The notes below the pieces were generated by a model that worked only from the letters and a program-made list of their open reading frames with translations, had not been told where the DNA came from and made no database searches. A stretch of DNA of 64,000 nucleotides from Vulcanimicrobiota bacterium (lineage in GTDB: Bacteria; Vulcanimicrobiota; Vulcanimicrobiia; Vulcanimicrobiales; Vulcanimicrobiaceae), in the NCBI GenBank assembly GCA_027452165.1, contig DAIDGX010000023.1:62001-126000 (forward strand), read 5' to 3'. Positions within the stretch are counted from its first letter, which is position 1; each line of letters starts with the position of its first letter. Below, piece after piece: positions 1 through 64,000 of this stretch. The position numbers and the translations under genes are program-made.

Positions 1-459
1 CGCATAGGCATCGACGTAGTGGATCGTTTTGGCAAACGAAAGCGTGAGGTTGCCGACGTACACTTCGCCCTTCGGATCGTATTCGCGAATCTCGAAGACC
101 TCGTCCAGAAAATCGTGCGGACCTTCGGAGGCAAAGGTTGCGGCGAGGGCGCGTAATTGGGCCTCACCACCTGGTGGAAGCCAGAGCGGCATCGGCTCGT
201 CGCGCAGCAGCGGCCCATACTTCAACCCATACCGCAACGGAATGAGGTCGATGAAGTGATCGGCGTGCATGTGGCTGATCACGATCGCGTCGAGAGCGGG
301 ATAGTCCATCACCTCGCGGAGGTTCGCGAGCGCACCCGTGCCGATGTCCAAAAGAATGTTGGCTTCGCGGGTGCGGATGAGATGGCAACTGCACGCGCGA
401 CCGGGCCGGGGAACCGAAGCGCTCGATCCCACGACCCGCACGCGCATCGTCGCCGCCAT
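1..459 (-). CDS. MBL-fold metallohydrolase, 3' end beyond the window
   Basis: Reading leftward from ATG at 459, the frame is open to the window edge, so only about 153 N-terminal residues are present. It begins MAATMRVRVVGSSASVPRPG and carries the metallo-beta-lactamase zinc motif SHMHADH about 75 residues in, preceded by LLDIGTG. This N-terminal arrangement resembles the RNase Z / phosphodiesterase-like branch of the superfamily; the substrate cannot be told. The start codon overlaps the stop of the upstream peroxiredoxin (TAATG), and the potassium channel lies before that, so the three are probably co-transcribed. A second in-frame ATG at 447 is an alternative start. Confidence 0.85.
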   Translation of the reverse strand, partial: MAATMRVRVVGSSASVPRPGRACSCHLIRTREANILLDIGTGALANLREVMDYPALDAIVISHMHADHFIDLIPLRYGLKYGPLLRDEPMPLWLPPGGEAQLRALAATFASEGPHDFLDEVFEIREYDPKGEVYVGNLTLSFAKTIHYVDAYA

Positions 460-914
460 TACGGTAGCGATGCGAGTACCTCCGCGGCGTGCCCATCGAC
501 CGACACCTTCGGCCACACCTTCACGATCGTTCCTTGCGGATCGATCAGGAACGTCGCACGCGCAACGCCCTTGGTCATGCGGCCGTACATGTTCTTCTCG
601 ACGATCACGCCGAATGCGTCACAGAGTTCCGACTCCGTATCCGCGAGCAGCATGAATGGGAATCCGAATTTTTCCTTGAACTTCCGGTGCGATTCGACCG
701 AATCGCGGCTAACGCCCACGACTTTCGCCTTCTTCTTCTCGAACTCGGCGATCATGTCGCGAAACTGCGTGCCCTCGTTCGTTCAACCCGGGGTGTCGTC
801 TTTTGGATAAAACCACAAGACGAGATGCCCGCCGAGTAGATCGTGCGTGGCCACGCGATGTCCCGCGTCGTCGAGAAGCGTTCGTGTGGGAAGCTTGTCT
901 CCCTCGCCTAACAC
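459..914 (-). CDS. bcp: Selenocysteine-containing peroxiredoxin (Bcp/AhpC-TSA family)
   Basis: Thiol peroxidase of the Bcp/PrxQ type, reducing hydroperoxides with thioredoxin. GTG at 914 follows an AGGAGG Shine-Dalgarno sequence and lies 2 nt after the channel stop codon. The frame gives 151 residues, normal for Bcp, but has an in-frame TGA at 783-785 (codon 44). The flanks read FYPKDDTPG-TGA-TNEGTQFRD, so the TGA replaces the peroxidatic Cys of the TPGC motif, and the sequence after it is a normal Bcp C-terminus (VVGVSRDS, ARATFLIDPQG). Selenocysteine is therefore inferred. The helix-2 second Cys of E. coli Bcp is Gly here; one other Cys occurs near residue 101 (SELCDAFG). The hairpin after the UGA is weak (CGC/GCG stem or a bulged CGAAC/GUUUCG stem), so SECIS evidence is poorer than for selD and the permease. 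A sequencing error or decayed gene is the alternative. Confidence 0.85.
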
Positions 915-916
915 GC

Positions 917-2851
917 TTATCCTCCTGCGCTGGTATCGAATTGGTCCAACGGAACCATGAAGAGCAACCGGTCTCCCGGTCGCGCATCGCCCTGAAACTT
1001 GTGTACCGGAACGGCAACCCCTTTGGCGGTGCCATGCTCGCGCCACACGTAGAGTGGTACCCAGCGTACCTTGTATCCCGGACGCTCGGGCGGGGCCGGG
1101 GGCGGCGCGTTCTCGGCTCCCTGGAAACGCTCGGCGAGTTGGAAGGTACGCTCGAGCTCGGTGCCGCGGAAGATATCGAAGCGTCCGCGCGTACTCTCGA
1201 AACGCGCAAGGCCCGCGATCGTCGGGGCGGTCAATTCGGTTGTCGAGAACGACGCGATCCCGAAATGCCGTTTGATCGAGGCACCGAAGGCCAGGTCGTC
1301 GATCCGCAGCACGACGTGAAGATCGGCATTGACGCGTTCGCGCATGCGCGTACGCGCACCGAGCGCTACCTCGAGATTTGCCGTGTCGCTGTTGGTCACA
1401 CCCACGAGCGCTTTGGCATGTTCGGGAGAACAGTATGCGATCGTATCGTCGTTGGTCGCATCGCCCGTCAGGAGATCGATCTTGCGGTCGCGCGCGAGTT
1501 CCATCAGGATCGCGTCGGGACTCCGCTCGACGACCACGACGTCTTCGCCAAGTTCCCGTAGATAATCGATGACGAGCGACCCGACGTTGCCCGCGCCGCA
1601 GACGATGACATGCCCGCTACGCGTGACGCGGCGCAATCCGCGCAGACGACGGACCGTGGCCGCATTGAGAGCCGCCGTGATCGTAGCGGTGAAGACCGCG
1701 AAGATGCTCACCCCGGCGAGCATCGTGGCCATGCCCACGAGCAGCACGATCACCTCGTGCGGGTTCATCGCTTGGGTGGCGCAATTTCGACATGGCGTGA
1801 TGTCGCCGTACCCAACGGTCGTCATCGTCGTCAGGACGAAGTAGATCGCTTCGATCGGATTCAAGTGCAGCGCGAACGTAAAGAAAACCGAGAAACACGC
1901 AAAGAGCACGAAGCTCGCGATGAAGACGTTGCGAAGCATCGGTTCTACTCGGCGTAGCGAAACGCGCACGGCCCGAACCGTCTGACGCAGACGTTGCGCA
2001 AGCGGCCGCCGATGCGTGCGTTCTGCGCGCCGCCAGGTACGTTTGATCGCAGCGATCGGCCCGAAGACGACAACGCGCGTGCTCGCGTCGAGCGCCGTGC
2101 CGATCAACGTCTCGTCGGCATGATCCTCGTCGCCGTGACACAGATAGGGCGTGTGGCCATCGATCGCGACGATACGCGCGCGCAAGTGAGCCTCGGCTTC
2201 GACGACGTTGAGCCCCGCGATGCCGAACTCATCGGCGGTGCGCTCGCAAAAACCGAAGAGCCCTGCCGGCGAGTCGTTTCCTTGCTGTTCGCCGAGCACG
2301 CGCCCACGCCGGTGAACGACGCGCGCAACCAACGTCTCGAGCGTCGGAAAGGGCAGGGCGTAAAAACATGACGGATCGACGGCCGATGCGGCGTACGTCG
2401 CGGCCGCGTGCGCGGCCGGCGAGATGGCGGTGCAATTGTACTTCAAACCCTCTTGGATCTTGTGACCGAGTACGGGGTTGAATTGGCGGATCGTCACGCG
2501 AATGCGTTCGTTGATATCCCGCGCGAGCAGCGCAACGCGCAGGTTGAGGCGGTCGTCCTGCGAGACGGCGACGATACAGTAATTCGGCTGCACCGATGAC
2601 GCCTCGGGCGGCTCGAGCCCCGCAAGGCGCAGGTTTGCCTGATCCGCGGGGTCCTCGTTCAGAAACGCGAAGGTATCGGGATGCTCGTTCGAGAGTTGCG
2701 CAACCGTCTGCGCGAGCAGCCGCGCCGCGCGCTCCTCCTCATGCTTCCAGATCAGCGCAACACGTTGCCCGGCGGTCTTCAAAATCTCGCGGCAGATTTC
2801 GTACGCCAGGTAGTCTCCGCCGACGACGATGATGAGCGTCTCGGTCGCCAT
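917..2851 (-). CDS. RCK-gated potassium channel with an extra N-terminal nucleotide-binding domain
   Basis: 644 residues. A two-helix pore module contains the K+ selectivity filter TVGYGD at residues 345-350, with transmembrane segments around 308-330 and 367-392. After it comes a TrkA-N/RCK Rossmann domain (VIVCGAGNVGSLVIDYL from about 414) and a TrkA-C-like tail. Residues 1-160 before the pore form another Rossmann-like domain (IIVVGGDYLAYEICREIL), so the pore is flanked by regulatory domains, as in large BK-like or CASTOR/Pollux-like bacterial channels. It probably passes K+ across the inner membrane under nucleotide or redox control. It heads an operon with the selenoperoxiredoxin and the MBL hydrolase. 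Its ATG is only 2 bp from the ATG of the divergent methyltransferase. Confidence 0.85.
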   Translation of the reverse strand: MATETLIIVVGGDYLAYEICREILKTAGQRVALIWKHEEERAARLLAQTVAQLSNEHPDTFAFLNEDPADQANLRLAGLEPPEASSVQPNYCIVAVSQDDRLNLRVALLARDINERIRVTIRQFNPVLGHKIQEGLKYNCTAISPAAHAAATYAASAVDPSCFYALPFPTLETLVARVVHRRGRVLGEQQGNDSPAGLFGFCERTADEFGIAGLNVVEAEAHLRARIVAIDGHTPYLCHGDEDHADETLIGTALDASTRVVVFGPIAAIKRTWRRAERTHRRPLAQRLRQTVRAVRVSLRRVEPMLRNVFIASFVLFACFSVFFTFALHLNPIEAIYFVLTTMTTVGYGDITPCRNCATQAMNPHEVIVLLVGMATMLAGVSIFAVFTATITAALNAATVRRLRGLRRVTRSGHVIVCGAGNVGSLVIDYLRELGEDVVVVERSPDAILMELARDRKIDLLTGDATNDDTIAYCSPEHAKALVGVTNSDTANLEVALGARTRMRERVNADLHVVLRIDDLAFGASIKRHFGIASFSTTELTAPTIAGLARFESTRGRFDIFRGTELERTFQLAERFQGAENAPPPAPPERPGYKVRWVPLYVWREHGTAKGVAVPVHKFQGDARPGDRLLFMVPLDQFDTSAGG

Positions 2852-2853
2852 AG

Positions 2854-3414
2854 ATGAACGCTGATTCGCCGCACGATACGCCGCGCCCGCCCCATCCGCT
2901 CGCGCTCGAGCTCATCGCCGCATTCGCATCCCGGCCGGGTGCGCGCATCCTCGAGATCGGCACCGGAAGCGGGCGCAACCGGGCCGCGCTCATCGCCGCG
3001 GGCTTCGAGGTCTGCAGTCTTGAGGCGCCGGGCGGGCTCGCCGCCGCCGCCCTCTCGAGCCACGCCCTGCTGCACGGAACGAGCGCCACGCTCGCCACGC
3101 AGCTCGAGCACATCGCACGCGCCCTCGAACCGGCGGGACTGCTCTACGCCACGTTCGGCTCGGTGCGCGACGCCCGGTACGGGCATGGCGTGCGCATCGA
3201 GGAGCGCGTCTATGCGCCGGCCGATGGCGACGAAGCCGGCATCGCCCACATCTATTTTACGGAGGACGAGCTGCGCGCGCGACTCGCGCCCGTGTGGACG
3301 CTCGAACGCATCGACGAGCATCGCGTGGACGACGTCGCCGGCTCCTGGGCCCACGCGCGCGCTCCGCTACGGAATGCGCGTCACTGGTTCGTCGTCGCCC
3401 GCCGGCGGCGGTAG
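2854..3414 (+). CDS. Class I SAM-dependent methyltransferase
   Basis: 186 residues with the SAM-binding motif I ARILEIGTGSGRNRAAL around residues 29-45. The rest is a compact Rossmann fold with an unusual low-homology C-terminal half rich in Arg and Ala. The substrate is unknown. It is far too short for the hercynine methyltransferase EgtD (about 320 residues), so it does not supply the hercynine needed by senA. Its ATG lies 2 bp from the channel's start on the other strand, leaving no room for a normal leader; translation from a near-leaderless transcript or a promoter inside the channel gene is likely. It ends 1 bp before the convergent rhodanese gene. Confidence 0.75.
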   Translation: MNADSPHDTPRPPHPLALELIAAFASRPGARILEIGTGSGRNRAALIAAGFEVCSLEAPGGLAAAALSSHALLHGTSATLATQLEHIARALEPAGLLYATFGSVRDARYGHGVRIEERVYAPADGDEAGIAHIYFTEDELRARLAPVWTLERIDEHRVDDVAGSWAHARAPLRNARHWFVVARRRR

Positions 3415-3415
3415 C

Positions 3416-3733
3416 TTAGTAGCGAGGAATCGATGAATCGACGCGCGCGGCGTAAGCGTCGATACCACCATCGACGTTTACGACCTCATCGAACCCCTGC
3501 GCAAGCAAGAACCTTGCAACCTGAGAACTACGGCCGCCGTGGTGGCAGAGCACGGCGATCGGACGGTCTTTGGGAAGCTCGTTCAGACGCGCCGGGACCC
3601 CGCGCATCGGGATCGTCAATGCGCCGGGAATCGCCGCATAGGCAATCTCGCGCGGTTCTCGCACGTCCAGCAACACGAACTGTTTCTGCTCGCTGCGCCA
3701 GCGCGCGAGGTCAGCTACGGAGATAGACTTCAC
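3416..3733 (-). CDS. Single-domain rhodanese sulfurtransferase
   Basis: 105 residues, one rhodanese domain. LLDVREPREIAYAAIPGA is the conserved N-terminal part, and the active-site loop is CHHGGRSS with the catalytic Cys at about residue 64. Such proteins carry sulfane sulfur as a persulfide. It starts 3 bp after the thiG stop codon and is the last gene of the thiO-thiS-thiG operon, so it may help load sulfur onto the ThiS C-terminal thiocarboxylate, a role played in E. coli by the rhodanese domain of ThiI. That role is inferred from position only. Confidence 0.88.
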   Translation of the reverse strand: MKSISVADLARWRSEQKQFVLLDVREPREIAYAAIPGALTIPMRGVPARLNELPKDRPIAVLCHHGGRSSQVARFLLAQGFDEVVNVDGGIDAYAARVDSSIPRY

Positions 3734-3736
3734 CGG

Positions 3737-4522
3737 CTAGATCGCTTTCGTCGAAATCAGGTCGCGCATGGGGCTCGACGCGTTCGCGTAGAGGCGCTTC
3801 TCCATGCGCCCGGCGTGATATGCGGCCCGTCCCGCGATCACGGCATGCTTCATCGCCTCGGCCATCAACACCGGATCCCGTGCGGCCGCGATACCGGTGT
3901 TCATCAGCAACGCATCGACGCCGAGTTCCATCGCGATCGCCGCGTCGGACGCGGTGCCCACACCGGCATCCACGATAACCGGCACCTTCGCACGCTCTTT
4001 GATGATCCGAATCGTGTATGGATTGCAGACCCCGAGGCCGCTTCCGATCGGCGCCGCGAGCGGCATCACCGCCGCGCAGCCGAGCTCTTCGAGCTGTTTG
4101 CACACGACGGGGTCGTCGCCGATGTACGGCAGCACGGTAAAACCCTCGTTCACCAGGCGCTCTGCCGCGTTGAGCGTTTCGCGCGCGTCGGGGTGGAGCG
4201 TATCCGGATCGCCGATCACCTCGAGTTTAATCAAATCGGTTTCGAGCAGTTCGCGCGCAAGTTGCGCCGTGAGCACCGCATCTTTGGCGGTGTAGCAGCC
4301 GGCGGTGTTCGGAAGCACGAGCAGATTCTCGCGATCGATGTAGTCGAGGAGCGTTTTTCCCGAAGGATCGTCGAGGTTGATGCGCCGTATCGCGACCGTC
4401 ACCATCACGGCGCCGCTCGCCGCGTGAGCCGCGCGCATCACCTCCATGGACGGATACTTACCCGTGCCGACGATCAAGCGCGAAGAGAGCTCGTATGAAC
4501 CGATGCGAAGGATGTCCGTCAT
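3737..4522 (-). CDS. thiG: Thiazole synthase ThiG
   Basis: 261 residues, full family length. ThiG condenses deoxyxylulose 5-phosphate, dehydroglycine and ThiS-thiocarboxylate into the thiazole phosphate of thiamine. Visible hallmarks are [10 protein letters not shown] near the N-terminus, IKLEVIGD with the Schiff-base lysine, [11 protein letters not shown] and [14 protein letters not shown] of the TIM barrel. ATG at 4522 is 2 bp after the thiS stop codon. The open frame runs further upstream through thiS, but that extension has no homology. It uses the glycine oxidase route, since thiO is in the same operon and thiH is absent. Confidence 0.96.
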
Positions 4523-4524
4523 AA

Positions 4525-4725
4525 TTATCCGCCTGCGACCGCTTTGATGATCTCGATCGAGTCCCCATCGCGCACTTCGCTCGTCGCGTAGTCGGCGCGA
4601 CGCACGACCTTCTCGTTGCGCGCGACCGCGATACCCGAGCGCGGCGCTCCAAGCAAGTCGAGCAGGTGCGCGATCGTCGTGCCGTCGGGGAGTTCGCGGT
4701 CTTGACCGTTGATTGCGGCTTTCAC
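4525..4725 (-). CDS. thiS: Sulfur carrier protein ThiS
   Basis: 66 residues with the ubiquitin-like fold: [20 protein letters not shown] at the start and the obligatory C-terminal Gly-Gly (KAVAGG), which becomes the thiocarboxylate. The GTG start at 4725 overlaps the thiO stop (GTGA), giving normal ThiS size; a longer reading starting upstream would run into thiO. No thiF adenylyltransferase occurs in this window, so activation must come from elsewhere. Confidence 0.93.
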
Positions 4726-5876
4726 GCCTCTCCGATTCGCGCCGCATCGCGCACTTCTTTGCCGAAACGAGCGAGAGCCCACGGCGCGAGCGCCGCGGCG
4801 TCACCATGTGCGACGTACTCGGCAATCAAACGCGCGGTCACGGGCGCGAGGAGAATACCGTTGCGATAGTGCCCCGTAGCCAAAAGCAGCCCCTCACGTG
4901 GCGTCGGCCCGAGCATCGGCCGCTCGTCGGGGCTCCCTGGGCGCAGGCCCGCCCAGGTCTCGGTAATGCTGAAATCCCCGAGCGCCGGCGCCGCCGCGAG
5001 CGCCGCATCGAGCAGCTTGCGAATGCCGAGCGCGGTGACGCGCTCCTCGAAGCCGACGTGCTCGGCGGTCGCACCCACGAGCAGGCGCCCGTCCTCCCGG
5101 GGAACCAGGTATGCCCCCGGCGCCCACGTCGTGCGCCGCACGAACCCGCGCGGGATCGCAAGCGCAAGCATCTGCCCTTTGACCGGTGCCACCGGCGGCG
5201 CGCACTCCGGCGGCAGGCCCGGAATCGAGGCGCTCCACGCCCCAGCCGCCACGACGACGGCGCTCGCGGCGCAGAACCCACGCTCGCTGCGAACGCCGAG
5301 CACACGGCGCGCGTCACATTCGAGCGCGAGATCGCGAGCTTCGCGCACGATCGTCACCCCGGCGGCTTCACAGGCGGCCGCGAGGGCGCGCCCGAGTTGC
5401 CGGTTATCGACGTAGCCTTCACCGCGAACCACGAGCGAGCCGACGACATGGCGTCCGAGCGCGGGCTGTGCCGCGAGCGTTGCCTCGCGATCGAGCAGTT
5501 CGTGCGCTACGCCGTGCTGCGCGAGTTCGCGCGCGTGCTCGCGCAGAGCATCGAGTTTCGCGGAATCGAACGCCGTATTCACGATGCCCTCGAGCGCGAG
5601 CTCGACGTCGAAGCCACTCGCGCCCCGCACGCGTGCCACGAACTGCGGATACATCGCAAGCGACTCGGTACACAGCGCGAGCAATACCTCGTCCTCGATA
5701 CGCTCCGTGTACGGCGCGAGCATCCCCGCACCGGCCCATGACGCCGCACGTGCGGGTTCTGCGCGATCGAAGACGCGTACGTGTGCGCCACGTTCGGCGA
5801 GTTCGAATGCAATCGCGAGGCCAATGAGCCCCGCACCGACCACCGCTACGTCGCCGCCTTGCCACGCTATTGTCAT
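4722..5876 (-). CDS. thiO: Glycine oxidase ThiO
   Basis: 384 residues, DAO/GoxB family flavoenzyme. The FAD-binding motif [20 protein letters not shown] opens the protein, and the C-terminal [20 protein letters not shown] block is typical of ThiO. It oxidises glycine with O2 to the iminoglycine used by ThiG. First gene of the thiO-thiS-thiG-rhodanese operon. The 110 bp upstream contain no recognisable TPP riboswitch (no CUGAGA core), and there is no clear Shine-Dalgarno sequence before the ATG. Confidence 0.93.
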
Positions 5877-5986
5877 CGATGATCAGCATACGCAGTCGGG
5901 GCGCAGACTCATGCGTACTCTTGTCGCAGAGGCTCCGCCCCGCGCGCGGGACGCCGGATTGTTGGCGCGGTTACATGCAGGAAACG

Positions 5987-7645
5987 CTACATCCCCGTGT
6001 ACACGGGCCCCTCTCCGCCTTGGGGCGGAACCCACGTGATGATCTGGTATGGATCGGCAATATCGCAGGTTTTACAGTGCACGCAGTTCGTAAAATTGAT
6101 CTGCAGACGCCCCTCGACCTTACCCGAGCCGTCTTTTTCGAACATCGGCTCGTAGACTTTCGCGGGGCAGAAGTACGCACACGGATTGCCGTACTCGACC
6201 GTGCAGCGATCGCGACAAACGTTCGTGTCGGCGACCTTTAAATGGCACGGCTGATCTTCTTCGTGCACCGTGCCGGAGTTGAAGACGTCGGTGAGTTTGT
6301 CGAACGTCAGCACATTGTCAACCTTTGCGCGCGGCGTCTCCGCGGGCTTATATCCGGCCTTCTCCATGCGCTCGTAGCCCGGCTTCGCCGAGAGCTTGTC
6401 AATGAACCCGAACGCGCGGCCGCCCGTGAAGGTGGAGAGTCCGGCGTTGAACATGCCGGCCCACATGCCATGTTCGAAACCTTGATGAAAGTTGCGTGCG
6501 CCGCGCATCTCGGTGAATGCCCACGAGTTGCGAAAGCGCTCTTCGTATGCTGCAAGTTGCGCCGCATCGTACTTCTCGGCCAGGAGCGCATCCCACGCGG
6601 TTTCGGCGGCCATCATGCCCGACTTCATCGCCAGGTGAACGCCCTTCAACCGCATGCCGTTCAAGAAGCCGGCGGAATCACCGCAGATCATCAAGCCGTC
6701 GGCGTACGGACGGATCATCGCAAAGAACCCGCCCTCGGGAATCGCCTTCGCCCCGTAGCGAATCATCGTAGCGCCGTCGAGCATCTTGCGAATCTCGGGA
6801 TGCTCTTTCATGCGCTGCAATTCGTTGTGTGGATCGGTCGTGGGATTCTTGTAATCGAGCCCGGTGACGTGACCGATGTCGAGCACGTTCTCCTTCATCC
6901 CGTAGATGAAGCCGCCGCCGAAGGTCTCGGGCGGGAGCGGATAGCCGAGCGTGTGGATCACGCTGCCTGCCGGGAAGCGTCCGTCGGGCAACTGCCAAAG
7001 CTCTTTCACGCCCGCCGCATAGACTTGCGGCTCTCTTCCCGCATCGAGGTTCAAGCGCGGAATTGCTTGCTTGGCAAGCGTACCACGCGGACCTTCACCG
7101 AGGATCACGATCTTCGCGAGCAGATCGGCGCCGGGCTCGTAATTCGACTTGGGGTTTCCGGCATGATCGACACCCTTGTCGCCGGTGCGCACGCCGACGA
7201 CACGATCGCCCTGCCACAGCAGTTCCTGGCCGGGAAACTCGCCGAAGACCTGAACGCCGAGGGTTTCGGCCTGCTCCGCCATCCACTTGGTAAGTCGCTG
7301 CAACGAGGCGACGTACTTGCCATGATTGTTCAACTGCGGCGGTGTGAACGGCGCTTTGATCTTGCCGCCCGACGTGAGAAACCACAGTTCGTCGCGGCCC
7401 ACCGGCGCTTCGACCGGAGCCCCCAGGTCGAGCCAATTGGGCAACAGCTCTTCGATCGATTTCGGATCGAGCACGAGGCCCGAGAGCCCGTGGTTGCCAA
7501 TCTCGGCGGCCTTCTCGATCACCAGGATCTCGAGTTCGCGCCCCGCCTCCTTGGCGAGTTGCCCGAGACGGATCGCGCCCGCTAAGCTTGCGGGTCCGGC
7601 ACCGACGAAGAGGACATCGACTTCAAGTTGATCGCGCTCTGCCAT
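5987..7645 (-). CDS. Electron transfer flavoprotein-ubiquinone/menaquinone oxidoreductase
   Basis: 552 residues, full ETF-QO length. The N-terminus has the FAD motif VLFVGAGPASLAGAIRLGQL, the middle has PYADGLMICGDSAGFLNGMR, and the C-terminus has the 4Fe-4S ligand region (NCVHCKTCDI) followed by TWVPPQGGEGPVYTGM. The enzyme passes electrons from reduced ETF, fed by acyl-CoA and related dehydrogenases, to membrane quinone. Given mqnB and mqnD in the window, the quinone is probably menaquinone. The ETF subunits themselves are not in the window. Confidence 0.95.
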   Translation of the reverse strand: MAERDQLEVDVLFVGAGPASLAGAIRLGQLAKEAGRELEILVIEKAAEIGNHGLSGLVLDPKSIEELLPNWLDLGAPVEAPVGRDELWFLTSGGKIKAPFTPPQLNNHGKYVASLQRLTKWMAEQAETLGVQVFGEFPGQELLWQGDRVVGVRTGDKGVDHAGNPKSNYEPGADLLAKIVILGEGPRGTLAKQAIPRLNLDAGREPQVYAAGVKELWQLPDGRFPAGSVIHTLGYPLPPETFGGGFIYGMKENVLDIGHVTGLDYKNPTTDPHNELQRMKEHPEIRKMLDGATMIRYGAKAIPEGGFFAMIRPYADGLMICGDSAGFLNGMRLKGVHLAMKSGMMAAETAWDALLAEKYDAAQLAAYEERFRNSWAFTEMRGARNFHQGFEHGMWAGMFNAGLSTFTGGRAFGFIDKLSAKPGYERMEKAGYKPAETPRAKVDNVLTFDKLTDVFNSGTVHEEDQPCHLKVADTNVCRDRCTVEYGNPCAYFCPAKVYEPMFEKDGSGKVEGRLQINFTNCVHCKTCDIADPYQIITWVPPQGGEGPVYTGM

Positions 7646-7678
7646 GATGCCGCTCCCTTTCGAGCAAGCTCAAAATGA

Positions 7679-8398
7679 TCATTTTACAGTAGTCTGAGAA
7701 AGCGCCGCCCGTACCGCCACGCAGTGCGCGGCGACCCGGGACGCGAGTTCCATGCTACGCGACGGGGTTTCGAAGGTGAGGGTGCGCGCCGAGGCGTTCC
7801 GCCGCAACAACAAGGAGAACGAGAGCCCACCGATCTCGGCGGCCTCGCGGTGCGGATCGGGGCGCAGGCATCCTCGCAAATCACACGGCGCGCCGCTCGC
7901 GTGCACGGCCTCGAGCACGCGTTCACCGATGCCGCCGTCGTCGTACGCGTAGCAGTAAAACCCTTCGGCCTCATCGTCTTCGTGCAGATCGAGCGCGAGC
8001 ACGTATGTGCGATCGCGATTGGCCGTGACGATCGCGCGCGCCTCGGGCGAAGCACCGCCACGTCCGAAGGTGCGGTTAAGGTCGAGGCCGTCGGCGCTTA
8101 CGCGTGTCGCACGCTCGTATCCCGTCGGGTTCACGCACGGCCACAAGCGATACGAAAAACGCGGATCGAGCGCATTTTCCTCGGCAAGTTCGAGCAATGC
8201 GAGAACGCCCGCAGGTTCATCGCCATGCATGCCGGCCGCAATGGTGACGACCGGGAGCGAAGGATCGCCACATTCGGCGCAGAGCAGCGTGCGCGGCGCA
8301 CCGACGCACGCGACCTCACGCACGCGCATGTCGGCGGCGACGCGGAGCGCTTTCCAGCGCCGCTCGAGGTCGAGGTAGGTGGGCCTCTGTGAAGTCAT
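7679..8398 (-). CDS. Succinylglutamate desuccinylase/aspartoacylase (M14) family protein
   Basis: 239 residues, zinc-dependent carboxypeptidase-like fold. AAGMHGDEPAG supplies the HxxE zinc ligands, CVNPTGYERATR and GLDLNRTFG give the substrate Arg/Asn part, and ALDLHEDDEAEGFY gives the third zinc His. These match AstE/AspA-type enzymes that cleave N-acyl amino acids or peptides; the real substrate is not evident. It stands divergent to the LOG-like gene with 14 bp between the start codons and ends 33 bp upstream of the ETF-QO gene on the same strand, possibly in one transcript. Confidence 0.85.
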   Translation of the reverse strand: MTSQRPTYLDLERRWKALRVAADMRVREVACVGAPRTLLCAECGDPSLPVVTIAAGMHGDEPAGVLALLELAEENALDPRFSYRLWPCVNPTGYERATRVSADGLDLNRTFGRGGASPEARAIVTANRDRTYVLALDLHEDDEAEGFYCYAYDDGGIGERVLEAVHASGAPCDLRGCLRPDPHREAAEIGGLSFSLLLRRNASARTLTFETPSRSMELASRVAAHCVAVRAALSQTTVK

Positions 8399-8412
8399 AA
8401 ACTCTCCGACCT

Positions 8413-9030
8413 ATGAAAATCCAAATCGGTGTGATGGGTTCCGCGGGCGGTCACATTACTCCCGAGGAGCTTGCGCTGGCCCGCCGCCTCGGCGCGCAGA
8501 TTGCCAAACGCGGCGCGACGATCGTCACCGGAGCGTGCCCGGGCCTGCCGCACGCAGCGGTCCTCGGCGCACACGAGTCCGGCGGGGAGAGCTTGGGCGT
8601 CTCGCCCGCACTCTCGCGCGAAGAGCACGTGAACGTATACGGGTCCCCGCTCCAGCCCTATACGACCATCGTCTTCACCGGCTCGGGCCTCATGGGGCGC
8701 GAAACGCACAACATCCATAGCTCCGACTTCGTACTCTTCGCCGGCGGACGCAGCGGAACGCTCGGCGAGTTCTGCATCGCATACGACGAAGGAAAGTTGA
8801 TCGGCGTCCTTACGAATTCAGGCGGCATCTCCAACGAATTCACCCGGATCGCGCAAATGGTACAAAAGGAGACGGGATCGACGATCCTCACCGACGACGA
8901 TCCGGCCAGGCTCGTCGATCGCTGTCTCGACCTCTACGTGCGCGGCGCGATCCCGTCGTCGGTGGCGTTCAACCGTCAAGGCGAGCATCCACTGCACAAA
9001 CCCGCCGTAACGCAGGAGACCCGTGGCTGA
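8413..9030 (+). CDS. LOG-family Rossmann nucleotide-binding protein
   Basis: 205 residues. IGVMGSAGG at the N-terminus and the nucleotide-phosphate motif FAGGRSGTLGEFCIAYDEGK are those of LOG / TIGR00725-type proteins, a family that includes cytokinin-activating phosphoribohydrolases (PGGxGTxxE motif). Here the motif reads GGRSGTLGE, so nucleotide binding is likely, while phosphoribohydrolase activity is uncertain. It overlaps the next gene by 8 nt and starts a plus-strand run with the beta-CASP hydrolase, threonine aldolase and DUF3089 protein. Confidence 0.82.
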   Translation: MKIQIGVMGSAGGHITPEELALARRLGAQIAKRGATIVTGACPGLPHAAVLGAHESGGESLGVSPALSREEHVNVYGSPLQPYTTIVFTGSGLMGRETHNIHSSDFVLFAGGRSGTLGEFCIAYDEGKLIGVLTNSGGISNEFTRIAQMVQKETGSTILTDDDPARLVDRCLDLYVRGAIPSSVAFNRQGEHPLHKPAVTQETRG

Positions 9031-10381
9031 ATTAACATTCGTAGGCGCCGCCGGCACCGTCACCGGCAGCAAACACCTGCTTGCCGTCGACGGCAAGCAT
9101 ATCTTCGTCGATTGCGGCATGTTCCAAGGCGTCACCGATGTGCGCTCACTCAACGACGTGCCGCTTCCGGTCGCGGCGGACGACATCGACGCGGTCATCG
9201 TCACCCATGGCCACCTCGATCATGTCGGCTACCTGCCCAAACTCGTGCGCGACGGCTTCTCCGGGCCGATCTATTGCACGCCGCCGACCGAAGCCGTGCT
9301 CGGCGTCGTACTGGACGACTCGGCGCATCTCCAGCAAGAGCTGCAAGAGCGCGGCTATCAGCACCAGCGTCCATACGCACCGCCGATGTACTACGATCAG
9401 CGCGACGTCGATCGCACCAAGCGCCACGTACGCGCGGTGCCGTACCATCAAGAGTTCGATGTAGCGGGCGTGGTGAAGGCTTCGTACGCCAACGCCGGGC
9501 ACATCATCGGCTCGGCGTTCGTCACGTTGCAGATCGAGGGCCGGCGCGTGGTCTTCTCGGGCGACCTCGGACGCTACGGACGCCCGCTCCTGGACGACCC
9601 CGAACCGATCGGCGCGGTTGACGACATCGTCTGCGAATCAACCTACGGAGATCGCGTCCATCCGCCACAACCGCTCGCCGATCTGCGTACCGCGCTCGAT
9701 TCCGCCATCGCACGCGGTGGCGCGATCGTGATTCCCGCCTTCGCGATCGAACGCTCGCAAGATATCCTGCTCGCGATTGCGACGCTCCAGCAACAAGATC
9801 CGCAACTGGCACGGATTCCCGTGCACCTCGATAGCCCGATGGCCGAGAGGGTGGATGACATCTTCGAACGCTTTCCCGGCGCCCACAAGACGATCGCGGG
9901 CGACACGCCCGCGACGCCGTTCGGCGTGCAGAACTTTCACGCGCACCGGACGACCGACGAATCGAAGGCGCTCAATCACGTAGCGGGGCCGCACATCATC
10001 ATCTCGGCAAGCGGCATGGCATCCGGCGGACGCATCTTGCATCACCTCTACAACCACCTTGCCGACCCCAAGGCGACCATTATTTTTCCCGGCTATCAAA
10101 GTGCGGGGACGCTCGGTTACTATCTAACGCACGGCGCGCACACGATCCACCTCTACGGCGACAGCCTGCCGGTGCGCGCGCAGATTCTTCACCTCGAGGG
10201 CTTTAGCGCGCATGCCGACCAAAACGAACTCAAGCGTTGGCTCGGCACCGCCACCGGATCGCCGCATCTCTATGCGGTACATGGCGAAGCGGAATCGGCC
10301 GCGGCGCTCGCCGCGATCGCCCGCACCGCGTTCGGTTGGAAAGCCGACGTCGCCCATCGCGGCAACACGGTAACGCTATGA
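9023..10381 (+). CDS. MBL-fold hydrolase with beta-CASP and RMMBL domains (RNA-processing type)
   Basis: 452 residues. Zinc motif THGHLDHVG near residue 66, further metal-binding His in AGHIIGSAF, then a beta-CASP domain, and the C-terminal RMMBL motif GFSAHADQNELKRWL. This layout is that of bacterial CPSF-73/Ysh1-like nucleases, which cut RNA. The GTG start overlaps the upstream gene, and the stop overlaps the ATG of ltaE (ATGA). Specific RNA targets are unknown; DNA or another phosphodiester substrate is possible. Confidence 0.9.
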   Translation: MAELTFVGAAGTVTGSKHLLAVDGKHIFVDCGMFQGVTDVRSLNDVPLPVAADDIDAVIVTHGHLDHVGYLPKLVRDGFSGPIYCTPPTEAVLGVVLDDSAHLQQELQERGYQHQRPYAPPMYYDQRDVDRTKRHVRAVPYHQEFDVAGVVKASYANAGHIIGSAFVTLQIEGRRVVFSGDLGRYGRPLLDDPEPIGAVDDIVCESTYGDRVHPPQPLADLRTALDSAIARGGAIVIPAFAIERSQDILLAIATLQQQDPQLARIPVHLDSPMAERVDDIFERFPGAHKTIAGDTPATPFGVQNFHAHRTTDESKALNHVAGPHIIISASGMASGGRILHHLYNHLADPKATIIFPGYQSAGTLGYYLTHGAHTIHLYGDSLPVRAQILHLEGFSAHADQNELKRWLGTATGSPHLYAVHGEAESAAALAAIARTAFGWKADVAHRGNTVTL

Positions 10382-11409
10382 AGAGTCGCAGCTTCGCAAG
10401 TGACAATAACGCCCCCGTCGCGCCGGAGATCATGCAGGCGATCCTCGATGCGAACGTGGGCGACGCGGTCGGATACGGCGACGACGCGTGGACCCGTCGC
10501 GCGGTCGCCCAGTTCAAGCGCCACTTCGGCGACGATACCGACGTCTATTTCGCCTTCAACGGCACCGGCGCCAACGTGGTCGCGCTCAGTTGCGCCGTCA
10601 AGCCGTGGGAGGCCGTGCTGGCACCCGCGACAGCGCACATTCAAACCGACGAATGCGGCGCATTCGAACGCTTCACCGGATCGAAAGTGATTCCGATCGC
10701 CACGCGCGACGGCAAGCTGCGCATCCCCGACCTCGAACCTTACCTCTTGGGCGGACACGGCGAGCACTTCCCGCAACCGCGGGTCGTGACGGTCTCGATG
10801 ACGACCGAGTACGGCGATGTGTACGAGATCGAGGAGTTGCGCGCACTCTGCGACTACGCGCACGGGAAAGGGCTGATCGTCCACATCGATGGTGCCCGCA
10901 TATCGAACGCCGCCGCAGCACTGGGCTCGACGCCGCGCGAGATCACGCGCGAGGTGGGCGTGGATATCCTCACCTTCGGCGGCACGAAGAACGGCCTGAT
11001 GGGCGGTGAAGCGATCTGCTTCTTCCGGCCCGAACTCAGCGAACGCGCGATGCCCTTCGCACGTAAACAGGGCATGCAACTCGCCTCCAAGATGCGCTAT
11101 GTCGCCGCGCAGTTCGATGCGTTGCTCGCCGAGGATCGATGGCTCCGCTATGCATCGCACGCAAACGCGATGGCGCAGCGCTTGCTCGCCGGCGTGCGCG
11201 ACGTTCCAGGGGTCCAGATCACGCGGCCCGTGCGGGCGAACGCGATCTTCGCCGTGATGCAACGCGAGGCGATCGCTCGCGCTCGAGAGGCGTTCTTTTT
11301 CTACACCTTCGACGAAGCCAAGCCCGAGGTACGCTGGATGACGCATTGGGCTACGGCCGAAGCCGATATCGACGCCTTCGTGGCAGCGATCCGCGCGGCA
11401 AGCGTCTGA
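10378..11409 (+). CDS. ltaE: Low-specificity L-threonine aldolase
   Basis: 343 residues, fold-type I PLP enzyme cleaving L-threonine or allo-threonine to glycine and acetaldehyde. Seen: SDNNAPVAPEIMQAI at the N-terminus, VHIDGARISNAAAALG with the PLP-pyridine Asp, and TFGGTKNGLMGGEA with the PLP lysine. The ATG at 10378 overlaps the previous stop codon. The frame is open about 140 bp further upstream, but that part lies inside the hydrolase gene. The glycine made could feed ThiO. Confidence 0.92.
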   Translation: MKSRSFASDNNAPVAPEIMQAILDANVGDAVGYGDDAWTRRAVAQFKRHFGDDTDVYFAFNGTGANVVALSCAVKPWEAVLAPATAHIQTDECGAFERFTGSKVIPIATRDGKLRIPDLEPYLLGGHGEHFPQPRVVTVSMTTEYGDVYEIEELRALCDYAHGKGLIVHIDGARISNAAAALGSTPREITREVGVDILTFGGTKNGLMGGEAICFFRPELSERAMPFARKQGMQLASKMRYVAAQFDALLAEDRWLRYASHANAMAQRLLAGVRDVPGVQITRPVRANAIFAVMQREAIARAREAFFFYTFDEAKPEVRWMTHWATAEADIDAFVAAIRAASV

Positions 11410-11410
11410 C

Positions 11411-12520
11411 ATGCGCGCACCCGTTGCCCTCCTGGCGGCGTGCCTTGCCTTCGCGGGCATCGCTGCCTGCAAGGCGCGAACGCCGCCCGGGCCTCGGCAG
11501 GTCGTATGGCTTTGCCGTCCGGGAACACCGAACGATCCGTGCGCTGGAGATCACACGGCCAAGAAGGCGCGCCGGTTCGACTGCTTTTACGCCTATCCGA
11601 CCGTTAGCACCGAAGCGGCCTTGAACGCTAGCTTGCGTATCGAACCGCAACAGCTACGCGCCGCGCGCCTTCAAGCGGAGCCATTCTCGAGCGTATGCCG
11701 CGTTTGGGCACCGATGTATCGACAGGTGACACTCGCCGCCATGAGGTCGGGAGAGGCCGCAAACCGAGCGATCGACCGCATCGCATTCGCGAGTCTCGCG
11801 GAAGCATGGAACGACTACGTCTCCCATCACAACCACGGGCGGCCCGTCGTGTTCATCGGGCATTCGCAGGGATCGCAGATGCTGATCACCCTGCTCCAGC
11901 GCTCTGTCGATGACGACCCTGCGCTACGCGCACGCATGGTTTCGGCCATCTTGCTCGGAGGAAACGTCAAGGTTCTCAAGGGCTCACTGAGCGGCGGAAG
12001 CTTTATGCATATACCACTCTGCCGCGCGGTCGGTCAAACCGGGTGCGTGATTGCATACTCCACGTTCGACGGTGTACCGGCACCCGCGAGCTTCTTTGGG
12101 ATTCCCGGTCAGGGACTCATTCCGACTGCGAGCCACGCGCCGCTTGCGCGCGAGGCGATTGCCTGCACCAATCCTGCAGCCCTCGCTGGCGGGCGCGCAC
12201 CACTCGTCTCGCAGATGGGCTCCGTAACGATTCGTGGTCTCTTTCTGGCACGCTGCCGTAGGGACGCAACGGCGACCTGGCTTGACGTGCAGCGCAATCC
12301 AGCCTACAGCGGCCGCGTCCCGCGCATTCCCCGAAGCTCACCGCGTATGGGCTTGCACCGCATCGATCTCAACATCGCGCTCGGAAATCTCCTCGACGAC
12401 GTTCGCGCCCAAGAGCGCACCTATCTGTCGCGCGAGAACGATACGCGCGAACGCGCCGCGCGCCGTTCGAAGAACAGGATCGGGGCGTCGTTGTATGTCG
12501 CGCGATCGAAGCACCGATAG
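11411..12520 (+). CDS. DUF3089 alpha/beta-hydrolase-like lipoprotein
   Basis: 369 residues. The N-terminus LLAACLAFAGIAAC ends in a lipobox Cys, so it is probably an exported lipoprotein. DCFYAYPTVS, VWAPMYRQVT and the nucleophile elbow FIGHSQGSQM match DUF3089, an uncharacterised serine-hydrolase family. It starts 1 bp after ltaE. The last 100 nt overlap, tail to tail, the 3' end of the GNAT gene on the other strand; the C-terminal 33 residues are basic and low in homology, so the overlap may come from loss of an earlier stop codon. Confidence 0.85.
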   Translation: MRAPVALLAACLAFAGIAACKARTPPGPRQVVWLCRPGTPNDPCAGDHTAKKARRFDCFYAYPTVSTEAALNASLRIEPQQLRAARLQAEPFSSVCRVWAPMYRQVTLAAMRSGEAANRAIDRIAFASLAEAWNDYVSHHNHGRPVVFIGHSQGSQMLITLLQRSVDDDPALRARMVSAILLGGNVKVLKGSLSGGSFMHIPLCRAVGQTGCVIAYSTFDGVPAPASFFGIPGQGLIPTASHAPLAREAIACTNPAALAGGRAPLVSQMGSVTIRGLFLARCRRDATATWLDVQRNPAYSGRVPRIPRSSPRMGLHRIDLNIALGNLLDDVRAQERTYLSRENDTRERAARRSKNRIGASLYVARSKHR

Positions 12521-12984
12521 CCAACCTTCTCCACGACGGCGCGCGACGGCATGTTCTCGGGAACGATGATGCACACCGCTCGTTCGTACGTGAGGTGCAG
12601 ATCGCCCCAGGCCGTAACCGCGTGGGCCGCTTCGCTCGCATAGCCGCGGCCATGGTACGCCGATGCAAGCGCAAACCCGAATTCGGGCACGCCGCGCATC
12701 GAAGGCGCGATCGCGCGTTTGAAGTCGGCAAACCCAATCTCGCCCACGAACGCGCCGCTCTCGCGATCTTCCATCAGCCAATAGCCGAAGCCGAGCAGCG
12801 CCCAGGCTCCGGCGTATCCCAGCAGGCGCGCCCACGTCTGCTGCTCGCTCGAGGGCTTGCCGCCGATGTACCGGGTGACGATGGGATCGCCCCACATAGC
12901 AACGCACGCTGCGAGATCCTCGGCGCGGTGGGCGCGTAAGCGCAGGCGTTCCGTCTCAATGACGGGCGCGTTCACGACGCGCAT
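12421..12984 (-). CDS. GNAT family N-acetyltransferase (RimJ/RimL type)
   Basis: 187 residues from ATG at 12984. TERLRLRAHRAEDLAACVAM is the RimJ-like N-terminus, YHGRGYASEAAHAVTAW carries the acetyl-CoA pyrophosphate-binding Q/RxxGxA-like loop, and VPENMPSRAVVEKVGYR is the C-terminal GNAT signature. An upstream extension in the same frame lies inside senB and is not homologous. The start overlaps the senB stop by 13 nt, so it is translated with senB. Whether it acts on a selenium metabolite or is a general acetyltransferase cannot be told. Confidence 0.85.
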   Translation of the reverse strand: MRVVNAPVIETERLRLRAHRAEDLAACVAMWGDPIVTRYIGGKPSSEQQTWARLLGYAGAWALLGFGYWLMEDRESGAFVGEIGFADFKRAIAPSMRGVPEFGFALASAYHGRGYASEAAHAVTAWGDLHLTYERAVCIIVPENMPSRAVVEKVGYRCFDRATYNDAPILFFERRAARSRVSFSRDR

Positions 12985-13934
12985 GCCGAGTCGATGACGC
13001 CAAGCAACAATCGACGTTCGCGCGCCGGCGCGACGAGCGGCTTCAACCGGCGTACGTGGGCGCACAGCCTCCGCAGAAACGCGCCATCCTCGATGCAGCG
13101 TGCCATCAGGCGCGCGCACGCGCGCGTGTCGCCGACCGCATAGTACCCCGGATAGGACGCGCCAAGGATACCGCGGTTTCCCGAGATGCGCGAAGCGATC
13201 ACCGGGACACCGGCGGCGATCGCCTCGCTGAGCACGTTCGCGCCGCCTTCCATCCGCGAGCTCAACACGAGCGCCGTGCTGCTGGCGAGTACACGTACCG
13301 CGCGCGCATGTGAGAGCTCCCCAAGGTAACGGTAACGGGGATCGCGCACGGCGATCCGATAAGCGGCACGCAGATAGCGTTCGTCGAGTGCGGCTCCCGC
13401 CTGAACCACGCGGATCGGCGCATCATGCGCGAATTCGCGCAAGGCATAGGCGGCTCGCAGGGGATCTTTCTCGACCCGCAAGTGACCAAGCACGCAGAAT
13501 TGCGCGCGCCGGCCTACACCCGCAACGGCGCGACGCCGCGGTGGCGGCGTTGCCGACTGCACGATCGGCGTAACTTTGGCGCGCAGACGCGGCGGAATGC
13601 GCGATAGCGCGTCGGGTTGCAGCGTGACGATCCGCGTGGCGAGTTCGAGTACCCGCTGTGCGCGCTTCGAACGCGCGAGGTCACGATAGATGTCGGTTCC
13701 GGTTAGCACGGCAATGATTGGGCGCTCGGGGTACGCGCGCGCAAACGCGCGCACGGAAGTTGCGCTCTTGCGTGCGTGGAGCGCGATCAGCATATCGAGC
13801 GGCTCACCGCTCCACAACGGTAGCATCCGGACACGGTGGCCGGCAGAACGCAGAAACGCCGCATAGCGCTGCGCCGTTTGCACGTTCCCCGTGCGGCGCG
13901 TCGCGGCCGTTGGTGAGACGATGCCGATGCGCAC
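12972..13934 (-). CDS. senB: Selenosugar synthase SenB (TIGR04348-type glycosyltransferase)
   Basis: 320 residues from GTG at 13934. In the described sen pathway SenB couples selenophosphate to a UDP-sugar to make a selenosugar. The N-terminus RIGIVSPTAATRRTGN, then LLWxGEP-like and MLIALHARKSATSV, AVLTGTDIYRDL and IVTLQPDALSRIP match the TIGR04348 family as I recall it; the second half is a GT4-like domain with EGGANVLSEAIAAGVPVIAS. A longer frame to 14210 exists but lies inside senA. It is divergent from senA with 36 bp between start codons and translationally coupled to the GNAT gene. An ordinary GT4 glycosyltransferase is the alternative, but the pairing with senA and selD makes SenB strongly favoured. 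Confidence 0.9.
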   Translation of the reverse strand: MRIGIVSPTAATRRTGNVQTAQRYAAFLRSAGHRVRMLPLWSGEPLDMLIALHARKSATSVRAFARAYPERPIIAVLTGTDIYRDLARSKRAQRVLELATRIVTLQPDALSRIPPRLRAKVTPIVQSATPPPRRRAVAGVGRRAQFCVLGHLRVEKDPLRAAYALREFAHDAPIRVVQAGAALDERYLRAAYRIAVRDPRYRYLGELSHARAVRVLASSTALVLSSRMEGGANVLSEAIAAGVPVIASRISGNRGILGASYPGYYAVGDTRACARLMARCIEDGAFLRRLCAHVRRLKPLVAPARERRLLLGVIDSACAS

Positions 13935-13947
13935 AAGAGTTTGATTT

Positions 13948-13967
13948 CGTGGCGTAGAAGCGCCACG
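13948..13967. promoter_or_regulatory. Inverted repeat between senB and senA starts
   Basis: A perfect 7-bp inverted repeat (CGTGGCG and CGCCACG, 6-nt spacer) fills most of the 36-bp gap between the divergent start codons of senB and senA. It could be an operator controlling both genes or a hairpin in the senA leader. No Shine-Dalgarno sequence is visible before the senA ATG. Function is inferred from position only. Confidence 0.4.
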
Positions 13968-13970
13968 CCT

Positions 13971-15221
13971 ATGAGCGCGCTCGATCTTCGCGCCGCCCTG
14001 TGCGACGCGCGGGCGCGGACTCTCGGCTACGTTAGCGATCTGCGCGACGAGCAACTCGACGTTCCGCTCGCGGCGACCGTGAACCCGATGCTCTGGGAAC
14101 TCGGCCACGTCGCCTATTTTGCCGAGTTTTGGACCTCGCGCACGCTCTCGAACAGACGGCCGATCCGCGACGACGGCGATCGCCTCTACGATTCCGCGCG
14201 CATCGCGCACGATGACCGATGGTCGCTACCGCTGCCCGATCGTGCGGGAACGCTCGCCTATCTCGACGAGCAACTCGCGCGCACGCTTGCGGATCTCACC
14301 AGCGATCCGAGCGCATCCGCCGCCTACCTCCATCGCCTTGCGCTCCACCATGAGGACATGCACGGCGAAGCGATCGTGTACACGCGCCAAGGGCTCGCGT
14401 ACCCGCAGCCCAGCCTTCCCGAACACCACGCCGCGCCGCAGGGTAGGCCCACGGGCGAGCACGTAGCGATTCCCAGCGGCACCTACCGCATCGGTGCTCG
14501 ACCGAGCGACGCATTCGTCTTCGATAACGAGAAGTGGGAGCACGACGTGCATCTCGCGTCTTACGCGATCGCACGCGAGCCGGTGACGAACGCCGAGTAC
14601 GCCCGCTTCGTTGACGCGGGCGGCTACGCGAACGCGATCTATTGGAGCAGCGAGGGTCGCGCATGGCTGCGTGAGTCCGGGGCACGGCATCCGCTCTACT
14701 GGCGCCGTCACGAAGGCGGCTGGGAGCGCCGTTCGTTCGACCGCTGGCTGCCGCTCGCGCCGCACGAACCCGCCGTTAACGTGAACTACTTCGAGGCAGA
14801 AGCCTACTGTGCGTTTGCCGGCAAGCGCTTGCCGAGCGAAGCGGAGTGGGAAGTTGCCGCAACCGGCGGCTCGCGGCGCACCTATCCGTGGGGCGAAGCT
14901 GCGCCGACACCCGAACTCGCAAACCTCGACGGCTGGTATGGCGAGCTCACCGAGGTCGGCGCCCTTCCCGCAGGCGAGAGCCCTTTCGGCGCGCGCGACA
15001 TGCTCGGCAACGTGTGGGAGTGGACGGCGACCCCCTTCGGTCCGTATCCCGGCTTTGCGCCGGATCCGTACCGCGAATACTCCGAGCCGTGGTTCGGCGA
15101 TCATCAGGTGCTGCGAGGCGGCGCGTGGAGCACGCGCGCGCGCATGGTCACTACCCGCTGGAGAAACTTCTATCGCCCGCAACGGCGGGACATCTTAACG
15201 GGGTTTCGGACGTGTGAGTAG
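13971..15221 (+). CDS. senA: Selenoneine synthase SenA (EgtB-like non-haem iron enzyme)
   Basis: 416 residues. An N-terminal DinB-like domain holds the iron ligands: NPMLWELGHVAYFAEFW (first His) and ALHHEDMHGEAIVYTRQ (HxxxH). A C-terminal formylglycine-generating-enzyme-like domain follows, with LPSEAEWEVAAT, MLGNVWEWTATPF, VLRGGAWSTR and RNFYRPQRRDI. EgtB joins gamma-Glu-Cys or Cys to hercynine; SenA joins a selenosugar. HEDMH followed by EAxxYTxQ and the adjacent senB and selD favour SenA over EgtB. ATG at 13971 is chosen; an in-frame upstream ATG at 13941 would leave only 6 bp to senB. A hercynine-forming EgtD is not in this window and must come from elsewhere. The end overlaps selD by 8 nt. 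Confidence 0.88.
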   Translation: MSALDLRAALCDARARTLGYVSDLRDEQLDVPLAATVNPMLWELGHVAYFAEFWTSRTLSNRRPIRDDGDRLYDSARIAHDDRWSLPLPDRAGTLAYLDEQLARTLADLTSDPSASAAYLHRLALHHEDMHGEAIVYTRQGLAYPQPSLPEHHAAPQGRPTGEHVAIPSGTYRIGARPSDAFVFDNEKWEHDVHLASYAIAREPVTNAEYARFVDAGGYANAIYWSSEGRAWLRESGARHPLYWRRHEGGWERRSFDRWLPLAPHEPAVNVNYFEAEAYCAFAGKRLPSEAEWEVAATGGSRRTYPWGEAAPTPELANLDGWYGELTEVGALPAGESPFGARDMLGNVWEWTATPFGPYPGFAPDPYREYSEPWFGDHQVLRGGAWSTRARMVTTRWRNFYRPQRRDILTGFRTCE

Positions 15222-16257
15222 AGAGGATCTGCATCGGCTGACGCACTTGTCCTCGTGCGCGGGTTGAGCCGCCAAGATGGACGCCGGCGTCCTCGCGCAA
15301 GTCTTGCGCGATCTACCTCCGATCGATGACCCAAACGTGCTCGTCGGCACCTCGACCGCCGACGACGCGGGCGTGTATCGACTTCGCGACGATCTCGCCC
15401 TCGTGCAGACCGTCGATTTCTTCACGCCCATCGTCGATGACCCATACACGTTCGGTGCGATCGCTGCGGCAAACTCGATCTCCGATGTGTACGCGATGGG
15501 CGGACGCCCGATCAGCGCGCTCGCCATTGCGGCATTTCCAGAAGCGATGGATCCGCAAACGATCGGGGCGATTTTACGCGGCGGTGCCGAAAAGGCGCGC
15601 GAAGCGGGGATCAACATCATCGGTGGCCACACGATCAAAGATGACGAACCCAAATACGGTCTTGCCGTCACCGGCGTGATCCACCCCGAACGCATTTTGC
15701 GAAACTCGACCGCGCAACCGGGCGACGTGCTCTTGCTGACGAAGCCGCTCGGCACCGGCATCCTCACGACCGCCCGGCGTAGCGACCGTATCGACGACGC
15801 AGCGCTCGCCGAAGCAATCTCCGCGATGGTCACCCTCAACCGCGGCGCGGCCGAGGCCTTCGAGCATTGTGCGATCCACGCGGCGACCGACGTCACCGGG
15901 TTCGGCCTGCTCGGCCATCTGCGCGAGATGGTTGCCGGCGCACGCGCCGGCGCCGAGATTCACGCCCACCGCGTGCCGTACCTTGCCGGCGCCCTCGAGC
16001 TTGCACGCGAGAACGTTGTGCCCGGCGGCACGAAGACCAACCTGCGCAATGCGCTAGAAACGGGAACGCGCTTCGACGGCGACGTCGAAGCGGCGCTCCA
16101 CCTGCTCCTCGCCGATGCACAAACCTCGGGCGGTTTGCTGGTCGCGGTCGCGCCGGCCGATGCGATGCGCTACGTTCAACAAGCCGCCGCACGCGGTGTG
16201 CGTGCGGCGGAGATCGGCGTGATCACGAGCGAGCCGGGGATTCGGGTGCGCGCGTAG
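15214..16257 (+). CDS. selD: Selenide, water dikinase SelD/SenC, selenocysteine-containing
   Basis: Makes selenophosphate from selenide and ATP, for Sec-tRNA and, here, selenosugar synthesis. Read from GTG at 15214, which overlaps the senA stop, the frame gives 347 residues with an in-frame TGA at 15265-15267 (residue 18). The context LTHLSSCAG-TGA-AAKM matches the SelD active-site loop, where Cys or Sec is followed by the essential Lys (residue 21). Further motifs: DPNVLVGTSTADDAG, VQTVDFFTPIVDDPYTFG, GGHTIKDDEPKYG and ATDVTGFGLLGHL. Starting instead at the ATG at 15277 would delete the catalytic loop. GGGG lies 8 nt before the GTG. A SECIS-like hairpin follows the UGA. Position after senA makes it the SenC of the cluster. 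Confidence 0.93.
15279..15292 (+). other. Putative bacterial SECIS hairpin in selD
   Basis: GGACG and CGTCC pair perfectly around a CCGG loop (or a 6-bp stem with a 2-nt loop). The stem starts 11 nt after the UGA at 15265-15267 and the loop GG lies 19-20 nt downstream, within the spacing of known bacterial SECIS elements such as fdhF, whose apical loop GG binds SelB. This is inferred from geometry; no fold was computed. Confidence 0.6.
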
Positions 16258-16266
16258 CGCGCACCC
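16244..16266. terminator. Bidirectional hairpin at the selD/permease junction
   Basis: A perfect 10-bp stem (GGGTGCGCGC and GCGCGCACCC) with a GTA loop spans the selD stop codon TAG and lies between the convergent selD and permease genes. It has no T-run on either side, so if it terminates it does so as a G+C-rich intrinsic hairpin or mainly blocks read-through. Confidence 0.5.
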
Positions 16267-16275
16267 TCCGCTTGG

Positions 16276-17349
16276 CTACGAAAAGCCCGGAATCAGCGAG
16301 ACCACGACACCGGCGATGAGCCCGGCGACGATCACCGCGGCCATCGCAAGCGCGAGCACCCGTTTCGGGAAGGCGCTTCGCACGATGAAGAGCGTGGGGA
16401 GGCTGATCGCAGGTAGCGTGACGAGCAGCGTTGCCGCAGGCCCCGCGCCGAGACCGAAGGCCATCAACGTCTGCACGATCGGAACCTCACCGGCGGTCGG
16501 AATGACGAAGAGCGTTCCGATGACCGCAAGCGCGAAGAGCACGAGCACGCTTCCACCCGCAAGCGTGAGCCCCGGATGGAAGAACCACGCACGCGCCGCG
16601 CCGAGCAACAGCACGAGCACGAAGTAGCCCGGGACGATCGTGTAGAGCTCCCACCAGAGGAGCTTCAGCCAATCGACGAGCATGTCGAGACCGCTCTTGT
16701 GGGGGTCTTCGATCGGTGCATCTTCGACGTCGATATCCACACGATCGGCGACGACCCGGTTGGCTAGCATCGCCGCACCGAAGACGAGTGCGATGCCGAC
16801 GATAAGACGCACCAGCATGAATTTCCAGCCGAGTACGCCCGTGATGAAGATCAGAACCGCGGGGTTGAGACCCGGATTACCGAGCAGAAACGCGAGGGCC
16901 GCCCCCGTTGACGCGCTCTGTTTGCGAAGGCCCACTGCCAGTGGACCGGTGCAGCATGTTCACATCATCCCGCCGAGCGAGAGCGTTCCCGCTATCGCCA
17001 CGGATCGGAAATCCTTCCCCGAAAAGATACGATGGATCCATCTGCGCGGCACGAGCACTTGAATGCTCGCGCCAGCGATCAGCGCCAGCGCGAGTGCCTG
17101 CCAGATCAGCGAATAGTAGGTGAGCGCATATTGCCACGCAGCCATCAGGCCCGCGGCCGGAGGAATCGCGCTCTTGCCGCTAACGATCGAGGCTCCGATC
17201 GAGTGGTGCGAAAGCGCAATGAAGCTCTTGTTGTAGTAGGGCAACCATTTGACGTACAGCAGCCCGGCTGCCAACGTAACGAGAAAGATTGCGGTGCCAC
17301 CGACCAGCCGCGATCGATCGGCACCTAACGACGGTGCTTGGCTCGACAT
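16276..17349 (-). CDS. DUF318/ArsP-type permease with in-frame UGA, predicted selenoprotein
   Basis: Polytopic membrane permease of the YraQ/ArsP_1 family. From ATG at 17349 (Shine-Dalgarno AAAGGGGAACG) the frame runs 357 codons with one TGA at 16960-16962 (residue 130). Across it the protein reads GGMM-TGA-TCCTGPLAVGLRK, the family's Cys-rich signature (MMCTCC.APV.VGLR in relatives I recall), so the TGA stands at the first conserved Cys. Hydrophobic segments occur before (IFLVTLAAGLLYV, ALALALIAGASIQVL) and after (AVLIFITGVLGWKFMLV and several more to the C-terminus) in the same frame. A SECIS-like hairpin follows. Called naively it would be two genes, the second from a GTG at 16935 with no ribosome site. 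It follows the FAD oxidoreductase by 27 bp and converges on selD. Transport of a selenium, arsenic or thiol compound is possible; the substrate is unknown. Confidence 0.85.
16929..16947 (-). other. Putative bacterial SECIS hairpin in the permease gene
   Basis: On the minus strand GGTCCAC and GTGGGCC form a 7-bp stem (one G-U pair) with loop TGGCA. The stem begins 12 nt after the UGA at 16960-16962 and the loop GG lies 21-22 nt downstream. This nearly equals the geometry in selD, and both loops contain GG, the feature contacted by SelB in known bacterial SECIS elements. No energy calculation was made. Confidence 0.6.
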
Positions 17350-17376
17350 CGTTCCCCTTTCAAGCGGAATGACCGG

Positions 17377-18612
17377 CTAGGCCGTCCATTCCAGTAAACT
17401 CTGCCACTGAGATTTGGAAAAACGCTCCTTCGATTTGATCGCTTCGACGTACTTCCGCTTGCCCGCACGGTTGCCTTTTCCAAGCATGATGCCGCCGACC
17501 AGACGTTCGTCCCAGAAGAATAACGCCCGGTACCAGCGTTTTTCACGATCGATCGCTCGCACCGTTTCCAATTCCGGCTGAAGGTCGGGCGAAAGCCCAA
17601 ACTGCGTGATGGTCTGCCCTTTGAAGAGCAGCGACGAATACTCCGGCACGTCATGATAGGCAACGCTTCCGCCCATCATGTTCTGCGCCGCGACCTTACC
17701 GTGGGCCCCCGCATTGTTCCACGTCCCCATGCGATAGCGCATCTCGAGAATCGGGTCAAAAAAATCGGCGACATCGCCGGCTGCGAAGATACCCGGCACG
17801 TTCGTCTCAAGTCGATCGTTGCAGCGGATACCGTTTGCACCGGCCTCGATAGGCGTTCCCTGCGCGAGTTCGACGTTCATCGTGAGGCCGAAACCGACGC
17901 CGTAACATTGCGCCTCAATCTGCTCGCCCTTCTTCGTGCGCACCTTGGTGACAACGCCGTTCGAGCGAACGAACTCGACGACTTCGTCTCCATAATGCAA
18001 ATGCACGTTCTCCGCTCGTGCCGCTTCATCGACGAACGCACCGGCGACGTCGTCGAGCAAGCGGTGCAACACGTGCGGTCCACGCAAAATCCAGTGCGTC
18101 TCCACCTTACGCGCAGCAAACGCCTCGGCCAGTTCGTAGGCGATGAACGAACCGCCCACCGCGACCGCCGCACGCGAGCGGTCGATCTGCTCGGAGATCG
18201 CCCGCGTATCGTCAAGGTACTGAAAGTTGAAGACGTTCTGTGCGCCCGTCGCCCCCGGCGCCGGCGCCGCGTTTGGACGCCCGCCCGTGGCAAGGAGCAA
18301 GGCATCGTATCGATATCCGCACCCGTCCGCCATCACGGCGCGCTCCTCCACATCGATCCGCTCGACCGCGGTCCGTAACCGGAGCGCGATACGATGCTGC
18401 TCATGCCACGCGAGGTCGCGCATCATGACCTTCTCTTCGGGTAGTTGACGCCGCAGCATGGGCGGCAGCGATATCCGGTTGTAGAGCGGGTAGGGCTCGT
18501 CGCCGAAGAGCGTAATCTCACATGCGGGGTCGTGCTTTCGCAACTGCTCGGCCGCGGTTGTTCCGGCAAAGCCATTCCCCACGATGACGTACCTGCGAAC
18601 GTCGTCTGCCAC
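17377..18612 (-). CDS. FAD-dependent pyridine nucleotide-disulfide oxidoreductase (NirB-N/ferredoxin-reductase-like)
   Basis: About 411 residues. RYVIVGNGFAGTTAAEQL binds FAD, EPYPLYNRISLPPMLRRQLP is typical of NirB/rubredoxin-reductase-like proteins, VAVGGSFIAYELAEAFA is the NAD(P)H site, and NVPGIFAAGDVADFFD is the second FAD motif. There is no redox CxxxxC, so electrons probably go to a protein or metal centre. GTG at 18612 has GGGAG 7 nt upstream; an ATG at 18630 is an alternative. It precedes the selenopermease by 27 bp in one operon, so a redox role linked to that transporter is plausible but unproven. Confidence 0.85.
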   Translation of the reverse strand: MADDVRRYVIVGNGFAGTTAAEQLRKHDPACEITLFGDEPYPLYNRISLPPMLRRQLPEEKVMMRDLAWHEQHRIALRLRTAVERIDVEERAVMADGCGYRYDALLLATGGRPNAAPAPGATGAQNVFNFQYLDDTRAISEQIDRSRAAVAVGGSFIAYELAEAFAARKVETHWILRGPHVLHRLLDDVAGAFVDEAARAENVHLHYGDEVVEFVRSNGVVTKVRTKKGEQIEAQCYGVGFGLTMNVELAQGTPIEAGANGIRCNDRLETNVPGIFAAGDVADFFDPILEMRYRMGTWNNAGAHGKVAAQNMMGGSVAYHDVPEYSSLLFKGQTITQFGLSPDLQPELETVRAIDREKRWYRALFFWDERLVGGIMLGKGNRAGKRKYVEAIKSKERFSKSQWQSLLEWTA

Positions 18613-18723
18613 GTCTGCGCTCCCATGCATCCTTCCGTGATGCAAGCTCGTTCTGGGAGAGTAGGCGAGAATAGCGCTGCAAACCTTCACGCGAGCGGCG
18701 CTACACCAGGTAGGGAGCACGAC

Positions 18724-19071
18724 ATGGACGTTCGACTCGTACAACTCCTCGGTTCGTTCATCAGCGCGCGCAACGAGTACGCACTGTTACGGCTGGAGTG
18801 CGCGATGCACGCACCCGAGCTCGCCGCTCCTCCGGTCGTGGCCCGTCTCACCGACGCCTCCGAGCGCACCTTGCGCGACGAATGGCCCGCAGTTGAGCGC
18901 CAGCTCGAAAGCGCGCTTCGCTATGGCAAGCTGCTTGCAGGGAAAAGGCGTTCTATCTACCGCGAAGACCCGGCCTTCAACGCGCTCCAACGCGCGCTAC
19001 GAGAACTCGACCAACACGCCCGCGCAATCCGCTGGGTGCTCACGATTACCGAGCGCGAAGACTCTCATTGA
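18724..19071 (+). CDS. Small protein of unknown function
   Basis: 115 residues from ATG at 18724, preceded by AGGTAGGGAG as a ribosome site. The sequence is helical and charged (ARNEYALLRLECAM, LRDEWPAVERQLESALRYG, ALRELDQHARAIRWVLTITE) with no membrane segment or recognised motif. I do not recognise the family. It is divergent from the FAD oxidoreductase, 111 bp apart, and convergent with the M20 gene. Confidence 0.7.
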   Translation: MDVRLVQLLGSFISARNEYALLRLECAMHAPELAAPPVVARLTDASERTLRDEWPAVERQLESALRYGKLLAGKRRSIYREDPAFNALQRALRELDQHARAIRWVLTITEREDSH

Positions 19072-19104
19072 TTTGCCTGCAACACGACCGCTAGGTCGCG
19101 ACAC

Positions 19105-20265
19105 CTAGCCGTGAAGCGCGATTCCGACCATCATCTTGAAGCCAACCTCGAGAGCGCGCTCGTCGATGTCGTAGCGTGGGCTGTGCTGCGGCTCGTGACC
19201 ACGTTCGGGACCGCGAATGCCGACGATAAAGTAGGCACCGGGTCGCTCGTTGAGCATGTACGACATATCCTCGGCCCACATGACGATGTCGTGTGGATCG
19301 ACGACGTTATCCGCGCCGACCACGTTACGCGCGACCTGACGAACGATGTCGTTCATCGCCGGATCGTTGATCGTCGGCGGATAACCCCAATGGTACTCGA
19401 ACTCGTAATCGAGACGCAGCGCATCGCTTACGCCCTCGACCATGCGTTCGATGCGCTCGGGAATCGAGCGACGCACCTCGTCGCTCATCGCGCGCACCGT
19501 GCCGAGCATCGTCGCATGGTCGGGAATCACGTTGAACGTCGTTCCGGCCTCGAGCTTGCCGATCGTGACCACGACGGGATCCTTCGGCGCGATCTCGCGA
19601 CTCGCGATCGCCTGGAACATCGTGACGAGTTGTGCGGCCGCGAGGATCGGATCGACCGACGCGTGCGGCATAGCGCCGTGCCCGCCCTTACCCGTGAGTC
19701 GAAGTTCGAAGCGGTCGGACGATGCAAAGAATGCGTGGTCGCGTATGCCGACGGTGCCGACATCGAGGTCGCTGTAGAGGTGCAGCGCAAAACACCGGTC
19801 CACATGCGGATGCTCGAGCGCGCCGTCCTCGATCATCAACTTGTTGCCGGCCGGACCCTCTTCGCCCGGCTGAAAGCAGAAGACGAGCGTCCCCGGAACC
19901 TGCTCGCGGACACGCGCGAGCGCGCGCGCCGCCGAGAGCAAGATCGCCATGTGTCCGTCGTGTCCACAAGCGTGCATCACACCTTTGCGCCGCGAGCGAT
20001 ACTCCACGTCGGCCGTCTCGTCCATCGGCAAGCCATCCATGTCGGCGCGCAGCAGCGTAACCGGCCCCGGTTTACCACCACGCAACGTCGCGAGGATACC
20101 CGTACCGCCGATGCCGACACGAAGATCGTCGAAGTCGCACGCGCGCAGCTCTCGTTCGATGAAGGCCATCGTCTCGTGTTCTTCGAGCGAGAGCTCCGGA
20201 TTGGCGTGAAAATGACGGCGGTATCGAACGAGTTCCTCGTTCGGCACCTCGATAAGGGGCAGCAT
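19105..20265 (-). CDS. M20 family amidohydrolase (hippurate/IAA-amino-acid hydrolase-like)
   Basis: About 386 residues. RRHFHANPELSLEEHET at the N-terminus, the metal motif MHACGHDGHMAILL and FCFQPGEEGPAGNKLM with the catalytic Glu pair are those of the M20D group, which removes acyl groups from amino acids using two metal ions. The dimerisation domain follows (SSDRFELRLTGKGGHGAMPH). ATG at 20265 is preferred over an in-frame TTG six nt upstream. A short inverted repeat (CTAGGT/ACCTAG, 19090-19107) overlaps its stop codon. Substrate unknown. Confidence 0.92.
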   Translation of the reverse strand: MLPLIEVPNEELVRYRRHFHANPELSLEEHETMAFIERELRACDFDDLRVGIGGTGILATLRGGKPGPVTLLRADMDGLPMDETADVEYRSRRKGVMHACGHDGHMAILLSAARALARVREQVPGTLVFCFQPGEEGPAGNKLMIEDGALEHPHVDRCFALHLYSDLDVGTVGIRDHAFFASSDRFELRLTGKGGHGAMPHASVDPILAAAQLVTMFQAIASREIAPKDPVVVTIGKLEAGTTFNVIPDHATMLGTVRAMSDEVRRSIPERIERMVEGVSDALRLDYEFEYHWGYPPTINDPAMNDIVRQVARNVVGADNVVDPHDIVMWAEDMSYMLNERPGAYFIVGIRGPERGHEPQHSPRYDIDERALEVGFKMMVGIALHG

Positions 20266-20300
20266 CCCCAAAAGCTACCGGGTCACGGACACAAGCACCT

Positions 20301-21185
20301 TTAGAAGTTGTAATACACGCGTACGATGCGTGTTCCCGGGGCGGGTTCGCAGAACGAGCTGCCGGGCGAGAACGTGGAGAGCGTGACCGCCTGTAAGGCG
20401 GCTTTGTTGAAGTTGGTGTTGTCCGACGGCACCCAGATGCCGGCATCCTCAAGCGTCCCGTCGGCCCCGACGGCTACGCGAATATCGGTCCACGCACGGT
20501 GACTGACCGTATATCCCTCCGGCAACAGCGGCTGCACGGTCCGCTTTACCGTGATGGGCGTGGAGGGCGTCGGACAATCGGTCGTACCCGGTGCCGGCAT
20601 GCTCGTCGCGACAATGACGGGCGCCTGAGCAGACGGCATCCGATCGAGGTCGGTGCGCGGGTTGAGCAGATGGACAGACGTGCCGTTAATGTCGTTGCTC
20701 TGGTATGCATCCTGTGGTGCCGGGGCCCCAAAGCCCGCCGGTGCCTGGCACATAAACGTGCCACGGTCGGCCCAACCGAAGAGCGTGTCGTCGGGAGCAG
20801 CGGCGGAACGCACGAACGCGCCGAGGACCTTCACGGCGCTTGGAAAGCGCACGTAGAGCGCATCCGAGCTAAACGTGCGCCGTTTGAATTCGGCAGCTGG
20901 GCCTTGCCAGGTCTGCACGCGCGGAACGAGTGCGGTTGACGGCACTTGCACGTCGTACCAACCGGTATTCGTTTGCACGGCAACGTCCGCCGTGACATGC
21001 CGCGCACTATACGCCTTTAGCGTGAAGCTATAGAGCGCCGCGGCGTTCTTGCCGTCGAGTGGATGGAATGCGCCTGCCGTCGCGGGACAGAATTCCACCG
21101 CCGCCGACGCACGCGTACCGGTCGTAAGTCCAAGTGCGAGGAGCGCGACAAAGGGAGCCACAAGGCCGAAGATCACTCGTTTCAT
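20301..21185 (-). CDS. Secreted TonB-C-like protein, paralogue A
   Basis: 294 residues from ATG at 21185, with AAGGAGA as ribosome site. N-terminal signal peptide (VIFGLVAPFVALLALGLTTG, cleavage after ASA). Then VEFCPATAGAFHPLDGKNAA, a region shared with the two genes upstream, and a C-terminal segment with the TonB_C pattern (IRVAVGADGTLEDAGIWVPS, ALQAVTLSTFSPG). Such domains usually contact outer-membrane receptors, but without a membrane anchor or ExbBD nearby the role is open. Last of three tandem copies. Confidence 0.78.
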   Translation of the reverse strand: MKRVIFGLVAPFVALLALGLTTGTRASAAVEFCPATAGAFHPLDGKNAAALYSFTLKAYSARHVTADVAVQTNTGWYDVQVPSTALVPRVQTWQGPAAEFKRRTFSSDALYVRFPSAVKVLGAFVRSAAAPDDTLFGWADRGTFMCQAPAGFGAPAPQDAYQSNDINGTSVHLLNPRTDLDRMPSAQAPVIVATSMPAPGTTDCPTPSTPITVKRTVQPLLPEGYTVSHRAWTDIRVAVGADGTLEDAGIWVPSDNTNFNKAALQAVTLSTFSPGSSFCEPAPGTRIVRVYYNF

Positions 21186-21260
21186 AGGGCTGTCTCCTTG
21201 CATACGCATGCGCATGACCCCTTGAGTCGAAGCGCCCAGACTGGTGAAATTACCGCCATG

Positions 21261-22130
21261 CTAGAAGGGCGAAAACCGCACCCAAAACAGATACGTTCCC
21301 GGCGCGGACTCGCAAAACGATCTGCCGGCCCTGAAAATCGAGCGCCTGGCAGCCGACAACGCGGCAGCGTCGAGCGCACGGTATCCTGATGGAGCGTACA
21401 CCCGCGCATCGACGAGCCGCCCTCCCGGCGAGATGGAGATGCGTACGCCCACGTTCACCGCGTACGGAATATTCACCCCGAATGGATACGATGCCGGCGC
21501 TGCCCGCACGACCGACGCGTTGAGAAACGGGTGCGCGCATGCAGTCGAGCCAGGAGGCGTCATCAAACGAGCCTGCGCCACGAACTCGCCCGCAGCCGGC
21601 ATCCGGCTCAGATCGGTGCGCGTGCTCGTATTGTGAATTGCCACCTGATACGGGCTCGCAGGTCGCGTGAGCCCGAAACCGGCCGGAGCCTGGCACGTGA
21701 ACCGTCCAAGCTGTCCCCACCCGAAGCGCGTCTCGTCGGGAGCGGAGGCCGAGAGCACGAATGCATCGAGTACTTTGAGTGCGCTCGGAAAGCGCACGTA
21801 CAACGGTGCGGATGTAAAAACCGTGCGTTGAAACCGACGGCCGCGGAGTTCCAAATGTTCTATTCGTAGGTTGAGTACGGTTGGGCGTACTTTTACGCTA
21901 TACCAGCCGGCGTTCGTATCGACGGCGACATCCGCAGCGACATGACGCGCGCTCTTGGCATCCAACGCAAAACTATAGAGCGTTGCCGCGGTTTTGCCGT
22001 CGAGTGGCGTAAACACGTCGATTTTCGCAGGGCAAAATTCGCTTGCGGCCGACGCACGGGCGGCTGTCGCACCGCCAACGGCAACAATCAACAGCAGCGG
22101 CGCAAGAACGATGAGAAAGGCGCGTTTCAT
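21261..22130 (-). CDS. Secreted TonB-C-like protein, paralogue B
   Basis: 289 residues. Signal peptide FLIVLAPLLLIVAVGGATA ending ASA, then SEFCPAKIDVFTPLDGKTAA and FPSALKVLDAFVLSASAPDE, clearly homologous to the neighbour at 20301-21185 (ending FCESAPGTYLFWVRFSPF against FCEPAPGTRIVRVYYNF). The C-terminal ISPGGRLVDARVYAPSGYRA is the TonB_C-like part. Function not known; tandem duplication is evident. Confidence 0.78.
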   Translation of the reverse strand: MKRAFLIVLAPLLLIVAVGGATAARASAASEFCPAKIDVFTPLDGKTAATLYSFALDAKSARHVAADVAVDTNAGWYSVKVRPTVLNLRIEHLELRGRRFQRTVFTSAPLYVRFPSALKVLDAFVLSASAPDETRFGWGQLGRFTCQAPAGFGLTRPASPYQVAIHNTSTRTDLSRMPAAGEFVAQARLMTPPGSTACAHPFLNASVVRAAPASYPFGVNIPYAVNVGVRISISPGGRLVDARVYAPSGYRALDAAALSAARRSIFRAGRSFCESAPGTYLFWVRFSPF

Positions 22131-22201
22131 AGCGACGACCCGTTACGCCGGCGCGTGCACGATCCCTTGAACAGGATTACCCATGGCAGTGTCAGCAATC
22201 C

Positions 22202-23041
22202 TCATCGGAATATTACGGGAAAACGATACTCTCCCCACGTGGGTTTGCAAAATGCGCGCCCTGCCGCGTACACCGAATGACGCGCTGCGCGCAGCGCTTG
22301 CCGGTCGAGACCAGCATCGCCCGAGGTTGCATGGATCCTCGCATCCACGACCGCCCCCGTCGGCGCGACGAGCACATCGACGATCGCTTCGGTCGGGCGT
22401 GGGGTATCCACATCCCACGGCCGGTCGTGTGCCTGCGCTTCGAAGGTCATCTGCGCGGGAGCGAACGCAAGCGCACAATCAACGCGCCCCGGAGGCGGAA
22501 TGTACACCGCGCGCAAGGGGATCGCCGATGGCGGTGGCGACGCGAACACGTCCGTGCGGGGATTCTCGATTCGCGCATGCGTTCGTACGATCGGCTTGGG
22601 TGTCGCGGGTGCGATCACGTGCACGCCGACGCCTGCGGGTGGCGTGCAGGACACCGTTCCCTGCGCATCACGAGCGCGCATGACGTAGATCGCATCGAAT
22701 CGCGCTCCGACCGGAAATTGCGCGTAGAACGGTTTGGACTCGTACGAACGTTGCGTGAAGCGAGCAAGACCGCTCGCACGGCGATAGTCATAGGGCGTCA
22801 ACGCGACCGTGGGAAAGTTGAGCGCATACCAGGTGTCGTCCGCGTGAAACGCGATCGTCCCGCTCACCGATAGCGCGCCCCTAGCCTCCAGCGTTACGCT
22901 GTAGATCGGCGCATCCGGCGCCCCCGCGACGCGATGCACCTGAGCGACGCGCACCGGGCAAAACGGATTCAGCGCCGCCGCATGCACCGTGCCGCATGTC
23001 GCGACCATGCACAAAAAGAGGACGCAGAACGTTCGTCTCAT
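22202..23041 (-). CDS. Secreted TonB-C-like protein, paralogue C
   Basis: 279 residues from ATG at 23041; signal peptide FCVLFLCMVATCGTVHA. NPFCPVRVAQVHRVAG corresponds to the N-terminal region of the two downstream paralogues, but the similarity is weaker. The C-terminus has VDVLVAPTGAVVDARIHATS and ALRAARHSVYAAGRAFCKP, the TonB_C-like repeat. An upstream in-frame extension to 23137 has no signal peptide and is not used. First of three tandem genes; divergent from the dehydrogenase operon. Confidence 0.75.
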   Translation of the reverse strand: MRRTFCVLFLCMVATCGTVHAAALNPFCPVRVAQVHRVAGAPDAPIYSVTLEARGALSVSGTIAFHADDTWYALNFPTVALTPYDYRRASGLARFTQRSYESKPFYAQFPVGARFDAIYVMRARDAQGTVSCTPPAGVGVHVIAPATPKPIVRTHARIENPRTDVFASPPPSAIPLRAVYIPPPGRVDCALAFAPAQMTFEAQAHDRPWDVDTPRPTEAIVDVLVAPTGAVVDARIHATSGDAGLDRQALRAARHSVYAAGRAFCKPTWGEYRFPVIFR

Positions 23042-23103
23042 GGCGGCGAGCGGTTGCGCGCGGGCGGAGGATTTCCTTTCCTCCGCTCGCACTATCCACG
23101 ACT

Positions 23104-24135
23104 GTGGCATCCAAAAGCAAACCCGCCGCGAAGGCACGCTTCGAACGACACGGGCTCACCGACGAGCAACTCGTCGAGATTCTGCGTATCATGCTCATGC
23201 ATCGCACGCTCGAAGGGCGCGGCTTTCAGCTGAACCGCCAAGGCAAGATTCCCTTTGCTTCCGCCGGCGAAGGACACGAAGGCGTGCAAGCGGGCGCGGC
23301 GATGGCCTTCCAGCGCGGCCGCGATATATTGGTCCCGTACTATCGCGATCTCGGGCTCGATCTCGGCGTCGGCCTCACACCGTACGAGGTCTTGCTCTCG
23401 CTCTTCGCGCGCAAGGCCGATCACTCGGGCGGACGCCAGTTTCCGCACCACTATGCCTCAAAACGCCTGGGCATCCACACGATCAGCTCGGTGCTCGCCA
23501 CGCAGATCCCGCACGCGGTTGGCGCCGCCTATGCGCTGAAGGTCCGCGGCGAGCGCGGCCGGGCGGTCCTCGTTACCTTCGGTGAGGGATCGACCTCGGA
23601 AGGCGAGTGGCATGAGGGCATGAACTTCGCGGCGGTCCACAAGCTGCCGGTCGTCTTCCTCTGTGAAAACAACGAGTGGGCAATCTCCACGCCGGCCGAC
23701 AAGCAGATGGCGAACCCCAACGTCGCCGACCGCGCCGTGGGGTACGGCATGCCGGGCGTCATCGTCAATGGCTTCGACCCGGTCGCCGTCTATGCCGTCG
23801 TGAATGAGGCGATGGAGCGCGCCCGCTCCGGCGGCGGCCCGACCCTCGTCGAGGCCAAGTGCTATCGCTTCCTCGCCCACACCACCGACGACGACGACCG
23901 CACCTACCGCTCGCGCGAGGAGGTGGAGCGCCGCCGCCGGGATGACCCGGTGCCCAATTTCGAACGGCTGCTCGTGGAGCGGGGCGTGCTCACCCCGGAG
24001 GGTGCGGAGTCGCTCAAGAAGGCGGTCTTGGCCGAAGCCAACGCCGCGACCGACCGAGCCGAGGCGATGCCCTACCCTGCCCCGGCCGACCTCTACACCC
24101 ATGTGTACGCCGGCGACCACGCCCCCTGGCGCTAA
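23104..24135 (+). CDS. 2-oxoacid dehydrogenase E1 alpha subunit, copy 1
   Basis: 343 residues from GTG at 23104. Thiamine-diphosphate-dependent decarboxylase subunit of a branched-chain 2-oxoacid or pyruvate dehydrogenase. ThDP/Mg motif: FGEGSTSEGEWHEGMNFA ... ENNEWAIST. The usual GDG is GEG here, as also in mammalian BCKDHA, so it is probably active. YYRDLGLDLGVGLTP and the phosphorylation-loop-like FLAHTTDDDDRTYR are typical. The operon continues with a second E1 alpha, then E1 beta and E2. A bulged hairpin (24138-24160) follows its stop codon. Confidence 0.9.
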   Translation: MASKSKPAAKARFERHGLTDEQLVEILRIMLMHRTLEGRGFQLNRQGKIPFASAGEGHEGVQAGAAMAFQRGRDILVPYYRDLGLDLGVGLTPYEVLLSLFARKADHSGGRQFPHHYASKRLGIHTISSVLATQIPHAVGAAYALKVRGERGRAVLVTFGEGSTSEGEWHEGMNFAAVHKLPVVFLCENNEWAISTPADKQMANPNVADRAVGYGMPGVIVNGFDPVAVYAVVNEAMERARSGGGPTLVEAKCYRFLAHTTDDDDRTYRSREEVERRRRDDPVPNFERLLVERGVLTPEGAESLKKAVLAEANAATDRAEAMPYPAPADLYTHVYAGDHAPWR

Positions 24136-24137
24136 TC

Positions 24138-24160
24138 GGCTCGCGGAAGCGTTCCGAGCC
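24138..24160 (+). other. Hairpin between the two E1 alpha genes
   Basis: GGCTCG ... GGAA and TTCCGAGCC can pair with a 2-nt bulge just after the first E1 alpha stop codon, in the 122-bp gap before the second. There is no T-run, so it may stabilise the upstream mRNA or attenuate transcription rather than terminate it. Confidence 0.35.
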
Positions 24161-24257
24161 GCCGAAGGCGAACACCTACCCACGCACGTGTACCGTAGAT
24201 TCGCGTCGGCCTGCGCGCCGGCTCGAGTGCTGATTCCCGTCACTTGACAAGGACAAC

Positions 24258-25283
24258 ATGGCGAAGACTGACACCAAGGCGAACGCCTTAGATCGTCGCG
24301 GGCTGACCGACGAACAGCTGCGCGCGATCTTCCGTAACATGCTGTTACAGCGGCAACTCGACAACCGCGGCTTCCAACTCAACCGCCAAGGCAAGGTGCC
24401 CTTCGCGCTCGGCTCCGAAGGGCACGAAGCGCTGCAGGCGGGCGCCGCGATGGCCTTCGAACGCGGCAAGGATATCCTCGCGCCGTACTATCGCGATCTC
24501 GGACTAGCGCTCGGTATCGGCCTTACGCCGTACGAGATCATGCTCTCGATCTTCGCGCGCGCGGCCGATCACAACGGTGGACGTCAGTTCCCGAACCACT
24601 ACTCATCGAAGCATGCGGGGTTGATGTCGTTCTCGTCGATTCTGGCTGCGCATATACCGCATGCCGTCGGCGCCGCGTACGCGATGAAGTATCGTGGCGA
24701 GAACGGGCGCGCGGTGCTCGTCACGTGCGGCGACGGTACGACAAGCGAAGGCGAGTGGCACGAGTCGATGAATTTTGCCTCGATTCACAAGCTGCCGCTC
24801 GTGATGCTGGTCGAGAACAACGAATGGGCAATCTCTACGCCGCTCGACAAACAGATGGGGCAGCCCGAGATTTGGAAGCGTGCCGCCGGTTACGGCATGC
24901 CGGGCAAACGCTTCAACGGCTACGATCCCGTTGAGACCTATGCGGTCGTGAAAGAGGCGCTCGATCGCGCGCGCTCGGGAGGAGGCCCATCGCTCGTCGA
25001 AGGCACCTGCTACCGCTTCCTCGCGCACTCGACCGACGACAACGACATGACCTACCGCACGAAAGAACTCGTCGCGGAAGCGCGCAAAAACGATCCGGTT
25101 CCGGCGTTCGAACATCGGTTGATCGAAGCCGGCGTTATGACCGCCGCCGATGTGGACGCCCTACGCAAAGACGTGTTGCGCGAAACCAACGAAGCGACCG
25201 ACAAGGCCGAAGCGATGCCCTACCCGCAAGCGTCGGACCTCTATACGCACCTGTACGAAGGAGCCTGGCAGCCGTGGCAGTGA
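24258..25283 (+). CDS. 2-oxoacid dehydrogenase E1 alpha subunit, copy 2
   Basis: 341 residues with ATG at 24258 (ACAAGGACAAC upstream). Same layout as copy 1 (GFQLNRQGKVPFALGSEGHE, YYRDLGLALGIGLTPYEIML), with the ThDP motif CGDGTTSEGEWHESMNFA having the standard GDG. Its last codons overlap the E1 beta start, so this copy is the one translationally coupled to E1 beta. The two copies probably arose by tandem duplication and may serve different substrates or conditions. Confidence 0.92.
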   Translation: MAKTDTKANALDRRGLTDEQLRAIFRNMLLQRQLDNRGFQLNRQGKVPFALGSEGHEALQAGAAMAFERGKDILAPYYRDLGLALGIGLTPYEIMLSIFARAADHNGGRQFPNHYSSKHAGLMSFSSILAAHIPHAVGAAYAMKYRGENGRAVLVTCGDGTTSEGEWHESMNFASIHKLPLVMLVENNEWAISTPLDKQMGQPEIWKRAAGYGMPGKRFNGYDPVETYAVVKEALDRARSGGGPSLVEGTCYRFLAHSTDDNDMTYRTKELVAEARKNDPVPAFEHRLIEAGVMTAADVDALRKDVLRETNEATDKAEAMPYPQASDLYTHLYEGAWQPWQ

Positions 25284-26275
25284 GCACCGGATCGAAAATT
25301 CTCAACAACGTCGAAGCGGTTCGCGAGACGCTCTATGAAGCGATGAAGAACGACGAGCGCACGGTCATCCTCGGTGAGGACGTCGGCGCGCGCGGCAACG
25401 TCTTTCTCATCACCAAGGACTTCATCAACGAGTTCGGCGAGCAGCGCGTGATCGACACCCCGATCGCCGAGGCATCGATCGTGGGTATCGCGATCGGCAT
25501 GGCGATGGAAGGCTTGCGTCCGATCGCCGAGATCCAGTTTGCCGACTTTATCTATCCGGCGTTCAACCAAATCGTCGGCGAGGCGGCGAAGACGCGCTAT
25601 CGTTCGAACGGCGAATACACGTGTCCGCTCGTCATCCGCACGCCGTACGGCGGCGGCGTGCGCGGCGCGCTCTCGCACTCGGTCTCGATCGAAGCCCTCT
25701 TCTACCACGTCCCGGGCCTCAAGATCGTCGCGCCCGCGTTCCCGGCCGACATCAAGGGCCTGCTCAACGCCGCGATCGACGATCCCGATCCGGTACTCTT
25801 CCTCGAGCATAAGAAAACCTATCGCCTGATCAAAGGCGAGGTGCCCGAAGGTCACTATACGATTCCGATCGGCAAAGCCGACGTAAAAAAGACGGGCAAT
25901 CAGCTTACCGTCGTTTCGTATGGACTCTACGTTCATTGGGCGCTCGACGCCGCGCAGCAGCTCGAAGCCGAAGGGCTCTCGGTCGAGGTGATCGACCTTC
26001 GCTCGATCCGGCCGATGGATCGCACCACGATCCTGCAAAGCGTCGAGAAGACGCGCAAGCTGCTGATCATTCACGAGGACAACAAGTTTGGCGGCATCGG
26101 CGCCGAGATTTCGGCGATGGTCGCGGAGGAAGCGCTCTTCTCCCTCGATGCTCCGATCCGTCGCCTCTGCGCGCCCGACGTTCCGGCGATGGGCTATGCG
26201 GAGCCGCTCGAACACGAATACATGTCGTCGCCCGCCAAGATGGCGCAGGCGATGCGGGAGATGGTGACGTTCTAA
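25274..26275 (+). CDS. 2-oxoacid dehydrogenase E1 beta subunit
   Basis: 333 residues, GTG at 25274 overlapping the E1 alpha stop codon (GTG at 25280 is an alternative). Transketolase pyrimidine domain: VILGEDVGARGNVFLITKDF, IDTPIAEASIVGIAIGMAMEG, IQFADFIYPAFNQIVGEAAK; C-terminal domain with GLSVEVIDLRSIRPMD and LLIIHEDNKFGG. Forms the alpha2beta2 E1 with either neighbouring alpha subunit. Ends immediately before the E2 ATG. Confidence 0.95.
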   Translation: MAVSTGSKILNNVEAVRETLYEAMKNDERTVILGEDVGARGNVFLITKDFINEFGEQRVIDTPIAEASIVGIAIGMAMEGLRPIAEIQFADFIYPAFNQIVGEAAKTRYRSNGEYTCPLVIRTPYGGGVRGALSHSVSIEALFYHVPGLKIVAPAFPADIKGLLNAAIDDPDPVLFLEHKKTYRLIKGEVPEGHYTIPIGKADVKKTGNQLTVVSYGLYVHWALDAAQQLEAEGLSVEVIDLRSIRPMDRTTILQSVEKTRKLLIIHEDNKFGGIGAEISAMVAEEALFSLDAPIRRLCAPDVPAMGYAEPLEHEYMSSPAKMAQAMREMVTF

Positions 26276-27649
26276 ATGGCAACCACGATTACGATGCCGC
26301 AACTCGGCGAGACCGTCACCGAAGGCACGGTCGCGACGTGGCTGAAAAAGGTCGGCGATCCGGTTGAAAAATACGAAGCGTTTCTCGAGGTCTCGACCGA
26401 CAAGGTGAACGCCGAAGTTCCCTCGCCCGTTACCGGCGTTCTCAAAGAAGTGCTCGTCAAAGAGGGCGACACCGTGCCGATCGGCACGGCGATCGCGGTC
26501 ATCGACGAAGTGGGGGCGGCTCAAGCTGAACCCGTCGCGCTTGCGGAACCGGCTTCGCAGGCTCCGCAATCCGCAGCGGCACACGACACGTTCTCACCGG
26601 CCGCGCAGGTGGCGGCAGCGAGCAACGGCGTCTCTGCCAATGGTCATGGCGCACGCGCGCCGATGAGCGAGGCCGGGGCCGAAGACGCGCTACGCAAAGC
26701 TTCGCCCGCGGTGCGCAAGCTCGCGCGCGAGCACCACATCGACATCCGCACGCTGCGCGGCAGCGGCGCGAACGGTCGAGTCACCGCCAATGACGTCCTC
26801 ACCGCCGCGTCGATGGGCCCGGCTGCAGCGGTCGGCCAAGCGATTGCAGCCGGCACGAACTTCGGCGCGACCCCGCCGCCGAGTTTCGCACCGGCGTACG
26901 CACCGCCGAGCGCTCCCGCAGGTAGCGGCACGTCAACGTACGCCGAGCCACAACCGGGCACGGTGATTCCGCTCAATCAAGCGCGACGCATCATCGCCGA
27001 GCGCATGGTGGAATCGAAGCACACCGCGCCGCATGCGTGGTCCATGGTCTCGATCGACGTTACCAACGTGTGGAAGTGGCGCGCGAAGGAGAAGGATCGC
27101 TTCGAACGCGAGACCGGCTACAAGCTCACGCTGCTCCCGTTCTTCATGCGCGCGGTCGTGGAATCGCTTGCGGCCTTCCCCTTGATGAACGCCAAGTTCA
27201 CTGCCGAAGGCATCTACGTCAACAAAGAGGTGAACATCGGCATTGCGATCGGCCTTCCGGCAACGCTCGTGGTTCCGGTGGTCAAGAACGCCGACCAGCT
27301 CTCGATCAAGGGCCTTGCGCTCGCTGCGGGGCAATTGATCGACAAGGCGCGCCGAGGCAAACTTACCGCCGACGACCTGGCAGGCGGAACGTTCACCGTC
27401 AACAACAACGGCGCAAACGGCTCGTGGGCCTCAGCGCCGATCATCAACGGTGGTCAAGCCGGTATCGTTACCATGGAGACCGTCGAGAAGAAACTGCTCG
27501 TGCGTGACGACGATTCGTTCGCGCCCCGCTTCGTGATGAACTCATGCCTCTCGCTCGATCATCGCGTCGTCGATGGTTACAACGCGTCGGGCTTCCTTGC
27601 TGATCTCAAGAAGCGACTCGAATCGATGAGCGCCGGAGGTGCCCTGTAG
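26276..27649 (+). CDS. 2-oxoacid dehydrogenase E2 dihydrolipoyl acyltransferase
   Basis: 457 residues with three parts: N-terminal lipoyl domain (STDKVNAEVPSPVTG, lipoyl-Lys at about residue 43), an Ala/Pro-rich linker, a peripheral subunit-binding domain (SPAVRKLAREHHIDIRTLRG), another linker, then the catalytic domain (SMVSIDVTNVWKW ... FTVNNNGANGSWASAPIING ... LSLDHRVVDGYNASGFL, with catalytic His and Asp). It transfers the acyl group to CoA. The E3 lipoamide dehydrogenase is not in the window. Confidence 0.95.
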   Translation: MATTITMPQLGETVTEGTVATWLKKVGDPVEKYEAFLEVSTDKVNAEVPSPVTGVLKEVLVKEGDTVPIGTAIAVIDEVGAAQAEPVALAEPASQAPQSAAAHDTFSPAAQVAAASNGVSANGHGARAPMSEAGAEDALRKASPAVRKLAREHHIDIRTLRGSGANGRVTANDVLTAASMGPAAAVGQAIAAGTNFGATPPPSFAPAYAPPSAPAGSGTSTYAEPQPGTVIPLNQARRIIAERMVESKHTAPHAWSMVSIDVTNVWKWRAKEKDRFERETGYKLTLLPFFMRAVVESLAAFPLMNAKFTAEGIYVNKEVNIGIAIGLPATLVVPVVKNADQLSIKGLALAAGQLIDKARRGKLTADDLAGGTFTVNNNGANGSWASAPIINGGQAGIVTMETVEKKLLVRDDDSFAPRFVMNSCLSLDHRVVDGYNASGFLADLKKRLESMSAGGAL

Positions 27650-28299
27650 TGGATACGATGCACGCGATCAACGAGCTGCGACGCCTTCCCGCGCCTGCAC
27701 CAAAACCGCTCGGCCTTGCGGTTGACGGGAAAACGCTCTGGATGGCCAGCCGCGAAACCAATCGCATCTACGCGATCGACATCGATACGTGGAACGCAAA
27801 CGACGAAGGCGTTGCCCCTGGGAGCCCGTTCGGCATCGCGGTGATCGGTGACGAACTGCGCATGGTCCTTGGACATGGCGACGACGACGATCGCTACATC
27901 CACCGCTTCATTCCGGGTCACGGATTCAAGAACGACAAGATTGCGTGCCCTGAGTTCACCGGCGCGCATGTTGCCTTCGACGGCGACACGCTCTTCTTGA
28001 GCCAAGCGCACAACAAGCGCATCCTCGCCCTCGATGCACAAGGCAGCGTCGTGCACGCGATCGACCTGCCACGAGTGCCACTCGGCATGGTGATCGCGGA
28101 TCGTTGCTTCTATCTCGTGACGAGCGACGAACAGTTCGAGAACCTGCAACTCACCAAAGTCGATGCGCATAGCGAGACGCCGGCGATCACCGAACTCGCC
28201 TCGATACCGTTCGGCGCGCGCGGGCTCGCCTTCGACGGAACGCGCTTCTGGACGAGTCATCGCGACGCAAACGAGATCATCGCCTTCGAAAAACCGTAA
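27649..28299 (+). CDS. Beta-propeller-like protein of unknown function
   Basis: 216 residues from GTG at 27649, sharing one base with the E2 stop codon. Repeated blades of the kind GLAVDGKTLWMASRETNRIY, IAVIGDELRMVLGH, HVAFDGDTLFLSQAHNKRIL and GLAFDGTRFWTSHRDANEII suggest an NHL/YncE-type beta-propeller with about five short repeats. No signal peptide, so cytoplasmic. Translational coupling to the dehydrogenase genes suggests an accessory role, not otherwise supported. Confidence 0.75.
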   Translation: MDTMHAINELRRLPAPAPKPLGLAVDGKTLWMASRETNRIYAIDIDTWNANDEGVAPGSPFGIAVIGDELRMVLGHGDDDDRYIHRFIPGHGFKNDKIACPEFTGAHVAFDGDTLFLSQAHNKRILALDAQGSVVHAIDLPRVPLGMVIADRCFYLVTSDEQFENLQLTKVDAHSETPAITELASIPFGARGLAFDGTRFWTSHRDANEIIAFEKP

Positions 28300-28321
28300 C
28301 GCCACACCGACGCACCATCAC

Positions 28322-28353
28322 CAGGGAGCCGCATCGAAGGACGCGGCTCCCTG
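28322..28353. terminator. Bidirectional terminator between convergent genes
   Basis: An 11-bp perfect stem (CAGGGAGCCGC and GCGGCTCCCTG, 10-nt loop) lies between the end of the dehydrogenase operon and the end of the SRPBCC gene. On the plus strand it is followed by TTTCGTTTC, giving a moderately good T-run. Confidence 0.75.
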
Positions 28354-28362
28354 TTTCGTTTC

Positions 28363-28809
28363 TCAGGCGACGGAGACAAGCTTGTCGAGAATCGAGTTCC
28401 ATCCCACGGTGTGGCGCTCGCGCGAATCGAGGCTCGCCAAGTGCGCATGCGTGAGTTCGAGATCGGCGCCGGCACCGTTCGGAGTGAATTCGAGCGTCAG
28501 CAACGTCTCGTGCTCTTCGGCCGGATCGTCCTCTTCCCACGTCCACGTCATCGCGATGCGCCGGCCGGGCACGAGCTCGCGAAACTCGCCACGTGTATAG
28601 AAGACATCGCCTTCGGGACGATGCATGCCGATGCGGAATCGTCCGCCGGCGCGAACGTCGTATTCGTACACGCGTGCCTCGACGTCATCGGGGCCGAGGA
28701 AGGTGGCGAGTACATCTGGAGTCGTCCACATTTCGTACAGGCGTGCGGGAGAGGCGGCATACGTGCGGCGCAGATAGAGCGCGGGGACGAGTGTCGTGCT
28801 ATCGCTCAT
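28363..28809 (-). CDS. SRPBCC/AHSA1-domain protein
   Basis: 148 residues from ATG at 28809. RRTYAASPARLYEMWTTPD and the C-terminal GWNSILDKLVSVA are typical of AHSA1-like (START fold) proteins, which bind hydrophobic ligands. It overlaps the ArsR gene stop codon (ATGA). ArsR plus AHSA1 pairs are common, and the regulator usually controls the pair; the ligand is unknown. Confidence 0.88.
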   Translation of the reverse strand: MSDSTTLVPALYLRRTYAASPARLYEMWTTPDVLATFLGPDDVEARVYEYDVRAGGRFRIGMHRPEGDVFYTRGEFRELVPGRRIAMTWTWEEDDPAEEHETLLTLEFTPNGAGADLELTHAHLASLDSRERHTVGWNSILDKLVSVA

Positions 28810-29150
28810 GAGCGTTTCTTCCGTTTCTGCGGTGAGGCGAGCAAAGAGGCGAGGCGATCGAGGGTGGCATTCCAAAAGACGCGCTGCGTATCGATCCACC
28901 CAGCGGCCTCTTGCATGGCGCGCGGATCGAGCGTACAGCGGTGCACGCGTCCCTCGATACTCCGCGCGAGCAATCCCGAGCGTTCGAGTACCTTCACGTG
29001 CTTGGAGATTGCCGGCTGCGTGATATCGAAGTCGGCAGCGATCTCACCGACGCTGAGCGGGCCGCGCGCGAGGCGCTCGACGATACGTCTGCGCGTCGGG
29101 TCGGAGAGGGCGGCAAAGACACGGTCGAGGGATTCAGAGTTATTAACCAT
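28806..29150 (-). CDS. ArsR-family winged-helix regulator
   Basis: 114 residues from ATG at 29150. ALSDPTRRRIVERLARGPL and ADFDITQPAISKHVKVLERS give the winged helix-turn-helix; the metal-binding ELCVCDL motif is absent, so it is of the non-metal type usually paired with SRPBCC proteins. The ATG directly abuts a 16-bp palindrome, with no Shine-Dalgarno sequence, which suggests a leaderless transcript under autoregulation. A longer frame to 29330 crosses the palindrome and is not favoured. Confidence 0.88.
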   Translation of the reverse strand: MVNNSESLDRVFAALSDPTRRRIVERLARGPLSVGEIAADFDITQPAISKHVKVLERSGLLARSIEGRVHRCTLDPRAMQEAAGWIDTQRVFWNATLDRLASLLASPQKRKKRS

Positions 29151-29166
29151 ACGGTTATATAACCGT
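29151..29166. promoter_or_regulatory. Palindrome, candidate ArsR operator
   Basis: ACGGTTATATAACCGT is a perfect 16-bp palindrome immediately upstream of the arsR-like start codon and within the 82-bp gap to the divergent DUF4097 gene. It is A+T-rich against the surrounding sequence, and its position fits an operator covering the promoter of the regulator and perhaps of the efflux genes. Confidence 0.65.
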
Positions 29167-29232
29167 ACAGCTATATATTCACCGCCGTCAAGCCCGTTGA
29201 AACCCGCACGTGACTCGGGGCGTAGATAGGAC

Positions 29233-29901
29233 ATGATCACCTCACGCCCACTGGTCACCGCAGCGATCTTCGCGACCCTCGCTCTCGTGGGGTTAGCCGG
29301 ATGCGGCCTCGGGAGCGAGCGCTTCAGCACGAACGAGCAGCAAACTATCCCCCTGACTCATCCGATCGACCTCTCCATCAGCGAGCCCGCTGGACGCATA
29401 GCGATCGTCGCATGGGATCGTCCGGCGCTTCGCATCGACGCCGAAAAGCGCGCGTCATCGCAAGCCGCTCTCGCGCGCATTCACGTCGCGATCGACCAAC
29501 ATGGCAACGCCGTCTCCGTTGAGACGCGCTACCAAGGGGCCGGTTTCGGCGATGGCGCGGTAGCGTACACGATCCACCTTCCCGCAACGTCGGGCATCGA
29601 CGTCCATACGGCGGCCGGTCAGATCGCGATCACCGGCATGCGCAGCAACGTGCACGCCGATACAGCCGCCGGGCAGGTGACTGTGCGGATGGCCGCCGTG
29701 AGCGGGCCACAGCGTATTGATCTCACCGCGACGACCGGCCAGGTGTCCCTTGCGCTCCCGCGCGATTCGAATGCCACGATCGACGCATCGGCGACGATTG
29801 GTTCGGTGGACAACGCGCTCGGCAGCCGGCTCGGGAACGGCTCCGCGCAGATCCACCTGCGCACGACCACGGGCGAAGTGCGCATAACCCCCGCGATCTA
29901 A
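29233..29901 (+). CDS. DUF4097-type lipoprotein
   Basis: 222 residues. Lipoprotein signal with lipobox LAGC near residue 22. The mature part has the repetitive beta-helix pattern of DUF4097 adhesin-like proteins (GIDVHTAAGQIAITGMRSNV, HADTAAGQVTVRMAAV, LTATTGQVSLALPRD, HLRTTTGEVRITPAI). Role unknown; such proteins often accompany envelope-stress or transport genes. It precedes the MacA-like gene by 63 bp and may be co-transcribed. Confidence 0.82.
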   Translation: MITSRPLVTAAIFATLALVGLAGCGLGSERFSTNEQQTIPLTHPIDLSISEPAGRIAIVAWDRPALRIDAEKRASSQAALARIHVAIDQHGNAVSVETRYQGAGFGDGAVAYTIHLPATSGIDVHTAAGQIAITGMRSNVHADTAAGQVTVRMAAVSGPQRIDLTATTGQVSLALPRDSNATIDASATIGSVDNALGSRLGNGSAQIHLRTTTGEVRITPAI

Positions 29902-29964
29902 CTTCCCGACGCGTTCCCAGCGCCTTCCCGGCAACGAGCGTCGTTTGCGCTACGCTCGGCTAGC

Positions 29965-31266
29965 ATGAAACGCTTGGCGGCTCTCCTTCTCTTGGCTGCG
30001 TGCGCGGGGCACGGCACGACGCTCTCGACCGTTGCGATTACGAGGGGAGCGATCGATCAGACGGTCACTGCCACGGGTACGCTCAACCCGCAAGATACCG
30101 TGCTTGTCGGCACGCAAGTCTCGGGAACGGTCGCCAAAATCTTCGTCGATTACAATAGCGTCGTACACGTTGGCGAGGTGCTCGCAACGATCGACGCCTC
30201 GACGATGCTCGCACAACTCGCCCAAGCACAGGCCGCGTTCGACCAATCGCGATCGACCAGTCTCTCCGCGGCGGAACAAGCGCGCAGCGCGTTACAAAGC
30301 ATCGTCACCGCCCGTGCGGCGATCGATCAGGCGACGAGTGCCTTCGTTCTAGCGAGCAAAACCCGCGCACGCGACGTAGCGTTGCTGCGACGGGGTTTCG
30401 TTGCGCAGAGCACGGTGGATGCCGATACGAATGCCGTCGCCGCGGCCACCGCGCAGCTACGCACCGCGCGCTCGCAAACTGCCGCCGCGCAAGCCAACGC
30501 CTTGGCCGCACGGGCAGCATACGAAGCCAGCCGCAGCAGCGTGAAAGCCGACGCAGCCGCCGTTTCTCAAGCACAGATCACCGTCACTCGCGCGACGATC
30601 GCCTCGCCCGTCGATGGAACCGTAATCGCGCGCAACGTCTCGGTTGGGCAAACCGTTGCGGCCGCGTTGCAGGCACCCACCCTCTTCACCATCGCACGCG
30701 ACCTGCACAAGATGGAGGTGGACATCGCGGTCGGCGAGCCTGACGTCGGCAGCGTACGCACCGGCGAGTCGATCGGATTCACGGTGCTCGCATATCCGGG
30801 TGTCGTGTATCACGGACGCGTCGTGCAGGTCCGCCAAAACCCGACGATCGTGTCGAACGTAACGACCTACGACACCGTTGCCTACGTCGAAAACCCTGAC
30901 GGCCGCCTGCGCCCGGGCATGACCGCGAACGCAAGCATCGTCGTCGCGCACTATCCACAGGCGCTGCTGGTTCCGCTCGAAGCACTGCAGTGGCATCCGA
31001 GCGCCACCGTCATCCGCGGCTACGCCGTCGCGACGCCGTCGGCCGCCCCATCACGCGGCGCGCGACGATCGCAGTGGGGAGCCACCGGCAGTGCCGCCGC
31101 AACCGCGATTGTCCCGGGCGCCTCAGGCACGCTGTGGGTGGAACGCAACCACCGCCTCGCGAGCGTCGCGGTGCGCATCCTCGCGGTAAACGGCTCTACC
31201 GTCGGCGTCTCCGCGACCGCGGGTGCGCTACGGGCGGGCGACCTCGTCGTTACGAGCGACTCGTAG
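29965..31266 (+). CDS. MacA/HlyD-type efflux periplasmic adaptor
   Basis: 433 residues. Short lipoprotein-like signal (RLAALLLLAACAG). Lipoyl-like half-motif GTLNPQDTVLVGTQVSGTV, a long alpha-hairpin rich in Ala and Gln (LAQAQAAFDQSRSTS ... AAAQANALAARAAYEASRSS), the second lipoyl half VSQAQITVTRATIASPVDGT and the beta-barrel domain are in MacA order. Links the inner-membrane ABC transporter to an outer-membrane channel. The outer-membrane partner is not in the window. Confidence 0.9.
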   Translation: MKRLAALLLLAACAGHGTTLSTVAITRGAIDQTVTATGTLNPQDTVLVGTQVSGTVAKIFVDYNSVVHVGEVLATIDASTMLAQLAQAQAAFDQSRSTSLSAAEQARSALQSIVTARAAIDQATSAFVLASKTRARDVALLRRGFVAQSTVDADTNAVAAATAQLRTARSQTAAAQANALAARAAYEASRSSVKADAAAVSQAQITVTRATIASPVDGTVIARNVSVGQTVAAALQAPTLFTIARDLHKMEVDIAVGEPDVGSVRTGESIGFTVLAYPGVVYHGRVVQVRQNPTIVSNVTTYDTVAYVENPDGRLRPGMTANASIVVAHYPQALLVPLEALQWHPSATVIRGYAVATPSAAPSRGARRSQWGATGSAAATAIVPGASGTLWVERNHRLASVAVRILAVNGSTVGVSATAGALRAGDLVVTSDS

Positions 31267-31987
31267 TGGATGCGCCGCCCCTCGTACGGACGCGTGCGCT
31301 CACCAAAATTTTCGCCGCCGGCGAGCAGAGCCTCGTCGCGGTCGATCACGTCGATTTCACCCTTGCGCGCGGCGAGTTCGTCTCGATCATGGGGCCCTCC
31401 GGCTCCGGAAAATCGACCTTCATGAACATCATCGGCTGCCTCGATCGTCCCAGCAGCGGAACGTACGACTTTGACGGCGTCGATGTCTCCCGCATCGATG
31501 CCGATGAGCGGGCCGCGCTACGCCGCACGAAGCTCGGTTTCGTCTTTCAAAGCTACAATCTGCTGCCGCGCACCAACGCCGTCGAGAATGCCGAGATGCC
31601 GATGATCTACGCGGGCGTGCCCTCGCGCGAACGCCGCGCACGCGCGATTTCCGCGTTACTCGATGCGGGCCTCGACGAACGCCACCACGATCGTAGCCCA
31701 AGCGAACTTTCGGGCGGTCAGCAGCAGCGCGTTGCGATCGCGCGAGCCCTGGTCAATCAGCCCGAATTAATCCTCGCCGACGAGCCGACCGGAGCGCTCG
31801 ATACCAAGACCTCGGGCGACATCATGACGCTCTTTCAGAGCCTCAACGCCACAAAAGGCCTTTCGATCCTCATGGTGACTCACGAAGCAAGCGTTGCGCG
31901 ATACTCCAAACGCATCGTTTCGTTTCGCGATGGCCGGATCGTCAGCGACGTACCGGTCGAGCGTTACGTCGATGGAAGCGCGGTCGA

Positions 31988-31991
<4 letters not shown>
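31266..31991 (+). CDS. ABC transporter ATPase (MacB/LolD type)
   Basis: 241 residues from GTG at 31266, sharing one base with the upstream stop codon. Walker A GPSGSGKST, Q-loop FVFQSYNLLPR, signature ELSGGQQQRVAIARAL, Walker B LILADEPTGALDTKTSG and H-loop MVTHEASVA are all present. Energises the FtsX-like permease that follows with a 4-nt overlap. Confidence 0.95.
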
Positions 31992-33214
<1,223 letters not shown>

Positions 33215-33240
33215 CGCTCTTCCGGCACGAACGCGACGGA

Positions 33241-34416
33241 ATGGAGCCACCTCCCTTCGACGCAGATACCGATCTCATCCACGCCGACCGCGATGACGCG
33301 AGCGCCGGCGTCACGCCACCGATCTACCAAACCTCGACCTTTCCGATCGACGATCCAGTCGAGATGGCGCGCGCCGCCGCGACGCCGCTGCATCCGGGTT
33401 TCTACACCCGTCACGGCAATCCGAATCACGAGCAGGTCGAGCGCGTCGTCGCCCGCATCGAAGGCGGCGAGGCCGCCATGGTGAGCGCGTCGGGAATGGG
33501 CGCGATCGCCGCAACCGCGATCGCCCTGACGAAAGCCGGCGATCACGTGCTCGCGCAGACGATGATCTATGCGGGCACGCGGGCGTTACTCACGACGCTG
33601 CTCGCGCGCTTCGGTGTCACCGTCAATTTCGTCGATCAACACGACCCGGCAGCGTTCGCAGCAGCGATGCAGCCGAATACCGCGCTCGTGATGCTCGAGA
33701 CGCCGAGCAATCCGCTACTCGGCATCACCGACCTTCCCGCGGTCTCGGCAATCGCGCATGAGGCGGGTGCGCTTGTCGTGGTAGATTCGACGATCGCAAC
33801 GCCCGTGAACCAACGCCCGCTCGCGCTCGGCGCCGACCTCGTGCTGCACAGCGCAACCAAATATCTCGGCGGTCACTCCGATCTCCTGGCGGGCATTGTC
33901 GTGGGCTCGCGCGCGCTCGTGCACCGCATTTGGGACGCGCACCACCTGCTCGGCGCAACGCTCGGACCGTTCGAGGCATGGCTCTTGCTGCGCGGATTGC
34001 GCACGCTCGCGGTACGCATAGAACGGCACAATGCAAACGCCCAGCGGATCGCCGAGTATCTCGCCGCACATCCGCGCGTGCAGCGCGTCTATTATCCGGG
34101 ATTGCCGCACCATCCGGGCCACGCGATCGCCGCGAAGCAGATGCGCGGTTTCGGCGGTTTGCTGAGCTTCGAAGTCGACGGCACGTTCGATGACGCGCAC
34201 CGCGTGACGCAGCGTCTGCGGCTCGTGCACTCGGCGGTGAGTCTCGGCGGCGTCGAATCGCTCATCGCACAGCCCGCCGCGATGTGGCCCGACGTCAACA
34301 AATCCGAGCGCGCGCGAGAGATGGGCGTGATCCCGTCGTTACTCCGTCTCTCGGTCGGCATCGAACGCGCCGAGGACTTGCTCGACGATCTCGACGCCGC
34401 ATTGGGGTCGCGTTGA
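33241..34416 (+). CDS. Cys/Met-metabolism PLP enzyme (cystathionine gamma-synthase/lyase family)
   Basis: 391 residues. TPPIYQTSTFPIDDP, YTRHGNPNHEQVERVVARIE, MVSASGMGAIAA, VVVDSTIATPVNQRPLALGA and the PLP-lysine motif HSATKYLGGHSDLLAG are diagnostic. Members include cystathionine gamma-synthase, cystathionine lyases, methionine gamma-lyase and O-acetylhomoserine sulfhydrylase; the sequence does not decide among them. Some also act on selenium analogues. Starts 26 bp after the ABC permease. Confidence 0.9.
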   Translation: MEPPPFDADTDLIHADRDDASAGVTPPIYQTSTFPIDDPVEMARAAATPLHPGFYTRHGNPNHEQVERVVARIEGGEAAMVSASGMGAIAATAIALTKAGDHVLAQTMIYAGTRALLTTLLARFGVTVNFVDQHDPAAFAAAMQPNTALVMLETPSNPLLGITDLPAVSAIAHEAGALVVVDSTIATPVNQRPLALGADLVLHSATKYLGGHSDLLAGIVVGSRALVHRIWDAHHLLGATLGPFEAWLLLRGLRTLAVRIERHNANAQRIAEYLAAHPRVQRVYYPGLPHHPGHAIAAKQMRGFGGLLSFEVDGTFDDAHRVTQRLRLVHSAVSLGGVESLIAQPAAMWPDVNKSERAREMGVIPSLLRLSVGIERAEDLLDDLDAALGSR

Positions 34417-34602
34417 AACCTGCCTCTCGCTCCTCGAAGCCTGCGGCGTTTCCGCTAGTCAAGCCCTTCTTCCCCGCACGCTCCTGGGCGACTCCGCATG
34501 TCAGAGCCTCAAGCGGCGTGACAATCGTGATGACGGCTTTCAGTCTGCCGGACATTCTTGCAGCGGCCGGAACCGGCATTGGGCTTGGGCGATAGCCTGG
34601 AT

Positions 34603-34857
34603 ATGAGTTGGGAGGCGTTTAACAGCGCGGTATTTTTCTCGCTTTGGTGGACTGGAATAACCGCTTCGGCGCTATGCGTCGTAGCTGTCCTTCTACGCCG
34701 AAAATACGACGAGTTTTGGCCCAAACTTGGTTACGCGTTGATCGTTTTCATCATATTTTTCGGCCTGCTGGCGAAAGGGCCGGAGTCCGACCACTCCTCA
34801 CTATTTGTCTTCACGATTTTATCTTTGTACTTTGCGGCGCGATCGATGCGAATTTAG
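34603..34857 (+). CDS. Small membrane protein, unknown
   Basis: 84 residues from ATG at 34603, after GGGCGATAGCCTGGAT. Three hydrophobic stretches (AVFFSLWWTGITASALCVVA, LGYALIVFIIFFGLL, SLFVFTILSLYFAA) suggest a small integral membrane protein. No family recognised. Base composition of this gene and the next 90 bp is more A+T-rich than the neighbours, which may indicate acquisition. The 187 bp before it hold no recognisable feature. Confidence 0.55.
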   Translation: MSWEAFNSAVFFSLWWTGITASALCVVAVLLRRKYDEFWPKLGYALIVFIIFFGLLAKGPESDHSSLFVFTILSLYFAARSMRI

Positions 34858-34948
34858 AAAACCGAAAATATTCACGAATTCAATATACGCCTCTATCGGC
34901 TGGTATTCGGAAATCGATTGGCGGATCGTATGCGTGGAGAACGCGGCC

Positions 34949-35815
34949 TTAGCGCAGTTTCAGGATGGTCGCGAGGTTCGCGCTTGCGTCGATCTCGACA
35001 TCGATTGCGCCAGTGGCTGAGGTGAGCAGCGTGGTGACGCCGGGTCCGTGACCGGCCACAAACGAGCGTCCATGCACCACGACGCCCACCGAGATCGCTC
35101 CGCCACGGTAGATGCGCCCGAACGAGTGATCCGCATCGACGATCGCGACGACATCGCCCAGGCGCAGTTCTCGCAAGCCGTACTTCTCGGCGATCTCGTC
35201 GTCGAAGGTTTGGATGTCGTAGTCACCACGAACCACCGTCGATCGTCCAAGCCCCGAACCCATCACGGTTGCCGGTGCAACCTTCGCCACGCGCACCTTC
35301 ACGCGGCCGCCCGCAACCTCGACGCCCATACGATCGAGCAGGGCTGGATCGCTGTTGAACACTTTGACGTTCGGGGCATCGAGCAGGCGCATCCCGAGGC
35401 CGCACGCCCATACCTGCACCTTGTCGCCGATCGTCATACGGCGCATCACCTCTTCAGTGAAATCCACCATCACGTGCTCGACGCCGCCGTGCTTGCCGGT
35501 AATGCGTCCGCGCTCGCCTTTGGCCTCACCCGAGATCACCACCGCCTCGTTGCCGATGCAGGCAAAGACGTTGAGCGAGGTGTTCAGGCGATCTTCCGGG
35601 TGACGGATGCTCACCGCCGGTTCGATATGGTCGGCAAGGAAGGCAAACGCCGAATCGCCCACGCGCACGTTGGGATTGATTCCACCAACCGAGGGCAGGA
35701 TGAACGGTGTGCCCTCGTAGCTGACGTCGTAGAGGCCGCTGTTGGCGAGCATCGGGGCGGCTTCGCCGGTAACGGCAGTGACGACCAGCTCTTCACGGTT
35801 GATTCGAACGGACAT
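34949..35815 (-). CDS. DUF4438 family protein
   Basis: 288 residues from ATG at 35815. Sequence blocks PFILPSVGGINPNVRVGDSA, VFACIGNEAVVISGEAKG, GRITGKHGGVEHVMVDF, GDKVQVWACGLGMRLLDAP and YRGGAISVGVVVHGRSFVAG match the uncharacterised DUF4438 family. No catalytic motif can be named. It is divergent from the queD-mqnD operon. Confidence 0.8.
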   Translation of the reverse strand: MSVRINREELVVTAVTGEAAPMLANSGLYDVSYEGTPFILPSVGGINPNVRVGDSAFAFLADHIEPAVSIRHPEDRLNTSLNVFACIGNEAVVISGEAKGERGRITGKHGGVEHVMVDFTEEVMRRMTIGDKVQVWACGLGMRLLDAPNVKVFNSDPALLDRMGVEVAGGRVKVRVAKVAPATVMGSGLGRSTVVRGDYDIQTFDDEIAEKYGLRELRLGDVVAIVDADHSFGRIYRGGAISVGVVVHGRSFVAGHGPGVTTLLTSATGAIDVEIDASANLATILKLR

Positions 35816-35907
35816 CGGGCTGTTTTCAGACTCCTGTCGCACGCGGCGCAGCCGGGACGGACTTAGCCGGCCGCGGCGCGAACGCTCGCAGCGGGTCCCG
35901 ACAGCTT

Positions 35908-36285
35908 ATGCAAATTCGTAAACACTTTCGCTTCGAAGCCGCACACGTACTCCCGTTCCATCTGGGTAAATGCTCCCGGATCCACGGACATTCGTATCGC
36001 CTCGAGGTTGCCGTCCGCGGCCCGCTCCAGACCGACGGCCCGGCACGCGGCATGATCGAAGACTTCGACACCATCAAAGGGACCGTGCGCAGGCACGTGA
36101 TCGACCTGCTCGACCACCAGCACCTCAACGACCTCATCGAGAACCCAACCGCCGAGCACATCGTGATGTGGGCATGGCGTGCGCTCGAGCCACATCTCCC
36201 CGGCCTCGACGAGCTCGTGCTGTGGGAAACCTCGAACAGCTGTGCGATACTGCGGGCAGCCGATTTCGGCCCCGACGCACGCTAG
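35908..36285 (+). CDS. queD: 6-carboxy-5,6,7,8-tetrahydropterin synthase QueD
   Basis: 125 residues. FRFEAAHVLPF gives the first zinc His, KCSRIHGHSYRLEVAV gives the catalytic Cys and HGH zinc pair, and LDHQHLNDL plus PTAEHIVMW the other conserved segments. Converts 7,8-dihydroneopterin triphosphate to CPH4 in queuosine synthesis. Followed 7 bp later by queE. No preQ1 riboswitch was recognised upstream. Confidence 0.94.
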   Translation: MQIRKHFRFEAAHVLPFHLGKCSRIHGHSYRLEVAVRGPLQTDGPARGMIEDFDTIKGTVRRHVIDLLDHQHLNDLIENPTAEHIVMWAWRALEPHLPGLDELVLWETSNSCAILRAADFGPDAR

Positions 36286-36292
36286 ACGCACG

Positions 36293-36868
36293 ATGCTCCA
36301 ACTCGCCGAGATCTTCTACAGCATCCAAGGGGAGGGGACGTGGAGCGGTACCCCTGCCATCTTCGTGCGCTTGGCCGGCTGCAACCTCGCGTGCACCTTC
36401 TGCGACACGGATTACGCCGTGAAGGAACTCGCCTCGGTGGGCGATGTGCTGCGCATGGTTCGCGAGACGGGCGACACGTGCCCGATGGTGATCCTGACCG
36501 GCGGCGAACCCCTCGCGCAAGCAGAGGTGCCCGAGCTCATCGAGGCGCTGCGGCGTGACGGGCGCCGCGTACACATCGAGTCGAACGGCACGATCTACAC
36601 CGAGCTTCCCGCAGACGTGTGGTTGTGCGTCTCGCCGAAGGAGCGCGTCGATCCGCGGATGGCCGCGCGCGCGAACGAGGTGAAGCTGATCGTCGATGGC
36701 CGCGTACCCGATGAGCACCTGCCCCTCTTTGCCGAACACCCGGTGATCCTGCTTCAGCCCGAGGGCAACGCGCGCGCAAACATCGAAGTGGCGCTTAGCT
36801 ATGCCAAGTCCCACCCGCAGCGTTTCCGGTTGTCGCTGCAGACGCACAAATTGATCGGAGTCCGATGA
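36293..36868 (+). CDS. queE: 7-carboxy-7-deazaguanine synthase QueE (radical SAM)
   Basis: 191 residues from ATG at 36293. IFYSIQGEGTWSGTPAIFVR, the 4Fe-4S/SAM motif CNLACTFCDT (CxxxCxxC) and VILTGGEPLAQ are the QueE marks. It makes CDG from CPH4, the next step after QueD. The stop codon overlaps the mqnB ATG. Confidence 0.94.
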   Translation: MLQLAEIFYSIQGEGTWSGTPAIFVRLAGCNLACTFCDTDYAVKELASVGDVLRMVRETGDTCPMVILTGGEPLAQAEVPELIEALRRDGRRVHIESNGTIYTELPADVWLCVSPKERVDPRMAARANEVKLIVDGRVPDEHLPLFAEHPVILLQPEGNARANIEVALSYAKSHPQRFRLSLQTHKLIGVR

Positions 36869-37470
36869 TTCTGCTCGTATGCGCGGTCGCGCGCGAACTC
36901 TCGTGGTTCGAGGTTCCGGAAGGCTGTCGCGTGCTCGTCACCGGCGTCGGCCCGGTGGAATCGGCGATCAACGTGACGCGCATGTTGACCCAAGGCTCGT
37001 ATAGCGCAGTCATCAACGCCGGGATCGCGGGCGCGCTACCGGGGGTAGCCGAGGTGGGCGACGCGGTTGTGGTTCGCGACGAATTCATGGAGCTCGACAT
37101 CGAGACCGGAGAGCCCATCGCTCTCCCCGATCGCATGCGGGTGCCGGACACCGCCCGTAGCGACCGCAACGTGGTTGCGACCGTCATGAAGCTCGGCTTC
37201 AAGGCGGCACGCGGCGTAACGGTGTCGCGCGTGACGGCGAGCGACTCGACGGCCCATCGCCTCGCCGCGCTCGGTGCGCAGGTCGAATCGATGGAGGGTT
37301 TCGCGGTGCTACGCGCCGCCGAGTTACTGGGCGTCCCCGCAATCGAAGTACGCGGCATCTCAAATATCGTCGGCAACCGCGAGCGCAGCCATTGGAGCTT
37401 CAGCTCGGGCATCGAAGGGCTCAAGACGATCCTCGGCGCCACGATCGACGTGCTGCGCACGCCCGCCTGA
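36865..37470 (+). CDS. mqnB: Futalosine hydrolase MqnB
   Basis: 201 residues of the nucleoside-phosphorylase/MTAN fold: INAGIAGALPG, ALGAQVESMEGFAVLRAAEL with the catalytic-type Glu, and VRGISNIVGNRERSHW. Releases hypoxanthine from futalosine (or adenine from aminofutalosine) in menaquinone synthesis. Coupled to queE and followed by mqnD, which supports the assignment over a plain MTA/SAH nucleosidase. Confidence 0.92.
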   Translation: MILLVCAVARELSWFEVPEGCRVLVTGVGPVESAINVTRMLTQGSYSAVINAGIAGALPGVAEVGDAVVVRDEFMELDIETGEPIALPDRMRVPDTARSDRNVVATVMKLGFKAARGVTVSRVTASDSTAHRLAALGAQVESMEGFAVLRAAELLGVPAIEVRGISNIVGNRERSHWSFSSGIEGLKTILGATIDVLRTPA

Positions 37471-37479
37471 TCGACGCCG

Positions 37480-38316
37480 ATGCACGAACGAACGCTCGCG
37501 TATTCGCCGTGCCCGAATGACACCTACATCTTCGCCGCCCTCACCAACGGCTTGCTGCCCGACGCGCCCCGCGTCCGGGTTGCGCTCGGCGACATCGAGG
37601 AGCTCAACAACGCCGCGGCGGCGGCGCGCCATGCGCTGACCAAGGTGAGTTACGGCGCCATTCCCTACCTGATGGGCGACTATCGCATCCTGCGTTCCGG
37701 CGGTGCGCTCGGACGTGGTTGCGGCCCGCTCGTCGTCACACGTCCGGGCGTGGCGCACACGCTCGACGAGCTGCGCGATGCGCGCTTCGCGATTCCAGGC
37801 GAACGCACGACCGCATTCATGCTGTTGCAACTCGCGCTCGGCAGACGGCCTGACGCAACGCAGACGCGCTTCGACCGGATCATCCCCGCGGTCGCCTCGG
37901 GCGAGTTCGACGCGGGGCTCATCATCCACGAGTCCCGCTTCACCTACCAAGCCCATGGTTTGCTCTCGGTCACCGATCTCGGCGACTGGTGGGAACGGAC
38001 GTCCGGCATGCCCATCCCGCTCGGGGCGATTCTCGTTCGCGACGATCTCGATACCGCCGAGGCGCTGCGCATCGACACGGCGATCCGCGCGAGCCTCGCG
38101 TTTGCGCGCGCGAACGAGGCAGCGATCATGCCCTACGTACGCGAACATGCCTTCGAGATGAGCGAGGACGTGATGCGAAAACACATCGACCTTTACGTGA
38201 ACGGCTACAGCGACGACGTGCGCGACGACGGCATCGATGCCGTGCGCGAGCTTTTTGCGCGTGCGCGCGCCGCCGGGATTCTGGATCGCGATGCGACGCC
38301 GCGCTTTCTTCACTAG
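37480..38316 (+). CDS. mqnD: 1,4-dihydroxy-6-naphthoate synthase MqnD
   Basis: 278 residues. LAYSPCPNDTYIFAALTNG at the N-terminus, KVSYGAIPYLMGDYRILRSG and GLIIHESRFTYQ are typical of the MqnA/MqnD periplasmic-binding-protein fold; the opening motif fits MqnD. Acts after MqnC. The rest of the futalosine pathway (mqnA, C, E) is outside the window. The 3' end overlaps the next gene by 26 nt. Confidence 0.93.
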   Translation: MHERTLAYSPCPNDTYIFAALTNGLLPDAPRVRVALGDIEELNNAAAAARHALTKVSYGAIPYLMGDYRILRSGGALGRGCGPLVVTRPGVAHTLDELRDARFAIPGERTTAFMLLQLALGRRPDATQTRFDRIIPAVASGEFDAGLIIHESRFTYQAHGLLSVTDLGDWWERTSGMPIPLGAILVRDDLDTAEALRIDTAIRASLAFARANEAAIMPYVREHAFEMSEDVMRKHIDLYVNGYSDDVRDDGIDAVRELFARARAAGILDRDATPRFLH

Positions 38317-39517
38317 CACGGGCGCGGCACTTGCCGCACTTGCAACCGGCCGGCTCGACGCGACCCCGATACCGCGCGCGAAGATCGTCCTCGGAAACGA
38401 GGTCTTCCTCGCATCTGCCTGGCATGCGCTGCGTGGGCGCGGCGTCGCGGTGATCACGAACCAAACCGGCGTCACCTCGCAACTCGAATCCGTCGTCGAT
38501 GCGATCCGGCGAAATCCACAGATTCGCCTGCGCGCCATCTTTGCGCCGGAGCACGGCTTTCGCGGCGACCGCACCGCGGGCGCCTACGTGCCGTCGTACC
38601 GCGATCCCGAAACCGGGCTTCCGGTGTATAGTCTCTACGGTCCGACGCGCCATCCGAGCCCGGCCATGCTCGAAGGCATCGACGTGCTGCTCTTCGACAT
38701 CCAAGATGTCGGCTCGCGCGCGTACACGTTCATCTCGACGATGGCCTACGCGATGCAGACCGCAGCGGCGCACGACAAAGAGTTCTGGGTCCTCGATCGC
38801 CCGAATCCGGTTGGATCGACGGTCGAAGGGCCGGTCCTCGACCCGCAGTACGCATCGTTCATCGGGCTCTACCCGATCGCCATGCGTCATGGCATGACGA
38901 TCGGTGAACTCGCGCGCTTGTTCAACGAGCGATTCGGAATCGGCGCAAAGCTGCGCGTGATTCCGATGCACGGCTACACACGCGCGATGATCTGGCCCGA
39001 CACCGGCTTGCAATGGGTGCAAAGCTCGCCGAACATCCCTACGTGGGAGACGTGCTTTCCGTATCTATGCACGGGCCTGATCGACAACGCCGGAGTCAAC
39101 AACGGCGTCGGTACCACCAACCCGTTCTTTTATGCCGGGATGGCGGGACTCGATGCAGCCGAACTCTCACGCGAGCTCAACGCACGCAATCTCCCGGGGG
39201 TCTATTTCCGCCCCGCCAGCTGGTCGCCGATCGCCGGCTTTTGGCACGGCAAGGAACTCAGTGGCGTCGAACTCGCGATCTTCGACTACGCGCGCTTCGC
39301 AGCGATTCGCACCGCGGTCGAGATCCTGGTCGCCGTTCGCACGATTGCTCCCCACGTGATCGACGTGCGCGAACCGGCCTCGCTCGATCGCGACTGGGGG
39401 ACCGACAAGCTCCGGGTGGGCCTGCTCCACGACGCGAGCGCCGAGGCGATCATCGCCTCGCTCGACGACATGCTTGCAACGTTCCGCGCGGAACGAGAGC
39501 GCTTTTTACTGTATTGA
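38291..39517 (+). CDS. DUF1343 (NamZ-like exo-beta-N-acetylmuramidase), exported
   Basis: 408 residues from ATG at 38291. The N-terminus MRRRAFFTSTGAALAALATG has a twin-arginine-like signal. RGRGVAVITNQTGVTS, IFAPEHGFRGD, LFDIQDVGSRAYTFISTMAY and FWVLDRPNPVG are conserved DUF1343 blocks; B. subtilis NamZ in this family cleaves terminal MurNAc from peptidoglycan fragments. Peptidoglycan turnover is therefore the likely role. Confidence 0.88.
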   Translation: MRRRAFFTSTGAALAALATGRLDATPIPRAKIVLGNEVFLASAWHALRGRGVAVITNQTGVTSQLESVVDAIRRNPQIRLRAIFAPEHGFRGDRTAGAYVPSYRDPETGLPVYSLYGPTRHPSPAMLEGIDVLLFDIQDVGSRAYTFISTMAYAMQTAAAHDKEFWVLDRPNPVGSTVEGPVLDPQYASFIGLYPIAMRHGMTIGELARLFNERFGIGAKLRVIPMHGYTRAMIWPDTGLQWVQSSPNIPTWETCFPYLCTGLIDNAGVNNGVGTTNPFFYAGMAGLDAAELSRELNARNLPGVYFRPASWSPIAGFWHGKELSGVELAIFDYARFAAIRTAVEILVAVRTIAPHVIDVREPASLDRDWGTDKLRVGLLHDASAEAIIASLDDMLATFRAERERFLLY

Positions 39518-39530
39518 CCGCGCGTACGCG

Positions 39531-40046
39531 CTAGCGATTGGCTTCGGCGCGCAGACGGATCTGATGCAACTGCCAAAGGTGGATGAAACGCTGCAGCTCT
39601 TCTTTCGTCTCCGGCTCGATCTCGGTGAACTTCGTCCCGTGCGCGAGCGTTCGCGAACCCGGCAAATAGAACGAGGCGAGCACCACGGCGCGCATGCGCA
39701 TCGGCGAAAAGGGCGGCGGCGTGGTCTTCACCGACTCGGGGCGCAGTCCGAAGGGCGTCTGCTCGAACACCTCTTTTTCGATCGTGAGCTCTTCGAGAAA
39801 ATCGACGGGCAGCTCGAAGTCGAAATCGAGTACCGATCCCGCGAGCAAATCCTCATCCGTCGAGAGGCGCAGCCCGCCCGCCGAGAGATCGGTTGCATGC
39901 GCGTAGCGGCGTCCATCCCGCCCCTGCAACGCATAGAGCACGTCGAACTCGACCGCCATGCGGAACGACGATCGTTTTTGTGTCGAAGAAGGCTTCGCCT
40001 TGAGAGGGGCCTTCTTCTCGGCCTTTTTCTTCCCGAAGAAAAACAC
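39531..40046 (-). CDS. PilZ-domain protein
   Basis: 171 residues. The PilZ c-di-GMP motifs are visible: RSSFRMAVEFDVLY (RxxxR) near residue 25 and ATDLSAGGLRLSTDED (D/NxSxxG) near residue 50. The N-terminus is Lys-rich and there is no membrane segment. Likely a c-di-GMP-binding effector; target unknown. Divergent from glcD. Confidence 0.85.
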   Translation of the reverse strand: MFFFGKKKAEKKAPLKAKPSSTQKRSSFRMAVEFDVLYALQGRDGRRYAHATDLSAGGLRLSTDEDLLAGSVLDFDFELPVDFLEELTIEKEVFEQTPFGLRPESVKTTPPPFSPMRMRAVVLASFYLPGSRTLAHGTKFTEIEPETKEELQRFIHLWQLHQIRLRAEANR

Positions 40047-40057
40047 GGCTTGTGGGC

Positions 40058-40095
40058 GTTAAGGCGAGCAGGCACCGCTTCCTGCACGCCCTAAC
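40058..40095. promoter_or_regulatory. Long imperfect inverted repeat between pilZ gene and glcD
   Basis: 15-nt arms (40058-40072 and 40081-40095) pair at 13 positions around an 8-nt loop, with GCAGG/CCTGC as the inner perfect part and GTTAAGGCG/CGCCCTAAC as the outer part. It occupies most of the 61-bp gap between divergent start codons, so it is a candidate operator or leader hairpin for glcD. Confidence 0.45.
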
Positions 40096-40107
40096 CTCAG
40101 GGAACCA

Positions 40108-41499
40108 ATGCTTCACGAACGCCTGATCGACGCGCTTGGGGCCGACGCGGTCAAAACCGCACCCGAGGATCTCGCGGTCTATGCCTTCGACGCCTACACG
40201 ACCGGCCGGCTGCCATCCGCGGTCGTGCTGCCGCGCAGCACGAACGACGTGAGCGCGGTCGTGCGCATCGCGCGCGCATACGACGAACCGATCGTACCGC
40301 GCGGTGCGGGCACCGGCTTGTGCGGCGGAGCCGTTCCCGCATGCGGTGGTATCGTCATCTCATTTACGCGCATGAATCGCCTGCTCGAATTCGATCCGGT
40401 GCGACGACGCGCGCGCGTGCAACCTGGGCTCGTAAACCTCGAGCTCTCCAAACAGATTGCTTCAAGCGGTCTTTTCTATGCGCCCGACCCCTCGTCGCAG
40501 AAGGTTTCGACGATCGGCGGCAACGTCGCGACCAATGCCGGCGGCCCGCACTGCCTCTCGTACGGAACGACGGTGAATCACGTGCTCGGCCTCGAGATCG
40601 TGGACGAGCGTGGCGACGTCTTTCAAACATCGATCGACGACACGGGATACGACCTCACCTCCGCACTCGTCGGCAGCGAAGGCACGCTCGGCATCGTTAC
40701 CGCGGTGTGGGTACGCCTGCTGCGACAACCGGAATCGACGCGCGTGTGGCTTGCCACCTTTCCCGACGTCGAGGCCGCCTCTGATGCGGTCTCCGCGATC
40801 GTCGCGAACGGCATCGTGCCGACCGCCCTCGAGATGATGGACCGCACCGCCGCACGAGCCGTCGAGGCCGCCTTTCACGCAGGCTATCCCACCGATTGCG
40901 GCGCCGTCCTCTTGATCGAAAATGCCGGTTACGAAGACGACATGCAGGCCTGCGAGAGCGCGCTTGCGGCCATCGCGCGCGAACGCGGCGCAACGTCGTG
41001 GCGCGCCGCGCGCTCGCAGAACGAACGCGACGCATTGTGGGCGGGGCGCAAGGGCGCCGCGGGCGCCATGGGCCGTATCTCGCCGAACTATTACCTGCAA
41101 GACGTCTGCGTGCGGCGCAGTACGTTACCGAAAGCACTGCACGCCGTCGAAGAGATCGCGCGCACGTATCGACTGACGGTAGCAAATGTGTTCCACGCGG
41201 GTGACGGCAACCTCCACCCGATGCTGTGTTACGACAAACGCGACCCGTCTCAGGTGCAGGCGGTGATCGAATCCGGCAACGAGATTCTGCGAGCAGCGAT
41301 CGCGCTCGGCGGCACGGTCTCGGGCGAGCACGGCATCGGTTTCGAAAAACGTGAAGCGATGACCGCAGTGTACTCGACCGACGATCTTGCGGCGATGGCA
41401 CGCGTGCGCGACGTCTTCGATCCGCAACGCGTACTGAATCCGGAGAAGATCTTTCCCTCCGGCTCCGCATGCCCCGAAGTTCGGCCGCAGTCGGCATGA
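40108..41499 (+). CDS. glcD: Glycolate oxidase subunit GlcD (FAD)
   Basis: 463 residues. FAD_binding_4 segment IVPRGAGTGLCGGAVPACGG, then TIGGNVATNAGGPHCLSYG, VGSEGTLGIVTAVWVRLL, and the C-terminal NVFHAGDGNLHPMLCYD and SGEHGIGFEKREAM. Oxidises glycolate or D-lactate to the 2-oxoacid. The stop codon overlaps the glcE ATG. The iron-sulfur subunit glcF is not next to them, although it usually follows. Confidence 0.93.
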   Translation: MLHERLIDALGADAVKTAPEDLAVYAFDAYTTGRLPSAVVLPRSTNDVSAVVRIARAYDEPIVPRGAGTGLCGGAVPACGGIVISFTRMNRLLEFDPVRRRARVQPGLVNLELSKQIASSGLFYAPDPSSQKVSTIGGNVATNAGGPHCLSYGTTVNHVLGLEIVDERGDVFQTSIDDTGYDLTSALVGSEGTLGIVTAVWVRLLRQPESTRVWLATFPDVEAASDAVSAIVANGIVPTALEMMDRTAARAVEAAFHAGYPTDCGAVLLIENAGYEDDMQACESALAAIARERGATSWRAARSQNERDALWAGRKGAAGAMGRISPNYYLQDVCVRRSTLPKALHAVEEIARTYRLTVANVFHAGDGNLHPMLCYDKRDPSQVQAVIESGNEILRAAIALGGTVSGEHGIGFEKREAMTAVYSTDDLAAMARVRDVFDPQRVLNPEKIFPSGSACPEVRPQSA

Positions 41500-42689
41500 G
41501 CATCGAAGCACTCGCCGCGCAACTCGCCGCGGCGCACCGCGAACGCACGAGCGTCACGATCGTCGGCGGAAACACCTTACGCGGCATGGGACGTCCGGCT
41601 GCGACGGCGACCGGTATCCTCTCGACGGCTGGGTTGAACGCGATCGTCGAAGATGCGCCCGCCGATTTGACGATCGCGGCGCAAGGCGGTGTCACGCTGC
41701 GCACGCTCGCGCAGACGCTGGCGCCGCACGGCACCCACGTGCCGTTCGATGCGCCCGTAGCGAGTGAGGCGACGCTGGGCGGCACCCTCGCCGCCGGCTG
41801 GCTCGGTCCCCGTCGCCACCTGTACGGACGCCCACGCGATCTCGTGATCGGCTCGACGATCGTGCTCGCCGACGGCACGCTCGCGCGCGCGGGCGGCATG
41901 GTGGTAAAGAACGTCGCCGGTTACGACATGAGCCGCCTCTACGTCGGCTCCTTCGGTACGCTCGGCGTGCTCGCGCAGGTAAACTTGAAGACGCTCCCGC
42001 AGCCCGAGCGGCGGCGCGCGTTTGCCGTGCGCCTACCCGAACACACGCGCGGCCGCGCGATCGCCGTGCTTTCGAGCCTGCGCGTGCCGCCCGCCGCAGC
42101 ATTTTGGATCGAGGGATTCGCTGCGCAGATCGATGGCGACGACGGTCTGGAAGGACGCTTGCTCGTCTTTCTCGAGTGCAGCGCCACAATACTCGAAGCC
42201 GCCACGCGCGATCTGCGTTCGGCGCTCGGCCGCGCGGGCGTCCCCGAAACCCGCGTCATCGACGCAGGCGTGCGCGAATCGTTCGAGCGCGCTATTGACG
42301 CCTACGTCGCCTGCATCGGCGAGCGTTCGATCACCTATCGCGTCAACGGACCTCTCGACGAGGCCGAAAACGCGGCGCTCGGTGCGATCGAGCTCGCAAG
42401 ACGCTTCGAACTGCGCACCGATAGCCTCGTTGACGTGATGAACGGTGACGTGATCCTGCGCGTGAGCGATCTCGATGCGCGCGCGCTCGGCAGCAAAATC
42501 GAGATGTTCGACGACGCGCTGCACGACCTCGCACCGCGGGCGATCGTGATCGCCGGCAACCATCCAAGCCGCCCGTTGCTCAACGTATGGGGCGCGCTTC
42601 CCGAGGGCTTCGAGCGCATGCGCGCGCTCAAGCATCGCTTCGACCCGCACGGCGTGCTGAATCCCGGCCGCTTCGTCGGCGGTTTGTAA
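41496..42689 (+). CDS. glcE: Glycolate oxidase subunit GlcE
   Basis: 397 residues from ATG at 41496 (ATGA overlap). VTIVGGNTLRGMGRP, the FAD segment ASEATLGGTLAAGWLGPRRH, RDLVIGSTIVLADGTLARAG and VVKNVAGYDMSRLYVGSFG match GlcE. Forms the flavoprotein core with GlcD. Seven bp after it comes the terpene-synthase-like gene instead of glcF. Confidence 0.92.
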   Translation: MSIEALAAQLAAAHRERTSVTIVGGNTLRGMGRPAATATGILSTAGLNAIVEDAPADLTIAAQGGVTLRTLAQTLAPHGTHVPFDAPVASEATLGGTLAAGWLGPRRHLYGRPRDLVIGSTIVLADGTLARAGGMVVKNVAGYDMSRLYVGSFGTLGVLAQVNLKTLPQPERRRAFAVRLPEHTRGRAIAVLSSLRVPPAAAFWIEGFAAQIDGDDGLEGRLLVFLECSATILEAATRDLRSALGRAGVPETRVIDAGVRESFERAIDAYVACIGERSITYRVNGPLDEAENAALGAIELARRFELRTDSLVDVMNGDVILRVSDLDARALGSKIEMFDDALHDLAPRAIVIAGNHPSRPLLNVWGALPEGFERMRALKHRFDPHGVLNPGRFVGGL

Positions 42690-42695
42690 ATCGCG

Positions 42696-43790
42696 ATGCT
42701 CGATGACATTGCGGGCGCGCTGCGCAGCGTTCTCTGCACGCCGGAACGCCTGCGCGCCCTCATCTCCGCCGGTATTTCGACGCCGCTCGATCTCTTGCGC
42801 TTTCTGCGCGCCATCGTACCGCGCAGCGCAGCGGCGCTCGCCGCGATCCGCACGCGGGCGGAGACGATCCCCGACGACCGGTTACGCCGCGAGGCGCTCG
42901 CGAGCGTGGACGGCAAAGCGTATCATGTTGCGGGCGCATGCATTCTCGCAACATTCCTTCCCCCTGATCGTATGCGCTCGTATATCGAGATCGTGGCGCC
43001 GCTCGAAACGATCTATGATTACCTCGACAACCTGTGCGATCGTCATCCCGAGGTACGAACCGAAGCGTACCCGGTGCTCCATCACGCCATCGCCGACGCG
43101 CTCGACCCCACCGCCGCGCCGCGCGACTACTACGCGCTCGGCCCCACCGGCGACGACGGTGGTTATTTACGCGAGCTCGTGCTGCACACGCAAACGGCGC
43201 TGCGTTGCGCGCCACATCTCGATCTGCTTCTGCCGTACTTTAGCGAAGCCGCCTCATTTTATGGCGAGATGCAGACGAACAAGCACTATCCACCGGGTGA
43301 ACGCGAGCTGCGCTGCGTAGCCTGGTACGAAGCGCATCGTAAGCGGTTTGCGGCCCTGGACTGGCACGAGTTTGCGTGTGCCGCGGGCTCGCAGTTTCAG
43401 GTCTACGGCCCGCTCTACGCGGCCTTCGCCGGCCAGCCCGAGGCGATCGGGGCGGTCTATCACGCATACTTTCCATACGTGAGCGCGCTCCACGTGCTGC
43501 TCGACTCCTTCATCGACCGCGACGAAGACCGCGAACACGGTGAGCTCAACTTTGCCGACGTCTATCCGAACGAGCGTGCGCTGCGCGAGCGTGCTGTCGC
43601 CATGCGGCGCGCCGCCCAAGAGCGCTTTGCGGCGCTCCCAGCCTCGTCGCACCACCGCTTCGTGCTCGACGTGATGACGCTCTTCTACCTGAGCCACCCG
43701 AAAATCGGCGCTGGGGCGCTCGAGCGCGAGGCCCGTGCGCTGCTGCGCGCGAACGCAGAGACTCCTGGCTTTAGGAGGGCACGTCGCTGA
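42696..43790 (+). CDS. DUF2600 protein, tetraprenyl-beta-curcumene synthase-like
   Basis: 364 residues. DYLDNLCDRHPEVR is the Asp-rich motif and SFIDRDEDREHGELNF the second conserved acidic segment of DUF2600, the family of B. subtilis YtpB, a large terpene synthase making tetraprenyl-beta-curcumene from heptaprenyl diphosphate. All-helical composition fits. Product and prenyl donor here are unknown. Positioned directly after glcDE in one operon. Its stop codon overlaps the CTG start of the peptidase gene. Confidence 0.85.
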   Translation: MLDDIAGALRSVLCTPERLRALISAGISTPLDLLRFLRAIVPRSAAALAAIRTRAETIPDDRLRREALASVDGKAYHVAGACILATFLPPDRMRSYIEIVAPLETIYDYLDNLCDRHPEVRTEAYPVLHHAIADALDPTAAPRDYYALGPTGDDGGYLRELVLHTQTALRCAPHLDLLLPYFSEAASFYGEMQTNKHYPPGERELRCVAWYEAHRKRFAALDWHEFACAAGSQFQVYGPLYAAFAGQPEAIGAVYHAYFPYVSALHVLLDSFIDRDEDREHGELNFADVYPNERALRERAVAMRRAAQERFAALPASSHHRFVLDVMTLFYLSHPKIGAGALEREARALLRANAETPGFRRARR

Positions 43791-45610
43791 TTCGTTCGCT
43801 CGCCGCACTGCTCGGTGCCACGCTCCTGTTCGGAACCATCGCGCCGGTGCGCGCGCAAGACCGGCCGCTCGAAGCGCTGCTGCTCGACGTACCGACGGTC
43901 GCAGGCACGCTCGCCGACGCCCGCCGCCTCAACGCCGAATCCCATTACGCAAGTACGCCTGGCGACTATCACATCGCGACGTGGATGCGCGATCAACTCG
44001 CCGCCGACGGCTTCGACGCTACGCTCGAACCATTCACGCACGACGTGCCTTTCTCGCAAAAGCTCGGCCTGGAAATCCTGACCGGCGGCAAGAAAAATAT
44101 CAGTTTGCCCCTCGACGAACAGCCGATCGCGCGCGATCCAGACGGTACGCGACGCGATGCCGGCCCCCCGTTCAACGCGTTTAGCGGCAACGGGGTTGTG
44201 GTTGCCAACGTGATCGACGCAGGGCACGGCACCGACGCGGATTATGCAGCCCTCGCAAAGCGCGGTCTCGACGTCCGCACGCGCATCCTATTGATTCGCT
44301 ATGGCGCGCAGTTTCGCGGCGAGCTCGCACGCCGGGCGCAACAGCGCGGCGCGCGTGGCGTGCTCTTCTTCTCCGATCCGGCCGGCCGCGACGGTTCGAT
44401 GCACGGTCCCGCCTACCCCGACGGGCCATATCGCCCGCTCGGATCGGTGCAGCGCGGGAGCCTGGGCGAACCGCAACTCACGATCCCCACCCTGCCGATT
44501 ACCGCCATCAACGCCGCACGCATCATCGCGGGCATGAAGGACGGTATCACCGTCAAGCCGATGCGCCTCACCGTCAAAATGAAGGTGAAGCATAACGCTA
44601 CGCTATGGAACACGGTCGGCATCTTGCCGGGCAAAGACCCAACCCACATGGTCGTGATCGGCGCACACCGCGATGCGTGGGTGTACGGAGTCACCGATAA
44701 CGGCTCGGGCATCGCAACCGTGCTCGAAGCCGCGCGCGCGCTCGGTTTTCTGTATCGCAGCGGCTGGCGTCCGCAATTCTCAATCGTCGTGGTCGGCTTC
44801 GACGGCGAGGAGGTGGATGAACTCGGCTCGCGCGCCTACGTTCGCGCGCATGAGGGGGCGTTGCAAAACGGTTGCATCGCATATATCAATGCCGACGAAG
44901 ACGCCACCGGGCAGATCTTTCACGCAAGCGGTGCCGCGGCGCTCGCCGATACGATCGACGCGGCCACGATGGCCATCGCAGACCCGGCGCAGCCGACGCG
45001 CACGCTCTACGAGCGCTGGGAAGGCCAGCCACACGGCGTACAGGTGCGCGGTCCCGGGGGTGGCTCGGACTTCGAAGCGTTCCAATACGACCTCGGCATT
45101 CCGACGATCGACATGGGATTCGGCGGTGTCTTCGGCGTCTATCACTCCTCGTTCGACGATTTGATGTACGCACAGACGCAAGCCGACCCTGGATTTGTCA
45201 ATCATCGAACGATGGCGCAACTGGTTGCCCTCCTTGCGATGCGCCTCGCGAGCGGAACCGTGCCATACCGGCTCTCGGCCTATCCGCCGCGCATGCGCGC
45301 GGCGCTCGCCGCCCTCACGGCGCGCGCCAGAGCAAGCGATCTGACGCCGATCGCAACGGCGCTTCGCCGCTTCACCTACGTCGCCGACCGCGCCGACCAG
45401 CGCGGCATGAACGGTAGCGCGCTCATCACCGCGACCCAGCGTTTAGACAAACTTTTCTACGGGCGTAACGGGTATGCCGCGGTCGCGTTTCCCGACGTAA
45501 GCGCTGCGCTCGCATCGGGGCGCCGTGCGGCGATCTCCGCCGCGGTGGGGCGCACGGCACACCAACTCGATGCGTTGAGCACCACGATCACACGCGCGAC
45601 CAACCGATGA
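43787..45610 (+). CDS. Exported M28-family metallopeptidase (glutamate carboxypeptidase II-like), CTG start
   Basis: 607 residues if started at CTG 43787. No ATG, GTG or TTG lies between the upstream in-frame stop (43772) and GTG at 43847, yet the frame between encodes a good signal peptide (RSLAALLGATLLFGTIAPVR, then AQD). AGGAGGG stands 7-8 nt before the CTG, which overlaps the previous stop as CTGA, like the ATGA and GTGA junctions around it. A PA-domain insert is followed by the M28 site: VVIGAHRDAWVYGVTDNGSG, FDGEEVDELGSRAY, NADEDATG and GVYHSSFDD hold the two-zinc ligands. The TfR-like C-terminal domain is present. Digests peptides outside the cytoplasm. Confidence 0.88.
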   Translation: MIRSLAALLGATLLFGTIAPVRAQDRPLEALLLDVPTVAGTLADARRLNAESHYASTPGDYHIATWMRDQLAADGFDATLEPFTHDVPFSQKLGLEILTGGKKNISLPLDEQPIARDPDGTRRDAGPPFNAFSGNGVVVANVIDAGHGTDADYAALAKRGLDVRTRILLIRYGAQFRGELARRAQQRGARGVLFFSDPAGRDGSMHGPAYPDGPYRPLGSVQRGSLGEPQLTIPTLPITAINAARIIAGMKDGITVKPMRLTVKMKVKHNATLWNTVGILPGKDPTHMVVIGAHRDAWVYGVTDNGSGIATVLEAARALGFLYRSGWRPQFSIVVVGFDGEEVDELGSRAYVRAHEGALQNGCIAYINADEDATGQIFHASGAAALADTIDAATMAIADPAQPTRTLYERWEGQPHGVQVRGPGGGSDFEAFQYDLGIPTIDMGFGGVFGVYHSSFDDLMYAQTQADPGFVNHRTMAQLVALLAMRLASGTVPYRLSAYPPRMRAALAALTARARASDLTPIATALRRFTYVADRADQRGMNGSALITATQRLDKLFYGRNGYAAVAFPDVSAALASGRRAAISAAVGRTAHQLDALSTTITRATNR

Positions 45611-46926
45611 TAACGTACCGCGAACGACGCAGCCGCGCCCTCGCCGCTTTCGAAGGCGGCGTCGCCATCATCCCATCGGCGCGCGAAATCATTCGTAGCA
45701 ACGACAGCGAGTATCCGTTCCGTCAAAACTCGGATTTCTACTATCTGACGGGTTTGGATGAGCCCGATGCGGTGCTCGTGCTTACACCTGAACATCCGGA
45801 TCACCGCTGCGTGCTCTTTCTGCGCGAACGCGATCGCGCTATGGAGATCTGGAACGGCCGGCGCCTCGGCGTCGAGGCGGCGTGCGAGCGGCTCGGCGTG
45901 GATCGTGCCTGGCCGATTGCGGACCTTGACGAGCGGCTTCCCGCCTTGCTCGTGGGAGCGCACACGCTCTATGCCGACCTCGACGCGCACCCCACGTTCG
46001 AGGGACCGATTCGCGCGGCGCTGCGCATGGCCAAAGCCGCGACACGACGGCGTGGTATCGCCCCGAGCGCGATCGCCGAGGCAGGCCCCGTCCTGCATGC
46101 GATGCGCTTGGTGAAGGACGCCCACGAGATCGCGGCGATGCGTCGTGCCGCGGCGATCACCGCTCGCGCGCACGAACACTCCATGCGCGTGACGCGCCCC
46201 GGCGCATATGAATACGAGATCGCCGCATGCTTCGAGTACGCGAGCAAGCACGCGGGCGCGCAACACATGGCCTATCAATCGATCGTTGCCGGCGGCGATA
46301 ACGCGACGATCCTGCACTATCGCGAGAATCGCGACCTGCTATGCGACGGCATGCTTCTGCTGGTCGATGCGGCCGCCGAGGTGGATTATTACGCGGCCGA
46401 CGTTACGCGCACGTGGCCGGTGAACGGCCGCTTCACCCCCGAGCAGCGCGCCATTTACGAGGTGGTACAGCGCGCGCAGGAGGCGGCGATCGCCCAGGTG
46501 CAACCCGGACGTCCGCAACGGGCGTTTCACGAAGCAGCGGTGCGCACGATCACCGAAGGCTTGATCGATCTCGGGCTGCTGCAGGGTGGCATCGACGAGA
46601 ACGTCGAGCGCGAACGCTATCGCGACTACTACATGCACGGCAGCGGCCACTGGCTTGGCCTCGACGTGCACGACGTGGGCCGCACGCGGGACGCGCACGA
46701 CCATCCCGTTACGTTTACTGCGGGTATGGTGACGACGGTCGAGCCGGGCATCTACGTGCACCGGGACCTAACCTGTGACGAACGGTTCAAAGGCATCGGC
46801 GTTCGCATTGAAGACGATCTGCTCGTCACCGAGGACGGGCACGAAAATCTTTCCGCCGCGGCGCCCAAACGTATCGACGAAATCGAAGCGATCGTCGGCA
46901 GCGGGGCCACGACCGTCGTCCGCTAA
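45607..46926 (+). CDS. pepP: Xaa-Pro aminopeptidase PepP (M24)
   Basis: 439 residues. N-terminal creatinase-like domain (SEYPFRQNSDFYYLTGLDEP), then the dinuclear-metal site: LLVDAAAEVDYYAADVTRTW (two Asp), HGSGHWLGLDVHDVG (His), VTTVEPGIYV (Glu) and GVRIEDDLLVTEDGHENLS (Glu). Removes the N-terminal residue before proline. ATG at 45607 overlaps the M28 stop codon, so the two peptidases are coupled. Confidence 0.95.
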   Translation: MITYRERRSRALAAFEGGVAIIPSAREIIRSNDSEYPFRQNSDFYYLTGLDEPDAVLVLTPEHPDHRCVLFLRERDRAMEIWNGRRLGVEAACERLGVDRAWPIADLDERLPALLVGAHTLYADLDAHPTFEGPIRAALRMAKAATRRRGIAPSAIAEAGPVLHAMRLVKDAHEIAAMRRAAAITARAHEHSMRVTRPGAYEYEIAACFEYASKHAGAQHMAYQSIVAGGDNATILHYRENRDLLCDGMLLLVDAAAEVDYYAADVTRTWPVNGRFTPEQRAIYEVVQRAQEAAIAQVQPGRPQRAFHEAAVRTITEGLIDLGLLQGGIDENVERERYRDYYMHGSGHWLGLDVHDVGRTRDAHDHPVTFTAGMVTTVEPGIYVHRDLTCDERFKGIGVRIEDDLLVTEDGHENLSAAAPKRIDEIEAIVGSGATTVVR

Positions 46927-46941
46927 TCGAGAGGACGCAGC

Positions 46942-47787
46942 ATGCGTATCGGCATCATCGGTGCCTCGGGCTTCATCGGTAGACATCTGAGCGCCACCCT
47001 TCGCGCGCGTGGCGACGACGTGATCGCGGCCTCGGCGCGCGATCCGCGGGCCGCGGCAAGCACCGTCGCCGGATGCGACGTGCTCGTGAACCTGGCGGGA
47101 GAACCGATTGCGCAGCGCTGGAGCCCCGCCGTCAAAGAACGCTTGCGCGCAAGCCGTGTGGATGCAACCCGTGCCATCCTCGACGCGCTCGGAGAGCTGG
47201 AGCGGCGCCCCACGGCGTACGTGGCGGCATCGGCCGTCGGGTACTATGGCCATTCCGAAACCGCAACGTTCGATGAGACGAGCGCGGCCGGTACCGATTT
47301 TCTCGGTTCGCTCTGCGCGCAGTGGGAAGCGGCAGCGCGGCGCGCGCGCGAGCTTGGCATGCGCGTCGCGATCGTTCGCACCGGGATCGTCCTCGGCACC
47401 GACGGCGGCGCGCTGCAGCAGATGCTGACGCCGTTCCGCCTTGGCGCGGGCGGGGTCATCGGCAGCGGCCGCCAGTGGATGTCCTGGATTCACCTGGATG
47501 ATCTCGTGCGCGTCTATCTCGCTGCGATCGACGGCGCCGAGGGCGTCATGAACGCGACCGCACCGATCCCCGTGACGAACGCGGAGTTCACGCGAACGCT
47601 CGGAGCGGTGCTGCACCGTTGGACGATCTTTCCGGTACCGGTCTTCGCCCTTCGGCTACTCTTCGGCGAGGGGGCCGACATTTTGATCTGCGGCCAGCGC
47701 GTACTGCCGAAGCGCACGCAGGAGCTTGGGTTCCGTTTCCGCTTCGAAGGGCTTGAGGATGCGCTGCGCGAGCTGCTCGAGCGCTAA
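46942..47787 (+). CDS. TIGR01777-family NAD(P)-dependent epimerase
   Basis: 281 residues. IGIIGASGFIGRHLSATLRA is the NAD(P)-binding motif; DVLVNLAGEPIAQRWSPAVK, AAGTDFLGSLCAQWEAAA, VRTGIVLGTDGGALQQM and MSWIHLDDLVRVYLAAI are diagnostic of the YfcH/SulA-like TIGR01777 family, with the DUF1731 C-terminus (LPKRTQELGFRFRFEGLEDA). Function of the family is poorly known. Convergent with the S41 peptidase, overlapping it by 4 nt. Confidence 0.92.
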   Translation: MRIGIIGASGFIGRHLSATLRARGDDVIAASARDPRAAASTVAGCDVLVNLAGEPIAQRWSPAVKERLRASRVDATRAILDALGELERRPTAYVAASAVGYYGHSETATFDETSAAGTDFLGSLCAQWEAAARRARELGMRVAIVRTGIVLGTDGGALQQMLTPFRLGAGGVIGSGRQWMSWIHLDDLVRVYLAAIDGAEGVMNATAPIPVTNAEFTRTLGAVLHRWTIFPVPVFALRLLFGEGADILICGQRVLPKRTQELGFRFRFEGLEDALRELLER

Positions 47788-49253
47788 CCCGGCTCGTACA
47801 CACCGCCCGTGATGCGCCGCACCGCATACGCAAGTGCAGGATCGCGCCCGGCTTGCAGGTCAGCGGCGGTGGGAATGATGGTGACGTCGGGCACTACGCC
47901 CTCTCCATCGGGGTGTGGCTTCGGTGCCCAAAAGTATTTCGTCGGAATCGAGAACCCGAGACCTGCGTGCGGTGAGTAGCCTTGATAGACCTCGCCGGTC
48001 GAATTCGCCGGCTCGCCCGTCTCCTCGCCGACGAGCGTGGCGAGCGCGAAGTCCTTGGCGGCGAGCGCGCAGAGCTGCGCCGACGAGAACGTGCCCGGCC
48101 CGATCAGCAGATACACGGGTCCGTCGTAGCGTAGCGGGTTCCGCCCGGGCGTTATCGTCGTGAAGCGCGTGGCATCGACAGTGAAGAGCGTTCCGTTGGG
48201 TAAAAACCATCCGAGCGGGTAGAGCGCGTTGTATTTTGCAAATCCGTACTCGCGTTTGAGACGCGAGGCGATACGTTCGCTGAACTTGCCGCCTTGTGAG
48301 AATGATTTGCTCTGAGCGTACGACCAAAGATCGTTATTCAGAGAGCTGTCACCGCCGCCGTTTTGGCGGATGTCGATGACGAGCCCCTCGATCGGGTGCG
48401 CCTTGATCTGCGCGAAGGTCGATTCGAGAAAGGCGTGAAAACGCAACGCGTCCTCACACGAATAGTACTCGATCAATCCAACGCGACCGTCCGCAATACG
48501 CTTGAAGGTGTAGGGAGCCGATCCCGTGGAGGATGCGGCATGCTGCAACGCATCTAGGGTCACGGCGCGCACGCGCGTCGCGACCTCCGCGCCGTCGGGA
48601 CGGCGCGCAACGATCGCGAAGGCGTCCCGTGGGCCGAAACGCGCGTAAACGTACTCAATCGCTCTCGACGCCGCAAACGTGCGCCGTAGCGAGAGCGTCT
48701 GACCGCCTGTGACCGCGAGCATCCCGCGCATCAGGTCGGGCGCGCGCACCCCCTCGATCTCGACGACCTCCGATCCGCGTGGAACACGCGCAACGGCGCT
48801 CGCTGCGACGAAGAGACGATCCGCATCGAACTGTAGTGCGAACGGAACGATCGTTCCGCCGCGCTCGATATGGTGATCGAACGCCCGCCCCGTGGAGAGG
48901 CTCGCGTGTCCGTCGTTCAACGCGGCGAAGAGCGGCGCCGCCGCGAGGTAGAACCGCAAGGCATCCATCGGCTCGTGAATCTCCGCACGGATCCGTGCAT
49001 GGAGCGCCTCGAATGCCGCCCGGTCGGTATAGAGATACGGGCGGGCGGCGACCTCGTTCAGCGTTGCGACGAGCCAATCGAGCTCACCACGGAGCAGCTC
49101 GGGCGCGATCCGCGCTCCGATCGGCGCGAACTCCGTCCGTGGAGGACGACCACCAAAAAACGTCTGCGGGCCGCCACCGGGCAGCGACGTTGCTAGAGTT
49201 CCCGCCGCAACCGCGCCGAGCGAGCTGTACAGAAACGTGCGGCGTGACGGCAC
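47784..49253 (-). CDS. Exported S41-family serine peptidase (Tat signal)
   Basis: 489 residues from GTG at 49253, 14 bp after the trxB stop codon. The N-terminus VPSRRTFLYSSLGAVAAGTL is a twin-arginine signal, which decides this start over an upstream ATG inside trxB. The C-terminal tail-specific-protease domain has GLVIDIRQNGGGDSSLN, LLIGPGTFSSAQLCALAAKD with the catalytic Ser, and VGEETGEPANSTGEV. No PDZ domain is evident. Acts outside the cytoplasm; substrate unknown. Confidence 0.88.
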   Translation of the reverse strand: MPSRRTFLYSSLGAVAAGTLATSLPGGGPQTFFGGRPPRTEFAPIGARIAPELLRGELDWLVATLNEVAARPYLYTDRAAFEALHARIRAEIHEPMDALRFYLAAAPLFAALNDGHASLSTGRAFDHHIERGGTIVPFALQFDADRLFVAASAVARVPRGSEVVEIEGVRAPDLMRGMLAVTGGQTLSLRRTFAASRAIEYVYARFGPRDAFAIVARRPDGAEVATRVRAVTLDALQHAASSTGSAPYTFKRIADGRVGLIEYYSCEDALRFHAFLESTFAQIKAHPIEGLVIDIRQNGGGDSSLNNDLWSYAQSKSFSQGGKFSERIASRLKREYGFAKYNALYPLGWFLPNGTLFTVDATRFTTITPGRNPLRYDGPVYLLIGPGTFSSAQLCALAAKDFALATLVGEETGEPANSTGEVYQGYSPHAGLGFSIPTKYFWAPKPHPDGEGVVPDVTIIPTAADLQAGRDPALAYAVRRITGGVYEPG

Positions 49254-49267
49254 TGACCAGACGTGCT

Positions 49268-50209
49268 TTACGCCGACGCCGTCTCGCGCATGGCGAACTC
49301 GAGCGCTTCGAGATGTTTCTCGGCATCCATCGCAGCCTTGCATCCCGCACCCGCGGCGGTAATTGCCTGCTTGTAGCGCAGATCGCTCACGTCGCCGGCG
49401 ACGAACACCCCTTCGACGCTCGTCGCGGTGCCGTCGGGGGAAACGATGTACCCTGCCTCGTCGAGATCGATGTGCCCCTGAAACACACCGGTGTTCGGGG
49501 TGTGGCCGATGGCGATGAACAACGCGTCGGCCGCAAACTCGGTGATCTCGCCGGTCTCGATGTTACGCAGTTTGAGGCCCGTCATCACGGGATCGCCCAG
49601 CACCTCATCGACGACCGTGTTCCATACGAAGGCGATCTTCTCATGAGACATGGCGCGTTCGGCCATGATCTTGCTCGCGCGCAGATGATCGCGACGATGG
49701 ATCACCGTCACCTTGCGTCCAAAACGCGTGAGGAAGAGCGCTTCCTCCATCGCGGAATCACCTCCGCCGACCACGACGATGTGTTTGTCACGGAAGAACG
49801 CACCATCGCACGTCGCACACGTCGAGACCCCGCGTCCGCGCAGCTTCTCCTCGCCGGGGATCTCCAGCCAACGCGCGCTCGCGCCCGTCGCTACGATCAC
49901 GGTCTTAGCGTGAAACTCGCCATCACCCGTGCGCACCGTGAATGGACGCTTGCTGAAATCGACCCCCGTAACATCGACGTTCTCGATGCGCGCGCCGAAT
50001 CGCTCAGCCTGCTCGCGGAACTTGATCATCAGGTCGGGGCCCATGATGCCCTCCGGGAATCCCGGGAAGTTTTCGACATCGGTCGTCAGCATCAACTGGC
50101 CGCCATACAGGCCGCCCGCAAGGACTAAGGGATTCAGGTTCGCGCGCGCCGCGTAGATCGCGGCGGTGAGTCCGGCGGGGCCGGAGCCGATGATGATGAC
50201 TCGTTCCAT
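49268..50209 (-). CDS. trxB: Thioredoxin-disulfide reductase
   Basis: 313 residues from ATG at 50209. RVIIIGSGPAGLTAAIYAAR (FAD), redox-active STCATCDGAFF (CATC), VVVGGGDSAMEEALFLTRFG (NADPH) and GVFVAGDVSDLRYKQAITAA are all standard TrxB motifs. Keeps thioredoxin reduced, which would in turn support the selenoperoxiredoxin at the left end of the window. An upstream in-frame extension is not homologous. Confidence 0.96.
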   Translation of the reverse strand: MERVIIIGSGPAGLTAAIYAARANLNPLVLAGGLYGGQLMLTTDVENFPGFPEGIMGPDLMIKFREQAERFGARIENVDVTGVDFSKRPFTVRTGDGEFHAKTVIVATGASARWLEIPGEEKLRGRGVSTCATCDGAFFRDKHIVVVGGGDSAMEEALFLTRFGRKVTVIHRRDHLRASKIMAERAMSHEKIAFVWNTVVDEVLGDPVMTGLKLRNIETGEITEFAADALFIAIGHTPNTGVFQGHIDLDEAGYIVSPDGTATSVEGVFVAGDVSDLRYKQAITAAGAGCKAAMDAEKHLEALEFAMRETASA

Positions 50210-50439
50210 GGTCGCGCTAGCTTCGACCCGCACCCCGGCCATCCCGGTTGCAGACCCGCTCCGCGTGCCCCCACCCCTTTTCGCCACTCTATGCTACGTC
50301 GCAGTGTACAACGGGCGTAACGAGCTCGGCGCGAAGCGATTATCAGCGGCCGGGCATCATGTCCCAGGGAATAATGCGCGCCCTATAAACCGGGCTTTTC
50401 GCTATCCCGGCTTCCTCCCGTCCCGGCTACACTTGGACG

Positions 50440-50880
50440 ATGAGTACACCGGCATCGCGCAAGTTCCATCTCGCCATGCTTGCCGCGGCACTGCTCGCGT
50501 TCTTCCAGGTCGCACCGTCGCTCGCGACGACCTGCGCGGGGCCCGACGTGGCCGTCGTTTCGGTCGTCGTCAAGGCCATAGGAACGAACGGCGCACTCAA
50601 TCGTTACCGATTGCTGGCCAAGGTCGTCAACCTCGGCCGCGTTGCCCAACTCTCAAACACGCTGCAATTCGTTGACATCTATAAGGGTCGCGTAAAGCAA
50701 GATTCGCGCGGCATTCCTCCGCTCAAACCCGGCCAGTCATACGCATTCGAATATGTAGCGACGCGGTCCGCCCAGGCCGGCAGCCACACGACGGAACTCG
50801 CCTTTCGAATGAACGTCCGCTCACCTCGTGGAGCGCAAGACTGCAGCACCGGTAACGGCATCAGTATGGTCAGCTTTTAA
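50440..50880 (+). CDS. Small exported protein, CARDB-like
   Basis: 146 residues. Signal peptide LAMLAAALLAFFQVAPSLA, then a beta-rich mature part (DVAVVSVVVKAIGTNG, YRLLAKVVNLGRVAQ, PPLKPGQSYAFEYVATRSAQ) resembling a CARDB/Ig-like domain, with two Cys (TTCAGPD and QDCSTG) that could form a disulfide. The 230 bp upstream contain no other recognised feature. Function unknown. Confidence 0.7.
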   Translation: MSTPASRKFHLAMLAAALLAFFQVAPSLATTCAGPDVAVVSVVVKAIGTNGALNRYRLLAKVVNLGRVAQLSNTLQFVDIYKGRVKQDSRGIPPLKPGQSYAFEYVATRSAQAGSHTTELAFRMNVRSPRGAQDCSTGNGISMVSF

Positions 50881-50883
50881 GAT

Positions 50884-51006
50884 ATGGATGTATTTGTAGC
50901 GCTTGCGCCTGCGGCATTCTTCTGCTTGATCGCGCTGTCGCCAACGTCCGCGCAACTCCTCGTCGCCAATAACAACGGTCACCTCGTCCGTAAGGAACGC
51001 TCATGA
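50884..51006 (+). CDS. Possible 40-residue secreted/membrane peptide
   Basis: ATG at 50884 opens a 40-codon frame ending in TGA at 51004-51006, which overlaps the ATG of the next gene (ATGA). The peptide starts with a signal-like hydrophobic run (VFVALAPAAFFCLIALSP, then TSAQ) followed by LLVANNNGHLVRKERS. Position and coupling suggest a real small gene or a translational leader for the YXWGXW protein; the weak ribosome site (only AAG) argues for caution. Confidence 0.35.
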   Translation: MDVFVALAPAAFFCLIALSPTSAQLLVANNNGHLVRKERS

Positions 51007-51920
51007 CAACTCGTGCAATTTTCCGCATTGCCTCAACGATCGTCGCAGCGGCGCTGTTGTTTGCGATTCTTCCGGTACGCTCCAACGCGCAAAATCTCTC
51101 GTCGTTCAGCTTGTCGAACCTCGTGAATCTCTTGTTGAACACGACGCCACCCGCGCTACCACAGTACTATCAACCCTCTGCGCCGCAACAAAATATGATC
51201 TGGCAGCCGGGATACTGGTCTTACGGGCAAGGCGGATACTTTTGGGTACCCGGCACCTGGGTGTACCCGCCGCGAACAGGGCTCTATTGGACCCCCGGAT
51301 ATTGGGGATCGGACGGCGGCGGGTACCGCTGGAACCCCGGATATTGGTCGCAAAGTGTGGGCTATTACGGCGGCGTCAACTACGGGAACGGCTATTACGG
51401 AAACGGCTACAGCGGCGGCCGCTGGCACGGCAACGATTTCTACTATAACACCGCCGTAAGCAACGTTCAGACCAGGTACGTGCGGTATGTCTATGTCGAT
51501 CGCACCGCCCTCGTGAATCAATACCGTGGGAATCGCATTTCGTATAACGGGGGACGCGGCGGATTCAGCGCGCACCCGACGCACGCGGATGTTGCGGCTG
51601 CCCGCGAACGGCATTACCCAATGACGAGCGCACAGCGGCAACACATACTTGTCGCCTCACAGAATCGCAATTACCTTGCAAGCGTAAACCACGGGCGCCC
51701 CGCGGTCGTCAGCGTCCCGAGGCCGCTTGCGGCGCACAATCATCCCGTCGGCTTTAGTCCGGTGAGATCCAGCGATCGTATTCAACATGCGGCCCCAGTG
51801 CGTCGACCGCAGCAACAACACGAGGCCCCGGTGCGTCGGCCGCAGCAACAACGCGCGCCATCGCATCAACACCACACGAAACCCCATGCGAAAGCTACGT
51901 CGCAACCGGCGTTAAGGTAA
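51003..51920 (+). CDS. Exported YXWGXW-repeat protein
   Basis: 305 residues. Signal peptide IVAAALLFAILPVRSNAQ; then aromatic repeats of the YXWGXW kind (WQPGYWSYGQGGYFWVPGTW, LYWTPGYWGSDGGGYRWNPG), a Gly/Tyr/Asn-rich stretch (GGVNYGNGYYGNGYSGG) and a His/Gln-rich tail with the repeat APVRRPQQQ. Such proteins are envelope or stress-associated, without a defined activity. Low-complexity regions make detailed homology unreliable. Confidence 0.78.
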   Translation: MTTRAIFRIASTIVAAALLFAILPVRSNAQNLSSFSLSNLVNLLLNTTPPALPQYYQPSAPQQNMIWQPGYWSYGQGGYFWVPGTWVYPPRTGLYWTPGYWGSDGGGYRWNPGYWSQSVGYYGGVNYGNGYYGNGYSGGRWHGNDFYYNTAVSNVQTRYVRYVYVDRTALVNQYRGNRISYNGGRGGFSAHPTHADVAAARERHYPMTSAQRQHILVASQNRNYLASVNHGRPAVVSVPRPLAAHNHPVGFSPVRSSDRIQHAAPVRRPQQQHEAPVRRPQQQRAPSHQHHTKPHAKATSQPALR

Positions 51921-51924
51921 CATC

Positions 51925-52729
51925 ATGCGTTTTCTAGGTTATATCATCGCATTGCTTCTCTGCTCCGGCGCAATAGCCGTTGCGGATCCGCCCGCGACGT
52001 TTGGAACCCCGCCGTCCGGCCAAATTCCGATTCTCTACAACGATCACACGGTCTATGCGAAGCCGGACATCCTCAAAAAAGGGCGCGTCCTTGCTGCGTT
52101 AGCTAAAGATGGACAAATTTACCGGCGCGAACGACGCCGACGGCGCGACCGCGATCTATGCAACCGGCTTTAACTCGAACGCCGCGTTCCTCATAGCGGC
52201 CCAGGCTGCCGTGACCAATGCATACACCTTGGCGTCGGCTGCGCATGCAGGCACAATCACCTTCCTCCGAGGCGTGGATCTTTCGCAAGCGAGTTCCGGC
52301 GTCAGCAACTGCGGACCGGCTGGAAACGCGGCCTGCGGTGTCGGAACTCTTGGTGCCGGCGTGTACAACTCGGCCTCAACCATGTCGATTACGGCGGGGC
52401 CGTTGACTCTTGACGGTGGGGGAAACGCGCAAAGTGTATTCATCTTCCAGATTGGGTCCGCGCTCACGATGGCCGCACCCGGCGGCAATATGATCCTGGT
52501 GAACGGTGCGAATGCTTGCAACATCTACTGGGCCGATCTCAGCGGAGCGACGCTCGGCGGTGTGCCCACGGGCGCGTCGTTCTATGGGAACATTCTCGCT
52601 CCAACCGGCGCGATCGCGATAAGCACAGCCATCACCACGTTCAAGGGTCGAGCCTTAGCCGGTAGCGCCGGCGTCACGATTTCCGCACCGACGACCGGTC
52701 TGACCATTACCGGACCTGGCGGCAACTAA
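51925..52729 (+). pseudogene. Broken exported gene: Cu-amine-oxidase-N-like start, out-of-frame ice-binding-like (DUF3494) end
   Basis: The frame from ATG 51925 gives a signal peptide (YIIALLLCSGAIAVA) and a segment like the copper-amine-oxidase N-terminal domain (LYNDHTVYAKPDILKKGRVL, DGQIY), then turns into an Arg-rich run to a stop at 52171-52173. From about 52120 a second frame carries the C-terminal two thirds of a DUF3494 ice-binding-like domain (GAGVYNSASTMSI, VFIFQIGSALTMAAPGGNMI, ASFYGNILAPTGAI) to 52729. Its first ATG (52109) has no ribosome site or signal peptide, and the domain's N-terminal strand-helix part is missing. A deletion joining two genes with a frameshift explains this best; an assembly error is possible. 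Confidence 0.65.
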
Positions 52730-52753
52730 TCAATGCGGAACGTGACGGCATGA

Positions 52754-52793
52754 CATGGCGCGGCTCGCAACGGAAGTTGCGAGCCGCGCCATG
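52754..52793. repeat. Perfect 18-bp inverted repeat overlapping a possible start codon
   Basis: Arms 52754-52771 and 52776-52793 are perfect inverse complements with a GGAA loop. In RNA this is a very stable GNRA-type tetraloop hairpin. It begins 25 bp after the broken ice-binding-like gene, and the right arm includes an ATG (52791) of the XRE-MBL gene. It may be a terminator (no T-run) or hide that gene's start. Confidence 0.7.
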
Positions 52794-53663
52794 GCGAACG
52801 TGTGCGGCATGGACGATTGGCCGCGAATTCCGCTCGAGGATACGTTCGGCGACGTGCTGCGCAAAGCCATGCGTGGCGCCGGCCTCGATCAGCGTATGCT
52901 CGCCGCACGCAGCGGGATCGACGCGCAGTCGATCACGCGCTGGTTGAAGGACGACGGCACCGCAACCATACCCCAAGCGCGCGCCCTTGCAACCGCGCTT
53001 GGGCTTAGCCCCGAACGGCTCGCCGAGCGTGCGCTCGGAATCTGGTATCCGCAGATCCCGCGGGTTGATGATGTGCGCCATCACCCACAAGACCCGCATC
53101 CAAGTAACGGGTACGTCGTCTTCCTCGACGGCGGCAAGCGAGCGGCGCTGGTCGATCCGGCAGGCGTGCCCGAACGCCTCGTGCGCATGCTGCGTGATGG
53201 CGCGTACGGCCTCGAGTACATCCTGATTACGCACAAGCACGCTGACCACTGCGACGCGACGCATGAGGTCGCGACGGCGTTTCCCGATGCCAAGATCGTG
53301 ATGCACGAACTGGACGTACATGCCATCGGCACGCTCGCGCGCTCAGCTCTGCGGGTGCGCGACGGCGAGGAACTACCCTTCGGCGACGGCGCGCGCATTC
53401 GCATGTTGCACACCCCTGGACATACCGATGGCTCGTCGTCCTATCTCGTACGCTCGACCCTCTTTACCGGCGACACGCTCTTTGCCGGAAGCGTCGGCGG
53501 CGCGTATGGCAACGCCAGCACCTACGATGACATCCTCAACGGCATCCGCTCAAAAATCTTCACCCTTCCCGACGATACGGTGCTGATGCCCGGGCATGGC
53601 CCGCCCTCGACCATCGGTCAAGAGCGCGCGCATAACCCATTTTTTCATGATCATGACGGGTGA
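52791..53663 (+). CDS. XRE helix-turn-helix fused to an MBL-fold hydrolase
   Basis: About 290 residues. The N-terminus (FGDVLRKAMRGAGLDQRMLA, SGIDAQSITRWLKD) is a lambda-repressor-like HTH covering about 65 residues. It is followed by a full metallo-beta-lactamase domain: THKHADHCD, HTPGHTDGSSSYLV, FTGDTLFAGSVGG and PGHGPPST supply the zinc ligands, as in glyoxalase-II/PksB-like hydrolases. This suggests a DNA-binding protein that senses or hydrolyses a thioester or related small molecule. The start is uncertain: ATGs at 52755 and 52791 lie within the hairpin arms, while ATG 52809 lies just after it and also leaves the HTH intact. Confidence 0.8.
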   Translation: MANVCGMDDWPRIPLEDTFGDVLRKAMRGAGLDQRMLAARSGIDAQSITRWLKDDGTATIPQARALATALGLSPERLAERALGIWYPQIPRVDDVRHHPQDPHPSNGYVVFLDGGKRAALVDPAGVPERLVRMLRDGAYGLEYILITHKHADHCDATHEVATAFPDAKIVMHELDVHAIGTLARSALRVRDGEELPFGDGARIRMLHTPGHTDGSSSYLVRSTLFTGDTLFAGSVGGAYGNASTYDDILNGIRSKIFTLPDDTVLMPGHGPPSTIGQERAHNPFFHDHDG

Positions 53664-54360
53664 TCGTTCACCCTGGTGGTACCGGCAACGCGGGCTGATC
53701 TTTCTCGCGTTCTACGTCCTTGGGTTCACCGCCGGCGCATGGCTCTGCACAAGCACGGACGACAACACGACCTTCGCGTGGCTTGGCCTGCACACGGGAA
53801 TCGACGATCGCGTGTGGCTCGCCATCGCCGTGGCTGCGAGCCTGGGCGGCTGGGCTCTGCGACTCGTGGGAGCCGCCTATCTACGCGATCGCGTCGTACA
53901 GCATCGCGATGCACAGGCCGAAACGCTCTGCGTTAGCGGACCATTTCGCTTCGTCCGCAATCCGCTCTATCTCGGCAACATCATCCTCGCACTCGGCATC
54001 GGCGCCTTCGCGCCGGTCTGCGGGCTGGGATTGCTGCTCCTCGGCACCACGGGATTTGCGTGGATTCTCGCCACGTACGAAACGCACGTCATGCGCGCCC
54101 GATTCGGCGAGGCCTATTGCTCCTACGAACGCAGCGTCCCCGCGCTCGTTCCGCGCATCACGGCGGTCGCCGCGCTCGGTCCGGAGACGACGCCGTCGTT
54201 TCGTTCGGGCATGCGTTCGGAATTGCTCACCGCTGCACTCGCCGCCGCAACCATCATCGCGTGCTTTGCGCCCGAGCGCGCGCCCCTTATCTTTGCCGTC
54301 GGCTGGTTAGCCGGCGTTGCGACGCGGATCGGCGTTAGCGGGTCGCGTTCGGCACCCTGA
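53647..54360 (+). CDS. Isoprenylcysteine carboxyl methyltransferase (ICMT/PEMT)-like membrane protein
   Basis: 237 residues from ATG at 53647 (ATG 53653 also possible), overlapping the previous gene's end. Transmembrane segments include LIFLAFYVLGFTAGAWL, LAIAVAASLGGWALRLVGA, IILALGIGAFAPVCGLGLLL and a C-terminal pair. VSGPFRFVRNPLYLGNI followed by YETHVMRARFGEAYCSYERS is the SAM-binding ICMT/PEMT signature. It probably methylates a lipid or membrane-associated group. The 3' end overlaps the convergent small gene by 26 nt. Confidence 0.85.
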   Translation: MIMTGDRSPWWYRQRGLIFLAFYVLGFTAGAWLCTSTDDNTTFAWLGLHTGIDDRVWLAIAVAASLGGWALRLVGAAYLRDRVVQHRDAQAETLCVSGPFRFVRNPLYLGNIILALGIGAFAPVCGLGLLLLGTTGFAWILATYETHVMRARFGEAYCSYERSVPALVPRITAVAALGPETTPSFRSGMRSELLTAALAAATIIACFAPERAPLIFAVGWLAGVATRIGVSGSRSAP

Positions 54361-54679
54361 CGGTGCGTCCATCGCTGGTGCGAATCACCGCGCCGCTTGC
54401 GTGCGGAGCGTTGTCGGTTTCGCGAATCAGCTCGAACTGCAGCACCACCGTGCCCGAGGCTGGAATCTTTTCCGAGACCTGCATCGGCGAACACACGTGT
54501 TCGTTACAGAACGCGGCGATCCAGCCGTCGGCGATCCCGGAGGCCGTCACGCGCACCGTACTCCCGGGCTTCCCGGCGATCGAGAGGCGGTACTTTGCCG
54601 CCGCTTGCGTTGCGGTCGGGAGATTTTTTCCGTTCCAGGGCGAGATGGCGAGCGAGACGAGCGCGAGGGTAGGCAGCAC
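54335..54679 (-). CDS. Small exported protein, unknown
   Basis: 114 residues from GTG at 54679, with AAGGAGG 6 nt upstream. Short hydrophobic N-terminus (LPTLALVSLAISPW), then a beta-rich part (KYRLSIAGKPGSTVRVTASG, TVVLQFELIRETD) with two Cys in FCNEHVCSP. No family recognised. It follows the ABC permease gene by 11 bp on the same strand, so it may belong to the exporter operon. Confidence 0.6.
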   Translation of the reverse strand: MLPTLALVSLAISPWNGKNLPTATQAAAKYRLSIAGKPGSTVRVTASGIADGWIAAFCNEHVCSPMQVSEKIPASGTVVLQFELIRETDNAPHASGAVIRTSDGRTVRVPNATR

Positions 54680-54690
54680 GTAGGTCCTCC

Positions 54691-55467
54691 TTAGGTACGC
54701 AGTTTGTGTCCGATCGCCATCATGCGTAGCGCCACGAGAAAGGCACCCATGGCAAGCACGGCGATCATCGAAACGGAAAAGCCCAGCGAGAGATAACTCA
54801 CGCCCGTAAAGCTGTAACGAAACGCGTCGATCGTGTAGAAGATCGGATTGAAGAGTTCCAGGTTACGTAGCGCTGGAGGCAGCATCTGCGCCGAGGTGAA
54901 TACGCCGCCGACGAAGGTGAGCGGCGTGATCACGAAGGTGGTGAGCGCGGCCAAGTGATCGAACTTCTCGGCAAGCAATCCGAAGATCAAGCCAAGCGAC
55001 GAAAACAGAATCGAAACCAGGCACAGCACCGACGCATAAAGCAGCCAGTGTACGGGCCACGTGTGAACCAGCACAGCGCCCATGAGCGTGATGAGCGCCG
55101 CGATCAGCAACGCGCGCACGAGACTGCCGAGTACGTATCCGCTTGCCATCTCGAATGCCGACATCGGCGCGATCAGCATCTCCTGAATCGAGTTCATGAA
55201 GCGCCCCTGAAAGATCGAACTCGAGCACTCCCCGTACGACGAGTCGATCACCTGTAGCATGATGAGACCCGGAATCAAAAACTGCGCGTAACTTACCCCT
55301 TGCACGCTCGAAATCCGATTTCCGAGCGCGAGGCCAAATACGAAGACGTAGAGCAGCGTCGAAATGATCGGCGGCCAGATGACCTGATTGATCACTTTCA
55401 TCGTACGAATCAGTTCGCGACGCACGAGCGTCATGAGCCCGATACGATTGAATCCGTCGGTGGCCAT
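54691..55467 (-). CDS. ABC-2 type exporter permease
   Basis: 258 residues from ATG at 55467, sharing one base with the ATPase stop codon. Six hydrophobic segments, for example PIISTLLYVFVFGLALG, LIPGLIMLQVIDSSYGECSS, LLIAALITLMGAVLV, LLYASVLCLVSILFSSLGLI and FVITPLTFVGGVFTSAQMLP, match the ABC-2 family (NodJ/DrrB-like). Exports a drug-like, lipid or polysaccharide substrate together with the following ATPase. Confidence 0.92.
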   Translation of the reverse strand: MATDGFNRIGLMTLVRRELIRTMKVINQVIWPPIISTLLYVFVFGLALGNRISSVQGVSYAQFLIPGLIMLQVIDSSYGECSSSIFQGRFMNSIQEMLIAPMSAFEMASGYVLGSLVRALLIAALITLMGAVLVHTWPVHWLLYASVLCLVSILFSSLGLIFGLLAEKFDHLAALTTFVITPLTFVGGVFTSAQMLPPALRNLELFNPIFYTIDAFRYSFTGVSYLSLGFSVSMIAVLAMGAFLVALRMMAIGHKLRT

Positions 55468-56186
55468 CACGAGCGGGTCAACTCCAAAAAGACGTCCTGA
55501 AGGCTTGACCCCTGCGCGATCAAGTCGCGGGTGGATTGCTGCGTCACGATCCGCCCCTCGCGTATGATCGCGATCGTCTTGCAGAGCGTCTCCGCCTCTT
55601 CCAGATAGTGGGTGGTAAGAAAGATGGTCAGCCCGTCCCGGTTGAGCTCGCGCAGTAGATCCCACAACTCCAATCGCAATTCCACGTCGACGCCCGCGGT
55701 CGGTTCGTCGAGAATGATGAGTTTGGGCTCGTGAATCAGCGCTCGGGCCAGCGTCAATCGGCGCTTCATGCCACCGGAAAGACGCGTGAACTCTTGTTTT
55801 GCCTTCGAGGCGAGCCCGAAACGCTCGAGCAACATATCCGCACGCGCGCGCACCGACGGGCCGCGCAAACCGAAGTAACCGGCTTGAAAAATCAGGACGT
55901 CGCGGATCGAGAGGTAGCGGTCGAAGTTATACTCTTGCGGTGCAAGACCAATCAGACGGCGCGCCTCCCGCCACGCTTCGTGCGCGTCGTACCCGAAGAC
56001 GCGTATGCGTCCGCTCTCCGGGCGCGCGAGCCCCACGATCGCGTTGATCGTCGTCGTCTTGCCCGCGCCGTTCGGGCCGAGGAACCCAAAAAACTCACCG
56101 GCATCGACGCGCAGAGACACGTCGTTGACGGCGGTGAACTTGTCATAGCGTTTGACCAGATTGTCGATCTCGATCGCGGGGCTCAC
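55467..56186 (-). CDS. ABC-2 exporter ATPase (CcmA/NodI type)
   Basis: 239 residues from GTG at 56186. Walker A GFLGPNGAGKTTTINAI, signature RLSGGMKRRLTLARALIH, Walker B LIILDEPTAGVDVELR and H-loop FLTTHYLEEAE. The open frame extends upstream but lies in the phosphoesterase gene. It starts 5 bp after that gene's stop codon, so the exporter is co-transcribed with it. Confidence 0.93.
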   Translation of the reverse strand: MSPAIEIDNLVKRYDKFTAVNDVSLRVDAGEFFGFLGPNGAGKTTTINAIVGLARPESGRIRVFGYDAHEAWREARRLIGLAPQEYNFDRYLSIRDVLIFQAGYFGLRGPSVRARADMLLERFGLASKAKQEFTRLSGGMKRRLTLARALIHEPKLIILDEPTAGVDVELRLELWDLLRELNRDGLTIFLTTHYLEEAETLCKTIAIIREGRIVTQQSTRDLIAQGSSLQDVFLELTRS

Positions 56187-56191
56187 GATGG

Positions 56192-56920
56192 TTACGGCAC
56201 GAATCCTTTGAGGCGCTTGTAGCGGTGGCGCCGCAGGGTGGCAACCAACTCGTCGCTCCCAGGAATCCCACAATCGGTCAATTGGGTTGCAACGCGCTTC
56301 ACATCGAACTCGACGCGGCGGTGCTTGACCTCCCAGCCTCCGGGCCGCTGGGTGAAAATCGCATATCCGGCACGCGCATCGCCGTCCTTCGGCAGGCCGG
56401 CTGATGCGACGTTGACGAGCAGCTTCCCACGCCACACCCGGACGTAGGGCAGGTGCAGATGTCCAAACGCGATCGTCAGAGCCGGTTCATCACCGACCAG
56501 ACGTTCGAGCACCGCATCGCCGGCATCGGGCCACAGGTGCTCGATATCGTTCTTGGGATTCGCGTGAACGACGAGCAGTTGTTCGGAACCTTCGCCGATC
56601 CTAAGCGCGAAGGGAAGTTCACGCATCCACGCTAGCCACTTCTCGCCGATCTCTTGGCGCGTCCACGCCAACTGCGCCGACTCGATGGCGTCGAAGGATT
56701 CGCCCTCCGGATCGCTCAGATAGCGCTCGGTGTTTCCACGCACCACGGTCGCACCGACCTCTTCGAGCCGCTGCAGCACCTTCTTCGGCTTGGGCCCATC
56801 GACGCACAAATCGCCCGCCGCCACGATCGCATCGGCGCCGCCCTGCGCGTGCAAATCTGTCAGGCACGCATCGAGCCCGGCAAGGTTTCCGTGAACGTCT
56901 GAGAGGACGGCGACGCGCAC
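56192..56920 (-). CDS. Calcineurin-like metallophosphoesterase (YfcE/MJ0936 group)
   Basis: 242 residues, GTG start right after the preceding stop codon (TAAGTG). VAVLSDVHGNLAGLDACL (metal ligands D, H), VAAGDLCVDGPKPKKVLQ (D), VVRGNTERYLSD (GNxE-type), LLVVHANPKND (H) and IAFGHLHLPYVR (GHxH) are complete, so it should be an active two-metal phosphodiesterase or phosphatase. Substrate unknown. Confidence 0.9.
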   Translation of the reverse strand: MRVAVLSDVHGNLAGLDACLTDLHAQGGADAIVAAGDLCVDGPKPKKVLQRLEEVGATVVRGNTERYLSDPEGESFDAIESAQLAWTRQEIGEKWLAWMRELPFALRIGEGSEQLLVVHANPKNDIEHLWPDAGDAVLERLVGDEPALTIAFGHLHLPYVRVWRGKLLVNVASAGLPKDGDARAGYAIFTQRPGGWEVKHRRVEFDVKRVATQLTDCGIPGSDELVATLRRHRYKRLKGFVP

Positions 56921-57757
56921 TTAGTCGCGTTTGAGCGCGAGCGCGAGCATCGACGGCGTAAGCCCGATCTTCTCGAAGTCGTAGAGATCGATGCCTTCCA
57001 CCACGATGCCTGCTTTGCGCATGACCGCAAGCGACGTACGGTAGCGCACATCGGCGATTACGTGACGCTCCCCAAGGCACAGCACGCCCGCGGCCATGTC
57101 CTCACCGCGTTCTAGTGCGATCGTCTTGAAGCCGTCGAATGCCGCCGCATCCACTTTATCGGACGACACGACGAGCGTATCTTTTGCAACCGCGCTTGCG
57201 ACCGCGCGCAGCGACGGCGCATCGGCTGCAAGCGTCACCTCGACGACGCGGTAGCCGTGCGCTCGTGCAACCGCAGCGAAACCAGCGCGTCCGATCGTGT
57301 TGTTGCGGGCGCTGACACCGACGAAGGCCGTGCCACCAATCAGCAACACGTCGCCGCCATTGAGCAAACCCGGCGCCGCGATGTGTCCTGCGAGCGGAAC
57401 GTCGTGCTGTGCAAACGCACTCTGCATGCGATCCGCCTCGGCCCGGCGCGACATCGCGCTCGGCCGCATGATCATCGCACCGTCTTCGAACGCTACGGCC
57501 GCATCGGCGACCGCGGCATCGTACGGATCGTCGCCGAGCGACTCGAGCACGATCGTCTCCACGCCGAAATACGCGAGCGTCTTACGCAAGATCTCGTGCT
57601 GCTCGAGCGTGCGCGCGTACACCGCGCCGGGCTCGCCCGGAAGGGGGGTGCCTTGCTCGATACCGGCTGCGGGCTTCACCAGCACGGCGGCCCGCAGCTT
57701 ACCCGTGGGTGTCCCCACGAGGCGCGGACCGAAGTGGATCGCGTCCTTGGTCGTCAT
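56921..57757 (-). CDS. DDAH/arginine-deiminase-like protein lacking catalytic His and Cys
   Basis: 278 residues of the guanidine-modifying fold. Aligned by memory with Pseudomonas aeruginosa dimethylarginine dimethylaminohydrolase, VAFEDGAMIMRPSAMSRRAE, APGLLNGGDVLLIGGTAFVG and VSARNNTIG correspond well. However, LHLKTGL (catalytic His162) matches PSLRAVA here, and GGVSCMSL (catalytic Cys249) matches IGLTPSML, so both the His and the nucleophile Cys appear lost. There is no in-frame TGA to explain the Cys. It is probably a pseudoenzyme or binds ligand without hydrolysis. In line with the phosphoesterase downstream. Confidence 0.72.
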   Translation of the reverse strand: MTTKDAIHFGPRLVGTPTGKLRAAVLVKPAAGIEQGTPLPGEPGAVYARTLEQHEILRKTLAYFGVETIVLESLGDDPYDAAVADAAVAFEDGAMIMRPSAMSRRAEADRMQSAFAQHDVPLAGHIAAPGLLNGGDVLLIGGTAFVGVSARNNTIGRAGFAAVARAHGYRVVEVTLAADAPSLRAVASAVAKDTLVVSSDKVDAAAFDGFKTIALERGEDMAAGVLCLGERHVIADVRYRTSLAVMRKAGIVVEGIDLYDFEKIGLTPSMLALALKRD

Positions 57758-57766
57758 GATTCCTAG

Positions 57767-60085
57767 CTATGGCAGTGGTTGGTATGGTGTCGGATACGGG
57801 ACCGCACCGAAAAAATCCGCCATGTCGGTGGCCAAGAGATCTTGGAGCGAGAGCGCATCGAGTCCCAGAATCTCCTCTTCGGTCTTGACGACGCTTGCGA
57901 CCGAGAGGTGGTTCCGGCCCCGGTAGCCGGGCTTCGCGAGCGGTGAGACCACGAGCGCAAAGCTCCGCGCCATGTTGACGCGGTCCACGGTGGCTCCCGT
58001 CACCCCATCGCCCACCACGAAGATGGCCGTGGACGACCAGTGCGGGGTGTTGGAAAGGTAGCCCACGATCTGTCCAAGGGCCCGGTCGGCATCGGTTTCG
58101 CTTGCGGGCGTGCCGGTCGTGGGTAGCCAGATGTAGGTGAAGGCCGGCTCCGCGTCATCGGCAACCAGGCGACTCATATCGGTTACAAACTCATGTGCGC
58201 GGGTGGTGTCGGCGATCTGCGGGTTCCAGCCCGCATAGTGCAGATCGACATGGCCATCCAGTGCGGCAAGGGCAGGCACGTTGCGCGCATAGAGGCCACC
58301 GAGCGGCGCCTTCGCGTCGGGCTCGTAGCCCGAGAGGTTCAACATCGCGCCATAATCGCGATACGTCAGGTTCGCACGTGCGAGCGCGTTGAAGAGATAG
58401 CCGTTACGCGGATACTCCTCCGGATCTTGCGCGTGCGCGTCGAACCCGCCGCGCCCACCCGCAACGTGGAGCGTCTGGTTCGCATAGAGCGTCGCGGCGC
58501 CGCCGAACCCTACCTGTGCGTTTGCGTCGAGATTCAAATCGTCGGCGTAAAAGTTCTCGGCCAACCCGTATTGGTCAGCGAGCGCTTGCAGGTTCGGCAT
58601 CGTGTACACCGGCGCGGCCCCGAAGAACGCATCGTAGGTTCCGATCCCCATCGAGATGTACACGACGTGATCGATCACGTTACTACGCTCGTGCGAACGC
58701 AACGGCGGCACGACCGGATTCGGGCGCGCCACCGCAACCTTGCGCGTGTACCGCAACGCCGAGAGCGTCGCTTTCATCAGCGGCAATTTTTTTGTGTCGA
58801 TGCGTTGCAGCATGCCCCAACCGTCAACCCCATGGGCGCTTGCAACGTAGAGATAGCGACCATGCGGCGAGAGCGCGAGCGCGGTGGGATAGGAGCCGGT
58901 CGGAATCAGGCCCAGGCGATGCAACTGTGCCGGCGTGCGCGCGTCGAGCACCGCCACCGCGTTGAGTCCCGCGAGCGCGACGTAGAGACGCTTTCCATCG
59001 GCTGAGAGCGCTTCGGCACTCGGCTGCGTACCGTACGGTGCATCGACGAATAGGCGCAGATCGAGCCCGCCGATCACATGCGGTGTCGGATGCAGCTTCA
59101 CGGTCGCAACGCGATCCACGTTGGAAAGCGCGACGTATGCGTACTCCCCGTCGCGGCGCACCACGATCGCCCCGGGACGGGCACCGCCGATGATCGTGGT
59201 ACCGTCGGGTATCGGGTCCATGCGAACGATGCTCGCGTCGGGAGAATCCGGTATGAGGTCGCCAACTGCGTCGAGTGGCTCGACCGAGAGCGACGACGAT
59301 CTCTCGGGATCGGCTTTCGCGTTGACGAACCTCGGCGCCGTGCGCGCATGCGCGAGCGTGCGATAATGGCTGAGGCCGCCGTTGGTAACATAGGCGCGGT
59401 CCGCGCTCACGGCAACGCCGTACGGCGCATACCCGGTGGGCACACGGTGCAGCACGCGGCGCTGCGCGATGTCGATCGCGCTCACCGTATCGTCGAGGTT
59501 ACTCGCCACGTAGGCGATGCGCCCGTTCGGCGATATGTCGATGCTCGCTGGAAAGGCGCCGACGGGAATGACTACCGGTTCAGCGCTGAGCGTTCCGTCG
59601 GCGGAAAGATCGAAGACGCGGACGACGCCGGTCGGACCGTCCGACGCAAGCACGATCGTGCGTGATGGATCCTGCGGATCGCGCACGGCGGCGACGCCGA
59701 CAAAAAACGCATAGGTCGGAGCATGAAAGACGCTCGCGACGCGCATCGTATGCGTATCGACGACCGCTAGGCTGTAGCCGGGCACAAGGTTCGGCGAAGG
59801 GGGCGTGCTTGGAGCATTCGTGAGTTGCTCGTCGTTACTCACGATCGCGTAGCGTCCATCCGGCGTTATCGCAACGCCGAGCGGATTGGTTCCCACGAAG
59901 GTTGCAGCACCCAGGGGAGCAGCGATGCGCCCGTCGGGCAGCACCGCGTCAGTCCGATGCACGCGATTGCTCCCGGCCGGGCGTTTACCGGCCGGTGCGG
60001 AGTACGCGGTGAGTGGTGGGTGATGGGGCACGGCAGCCAGCAAAACGGCGGCCAAAGCCGCCGCGAGGGGTTCGCGAATCTTCAC
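57767..60085 (-). CDS. Exported YncE-like beta-propeller with degenerate phosphoesterase domain
   Basis: 772 residues from GTG at 60085. Signal peptide (PLAAALAAVLLAAVPHHPPL). Residues about 60-430 form YVTN/YncE blades (NPLGVAITPDGRYAIVSNDE, FPASIDISPNGRIAYVASNL, YPTALALSPHGRYLYVASAH). The C-terminal half resembles the phosphoesterase that usually follows such propellers, but its metal sites look lost: the usual ENRTYD reads GIGTYD and the usual DDAQNGPDHVDAHR reads GDGVTGATVDRVNMAR. It is therefore likely a periplasmic binding or structural protein rather than a phosphatase. Confidence 0.78.
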   Translation of the reverse strand: MKIREPLAAALAAVLLAAVPHHPPLTAYSAPAGKRPAGSNRVHRTDAVLPDGRIAAPLGAATFVGTNPLGVAITPDGRYAIVSNDEQLTNAPSTPPSPNLVPGYSLAVVDTHTMRVASVFHAPTYAFFVGVAAVRDPQDPSRTIVLASDGPTGVVRVFDLSADGTLSAEPVVIPVGAFPASIDISPNGRIAYVASNLDDTVSAIDIAQRRVLHRVPTGYAPYGVAVSADRAYVTNGGLSHYRTLAHARTAPRFVNAKADPERSSSLSVEPLDAVGDLIPDSPDASIVRMDPIPDGTTIIGGARPGAIVVRRDGEYAYVALSNVDRVATVKLHPTPHVIGGLDLRLFVDAPYGTQPSAEALSADGKRLYVALAGLNAVAVLDARTPAQLHRLGLIPTGSYPTALALSPHGRYLYVASAHGVDGWGMLQRIDTKKLPLMKATLSALRYTRKVAVARPNPVVPPLRSHERSNVIDHVVYISMGIGTYDAFFGAAPVYTMPNLQALADQYGLAENFYADDLNLDANAQVGFGGAATLYANQTLHVAGGRGGFDAHAQDPEEYPRNGYLFNALARANLTYRDYGAMLNLSGYEPDAKAPLGGLYARNVPALAALDGHVDLHYAGWNPQIADTTRAHEFVTDMSRLVADDAEPAFTYIWLPTTGTPASETDADRALGQIVGYLSNTPHWSSTAIFVVGDGVTGATVDRVNMARSFALVVSPLAKPGYRGRNHLSVASVVKTEEEILGLDALSLQDLLATDMADFFGAVPYPTPYQPLP

Positions 60086-60142
60086 GTCGCCTAGGCTACG
60101 GACGCGGCTCCCGAGGGACCTGCCCTCCGCGCGCCCGCTCGG

Positions 60143-61591
60143 CTACCCTGCGTATGGGCGAAGGGCAATCCCGACCCGGCGAACGCCTTCGCGCGCCACC
60201 GCCTCGTCGAGGTGGCCGAACGAGAGCCGGATCGCTGGCGGGCCCGAACGCGTGGGGTAGAACGGATCGGCCGGCATCACGAGCACCCCCTCGCGGGCGC
60301 AGGCATCGAAGGCGGCCTGGGTGGAGAGGCGCGGGGGCAGCGCGAGCCACACGTTCACACCGGCTGCCGGCGGCCGGACGTTGGCCCAGGGCACGTGCTC
60401 GGCCAACGCTTCCAGGAAGGCGTCGCGGCGGGCGCGGTAGAGTGCCCGGGCGTTACGCCAATGGCGTGGGTAGGCCGGCGAGTTCATGAAGCGCCACAGC
60501 GCGCGCTGCGTCAACGTCGAGGTAAAGACGTCGGCGCGCACCTTTGCCACCTCCAGCGCCTCGGCGATCGCGCCCTTGGCATGGAGATACCCGATGCGCA
60601 GGGCTGGGAAGATCGATTTCGACAAGCTCTCCATCACGATCACACGCCCGTCGGTATCGAAGGCGGCAAGCGGCGGTGGCGCGCTGGCGTCGTAGGTCAT
60701 CTGCCAGCCTGTCTGATCCTCGAGAATCACGACGTCGTACCGGCGCGCGAGCGCCACGAGTTGCTTGGCGCGGCGTTGCGGCAACACGACACCGGTTGGA
60801 TTCTGCGCGATCGGGTTGACGTAAAAAAGGCGCGGCCGATACTCGGCAAAGACACGTTCCACGTCGTCGGGGCGCACGCCGCCGGCATCACCACGCACTT
60901 CGACATAGGTGACATTGCGGGCGTCGAAGACCCCGAGCGTTCCCGTAAACGCTGGGCTCTCGCTTGCCACCACGTCGCCCTCGTTCAAGAGCAACTGCGC
61001 CACCAGATCGACCGCCTGCTGTGCGCCGCTGCACACGATCACGTCATTCGCCCGCGCGTTTGCGCAACCGCGCCCACGTAAAAATCCGGCGAGCGTCTGC
61101 GCGAGTTGGTCGTCACCCGTGGACGACCGGTACTGCATCGCTTCGGGCGGATCGTCGAGCAGCGTGCGATGGAGCGCGCGTCCGAAATCGTGCAGCGGGA
61201 ACGTCTCTGGCGCAGGATGCCCCGTGGCAAGCGAGATCGCGCCTGGTGCGGTTGCGCGCGTAAGTTGCTCCATCACGCCCTCGAGCCGCTGCGCACGCGC
61301 GAAACGCGCCACATCGGGCTCCCAGCGGCGCGCAAACGGCGTCGTCGTCTCAGGCGGCGGCGCGACGAACGTACCTTTGCCCACTCGCGAGATCACACGG
61401 CCGCGCGCTGCAAGCAACTCGTAGGCTTGCGAGACGGTCACGAGGGCACATCCCAAGTCGCGCGCGAGGTCGCGCATCGCCGGAAGCCGCTCGCCCGGCT
61501 TGAGCGCATTGGAACCGATCGCGTCGGCCAATTGGTCGGCGAGTTGCACGTAGAGCGGCCGTGCATCGGCCGGCTCGAGCCGGAGGTTCAC
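60143..61591 (-). CDS. MocR/PdxR-type regulator (GntR HTH plus aminotransferase domain)
   Basis: 482 residues; GTG at 61591 directly after the response-regulator stop codon. N-terminal GntR helix-turn-helix (LPAMRDLARDLGCALVTVSQ, YELLAARGRVISRVGKGTFV), then a fold-type I aminotransferase-like domain with VNPIAQNPTGVVLPQ, LEDQTGWQMTYDA and the PLP-lysine region VMESLSKSIFPALRIGYLHA. Regulators of this kind often control PLP, amino-acid or transport genes; no target is apparent. Confidence 0.92.
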   Translation of the reverse strand: MNLRLEPADARPLYVQLADQLADAIGSNALKPGERLPAMRDLARDLGCALVTVSQAYELLAARGRVISRVGKGTFVAPPPETTTPFARRWEPDVARFARAQRLEGVMEQLTRATAPGAISLATGHPAPETFPLHDFGRALHRTLLDDPPEAMQYRSSTGDDQLAQTLAGFLRGRGCANARANDVIVCSGAQQAVDLVAQLLLNEGDVVASESPAFTGTLGVFDARNVTYVEVRGDAGGVRPDDVERVFAEYRPRLFYVNPIAQNPTGVVLPQRRAKQLVALARRYDVVILEDQTGWQMTYDASAPPPLAAFDTDGRVIVMESLSKSIFPALRIGYLHAKGAIAEALEVAKVRADVFTSTLTQRALWRFMNSPAYPRHWRNARALYRARRDAFLEALAEHVPWANVRPPAAGVNVWLALPPRLSTQAAFDACAREGVLVMPADPFYPTRSGPPAIRLSFGHLDEAVAREGVRRVGIALRPYAG

Positions 61592-62284
61592 CTAGGTTTT
61601 GTCGAGGCGATACCCGATACCGCGCACGCTCGAAATCTCGAGCGGCGCTCGCACCTCGTCAAGTTTTTTGCGTAAAGCCGCGACGTGCACATCGACCACG
61701 CGCGTCGGCACGCCCGAGGTATCGTTCCACACGTCTTCAAGGATCTGCGCGCGCGTGAGGAGTCGCCCTTCGGCTTCACCCAAAAACCACAGCAAACGGA
61801 ACTCGAGCGCGGTCAACGAGACCGTCTGATCGCCGTGAATGAGCGTGTGGAAATCGCGATCGAGCGCAGCGGCACCCAGGTTCAGCAAGTTGGCACCGTC
61901 ACGGCGTTGCGACGTCTTCTCGCGGCGACGCAAGAATGACGCGACGCGCGCGACGAGTTCGTTGCCGGAGAACGGCTTGGTAATGTAATCGTCCGCGCCA
62001 AGTCCGAGGCCGAGCAGAATATCTTGCTCGCGCGAATGGCCGCTCACCATAAGGATGTAGCAGTTCGTCGAATTCGAGAGCGAGGTGCATACGTCGAGAC
62101 CGGAGATGTCGGGCAGCCCGACGTCGAGGATCACGACGTCCGGCTTATAATTGTCGGCAAGCTCGAGCCCCTCGGCCCCATTGCCGGTAACCCGCACCTC
62201 GTAGCCTGCGCGTTCCAGCACGGTCTGTTCGAGCCGGGCGACGTCGTCGTCATCCTCGATTACCAGTATCCGGGCTAATGCCAT
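61592..62284 (-). CDS. OmpR/PhoB-family response regulator
   Basis: 230 residues, ATG at 62284 with AGGAG 10 nt upstream. Receiver domain: ILVIEDDDDVARLEQT (acidic pocket), DVVILDVGLPDISGLDV (phospho-Asp), MVSGHSREQDIL and ADDYITKPFSGNELVARV (Lys). C-terminal winged helix: LTALEFRLLWFLGEAEGRLL, RVVDVHVAALRKKLDE and ISSVRGIGYRLDKT. No sensor kinase is adjacent, so it is an orphan here. Confidence 0.94.
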   Translation of the reverse strand: MALARILVIEDDDDVARLEQTVLERAGYEVRVTGNGAEGLELADNYKPDVVILDVGLPDISGLDVCTSLSNSTNCYILMVSGHSREQDILLGLGLGADDYITKPFSGNELVARVASFLRRREKTSQRRDGANLLNLGAAALDRDFHTLIHGDQTVSLTALEFRLLWFLGEAEGRLLTRAQILEDVWNDTSGVPTRVVDVHVAALRKKLDEVRAPLEISSVRGIGYRLDKT

Positions 62285-62318
62285 CCTGGGTGCGCTCCTA
62301 TCCCTAGCAACAAATCCT

Positions 62319-63761
<1,443 letters not shown>

Positions 63762-63776
63762 GGGGTACCTCCGCCG

Positions 63777-64000
63777 TTAGTTGCCGCTGATCGTCATCTC
63801 CGCTACGCGAAACGACGGTGACACGATCGAGCCGTCAAAACGCAAGTCGTTACCAACCATATCGACGGCGGCGAGCATATCGCAGAAGTTCCCCGCGACG
63901 GTACATTCATCGATCGGGTACGTTAACTCACCCTGTTCGATCATGAACCCGCGCGCGCCTCGGCTGTAGGTGCCGGTTGCGTGTTCGGTTGCAAAACCGA
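63777..64000 (-). CDS. TldD/PmbA-family metallopeptidase, 5' part beyond the window
   Basis: Only the C-terminal 73 residues are in view, read leftward from the window edge to TAA at 63777-63779: GFATEHATGTYSRGARGFMI, EQGELTYPIDECTVAGNF and MLAAVDMVGNDLRFDGSIVS. These match the C-terminal end of PmbA/TldE, the partner of TldD in a protease that processes modified peptides. The zinc motif, if any, lies outside. Same strand and close spacing suggest co-transcription with the malic enzyme. Confidence 0.85.
   Translation of the reverse strand, partial: GFATEHATGTYSRGARGFMIEQGELTYPIDECTVAGNFCDMLAAVDMVGNDLRFDGSIVSPSFRVAEMTISGN

Follow-up and report, generated by a model that had tools for sequence, protein, structure and literature searches.

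A YraQ-type permease with a predicted selenocysteine, encoded in a selenoneine-type gene cluster, as a candidate selenium transporter

Introduction

Do two adjacent open reading frames, separated by a UGA codon, encode a single membrane transporter that contains selenocysteine (Sec), and if so, what does that transporter carry? The question is raised by a locus in 64,000 nucleotides of DNA from a Vulcanimicrobiota bacterium, and we refer to this entire stretch as the window. A preliminary description of the locus, made from the sequence alone, proposed that the two apparent genes are one reading frame for a DUF318/ArsP-type permease with Sec at the first cysteine of its signature, that such a protein might be new, and that the transporter might be linked to selenium. 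No dedicated selenium transporter is known (PMC13188914; PMC11097638). We wish to separate what can be said about the decoding of the UGA from what can be said about the function of the protein.

Results

One reading frame with a single interruption

The features on which the decoding question turns are as follows.

16276..17349, minus strand: Sec-containing YraQ-family (ArsP_1/PF03773) permease gene, 357 codons plus stop, assigned by profile match and by the conserved UGA in relatives
16960..16962, minus strand: in-frame UGA (Sec, U130) at the first position of the C(S/T)C signature, assigned by codon alignment with relatives
16929..16947, minus strand: SECIS-like hairpin of 8 bp with the loop GGC at +21 to +23 after the UGA, assigned by folding and comparison of relatives

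Under the standard code the two halves of the permease appear as two separate open reading frames. The frame that runs from 17349 to 16276 on the minus strand, however, comprises 357 codons and is interrupted only once, by the UGA at 16962-16960. When this codon is read through, the result is a single protein of 357 amino acids with U130 in the context GGMM-U-TCCTGPLAVGLRK, that is, GGMM-U-TCC around residue 130. The ATG is preceded by the Shine-Dalgarno-like sequence AAAGGGG. ArsP_1/PF03773 is the only Pfam domain found (E 5e-26); it extends over residues 81-351 and covers both halves, and the read-through protein scores 92 bits, above the gathering cut-off of 32.3. The proposal that the two apparent genes are one frame broken by UGA is confirmed, a single domain spanning the break. 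The signature is U-T-C in the window and C-T-C in the Cys forms, as in the C(S/T)C motif of the ArsP_1 superfamily, which is present, within a membrane segment, in all ArsP homologues surveyed (PMC4435449).

The assignment to an ArsP-type permease holds at the level of the superfamily and not for ArsP proper. Judged by its full-length similarity, together with the GMM-x-TCC signature, the protein is a member of the YraQ subfamily, and it is 44% identical over 345 amino acids to E. coli YraQ (b3151), an uncharacterised permease. No curated YraQ model was found in the profile libraries searched.

The UGA codon among relatives

The alternative to Sec is that the UGA is a true stop, so that the locus either holds two genes or a pseudogene, or else reflects an error of sequencing. 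We compared the U130 codon across relatives. The named relatives of the window genome (2.64 Mb) are Candidatus Eremiobacterota, and a search of 149 Eremiobacterota genomes returned a permease relative in 23, of which 12, the window genome included, have TGA at exactly the U130 codon. The Cys sequences inspected in the Eremiobacterota, L048 and L052-L059, have TGC or TGT there. A scan of GTDB genomes yielded one further UGA case, L084 (Candidatus Rokuibacteriota), amid Cys forms from Proteobacteria and Bacillota; when 95 genomes of its phylum, the Methylomirabilota, were searched, four relatives were found and all four carry UGA at this codon. The 13 Bacillota relatives found in an even sample contain no internal stop, and none is a Sec form.

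In total, UGA occupies the U130 codon in 16 genomes of two phyla, so that it recurs in 15 genomes besides that of the window, and TGC or TGT occupies it in about 70 distinct relatives. The column is thus a cysteine column, as the preliminary description had stated, and the UGA is not peculiar to one assembly. A tree made without the Sec residue requires at least four changes between Sec and Cys, all of them forced by well-supported branches. On the C-terminal side of the UGA, comparison with three close relatives gives dN of 0.06-0.11 and dS of 0.47-0.76, and hence dN/dS of about 0.08-0.2, which indicates purifying selection. Reassignment of UGA was considered and ruled out: several of the same UGA-containing permease genes terminate with TGA, and so the code is not reassigned.

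The genome also encodes the machinery that Sec requires. It has a tRNA-Sec (selC) with anticodon UCA (71.7 bits, cut-off 47), SelA (497 bits, cut-off 268) and SelB (319 bits, cut-off 242), so that the absence of selA, selB and selC, which had been named as grounds for doubt, does not apply. The presence of SelB does not discriminate between Sec and Cys genomes, since 31 of 33 have it.

The hairpin downstream of the UGA

A bacterial Sec codon is expected to be followed closely by a SECIS hairpin whose loop begins with G, and a 7-bp hairpin with GG in its loop had been described 21-22 nt downstream of the UGA. The hairpin and its GG-containing loop stand; its stem is one pair longer than described, and its loop, GGC, lies at +21 to +23. 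In the window the sequence is GGUCCACU-GGC-AGUGGGCC. An 8-bp stem whose loop starts at +21 is present in 15 of the 16 UGA genes, with the loops GGC, GGU or GGUC, and in none of the 79 Cys rows (71 distinct genes, since 8 of the rows repeat Eremiobacterota genes already counted). Three stem sequences occur: GGUCCACU/AGUGGGCC in Eremiobacterota, GCCCCAGU/ACUGGGGC in Methylomirabilota, and a third, with a four-base loop, in L051. The sole UGA gene that lacks the stem is L060, which is disrupted inside the hairpin.

The L060 locus (genome G083, UGA at 8027, minus strand) deserves a brief description. Its Sec permease is broken directly after GGTCCACTG within the hairpin, and only the first 138 residues match; the adjoining senA and senB look intact.

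Folding energy does little to identify the element. The z-score of the window hairpin is -1.3, which is weak evidence, and total folding energy does not separate Sec genes from Cys genes. When synonymous codons were randomised, with several hairpin offsets allowed, about 5-8% of draws produced the stem for most Eremiobacterota genes, 17% for L051 and 1% for Methylomirabilota. Because random draws do reach the stem, no single gene is proof of the hairpin, and the case is carried instead by the common position and by covariation. Across 14 sequences, 88 of 88 cells are paired (100%), compared with 35-62% in slid controls; in two of the pairs both bases change, and covariation scores 0.34, compared with 0.15 in shuffles. 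Among nine Eremiobacterota genes, moreover, the five hairpin codons that are invariant in amino acid are also invariant in codon, versus 2 of 24 such codons elsewhere, in an ungapped comparison that loses register beyond indels. A search of the window against Rfam gave no RNA, and Rfam need not include a model of this SECIS. Comparative evidence thus supports a hairpin of the SECIS kind, an 8-bp stem being present in nearly every UGA gene, with compensatory changes between the stem sequences. Located 12 nt downstream of the UGA, this hairpin would direct SelB and tRNA-Sec to read codon 130 as selenocysteine.

We can now weigh the two explanations of the UGA. A true stop would account for the two separate reading frames under the standard code and for the unremarkable folding energy of the hairpin. 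It is contradicted by the same UGA in 16 assemblies from two phyla, by purifying selection beyond the codon, by a covarying hairpin that is confined to UGA genes, and by the Sec machinery encoded in the genome. We consider a true stop very improbable. On this comparative evidence, the UGA column, the hairpin and the machinery together, the UGA at codon 130 is very likely decoded as Sec, at the first cysteine of the signature as had been proposed.

A selenoneine-type cluster

The preliminary description overlooked the setting of the permease, which is a selenoneine-type cluster in the order senB-senA-selD-permease.

12972..13930, minus strand: senB-like selenosugar synthase, its start being an estimate based on the model match (TIGR04348, 353 bits, cut-off 300)
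13941..15221, plus strand: senA-like selenoneine synthase, start may be 13974 (NF041186, 501 bits, cut-off 420)
15214..16257, plus strand: selD, itself Sec-encoding (SSCAGU, UGA at 15265-15267; TIGR00476, 394 bits, one TGA)
17377..18612, minus strand: NAD(P)/FAD-dependent oxidoreductase, start uncertain, 27 bp upstream of the permease

SenA and SenB both score above their cut-offs and adjoin SelD. In selenoneine synthesis, SelD/SenC supplies selenophosphate, SenB forms a selenosugar, and SenA joins selenium to hercynine (PMC10891094). A sequence search of the PDB places the SenA-like protein nearest to OvsA (selenoxide synthase), and only then to SenA; the exact product of the cluster may therefore not be selenoneine. 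The start of selD is probably the GTG at 15214, which overlaps the end of senA; standard gene calling would begin the gene at 15277 and lose the Sec loop. The permease does face selD, as had been noted, the two genes converging with ends at 16276 and 16257.

The oxidoreductase upstream is probably co-transcribed with the permease, and it is kept beside the permease in L041-L043, the nearest relatives. This FAD-dependent enzyme may act as a redox partner for the Sec site. A scan of neighbouring genes in the window recognised no ars gene. Elsewhere in the window we observed three adjoining paralogous secreted proteins with TonB-like C-terminal ends (20301-23137), and two adjacent paralogues that resemble dehydrogenase E1 alpha subunits (22996-25283).

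Selenium genes beside the permease in other genomes

Among the 149 Eremiobacterota genomes, 23 encode the permease, 30 encode SenB and 21 encode both (Fisher p=1.6e-16); with selD, which is present in 118 of the 149, there is no correlation (p=0.16). Both tests ignore shared ancestry. In the window, as in most Eremiobacterota loci with enough flank, the permease has sen genes, selD or both no more than about 4 kb away, and this holds for Sec and Cys forms alike. Two senB matches with one in-frame TGA were also seen (G069:C29:4369-5310 and G112:C20:2250-3008), and these may be decayed genes, errors or something else.

Of the 59 loci L081-L139, 41 have selD, selU, selA/B or sen genes at most about 6 kb from the permease, a count that excludes repeated loci and one weak SenB match in L084. 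Cys forms of Proteobacteria adjoin selD-selU (Paraburkholderia) or selU (Caballeronia), selU preceding the permease by about 70 bp in Burkholderiaceae, or they adjoin selA-selB-selD with formate dehydrogenase (Dyella, Rhodanobacter, Methylocella). In two Methylomirabilota Sec forms selD adjoins the permease and a LysR-type gene is nearby. On a plasmid of Ligilactobacillus salivarius (L163, NZ_CP047413.1 48000-80000), a YraQ-type permease stands at the edge of a complete selenium island that comprises yedE, yedF, selD, selA, selB, DUF3343, prdA-D, TusA and a YeeE protein. Where selD is not adjacent, 25 of 27 permease genomes have it elsewhere, and selD occurs in 38.3% of bacteria (PMC5322559).

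There are also permeases outside this pattern. In the even sample of Bacillota, selD is nearby in only 1 of 13 permease loci; a permease copy on a Paenibacillus plasmid has no selenium neighbours, and no selenium genes lie near E. coli yraQ. Given the Bacillota count and the unlinked E. coli gene, the wider family may have another or a broader substrate. Several Bacillota loci carry a divergent LysR gene whose product is 35-40% identical to the LysR beside selD in L186. Related LysR-type regulators are found near the permease in L183, L184, L185, L186, L188, L085, L146 and L147, and in L186 the regulator stands beside a selD-permease pair; by a loose resemblance, these regulators may be the LysR_Se subfamily of PMC5322559. 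The neighbours of the permease in L070 (Clostridium carboxidivorans) include a molybdopterin oxidoreductase, ferredoxin-type proteins and a TatC-like protein, and these genes possibly form an operon for a reductase of selenium oxyanions or the like.

The suspected link between the transporter and selenium is thus borne out, in gene order, by the senB-senA-selD cluster and by three selenium traits elsewhere. Judged by these neighbourhoods, the link is far stronger than the mere facing of selD.

Predicted structure

AlphaFold2 yields a confident model of the permease (pLDDT 92, pTM 0.90). The model places U130 between helices 114-125 and 131-143, and a conserved P-T-x-G-E segment (284-288) between two other helices. 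The best structural neighbours of the model are NaDC1, Pho90, INDY, the sulfate transporter NaS1 and ArsB, at Z of about 10-11 and rmsd of about 4-6, values that the tool places in its range for a possibly common arrangement. Foldseek gave no match at E<=0.001, and a sequence search of the PDB gave no relative of the permease. This pattern suggests a possible elevator-type secondary transporter of the DASS/INDY/ArsB kind. The protein is predicted to be a polytopic membrane transporter with its U-T-C signature at the break between two helices.

Discussion

What might the transporter carry, and in which direction? By analogy with ArsP, in which organoarsenicals are believed to bind at C(S/T)C, the U/C-T-C site may bind a soft, selenium-containing substrate, for which Sec would be the stronger ligand. 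The transporter would then serve the selenium pool that feeds SelD and, through it, the synthesis of selenoneine (SenB, SenA), Sec and selenouridine. That the function of the permease is linked to selenium we hold with good confidence, on the strength of its neighbourhoods. The fuller reading, a Sec-form YraQ permease that transports a selenium compound by way of a Sec/Cys substrate site, we regard as probable. Relatives repeatedly adjoin genes that use selenium, which makes a dedicated selenium transporter a good candidate role for the permease. A more sweeping proposal is that YraQ-type permeases beside selD, selU, selAB or senAB are the first dedicated selenium transporters, with a subset in two phyla that has placed Sec in the substrate site and so made its synthesis dependent on the element carried; our judgement of this proposal is evenly balanced.

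As to direction, uptake is our tentative first guess, because the common partner is SelD and not one product. Against uptake, the characterised or predicted members of the superfamily (ArsP, SO_0444, SaoE) are exporters, and it is odd for a cell to meet selenium scarcity with a transporter whose own production requires selenium. Export of excess selenium is almost as likely. As a safety valve, the Sec permease would expel excess selenide, selenite or an organoselenium compound, and its Sec content would allow full synthesis only when selenium is plentiful, so that regulation would be automatic. Dependence on Sec suits such a valve; ArsP transports organoarsenicals, related families are named efflux transporters, and export has been proposed for the selenium-linked YedE (PMC5322559). 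SelD, however, is Sec-encoding and serves assimilation, so export does not follow from Sec dependence, and adjacency to selU and selAB fits supply equally well.

Two further explanations, both of which we judge unlikely, concern the substrate. The permease might transport selenoneine or its selenosugar intermediate, as would befit its tight co-occurrence and adjacency with senA and senB in Eremiobacterota and in L117; yet the members from Burkholderiaceae and Rhodanobacteraceae adjoin selU or selA/selB, with no senA or senB detected nearby, and in L. salivarius the neighbours are proline-reductase genes. Since what the neighbourhoods share is SelD and not a single end product, selenium supply or homeostasis fits the neighbourhoods better than selenoneine export. 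Alternatively, the protein might transport arsenic or a metal in the manner of ArsP/SO_0444, with Sec as a metal ligand, its selenium neighbours reflecting selection for closeness to Sec-decoding genes. The superfamily offers precedents, SO_0444 too has a Sec form (PMC13188914), and most Bacillota members have no adjoining selenium genes. But in Proteobacteria it is Cys forms, which need no selenium, that adjoin selD, selU and selAB; the scan of window neighbours recognised no ars gene; and against the SO_0444 and SaoE models the protein scores far short of the cut-offs.

A transporter of selenium compounds thus remains our preferred reading, and it offers a concrete candidate that gene neighbourhood links to the use of selenium in Sec, selenouridine and selenoneine. 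Cys forms occur in cultivable Paraburkholderia, Dyella and Ligilactobacillus, and the E. coli homologue, yraQ, is uncharacterised. The permease would add a subfamily of selenoproteins in which Sec resides in a membrane transporter and not in a soluble redox enzyme. It also carries a warning for annotation, which splits Sec-permease genes at the UGA.

Comparison with known systems

No YraQ-type protein appears in a 2026 catalogue of 119 prokaryotic selenoprotein families, which does list a Sec form of SO_0444 (NF033936, motif UxC), annotated in GenBank only (PMC13188914). The possible novelty of the Sec permease is thus upheld for the YraQ-type form and not for the ArsP_1 superfamily, which has a precedent in SO_0444. 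Among the papers listed by our literature search, none names YraQ; an earlier mention in the SAO, selenoprotein-neighbourhood or original sen literature is possible.

E. coli YraQ and the window permease share the GMM-x-TCC signature and an N-terminal YVKW..PYY region; the E. coli protein has Cys where the window protein has Sec, and in the tree it sits on a long branch, apart from the selenium-linked proteobacterial group. SO_0444, annotated for Cu/Zn efflux, is a related permease with a CxC signature. The window permease scores 54.5 bits against its model NF033936, below the curated cut-off of 300. The CSC of L151, a Cys-type member with 22% identity, aligns with U130, and the same site therefore appears to gain Sec in two distant subfamilies, the aligned L151 itself being Cys-type. 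The best NCBIfam match is the efflux transporter SaoE (NF040736; E 9e-21, 74.4 bits, below the cut-off of 325), which belongs to the SAO system and is absent from the Sec table of PMC13188914. The organoarsenical permease ArsP (C. jejuni type) is of the same superfamily and likewise carries the motif C(S/T)C within a membrane segment (PMC4435449), but belongs to a different subfamily, for which no selenium link is described.

YedE/YeeE, an earlier candidate selenium transporter (PMC5322559), is likewise a membrane protein linked to selD and known in a Sec form, and in L. salivarius it is encoded beside the YraQ-type permease. It belongs, however, to a different family (PF04143), which the window permease does not match, and its deletion in Methanococcus gave no clear selenium-uptake phenotype (PMC11097638). 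Compared with the senABC cluster of the Variovorax type (PMC10891094), finally, the window has in common SenA, SenB and SelD side by side, over curated cut-offs. It differs in that its SelD is a selenoprotein and in that it adds the Sec permease, whereas the SenB paper mentions no transporter for the senABC cluster (PMC10891094).

Follow-up and report, generated by a model that had tools for sequence, protein, structure and literature searches.

An XRE-like domain joined to a catalytic domain is known from HppE, HEPD, MPnS and cyanase, where it serves the active site or oligomerization and not DNA. In all four a lambda-repressor-like helical domain is fused to the catalytic domain, as in the protein described here, which HppE (1zz6), HEPD (6b9r) and MPnS (6b9s) matched by fold and cyanase (8c7e) matched weakly by profile; their catalytic domains, however, are cupins or have the cyanase fold and are not of the MBL type. 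The five-helix fold is also shared by XRE regulators such as C.AhdI (1y7y), 434 Cro (2cro) and P22 c2. For the hydrolase part, the closest described enzymes are YcbL and other single-domain glyoxalase II proteins (2xf4; S. aureus GloB, 7l0b; BLEG-1, 7ev5) and the ETHE1-type persulfide dioxygenases (4ysb, 4chl, 8zbd). No description of an XRE-MBL architecture was found in the open-licence papers searched. Here we analysed a gene encoding such a protein, located within a 64,000-nucleotide stretch of DNA (the window). Residues are counted from the ATG at 52809.

Table 1. Features of the XRE-MBL locus, with positions in the window
Feature	Positions	Strand	Basis or remark
trxB (thioredoxin reductase), divergent	49268..50209	-	adjoins the XRE-MBL gene in most relatives; here ~2.6 kb away
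CAACCGG-N16-GTCGAA element upstream of trxB, promoter-like	50222..50250	-	conserved across the class
Ice-binding-like gene fragment upstream, 3′ end followed by the hairpin	52109..52729	+	ORF list, domain search
18-bp perfect hairpin, GNRA-type GGAA loop (52772-52775)	52754..52793	+	terminator-like 3′ element of the upstream gene
Mechanical ATG in the left arm, unlikely start	52755..52757	+	without counterpart in relatives
Second ATG, last bases of the right arm, unlikely start	52791..52793	+	comparison with relatives
XRE-MBL gene, 284 codons plus stop, likeliest start ATG 52809	52809..53663	+	comparison with relatives
Lambda-repressor-type five-helix domain, residues 9-79	52833..53045	+	HTH_3, structure models, Foldseek
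Recognition helix, residues 38-49	52920..52955	+	lowest conservation of any 12-residue window in the protein
MBL-fold hydrolase domain, residues 92-279	53082..53645	+	domain search, structure model, fold search
Metal motif HKHADH and invariant Cys148, residues 142-148	53232..53252	+	alignment of 58
PEMT/ICMT-type methyltransferase, overlapping downstream	53647..54360	+	ORF list, domain search

The initial annotation regarded the pairing of an HTH with an intact glyoxalase-II-like hydrolase as unusual, and this was borne out. The open reading frame product matched both HTH_3 (4.8e-9; 36.5 bits, cut-off 23) and Lactamase_B (3.8e-18), and the full-length structure model was a single confident chain (pLDDT 87.6, pTM 0.87, helix blocks 93-98). 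Relatives were taken from named genomes, giving 69 loci of which 60 (L004-L063) belong to the same family at 53-81% identity, and from a second, genome-based set covering the class and other families. Nine of the 69 loci (L064-L072), which are partial or have the MBL part only, do not enter the family counts. The alignment of 58 sequences comprises the window and 57 of the 60 family loci, omitting two at contig ends (L057, L063) and one with an in-frame stop (L039). The latter, at L039 4007-4969, carries a single stop and represents a pseudogene, a frameshift or a sequencing error; L040 has a second, partial XRE-MBL-like open reading frame (66% identity) ~3.0-3.6 kb past the start of the XRE-MBL gene.

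A profile of the HTH alone was searched at E <= 1e-6 against 66 genomes of the class (Eremiobacterota) and 32 genomes from other families of the phylum. Exactly one match was found in each of 62 class genomes, always in an open frame of at least 276 codons, and none in the 32 others. The domains were encoded as separate genes in 0 of these 62 genomes, and by this comparison the HTH domain appears fused wherever it is found. At the protein level, matches starting at residue 27 or earlier, thus including the HTH, were obtained in 51/55 genomes from the three families of the class (own genome counted). Four class genomes fell outside this count: G003 (match from residue 78), G024 (from residue 62), and G050 and G051, in which only the MBL paralogue matched. 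In the five genomes from other families the MBL part alone was present. In the scan of named genomes, which required near-exact peptides and could miss distant fusions elsewhere, all full-length relatives were labelled Eremiobacterota, WPS-2, Vulcanimicrobiota, UBP12 or plain bacterium, with the exception of one labelled Rhodospirillales (L036), in which the family gene lies next to trxB as in Eremiobacterota and which is probably a mislabelled metagenome bin. Candidate fusions outside the class, on plasmids of Shinella, Natronococcus and Sinorhizobium, were rejected, as their HTH region aligned only to unrelated or rhodanese-type sequence; 436 plasmid records matched, all below 60% identity, of which three were read closely together with the annotation of a fourth. 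As judged from these genomes, the XRE-MBL fusion is a class-wide, near-universal single-copy gene of uncultured soil bacteria, a moderately surprising result.

The gene had been thought to start within a hairpin covering one candidate start codon. The hairpin does cover start codons, but two in-frame ATGs (at 52755 in the left arm and 52791 in the right arm) and not one, and the conserved start lies beyond it. The mechanically called open reading frame (52755-53663) counts 302 codons from its ATG, and the hairpin overlaps the first 13 of these; a third candidate ATG, at 52809, lies 15 nt downstream of the hairpin. In the closest relative (L004, 80% identity) the frame is open further upstream and the first possible start is the equivalent of 52809. 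This equivalent is also the first ATG of the conserved frame in L005 and the start in L006, and most other relatives start at residues 13-26, numbered from the mechanical ATG 52755. No ATG equivalent to 52755 was common to the neighbouring relatives examined. Because the relatives place the start at 52809 and none shares ATG 52755, the gene most likely starts at 52809, outside the hairpin. Its N-terminus would then read MDDWPRIPLED, matching the genus counterpart MSDWPR.PLED.

The hydrolase domain retains all of the metal ligands of glyoxalase II, with H142, H144, D146, H147, H205, D222 and H263 invariant in 58/58 aligned sequences. A fold search with this domain returned BLEG-1, YcbL and GloB at Z 23.6-24.1 and persulfide dioxygenases at Z 22.0-22.7, practically a tie, in a listing dominated by MBL structures from which some families may be missing. 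Superposition on the YcbL-type enzymes gave an rmsd of 2.0-2.5 over 191-192 residues, and these enzymes share the C-terminal PGHGP..T...E..HNPF. The XRE-MBL protein differs from them in its N-terminal HTH, in a shorter middle loop and in carrying GG-A-Y/F in place of GR-S/T-D: the GR-[ST]-D motif that follows GDxLF in YcbL, BLEG-1 and S. aureus GloB is lost, position 231 being Gly in 56/58 sequences and Arg and Ala in one each. It also differs in having Cys148 and Asp149, invariant across the alignment, immediately after HxHxDH, a site at which the YcbL, BLEG-1, S. aureus GloB and ETHE1 reference sequences have other residues. The ETHE1-type enzymes share the MBL fold and a compact domain length (177 profile positions versus 174 residues in 4ysb), whereas the XRE-MBL protein lacks the GRTDF motif of 4ysb, has PGHGPP for PxHDY and bears the extra HTH domain. 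No rhodanese or sulfide gene was seen beside the XRE-MBL gene among the reference genes compared. The best NCBIfam match was TIGR03413 GSH_gloB, at 85.1 bits under a cut-off of 200.8. The lost GR-[ST]-D, the invariant Cys148-Asp149 and the near-tied fold neighbours therefore mark a distinct subfamily of the glyoxalase-II/ETHE1 branch, for which the substrate is predicted only as a thiol derivative. A single-domain MBL paralogue (36%) without HTH is encoded on the same contig (G000:C23:42482-43045; L003).

To judge the HTH domain, it was compared with XRE regulators and with two control XRE families from the same genomes. Modelled alone, it formed five helices (pLDDT 82.3), and Pfam matches were found for HTH_3 in 33/58 members and for HTH_31 in 41/58. 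Most Foldseek matches of the isolated HTH were DNA-binding XRE proteins, but HEPD (rank 7), MPnS and HppE were also among them; the HTH profile matched cyanase at E 0.009, a weak match, as annexin matches in the same search show. Thus the five-helix fold and the Pfam match of XRE regulators are present; the differences are the attached catalytic domain and a recognition helix that is not conserved among orthologues. With a mean entropy of 2.12 bits, the recognition helix ranked 273/273, the highest of any 12-residue window. In the first control family (own locus L105; 22 of 28 fetched loci, L113-L134, used and weak matches left out) the recognition helix had 0.19 bits and ranked 2/106. In the second, XRE-RibBA, it had 0.41 bits and ranked 5/43 within the HTH (172/458 over the whole chain, the enzyme part being even more conserved), so that both control families conserve it better than most of their HTH. 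Residues of a typical contact type occupied 0-5 of 8 exposed helix-3 positions in the XRE-MBL family. Net charge over residues 13-68 was only mildly different (+0.3, versus +1.6 and +0.8 in the controls), though over residues 9-75 it was -2.6.

Before and in helix 1, by contrast, L9, E10, D11, D15, K19, A20 and G23 were invariant in 58/58 sequences. This is not where the lambda-repressor-type fold touches DNA. That this HTH still reads DNA is doubtful, since no part of the protein varies more than its recognition helix; invariant helix-1 residues with a drifting helix 3 fit a domain held in place by contacts with its own enzyme and not by those with an operator.

The XRE-RibBA fusion is of interest in itself. 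Encoded at G000:C8:127920-129326 (L108, L143), it joins an XRE HTH to the riboflavin synthesis enzyme RibBA and is itself a trigger-enzyme candidate, possibly a better one than XRE-MBL. The fusion is conserved, recognition helix included, within the own family and order, and matches from the third family start after the HTH in nearly all cases. A paper on RibBA and HTH proteins deals with delta-proteobacterial riboflavin clusters and not with a fusion.

The XRE-MBL gene usually lies beside trxB. Among the 60 named loci, trxB was adjacent and divergent in 50, with a gap of 32-104 nt in 45 and of 265-268 nt in five; it lay 0.7-2.9 kb away on the same strand in six and was unseen in four, three of which have 332 bases or fewer upstream. 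In the window, the ~2.6 kb between the two genes carries a WXXGXW-repeat gene and the ice-binding-like open reading frame. The latter lacks the first 48 profile positions and is overlapped by a small secreted-looking open reading frame (51925-52173); the region 51925-52729 looks like a gene-fragment junction made by deletion or assembly. The methyltransferase gene downstream was found beside XRE-MBL in 11/90 loci, a count that includes the same genomes fetched twice, and is not a conserved partner. The open-licence papers searched gave nothing of use on trxB in Eremiobacterota.

Between the divergent genes an element, AACCGG-N-GGT[CT]GAA, is strongly conserved at constant spacing. The form CAACCGG-N16-GTCGAA was exact in 30/50 adjacent loci, 9-12 nt before the trxB ATG, with variants in the other 20. 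When the spacing is left loose (CAACCGG-N15/16-GTCGAA), the own genome has two exact copies, one at trxB and the other ahead of an aldehyde dehydrogenase-like gene (L103 1501-1528); the genomes of relatives gave many further exact loose-pattern matches elsewhere, and a reversed control also matched at times. We read this element as a probable promoter, possibly one used by an ECF-type sigma factor.

The hairpin proved to be as perfect and as stable as first described. The sequence CATGGCGCGGCTCGCAAC-GGAA-GTTGCGAGCCGCGCCATG (52754-52793) forms 18 perfect pairs around a loop of 4, and the fold of the 124-nt stretch 52727-52850 reached -65.5 kcal/mol (z -5.2; 0/200 shuffles as stable). The next longest perfect stem anywhere in the window was 11 bp and the longest in 10 block shuffles was 12 bp; the 18-bp hairpin is far beyond chance for the window. 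In a genome-wide search each arm occurred exactly only as the hairpin's own two arms. A dispersed repeat or mobile element was rejected, since other arm matches with 2 mismatches numbered 32 versus 78 in a reversed control. A riboswitch or other conserved RNA element at the gene start was also rejected, no Rfam match at gathering score being found in the window or in 17 of the fetched relative loci; at E <= 1, positions 52400-53100 drew microRNA and sRNA models that fit any perfect hairpin, far below their thresholds. A sigma-70 promoter in the hairpin region was discarded as well, with none predicted in 50000-56000.

The position of the hairpin, a GC-rich stem 24 nt past the stop codon of the ice-binding-like open reading frame, resembles that of a terminator, although the tail after the stem, GCGAACGTGT, has no T run and terminator prediction flagged none. 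Within 364 kb of the same contig (the window and 15 fetched stretches), 15 perfect hairpins with a stem of at least 12 were found, eight of them with 15-19 bp and mostly with 4-nt loops. A simple gene caller places 13 of the 15 between genes; most lie 4-43 nt from the nearest gene end, which is a stop codon, and six have a T-rich tail on one side. Because such hairpins recur on the contig just past stop codons, the hairpin is probably a terminator-like element closing the upstream gene at its 3′ end, acting as a terminator or as a 3′ RNA barrier; it is called terminator-like and not a canonical intrinsic terminator because the window's copy has no T-rich tail. The hairpin itself is ordinary.

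Two other accounts of the hairpin and one of the protein have to be weighed against these readings. Control of XRE-MBL translation, in which the hairpin hides the start, was suggested in the initial annotation and draws on the very stable fold and the two in-frame ATGs inside it. We consider it very improbable: the conserved start lies outside the hairpin, the hairpin was absent upstream of all relatives scanned (apart from an unrelated 9-bp stem in L060, none showed a stem there), and a genus-level GCGTCGAAC element 9-14 nt before the ATG may point to a short leader starting downstream of the hairpin. Termination of the upstream gene, offered there as the alternative, is the better reading. 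A further possibility is that the hairpin arose when the promoter region of the XRE-MBL gene was copied locally in inverted form, loop and right arm being ancestral upstream sequence and the left arm a new inverted copy; it would then be an accident of this one genome, whether or not it serves as a terminator. An ungapped alignment anchored at ATG 52809 gave 24/39 identities to L004 and to L005 (shifted controls <= 21 and <= 19, respectively), and the left arm matched at 7/18, 4/18 and 6/18 positions in L004, L005 and L006. These are weak hints of an old right arm and loop beside a new left arm; loop and right arm alone matched a modest 11/22 and 14/22 in L004 and L005, L006 showed nothing (13/39 versus a control of up to 19), and similar hairpins are frequent as 3′ elements on the contig. 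An origin by inverted copying seems unlikely. The fusion and the hairpin are both real but unconnected. Among observations that the initial annotation had named as counting against it, a start at 52809 with a hairpin acting as terminator is what emerged in silico, while separate domain genes in relatives did not.

For the protein, the alternative is a trigger enzyme, in which the MBL domain would sense or process a thiol derivative and the HTH would repress or activate both trxB and the XRE-MBL gene from the intergenic DNA between them. The position divergent from trxB is a classic one for a regulator, and at gaps as short as those in most loci the promoters would overlap. The HTH is detectable by Pfam in most members, the window's own being the best HTH_3 scorer of the family (36.7 bits, cut-off 23) and keeping R44 and K47; its Foldseek matches are mostly DNA-binding proteins, and the independent XRE-RibBA fusion of the same lineage keeps its recognition helix. 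Yet the reader of so strongly conserved an intergenic element should keep its helix 3, which is instead the least conserved part, and the constant spacing of the element before trxB looks like that of a sigma-factor promoter, with the exact form in the own genome limited to trxB and one aldehyde dehydrogenase gene. The trigger enzyme is the runner-up because the conserved divergent pairing supports it and the drifting recognition helix opposes it; we regard it as rather unlikely. The enzyme reading is preferred, with an HTH that would have been repurposed and would not read a specific DNA sequence.

According to this enzyme reading, the XRE-MBL protein would hydrolyse or oxidise a small thiol derivative (a thioester or persulfide) in a metal-dependent reaction, and the HTH-derived domain would be a structural part of the enzyme, as a lid over the active site or as an oligomerization unit. 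The pathway would share its redox supply with thioredoxin reductase, the product of the divergent neighbour, and the hairpin would belong to the gene before it, working at that gene's 3′ end as a terminator or RNA barrier. Enzyme, structural HTH and terminator hairpin taken as a whole make an explanation that we hold to be evenly poised between right and wrong. More tentatively, with doubt slightly outweighing belief, the HTH may have been captured in the ancestor of one class, where it would have ceased to read DNA and become integral to the active site of a metallohydrolase, a thiol-handling enzyme and nearly invariant partner of thioredoxin reductase across the class; as part of the same proposal, the pocket beside the HTH would have been rewritten, losing GR-T/S-D and gaining Cys148 near the metals. 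If the HTH is a part of the enzyme, a DNA-binding fold would have been repurposed for catalysis, a warning against annotating such proteins as regulators; if it does bind DNA, the protein would be a one-protein sensor tying thiol chemistry to trxB.
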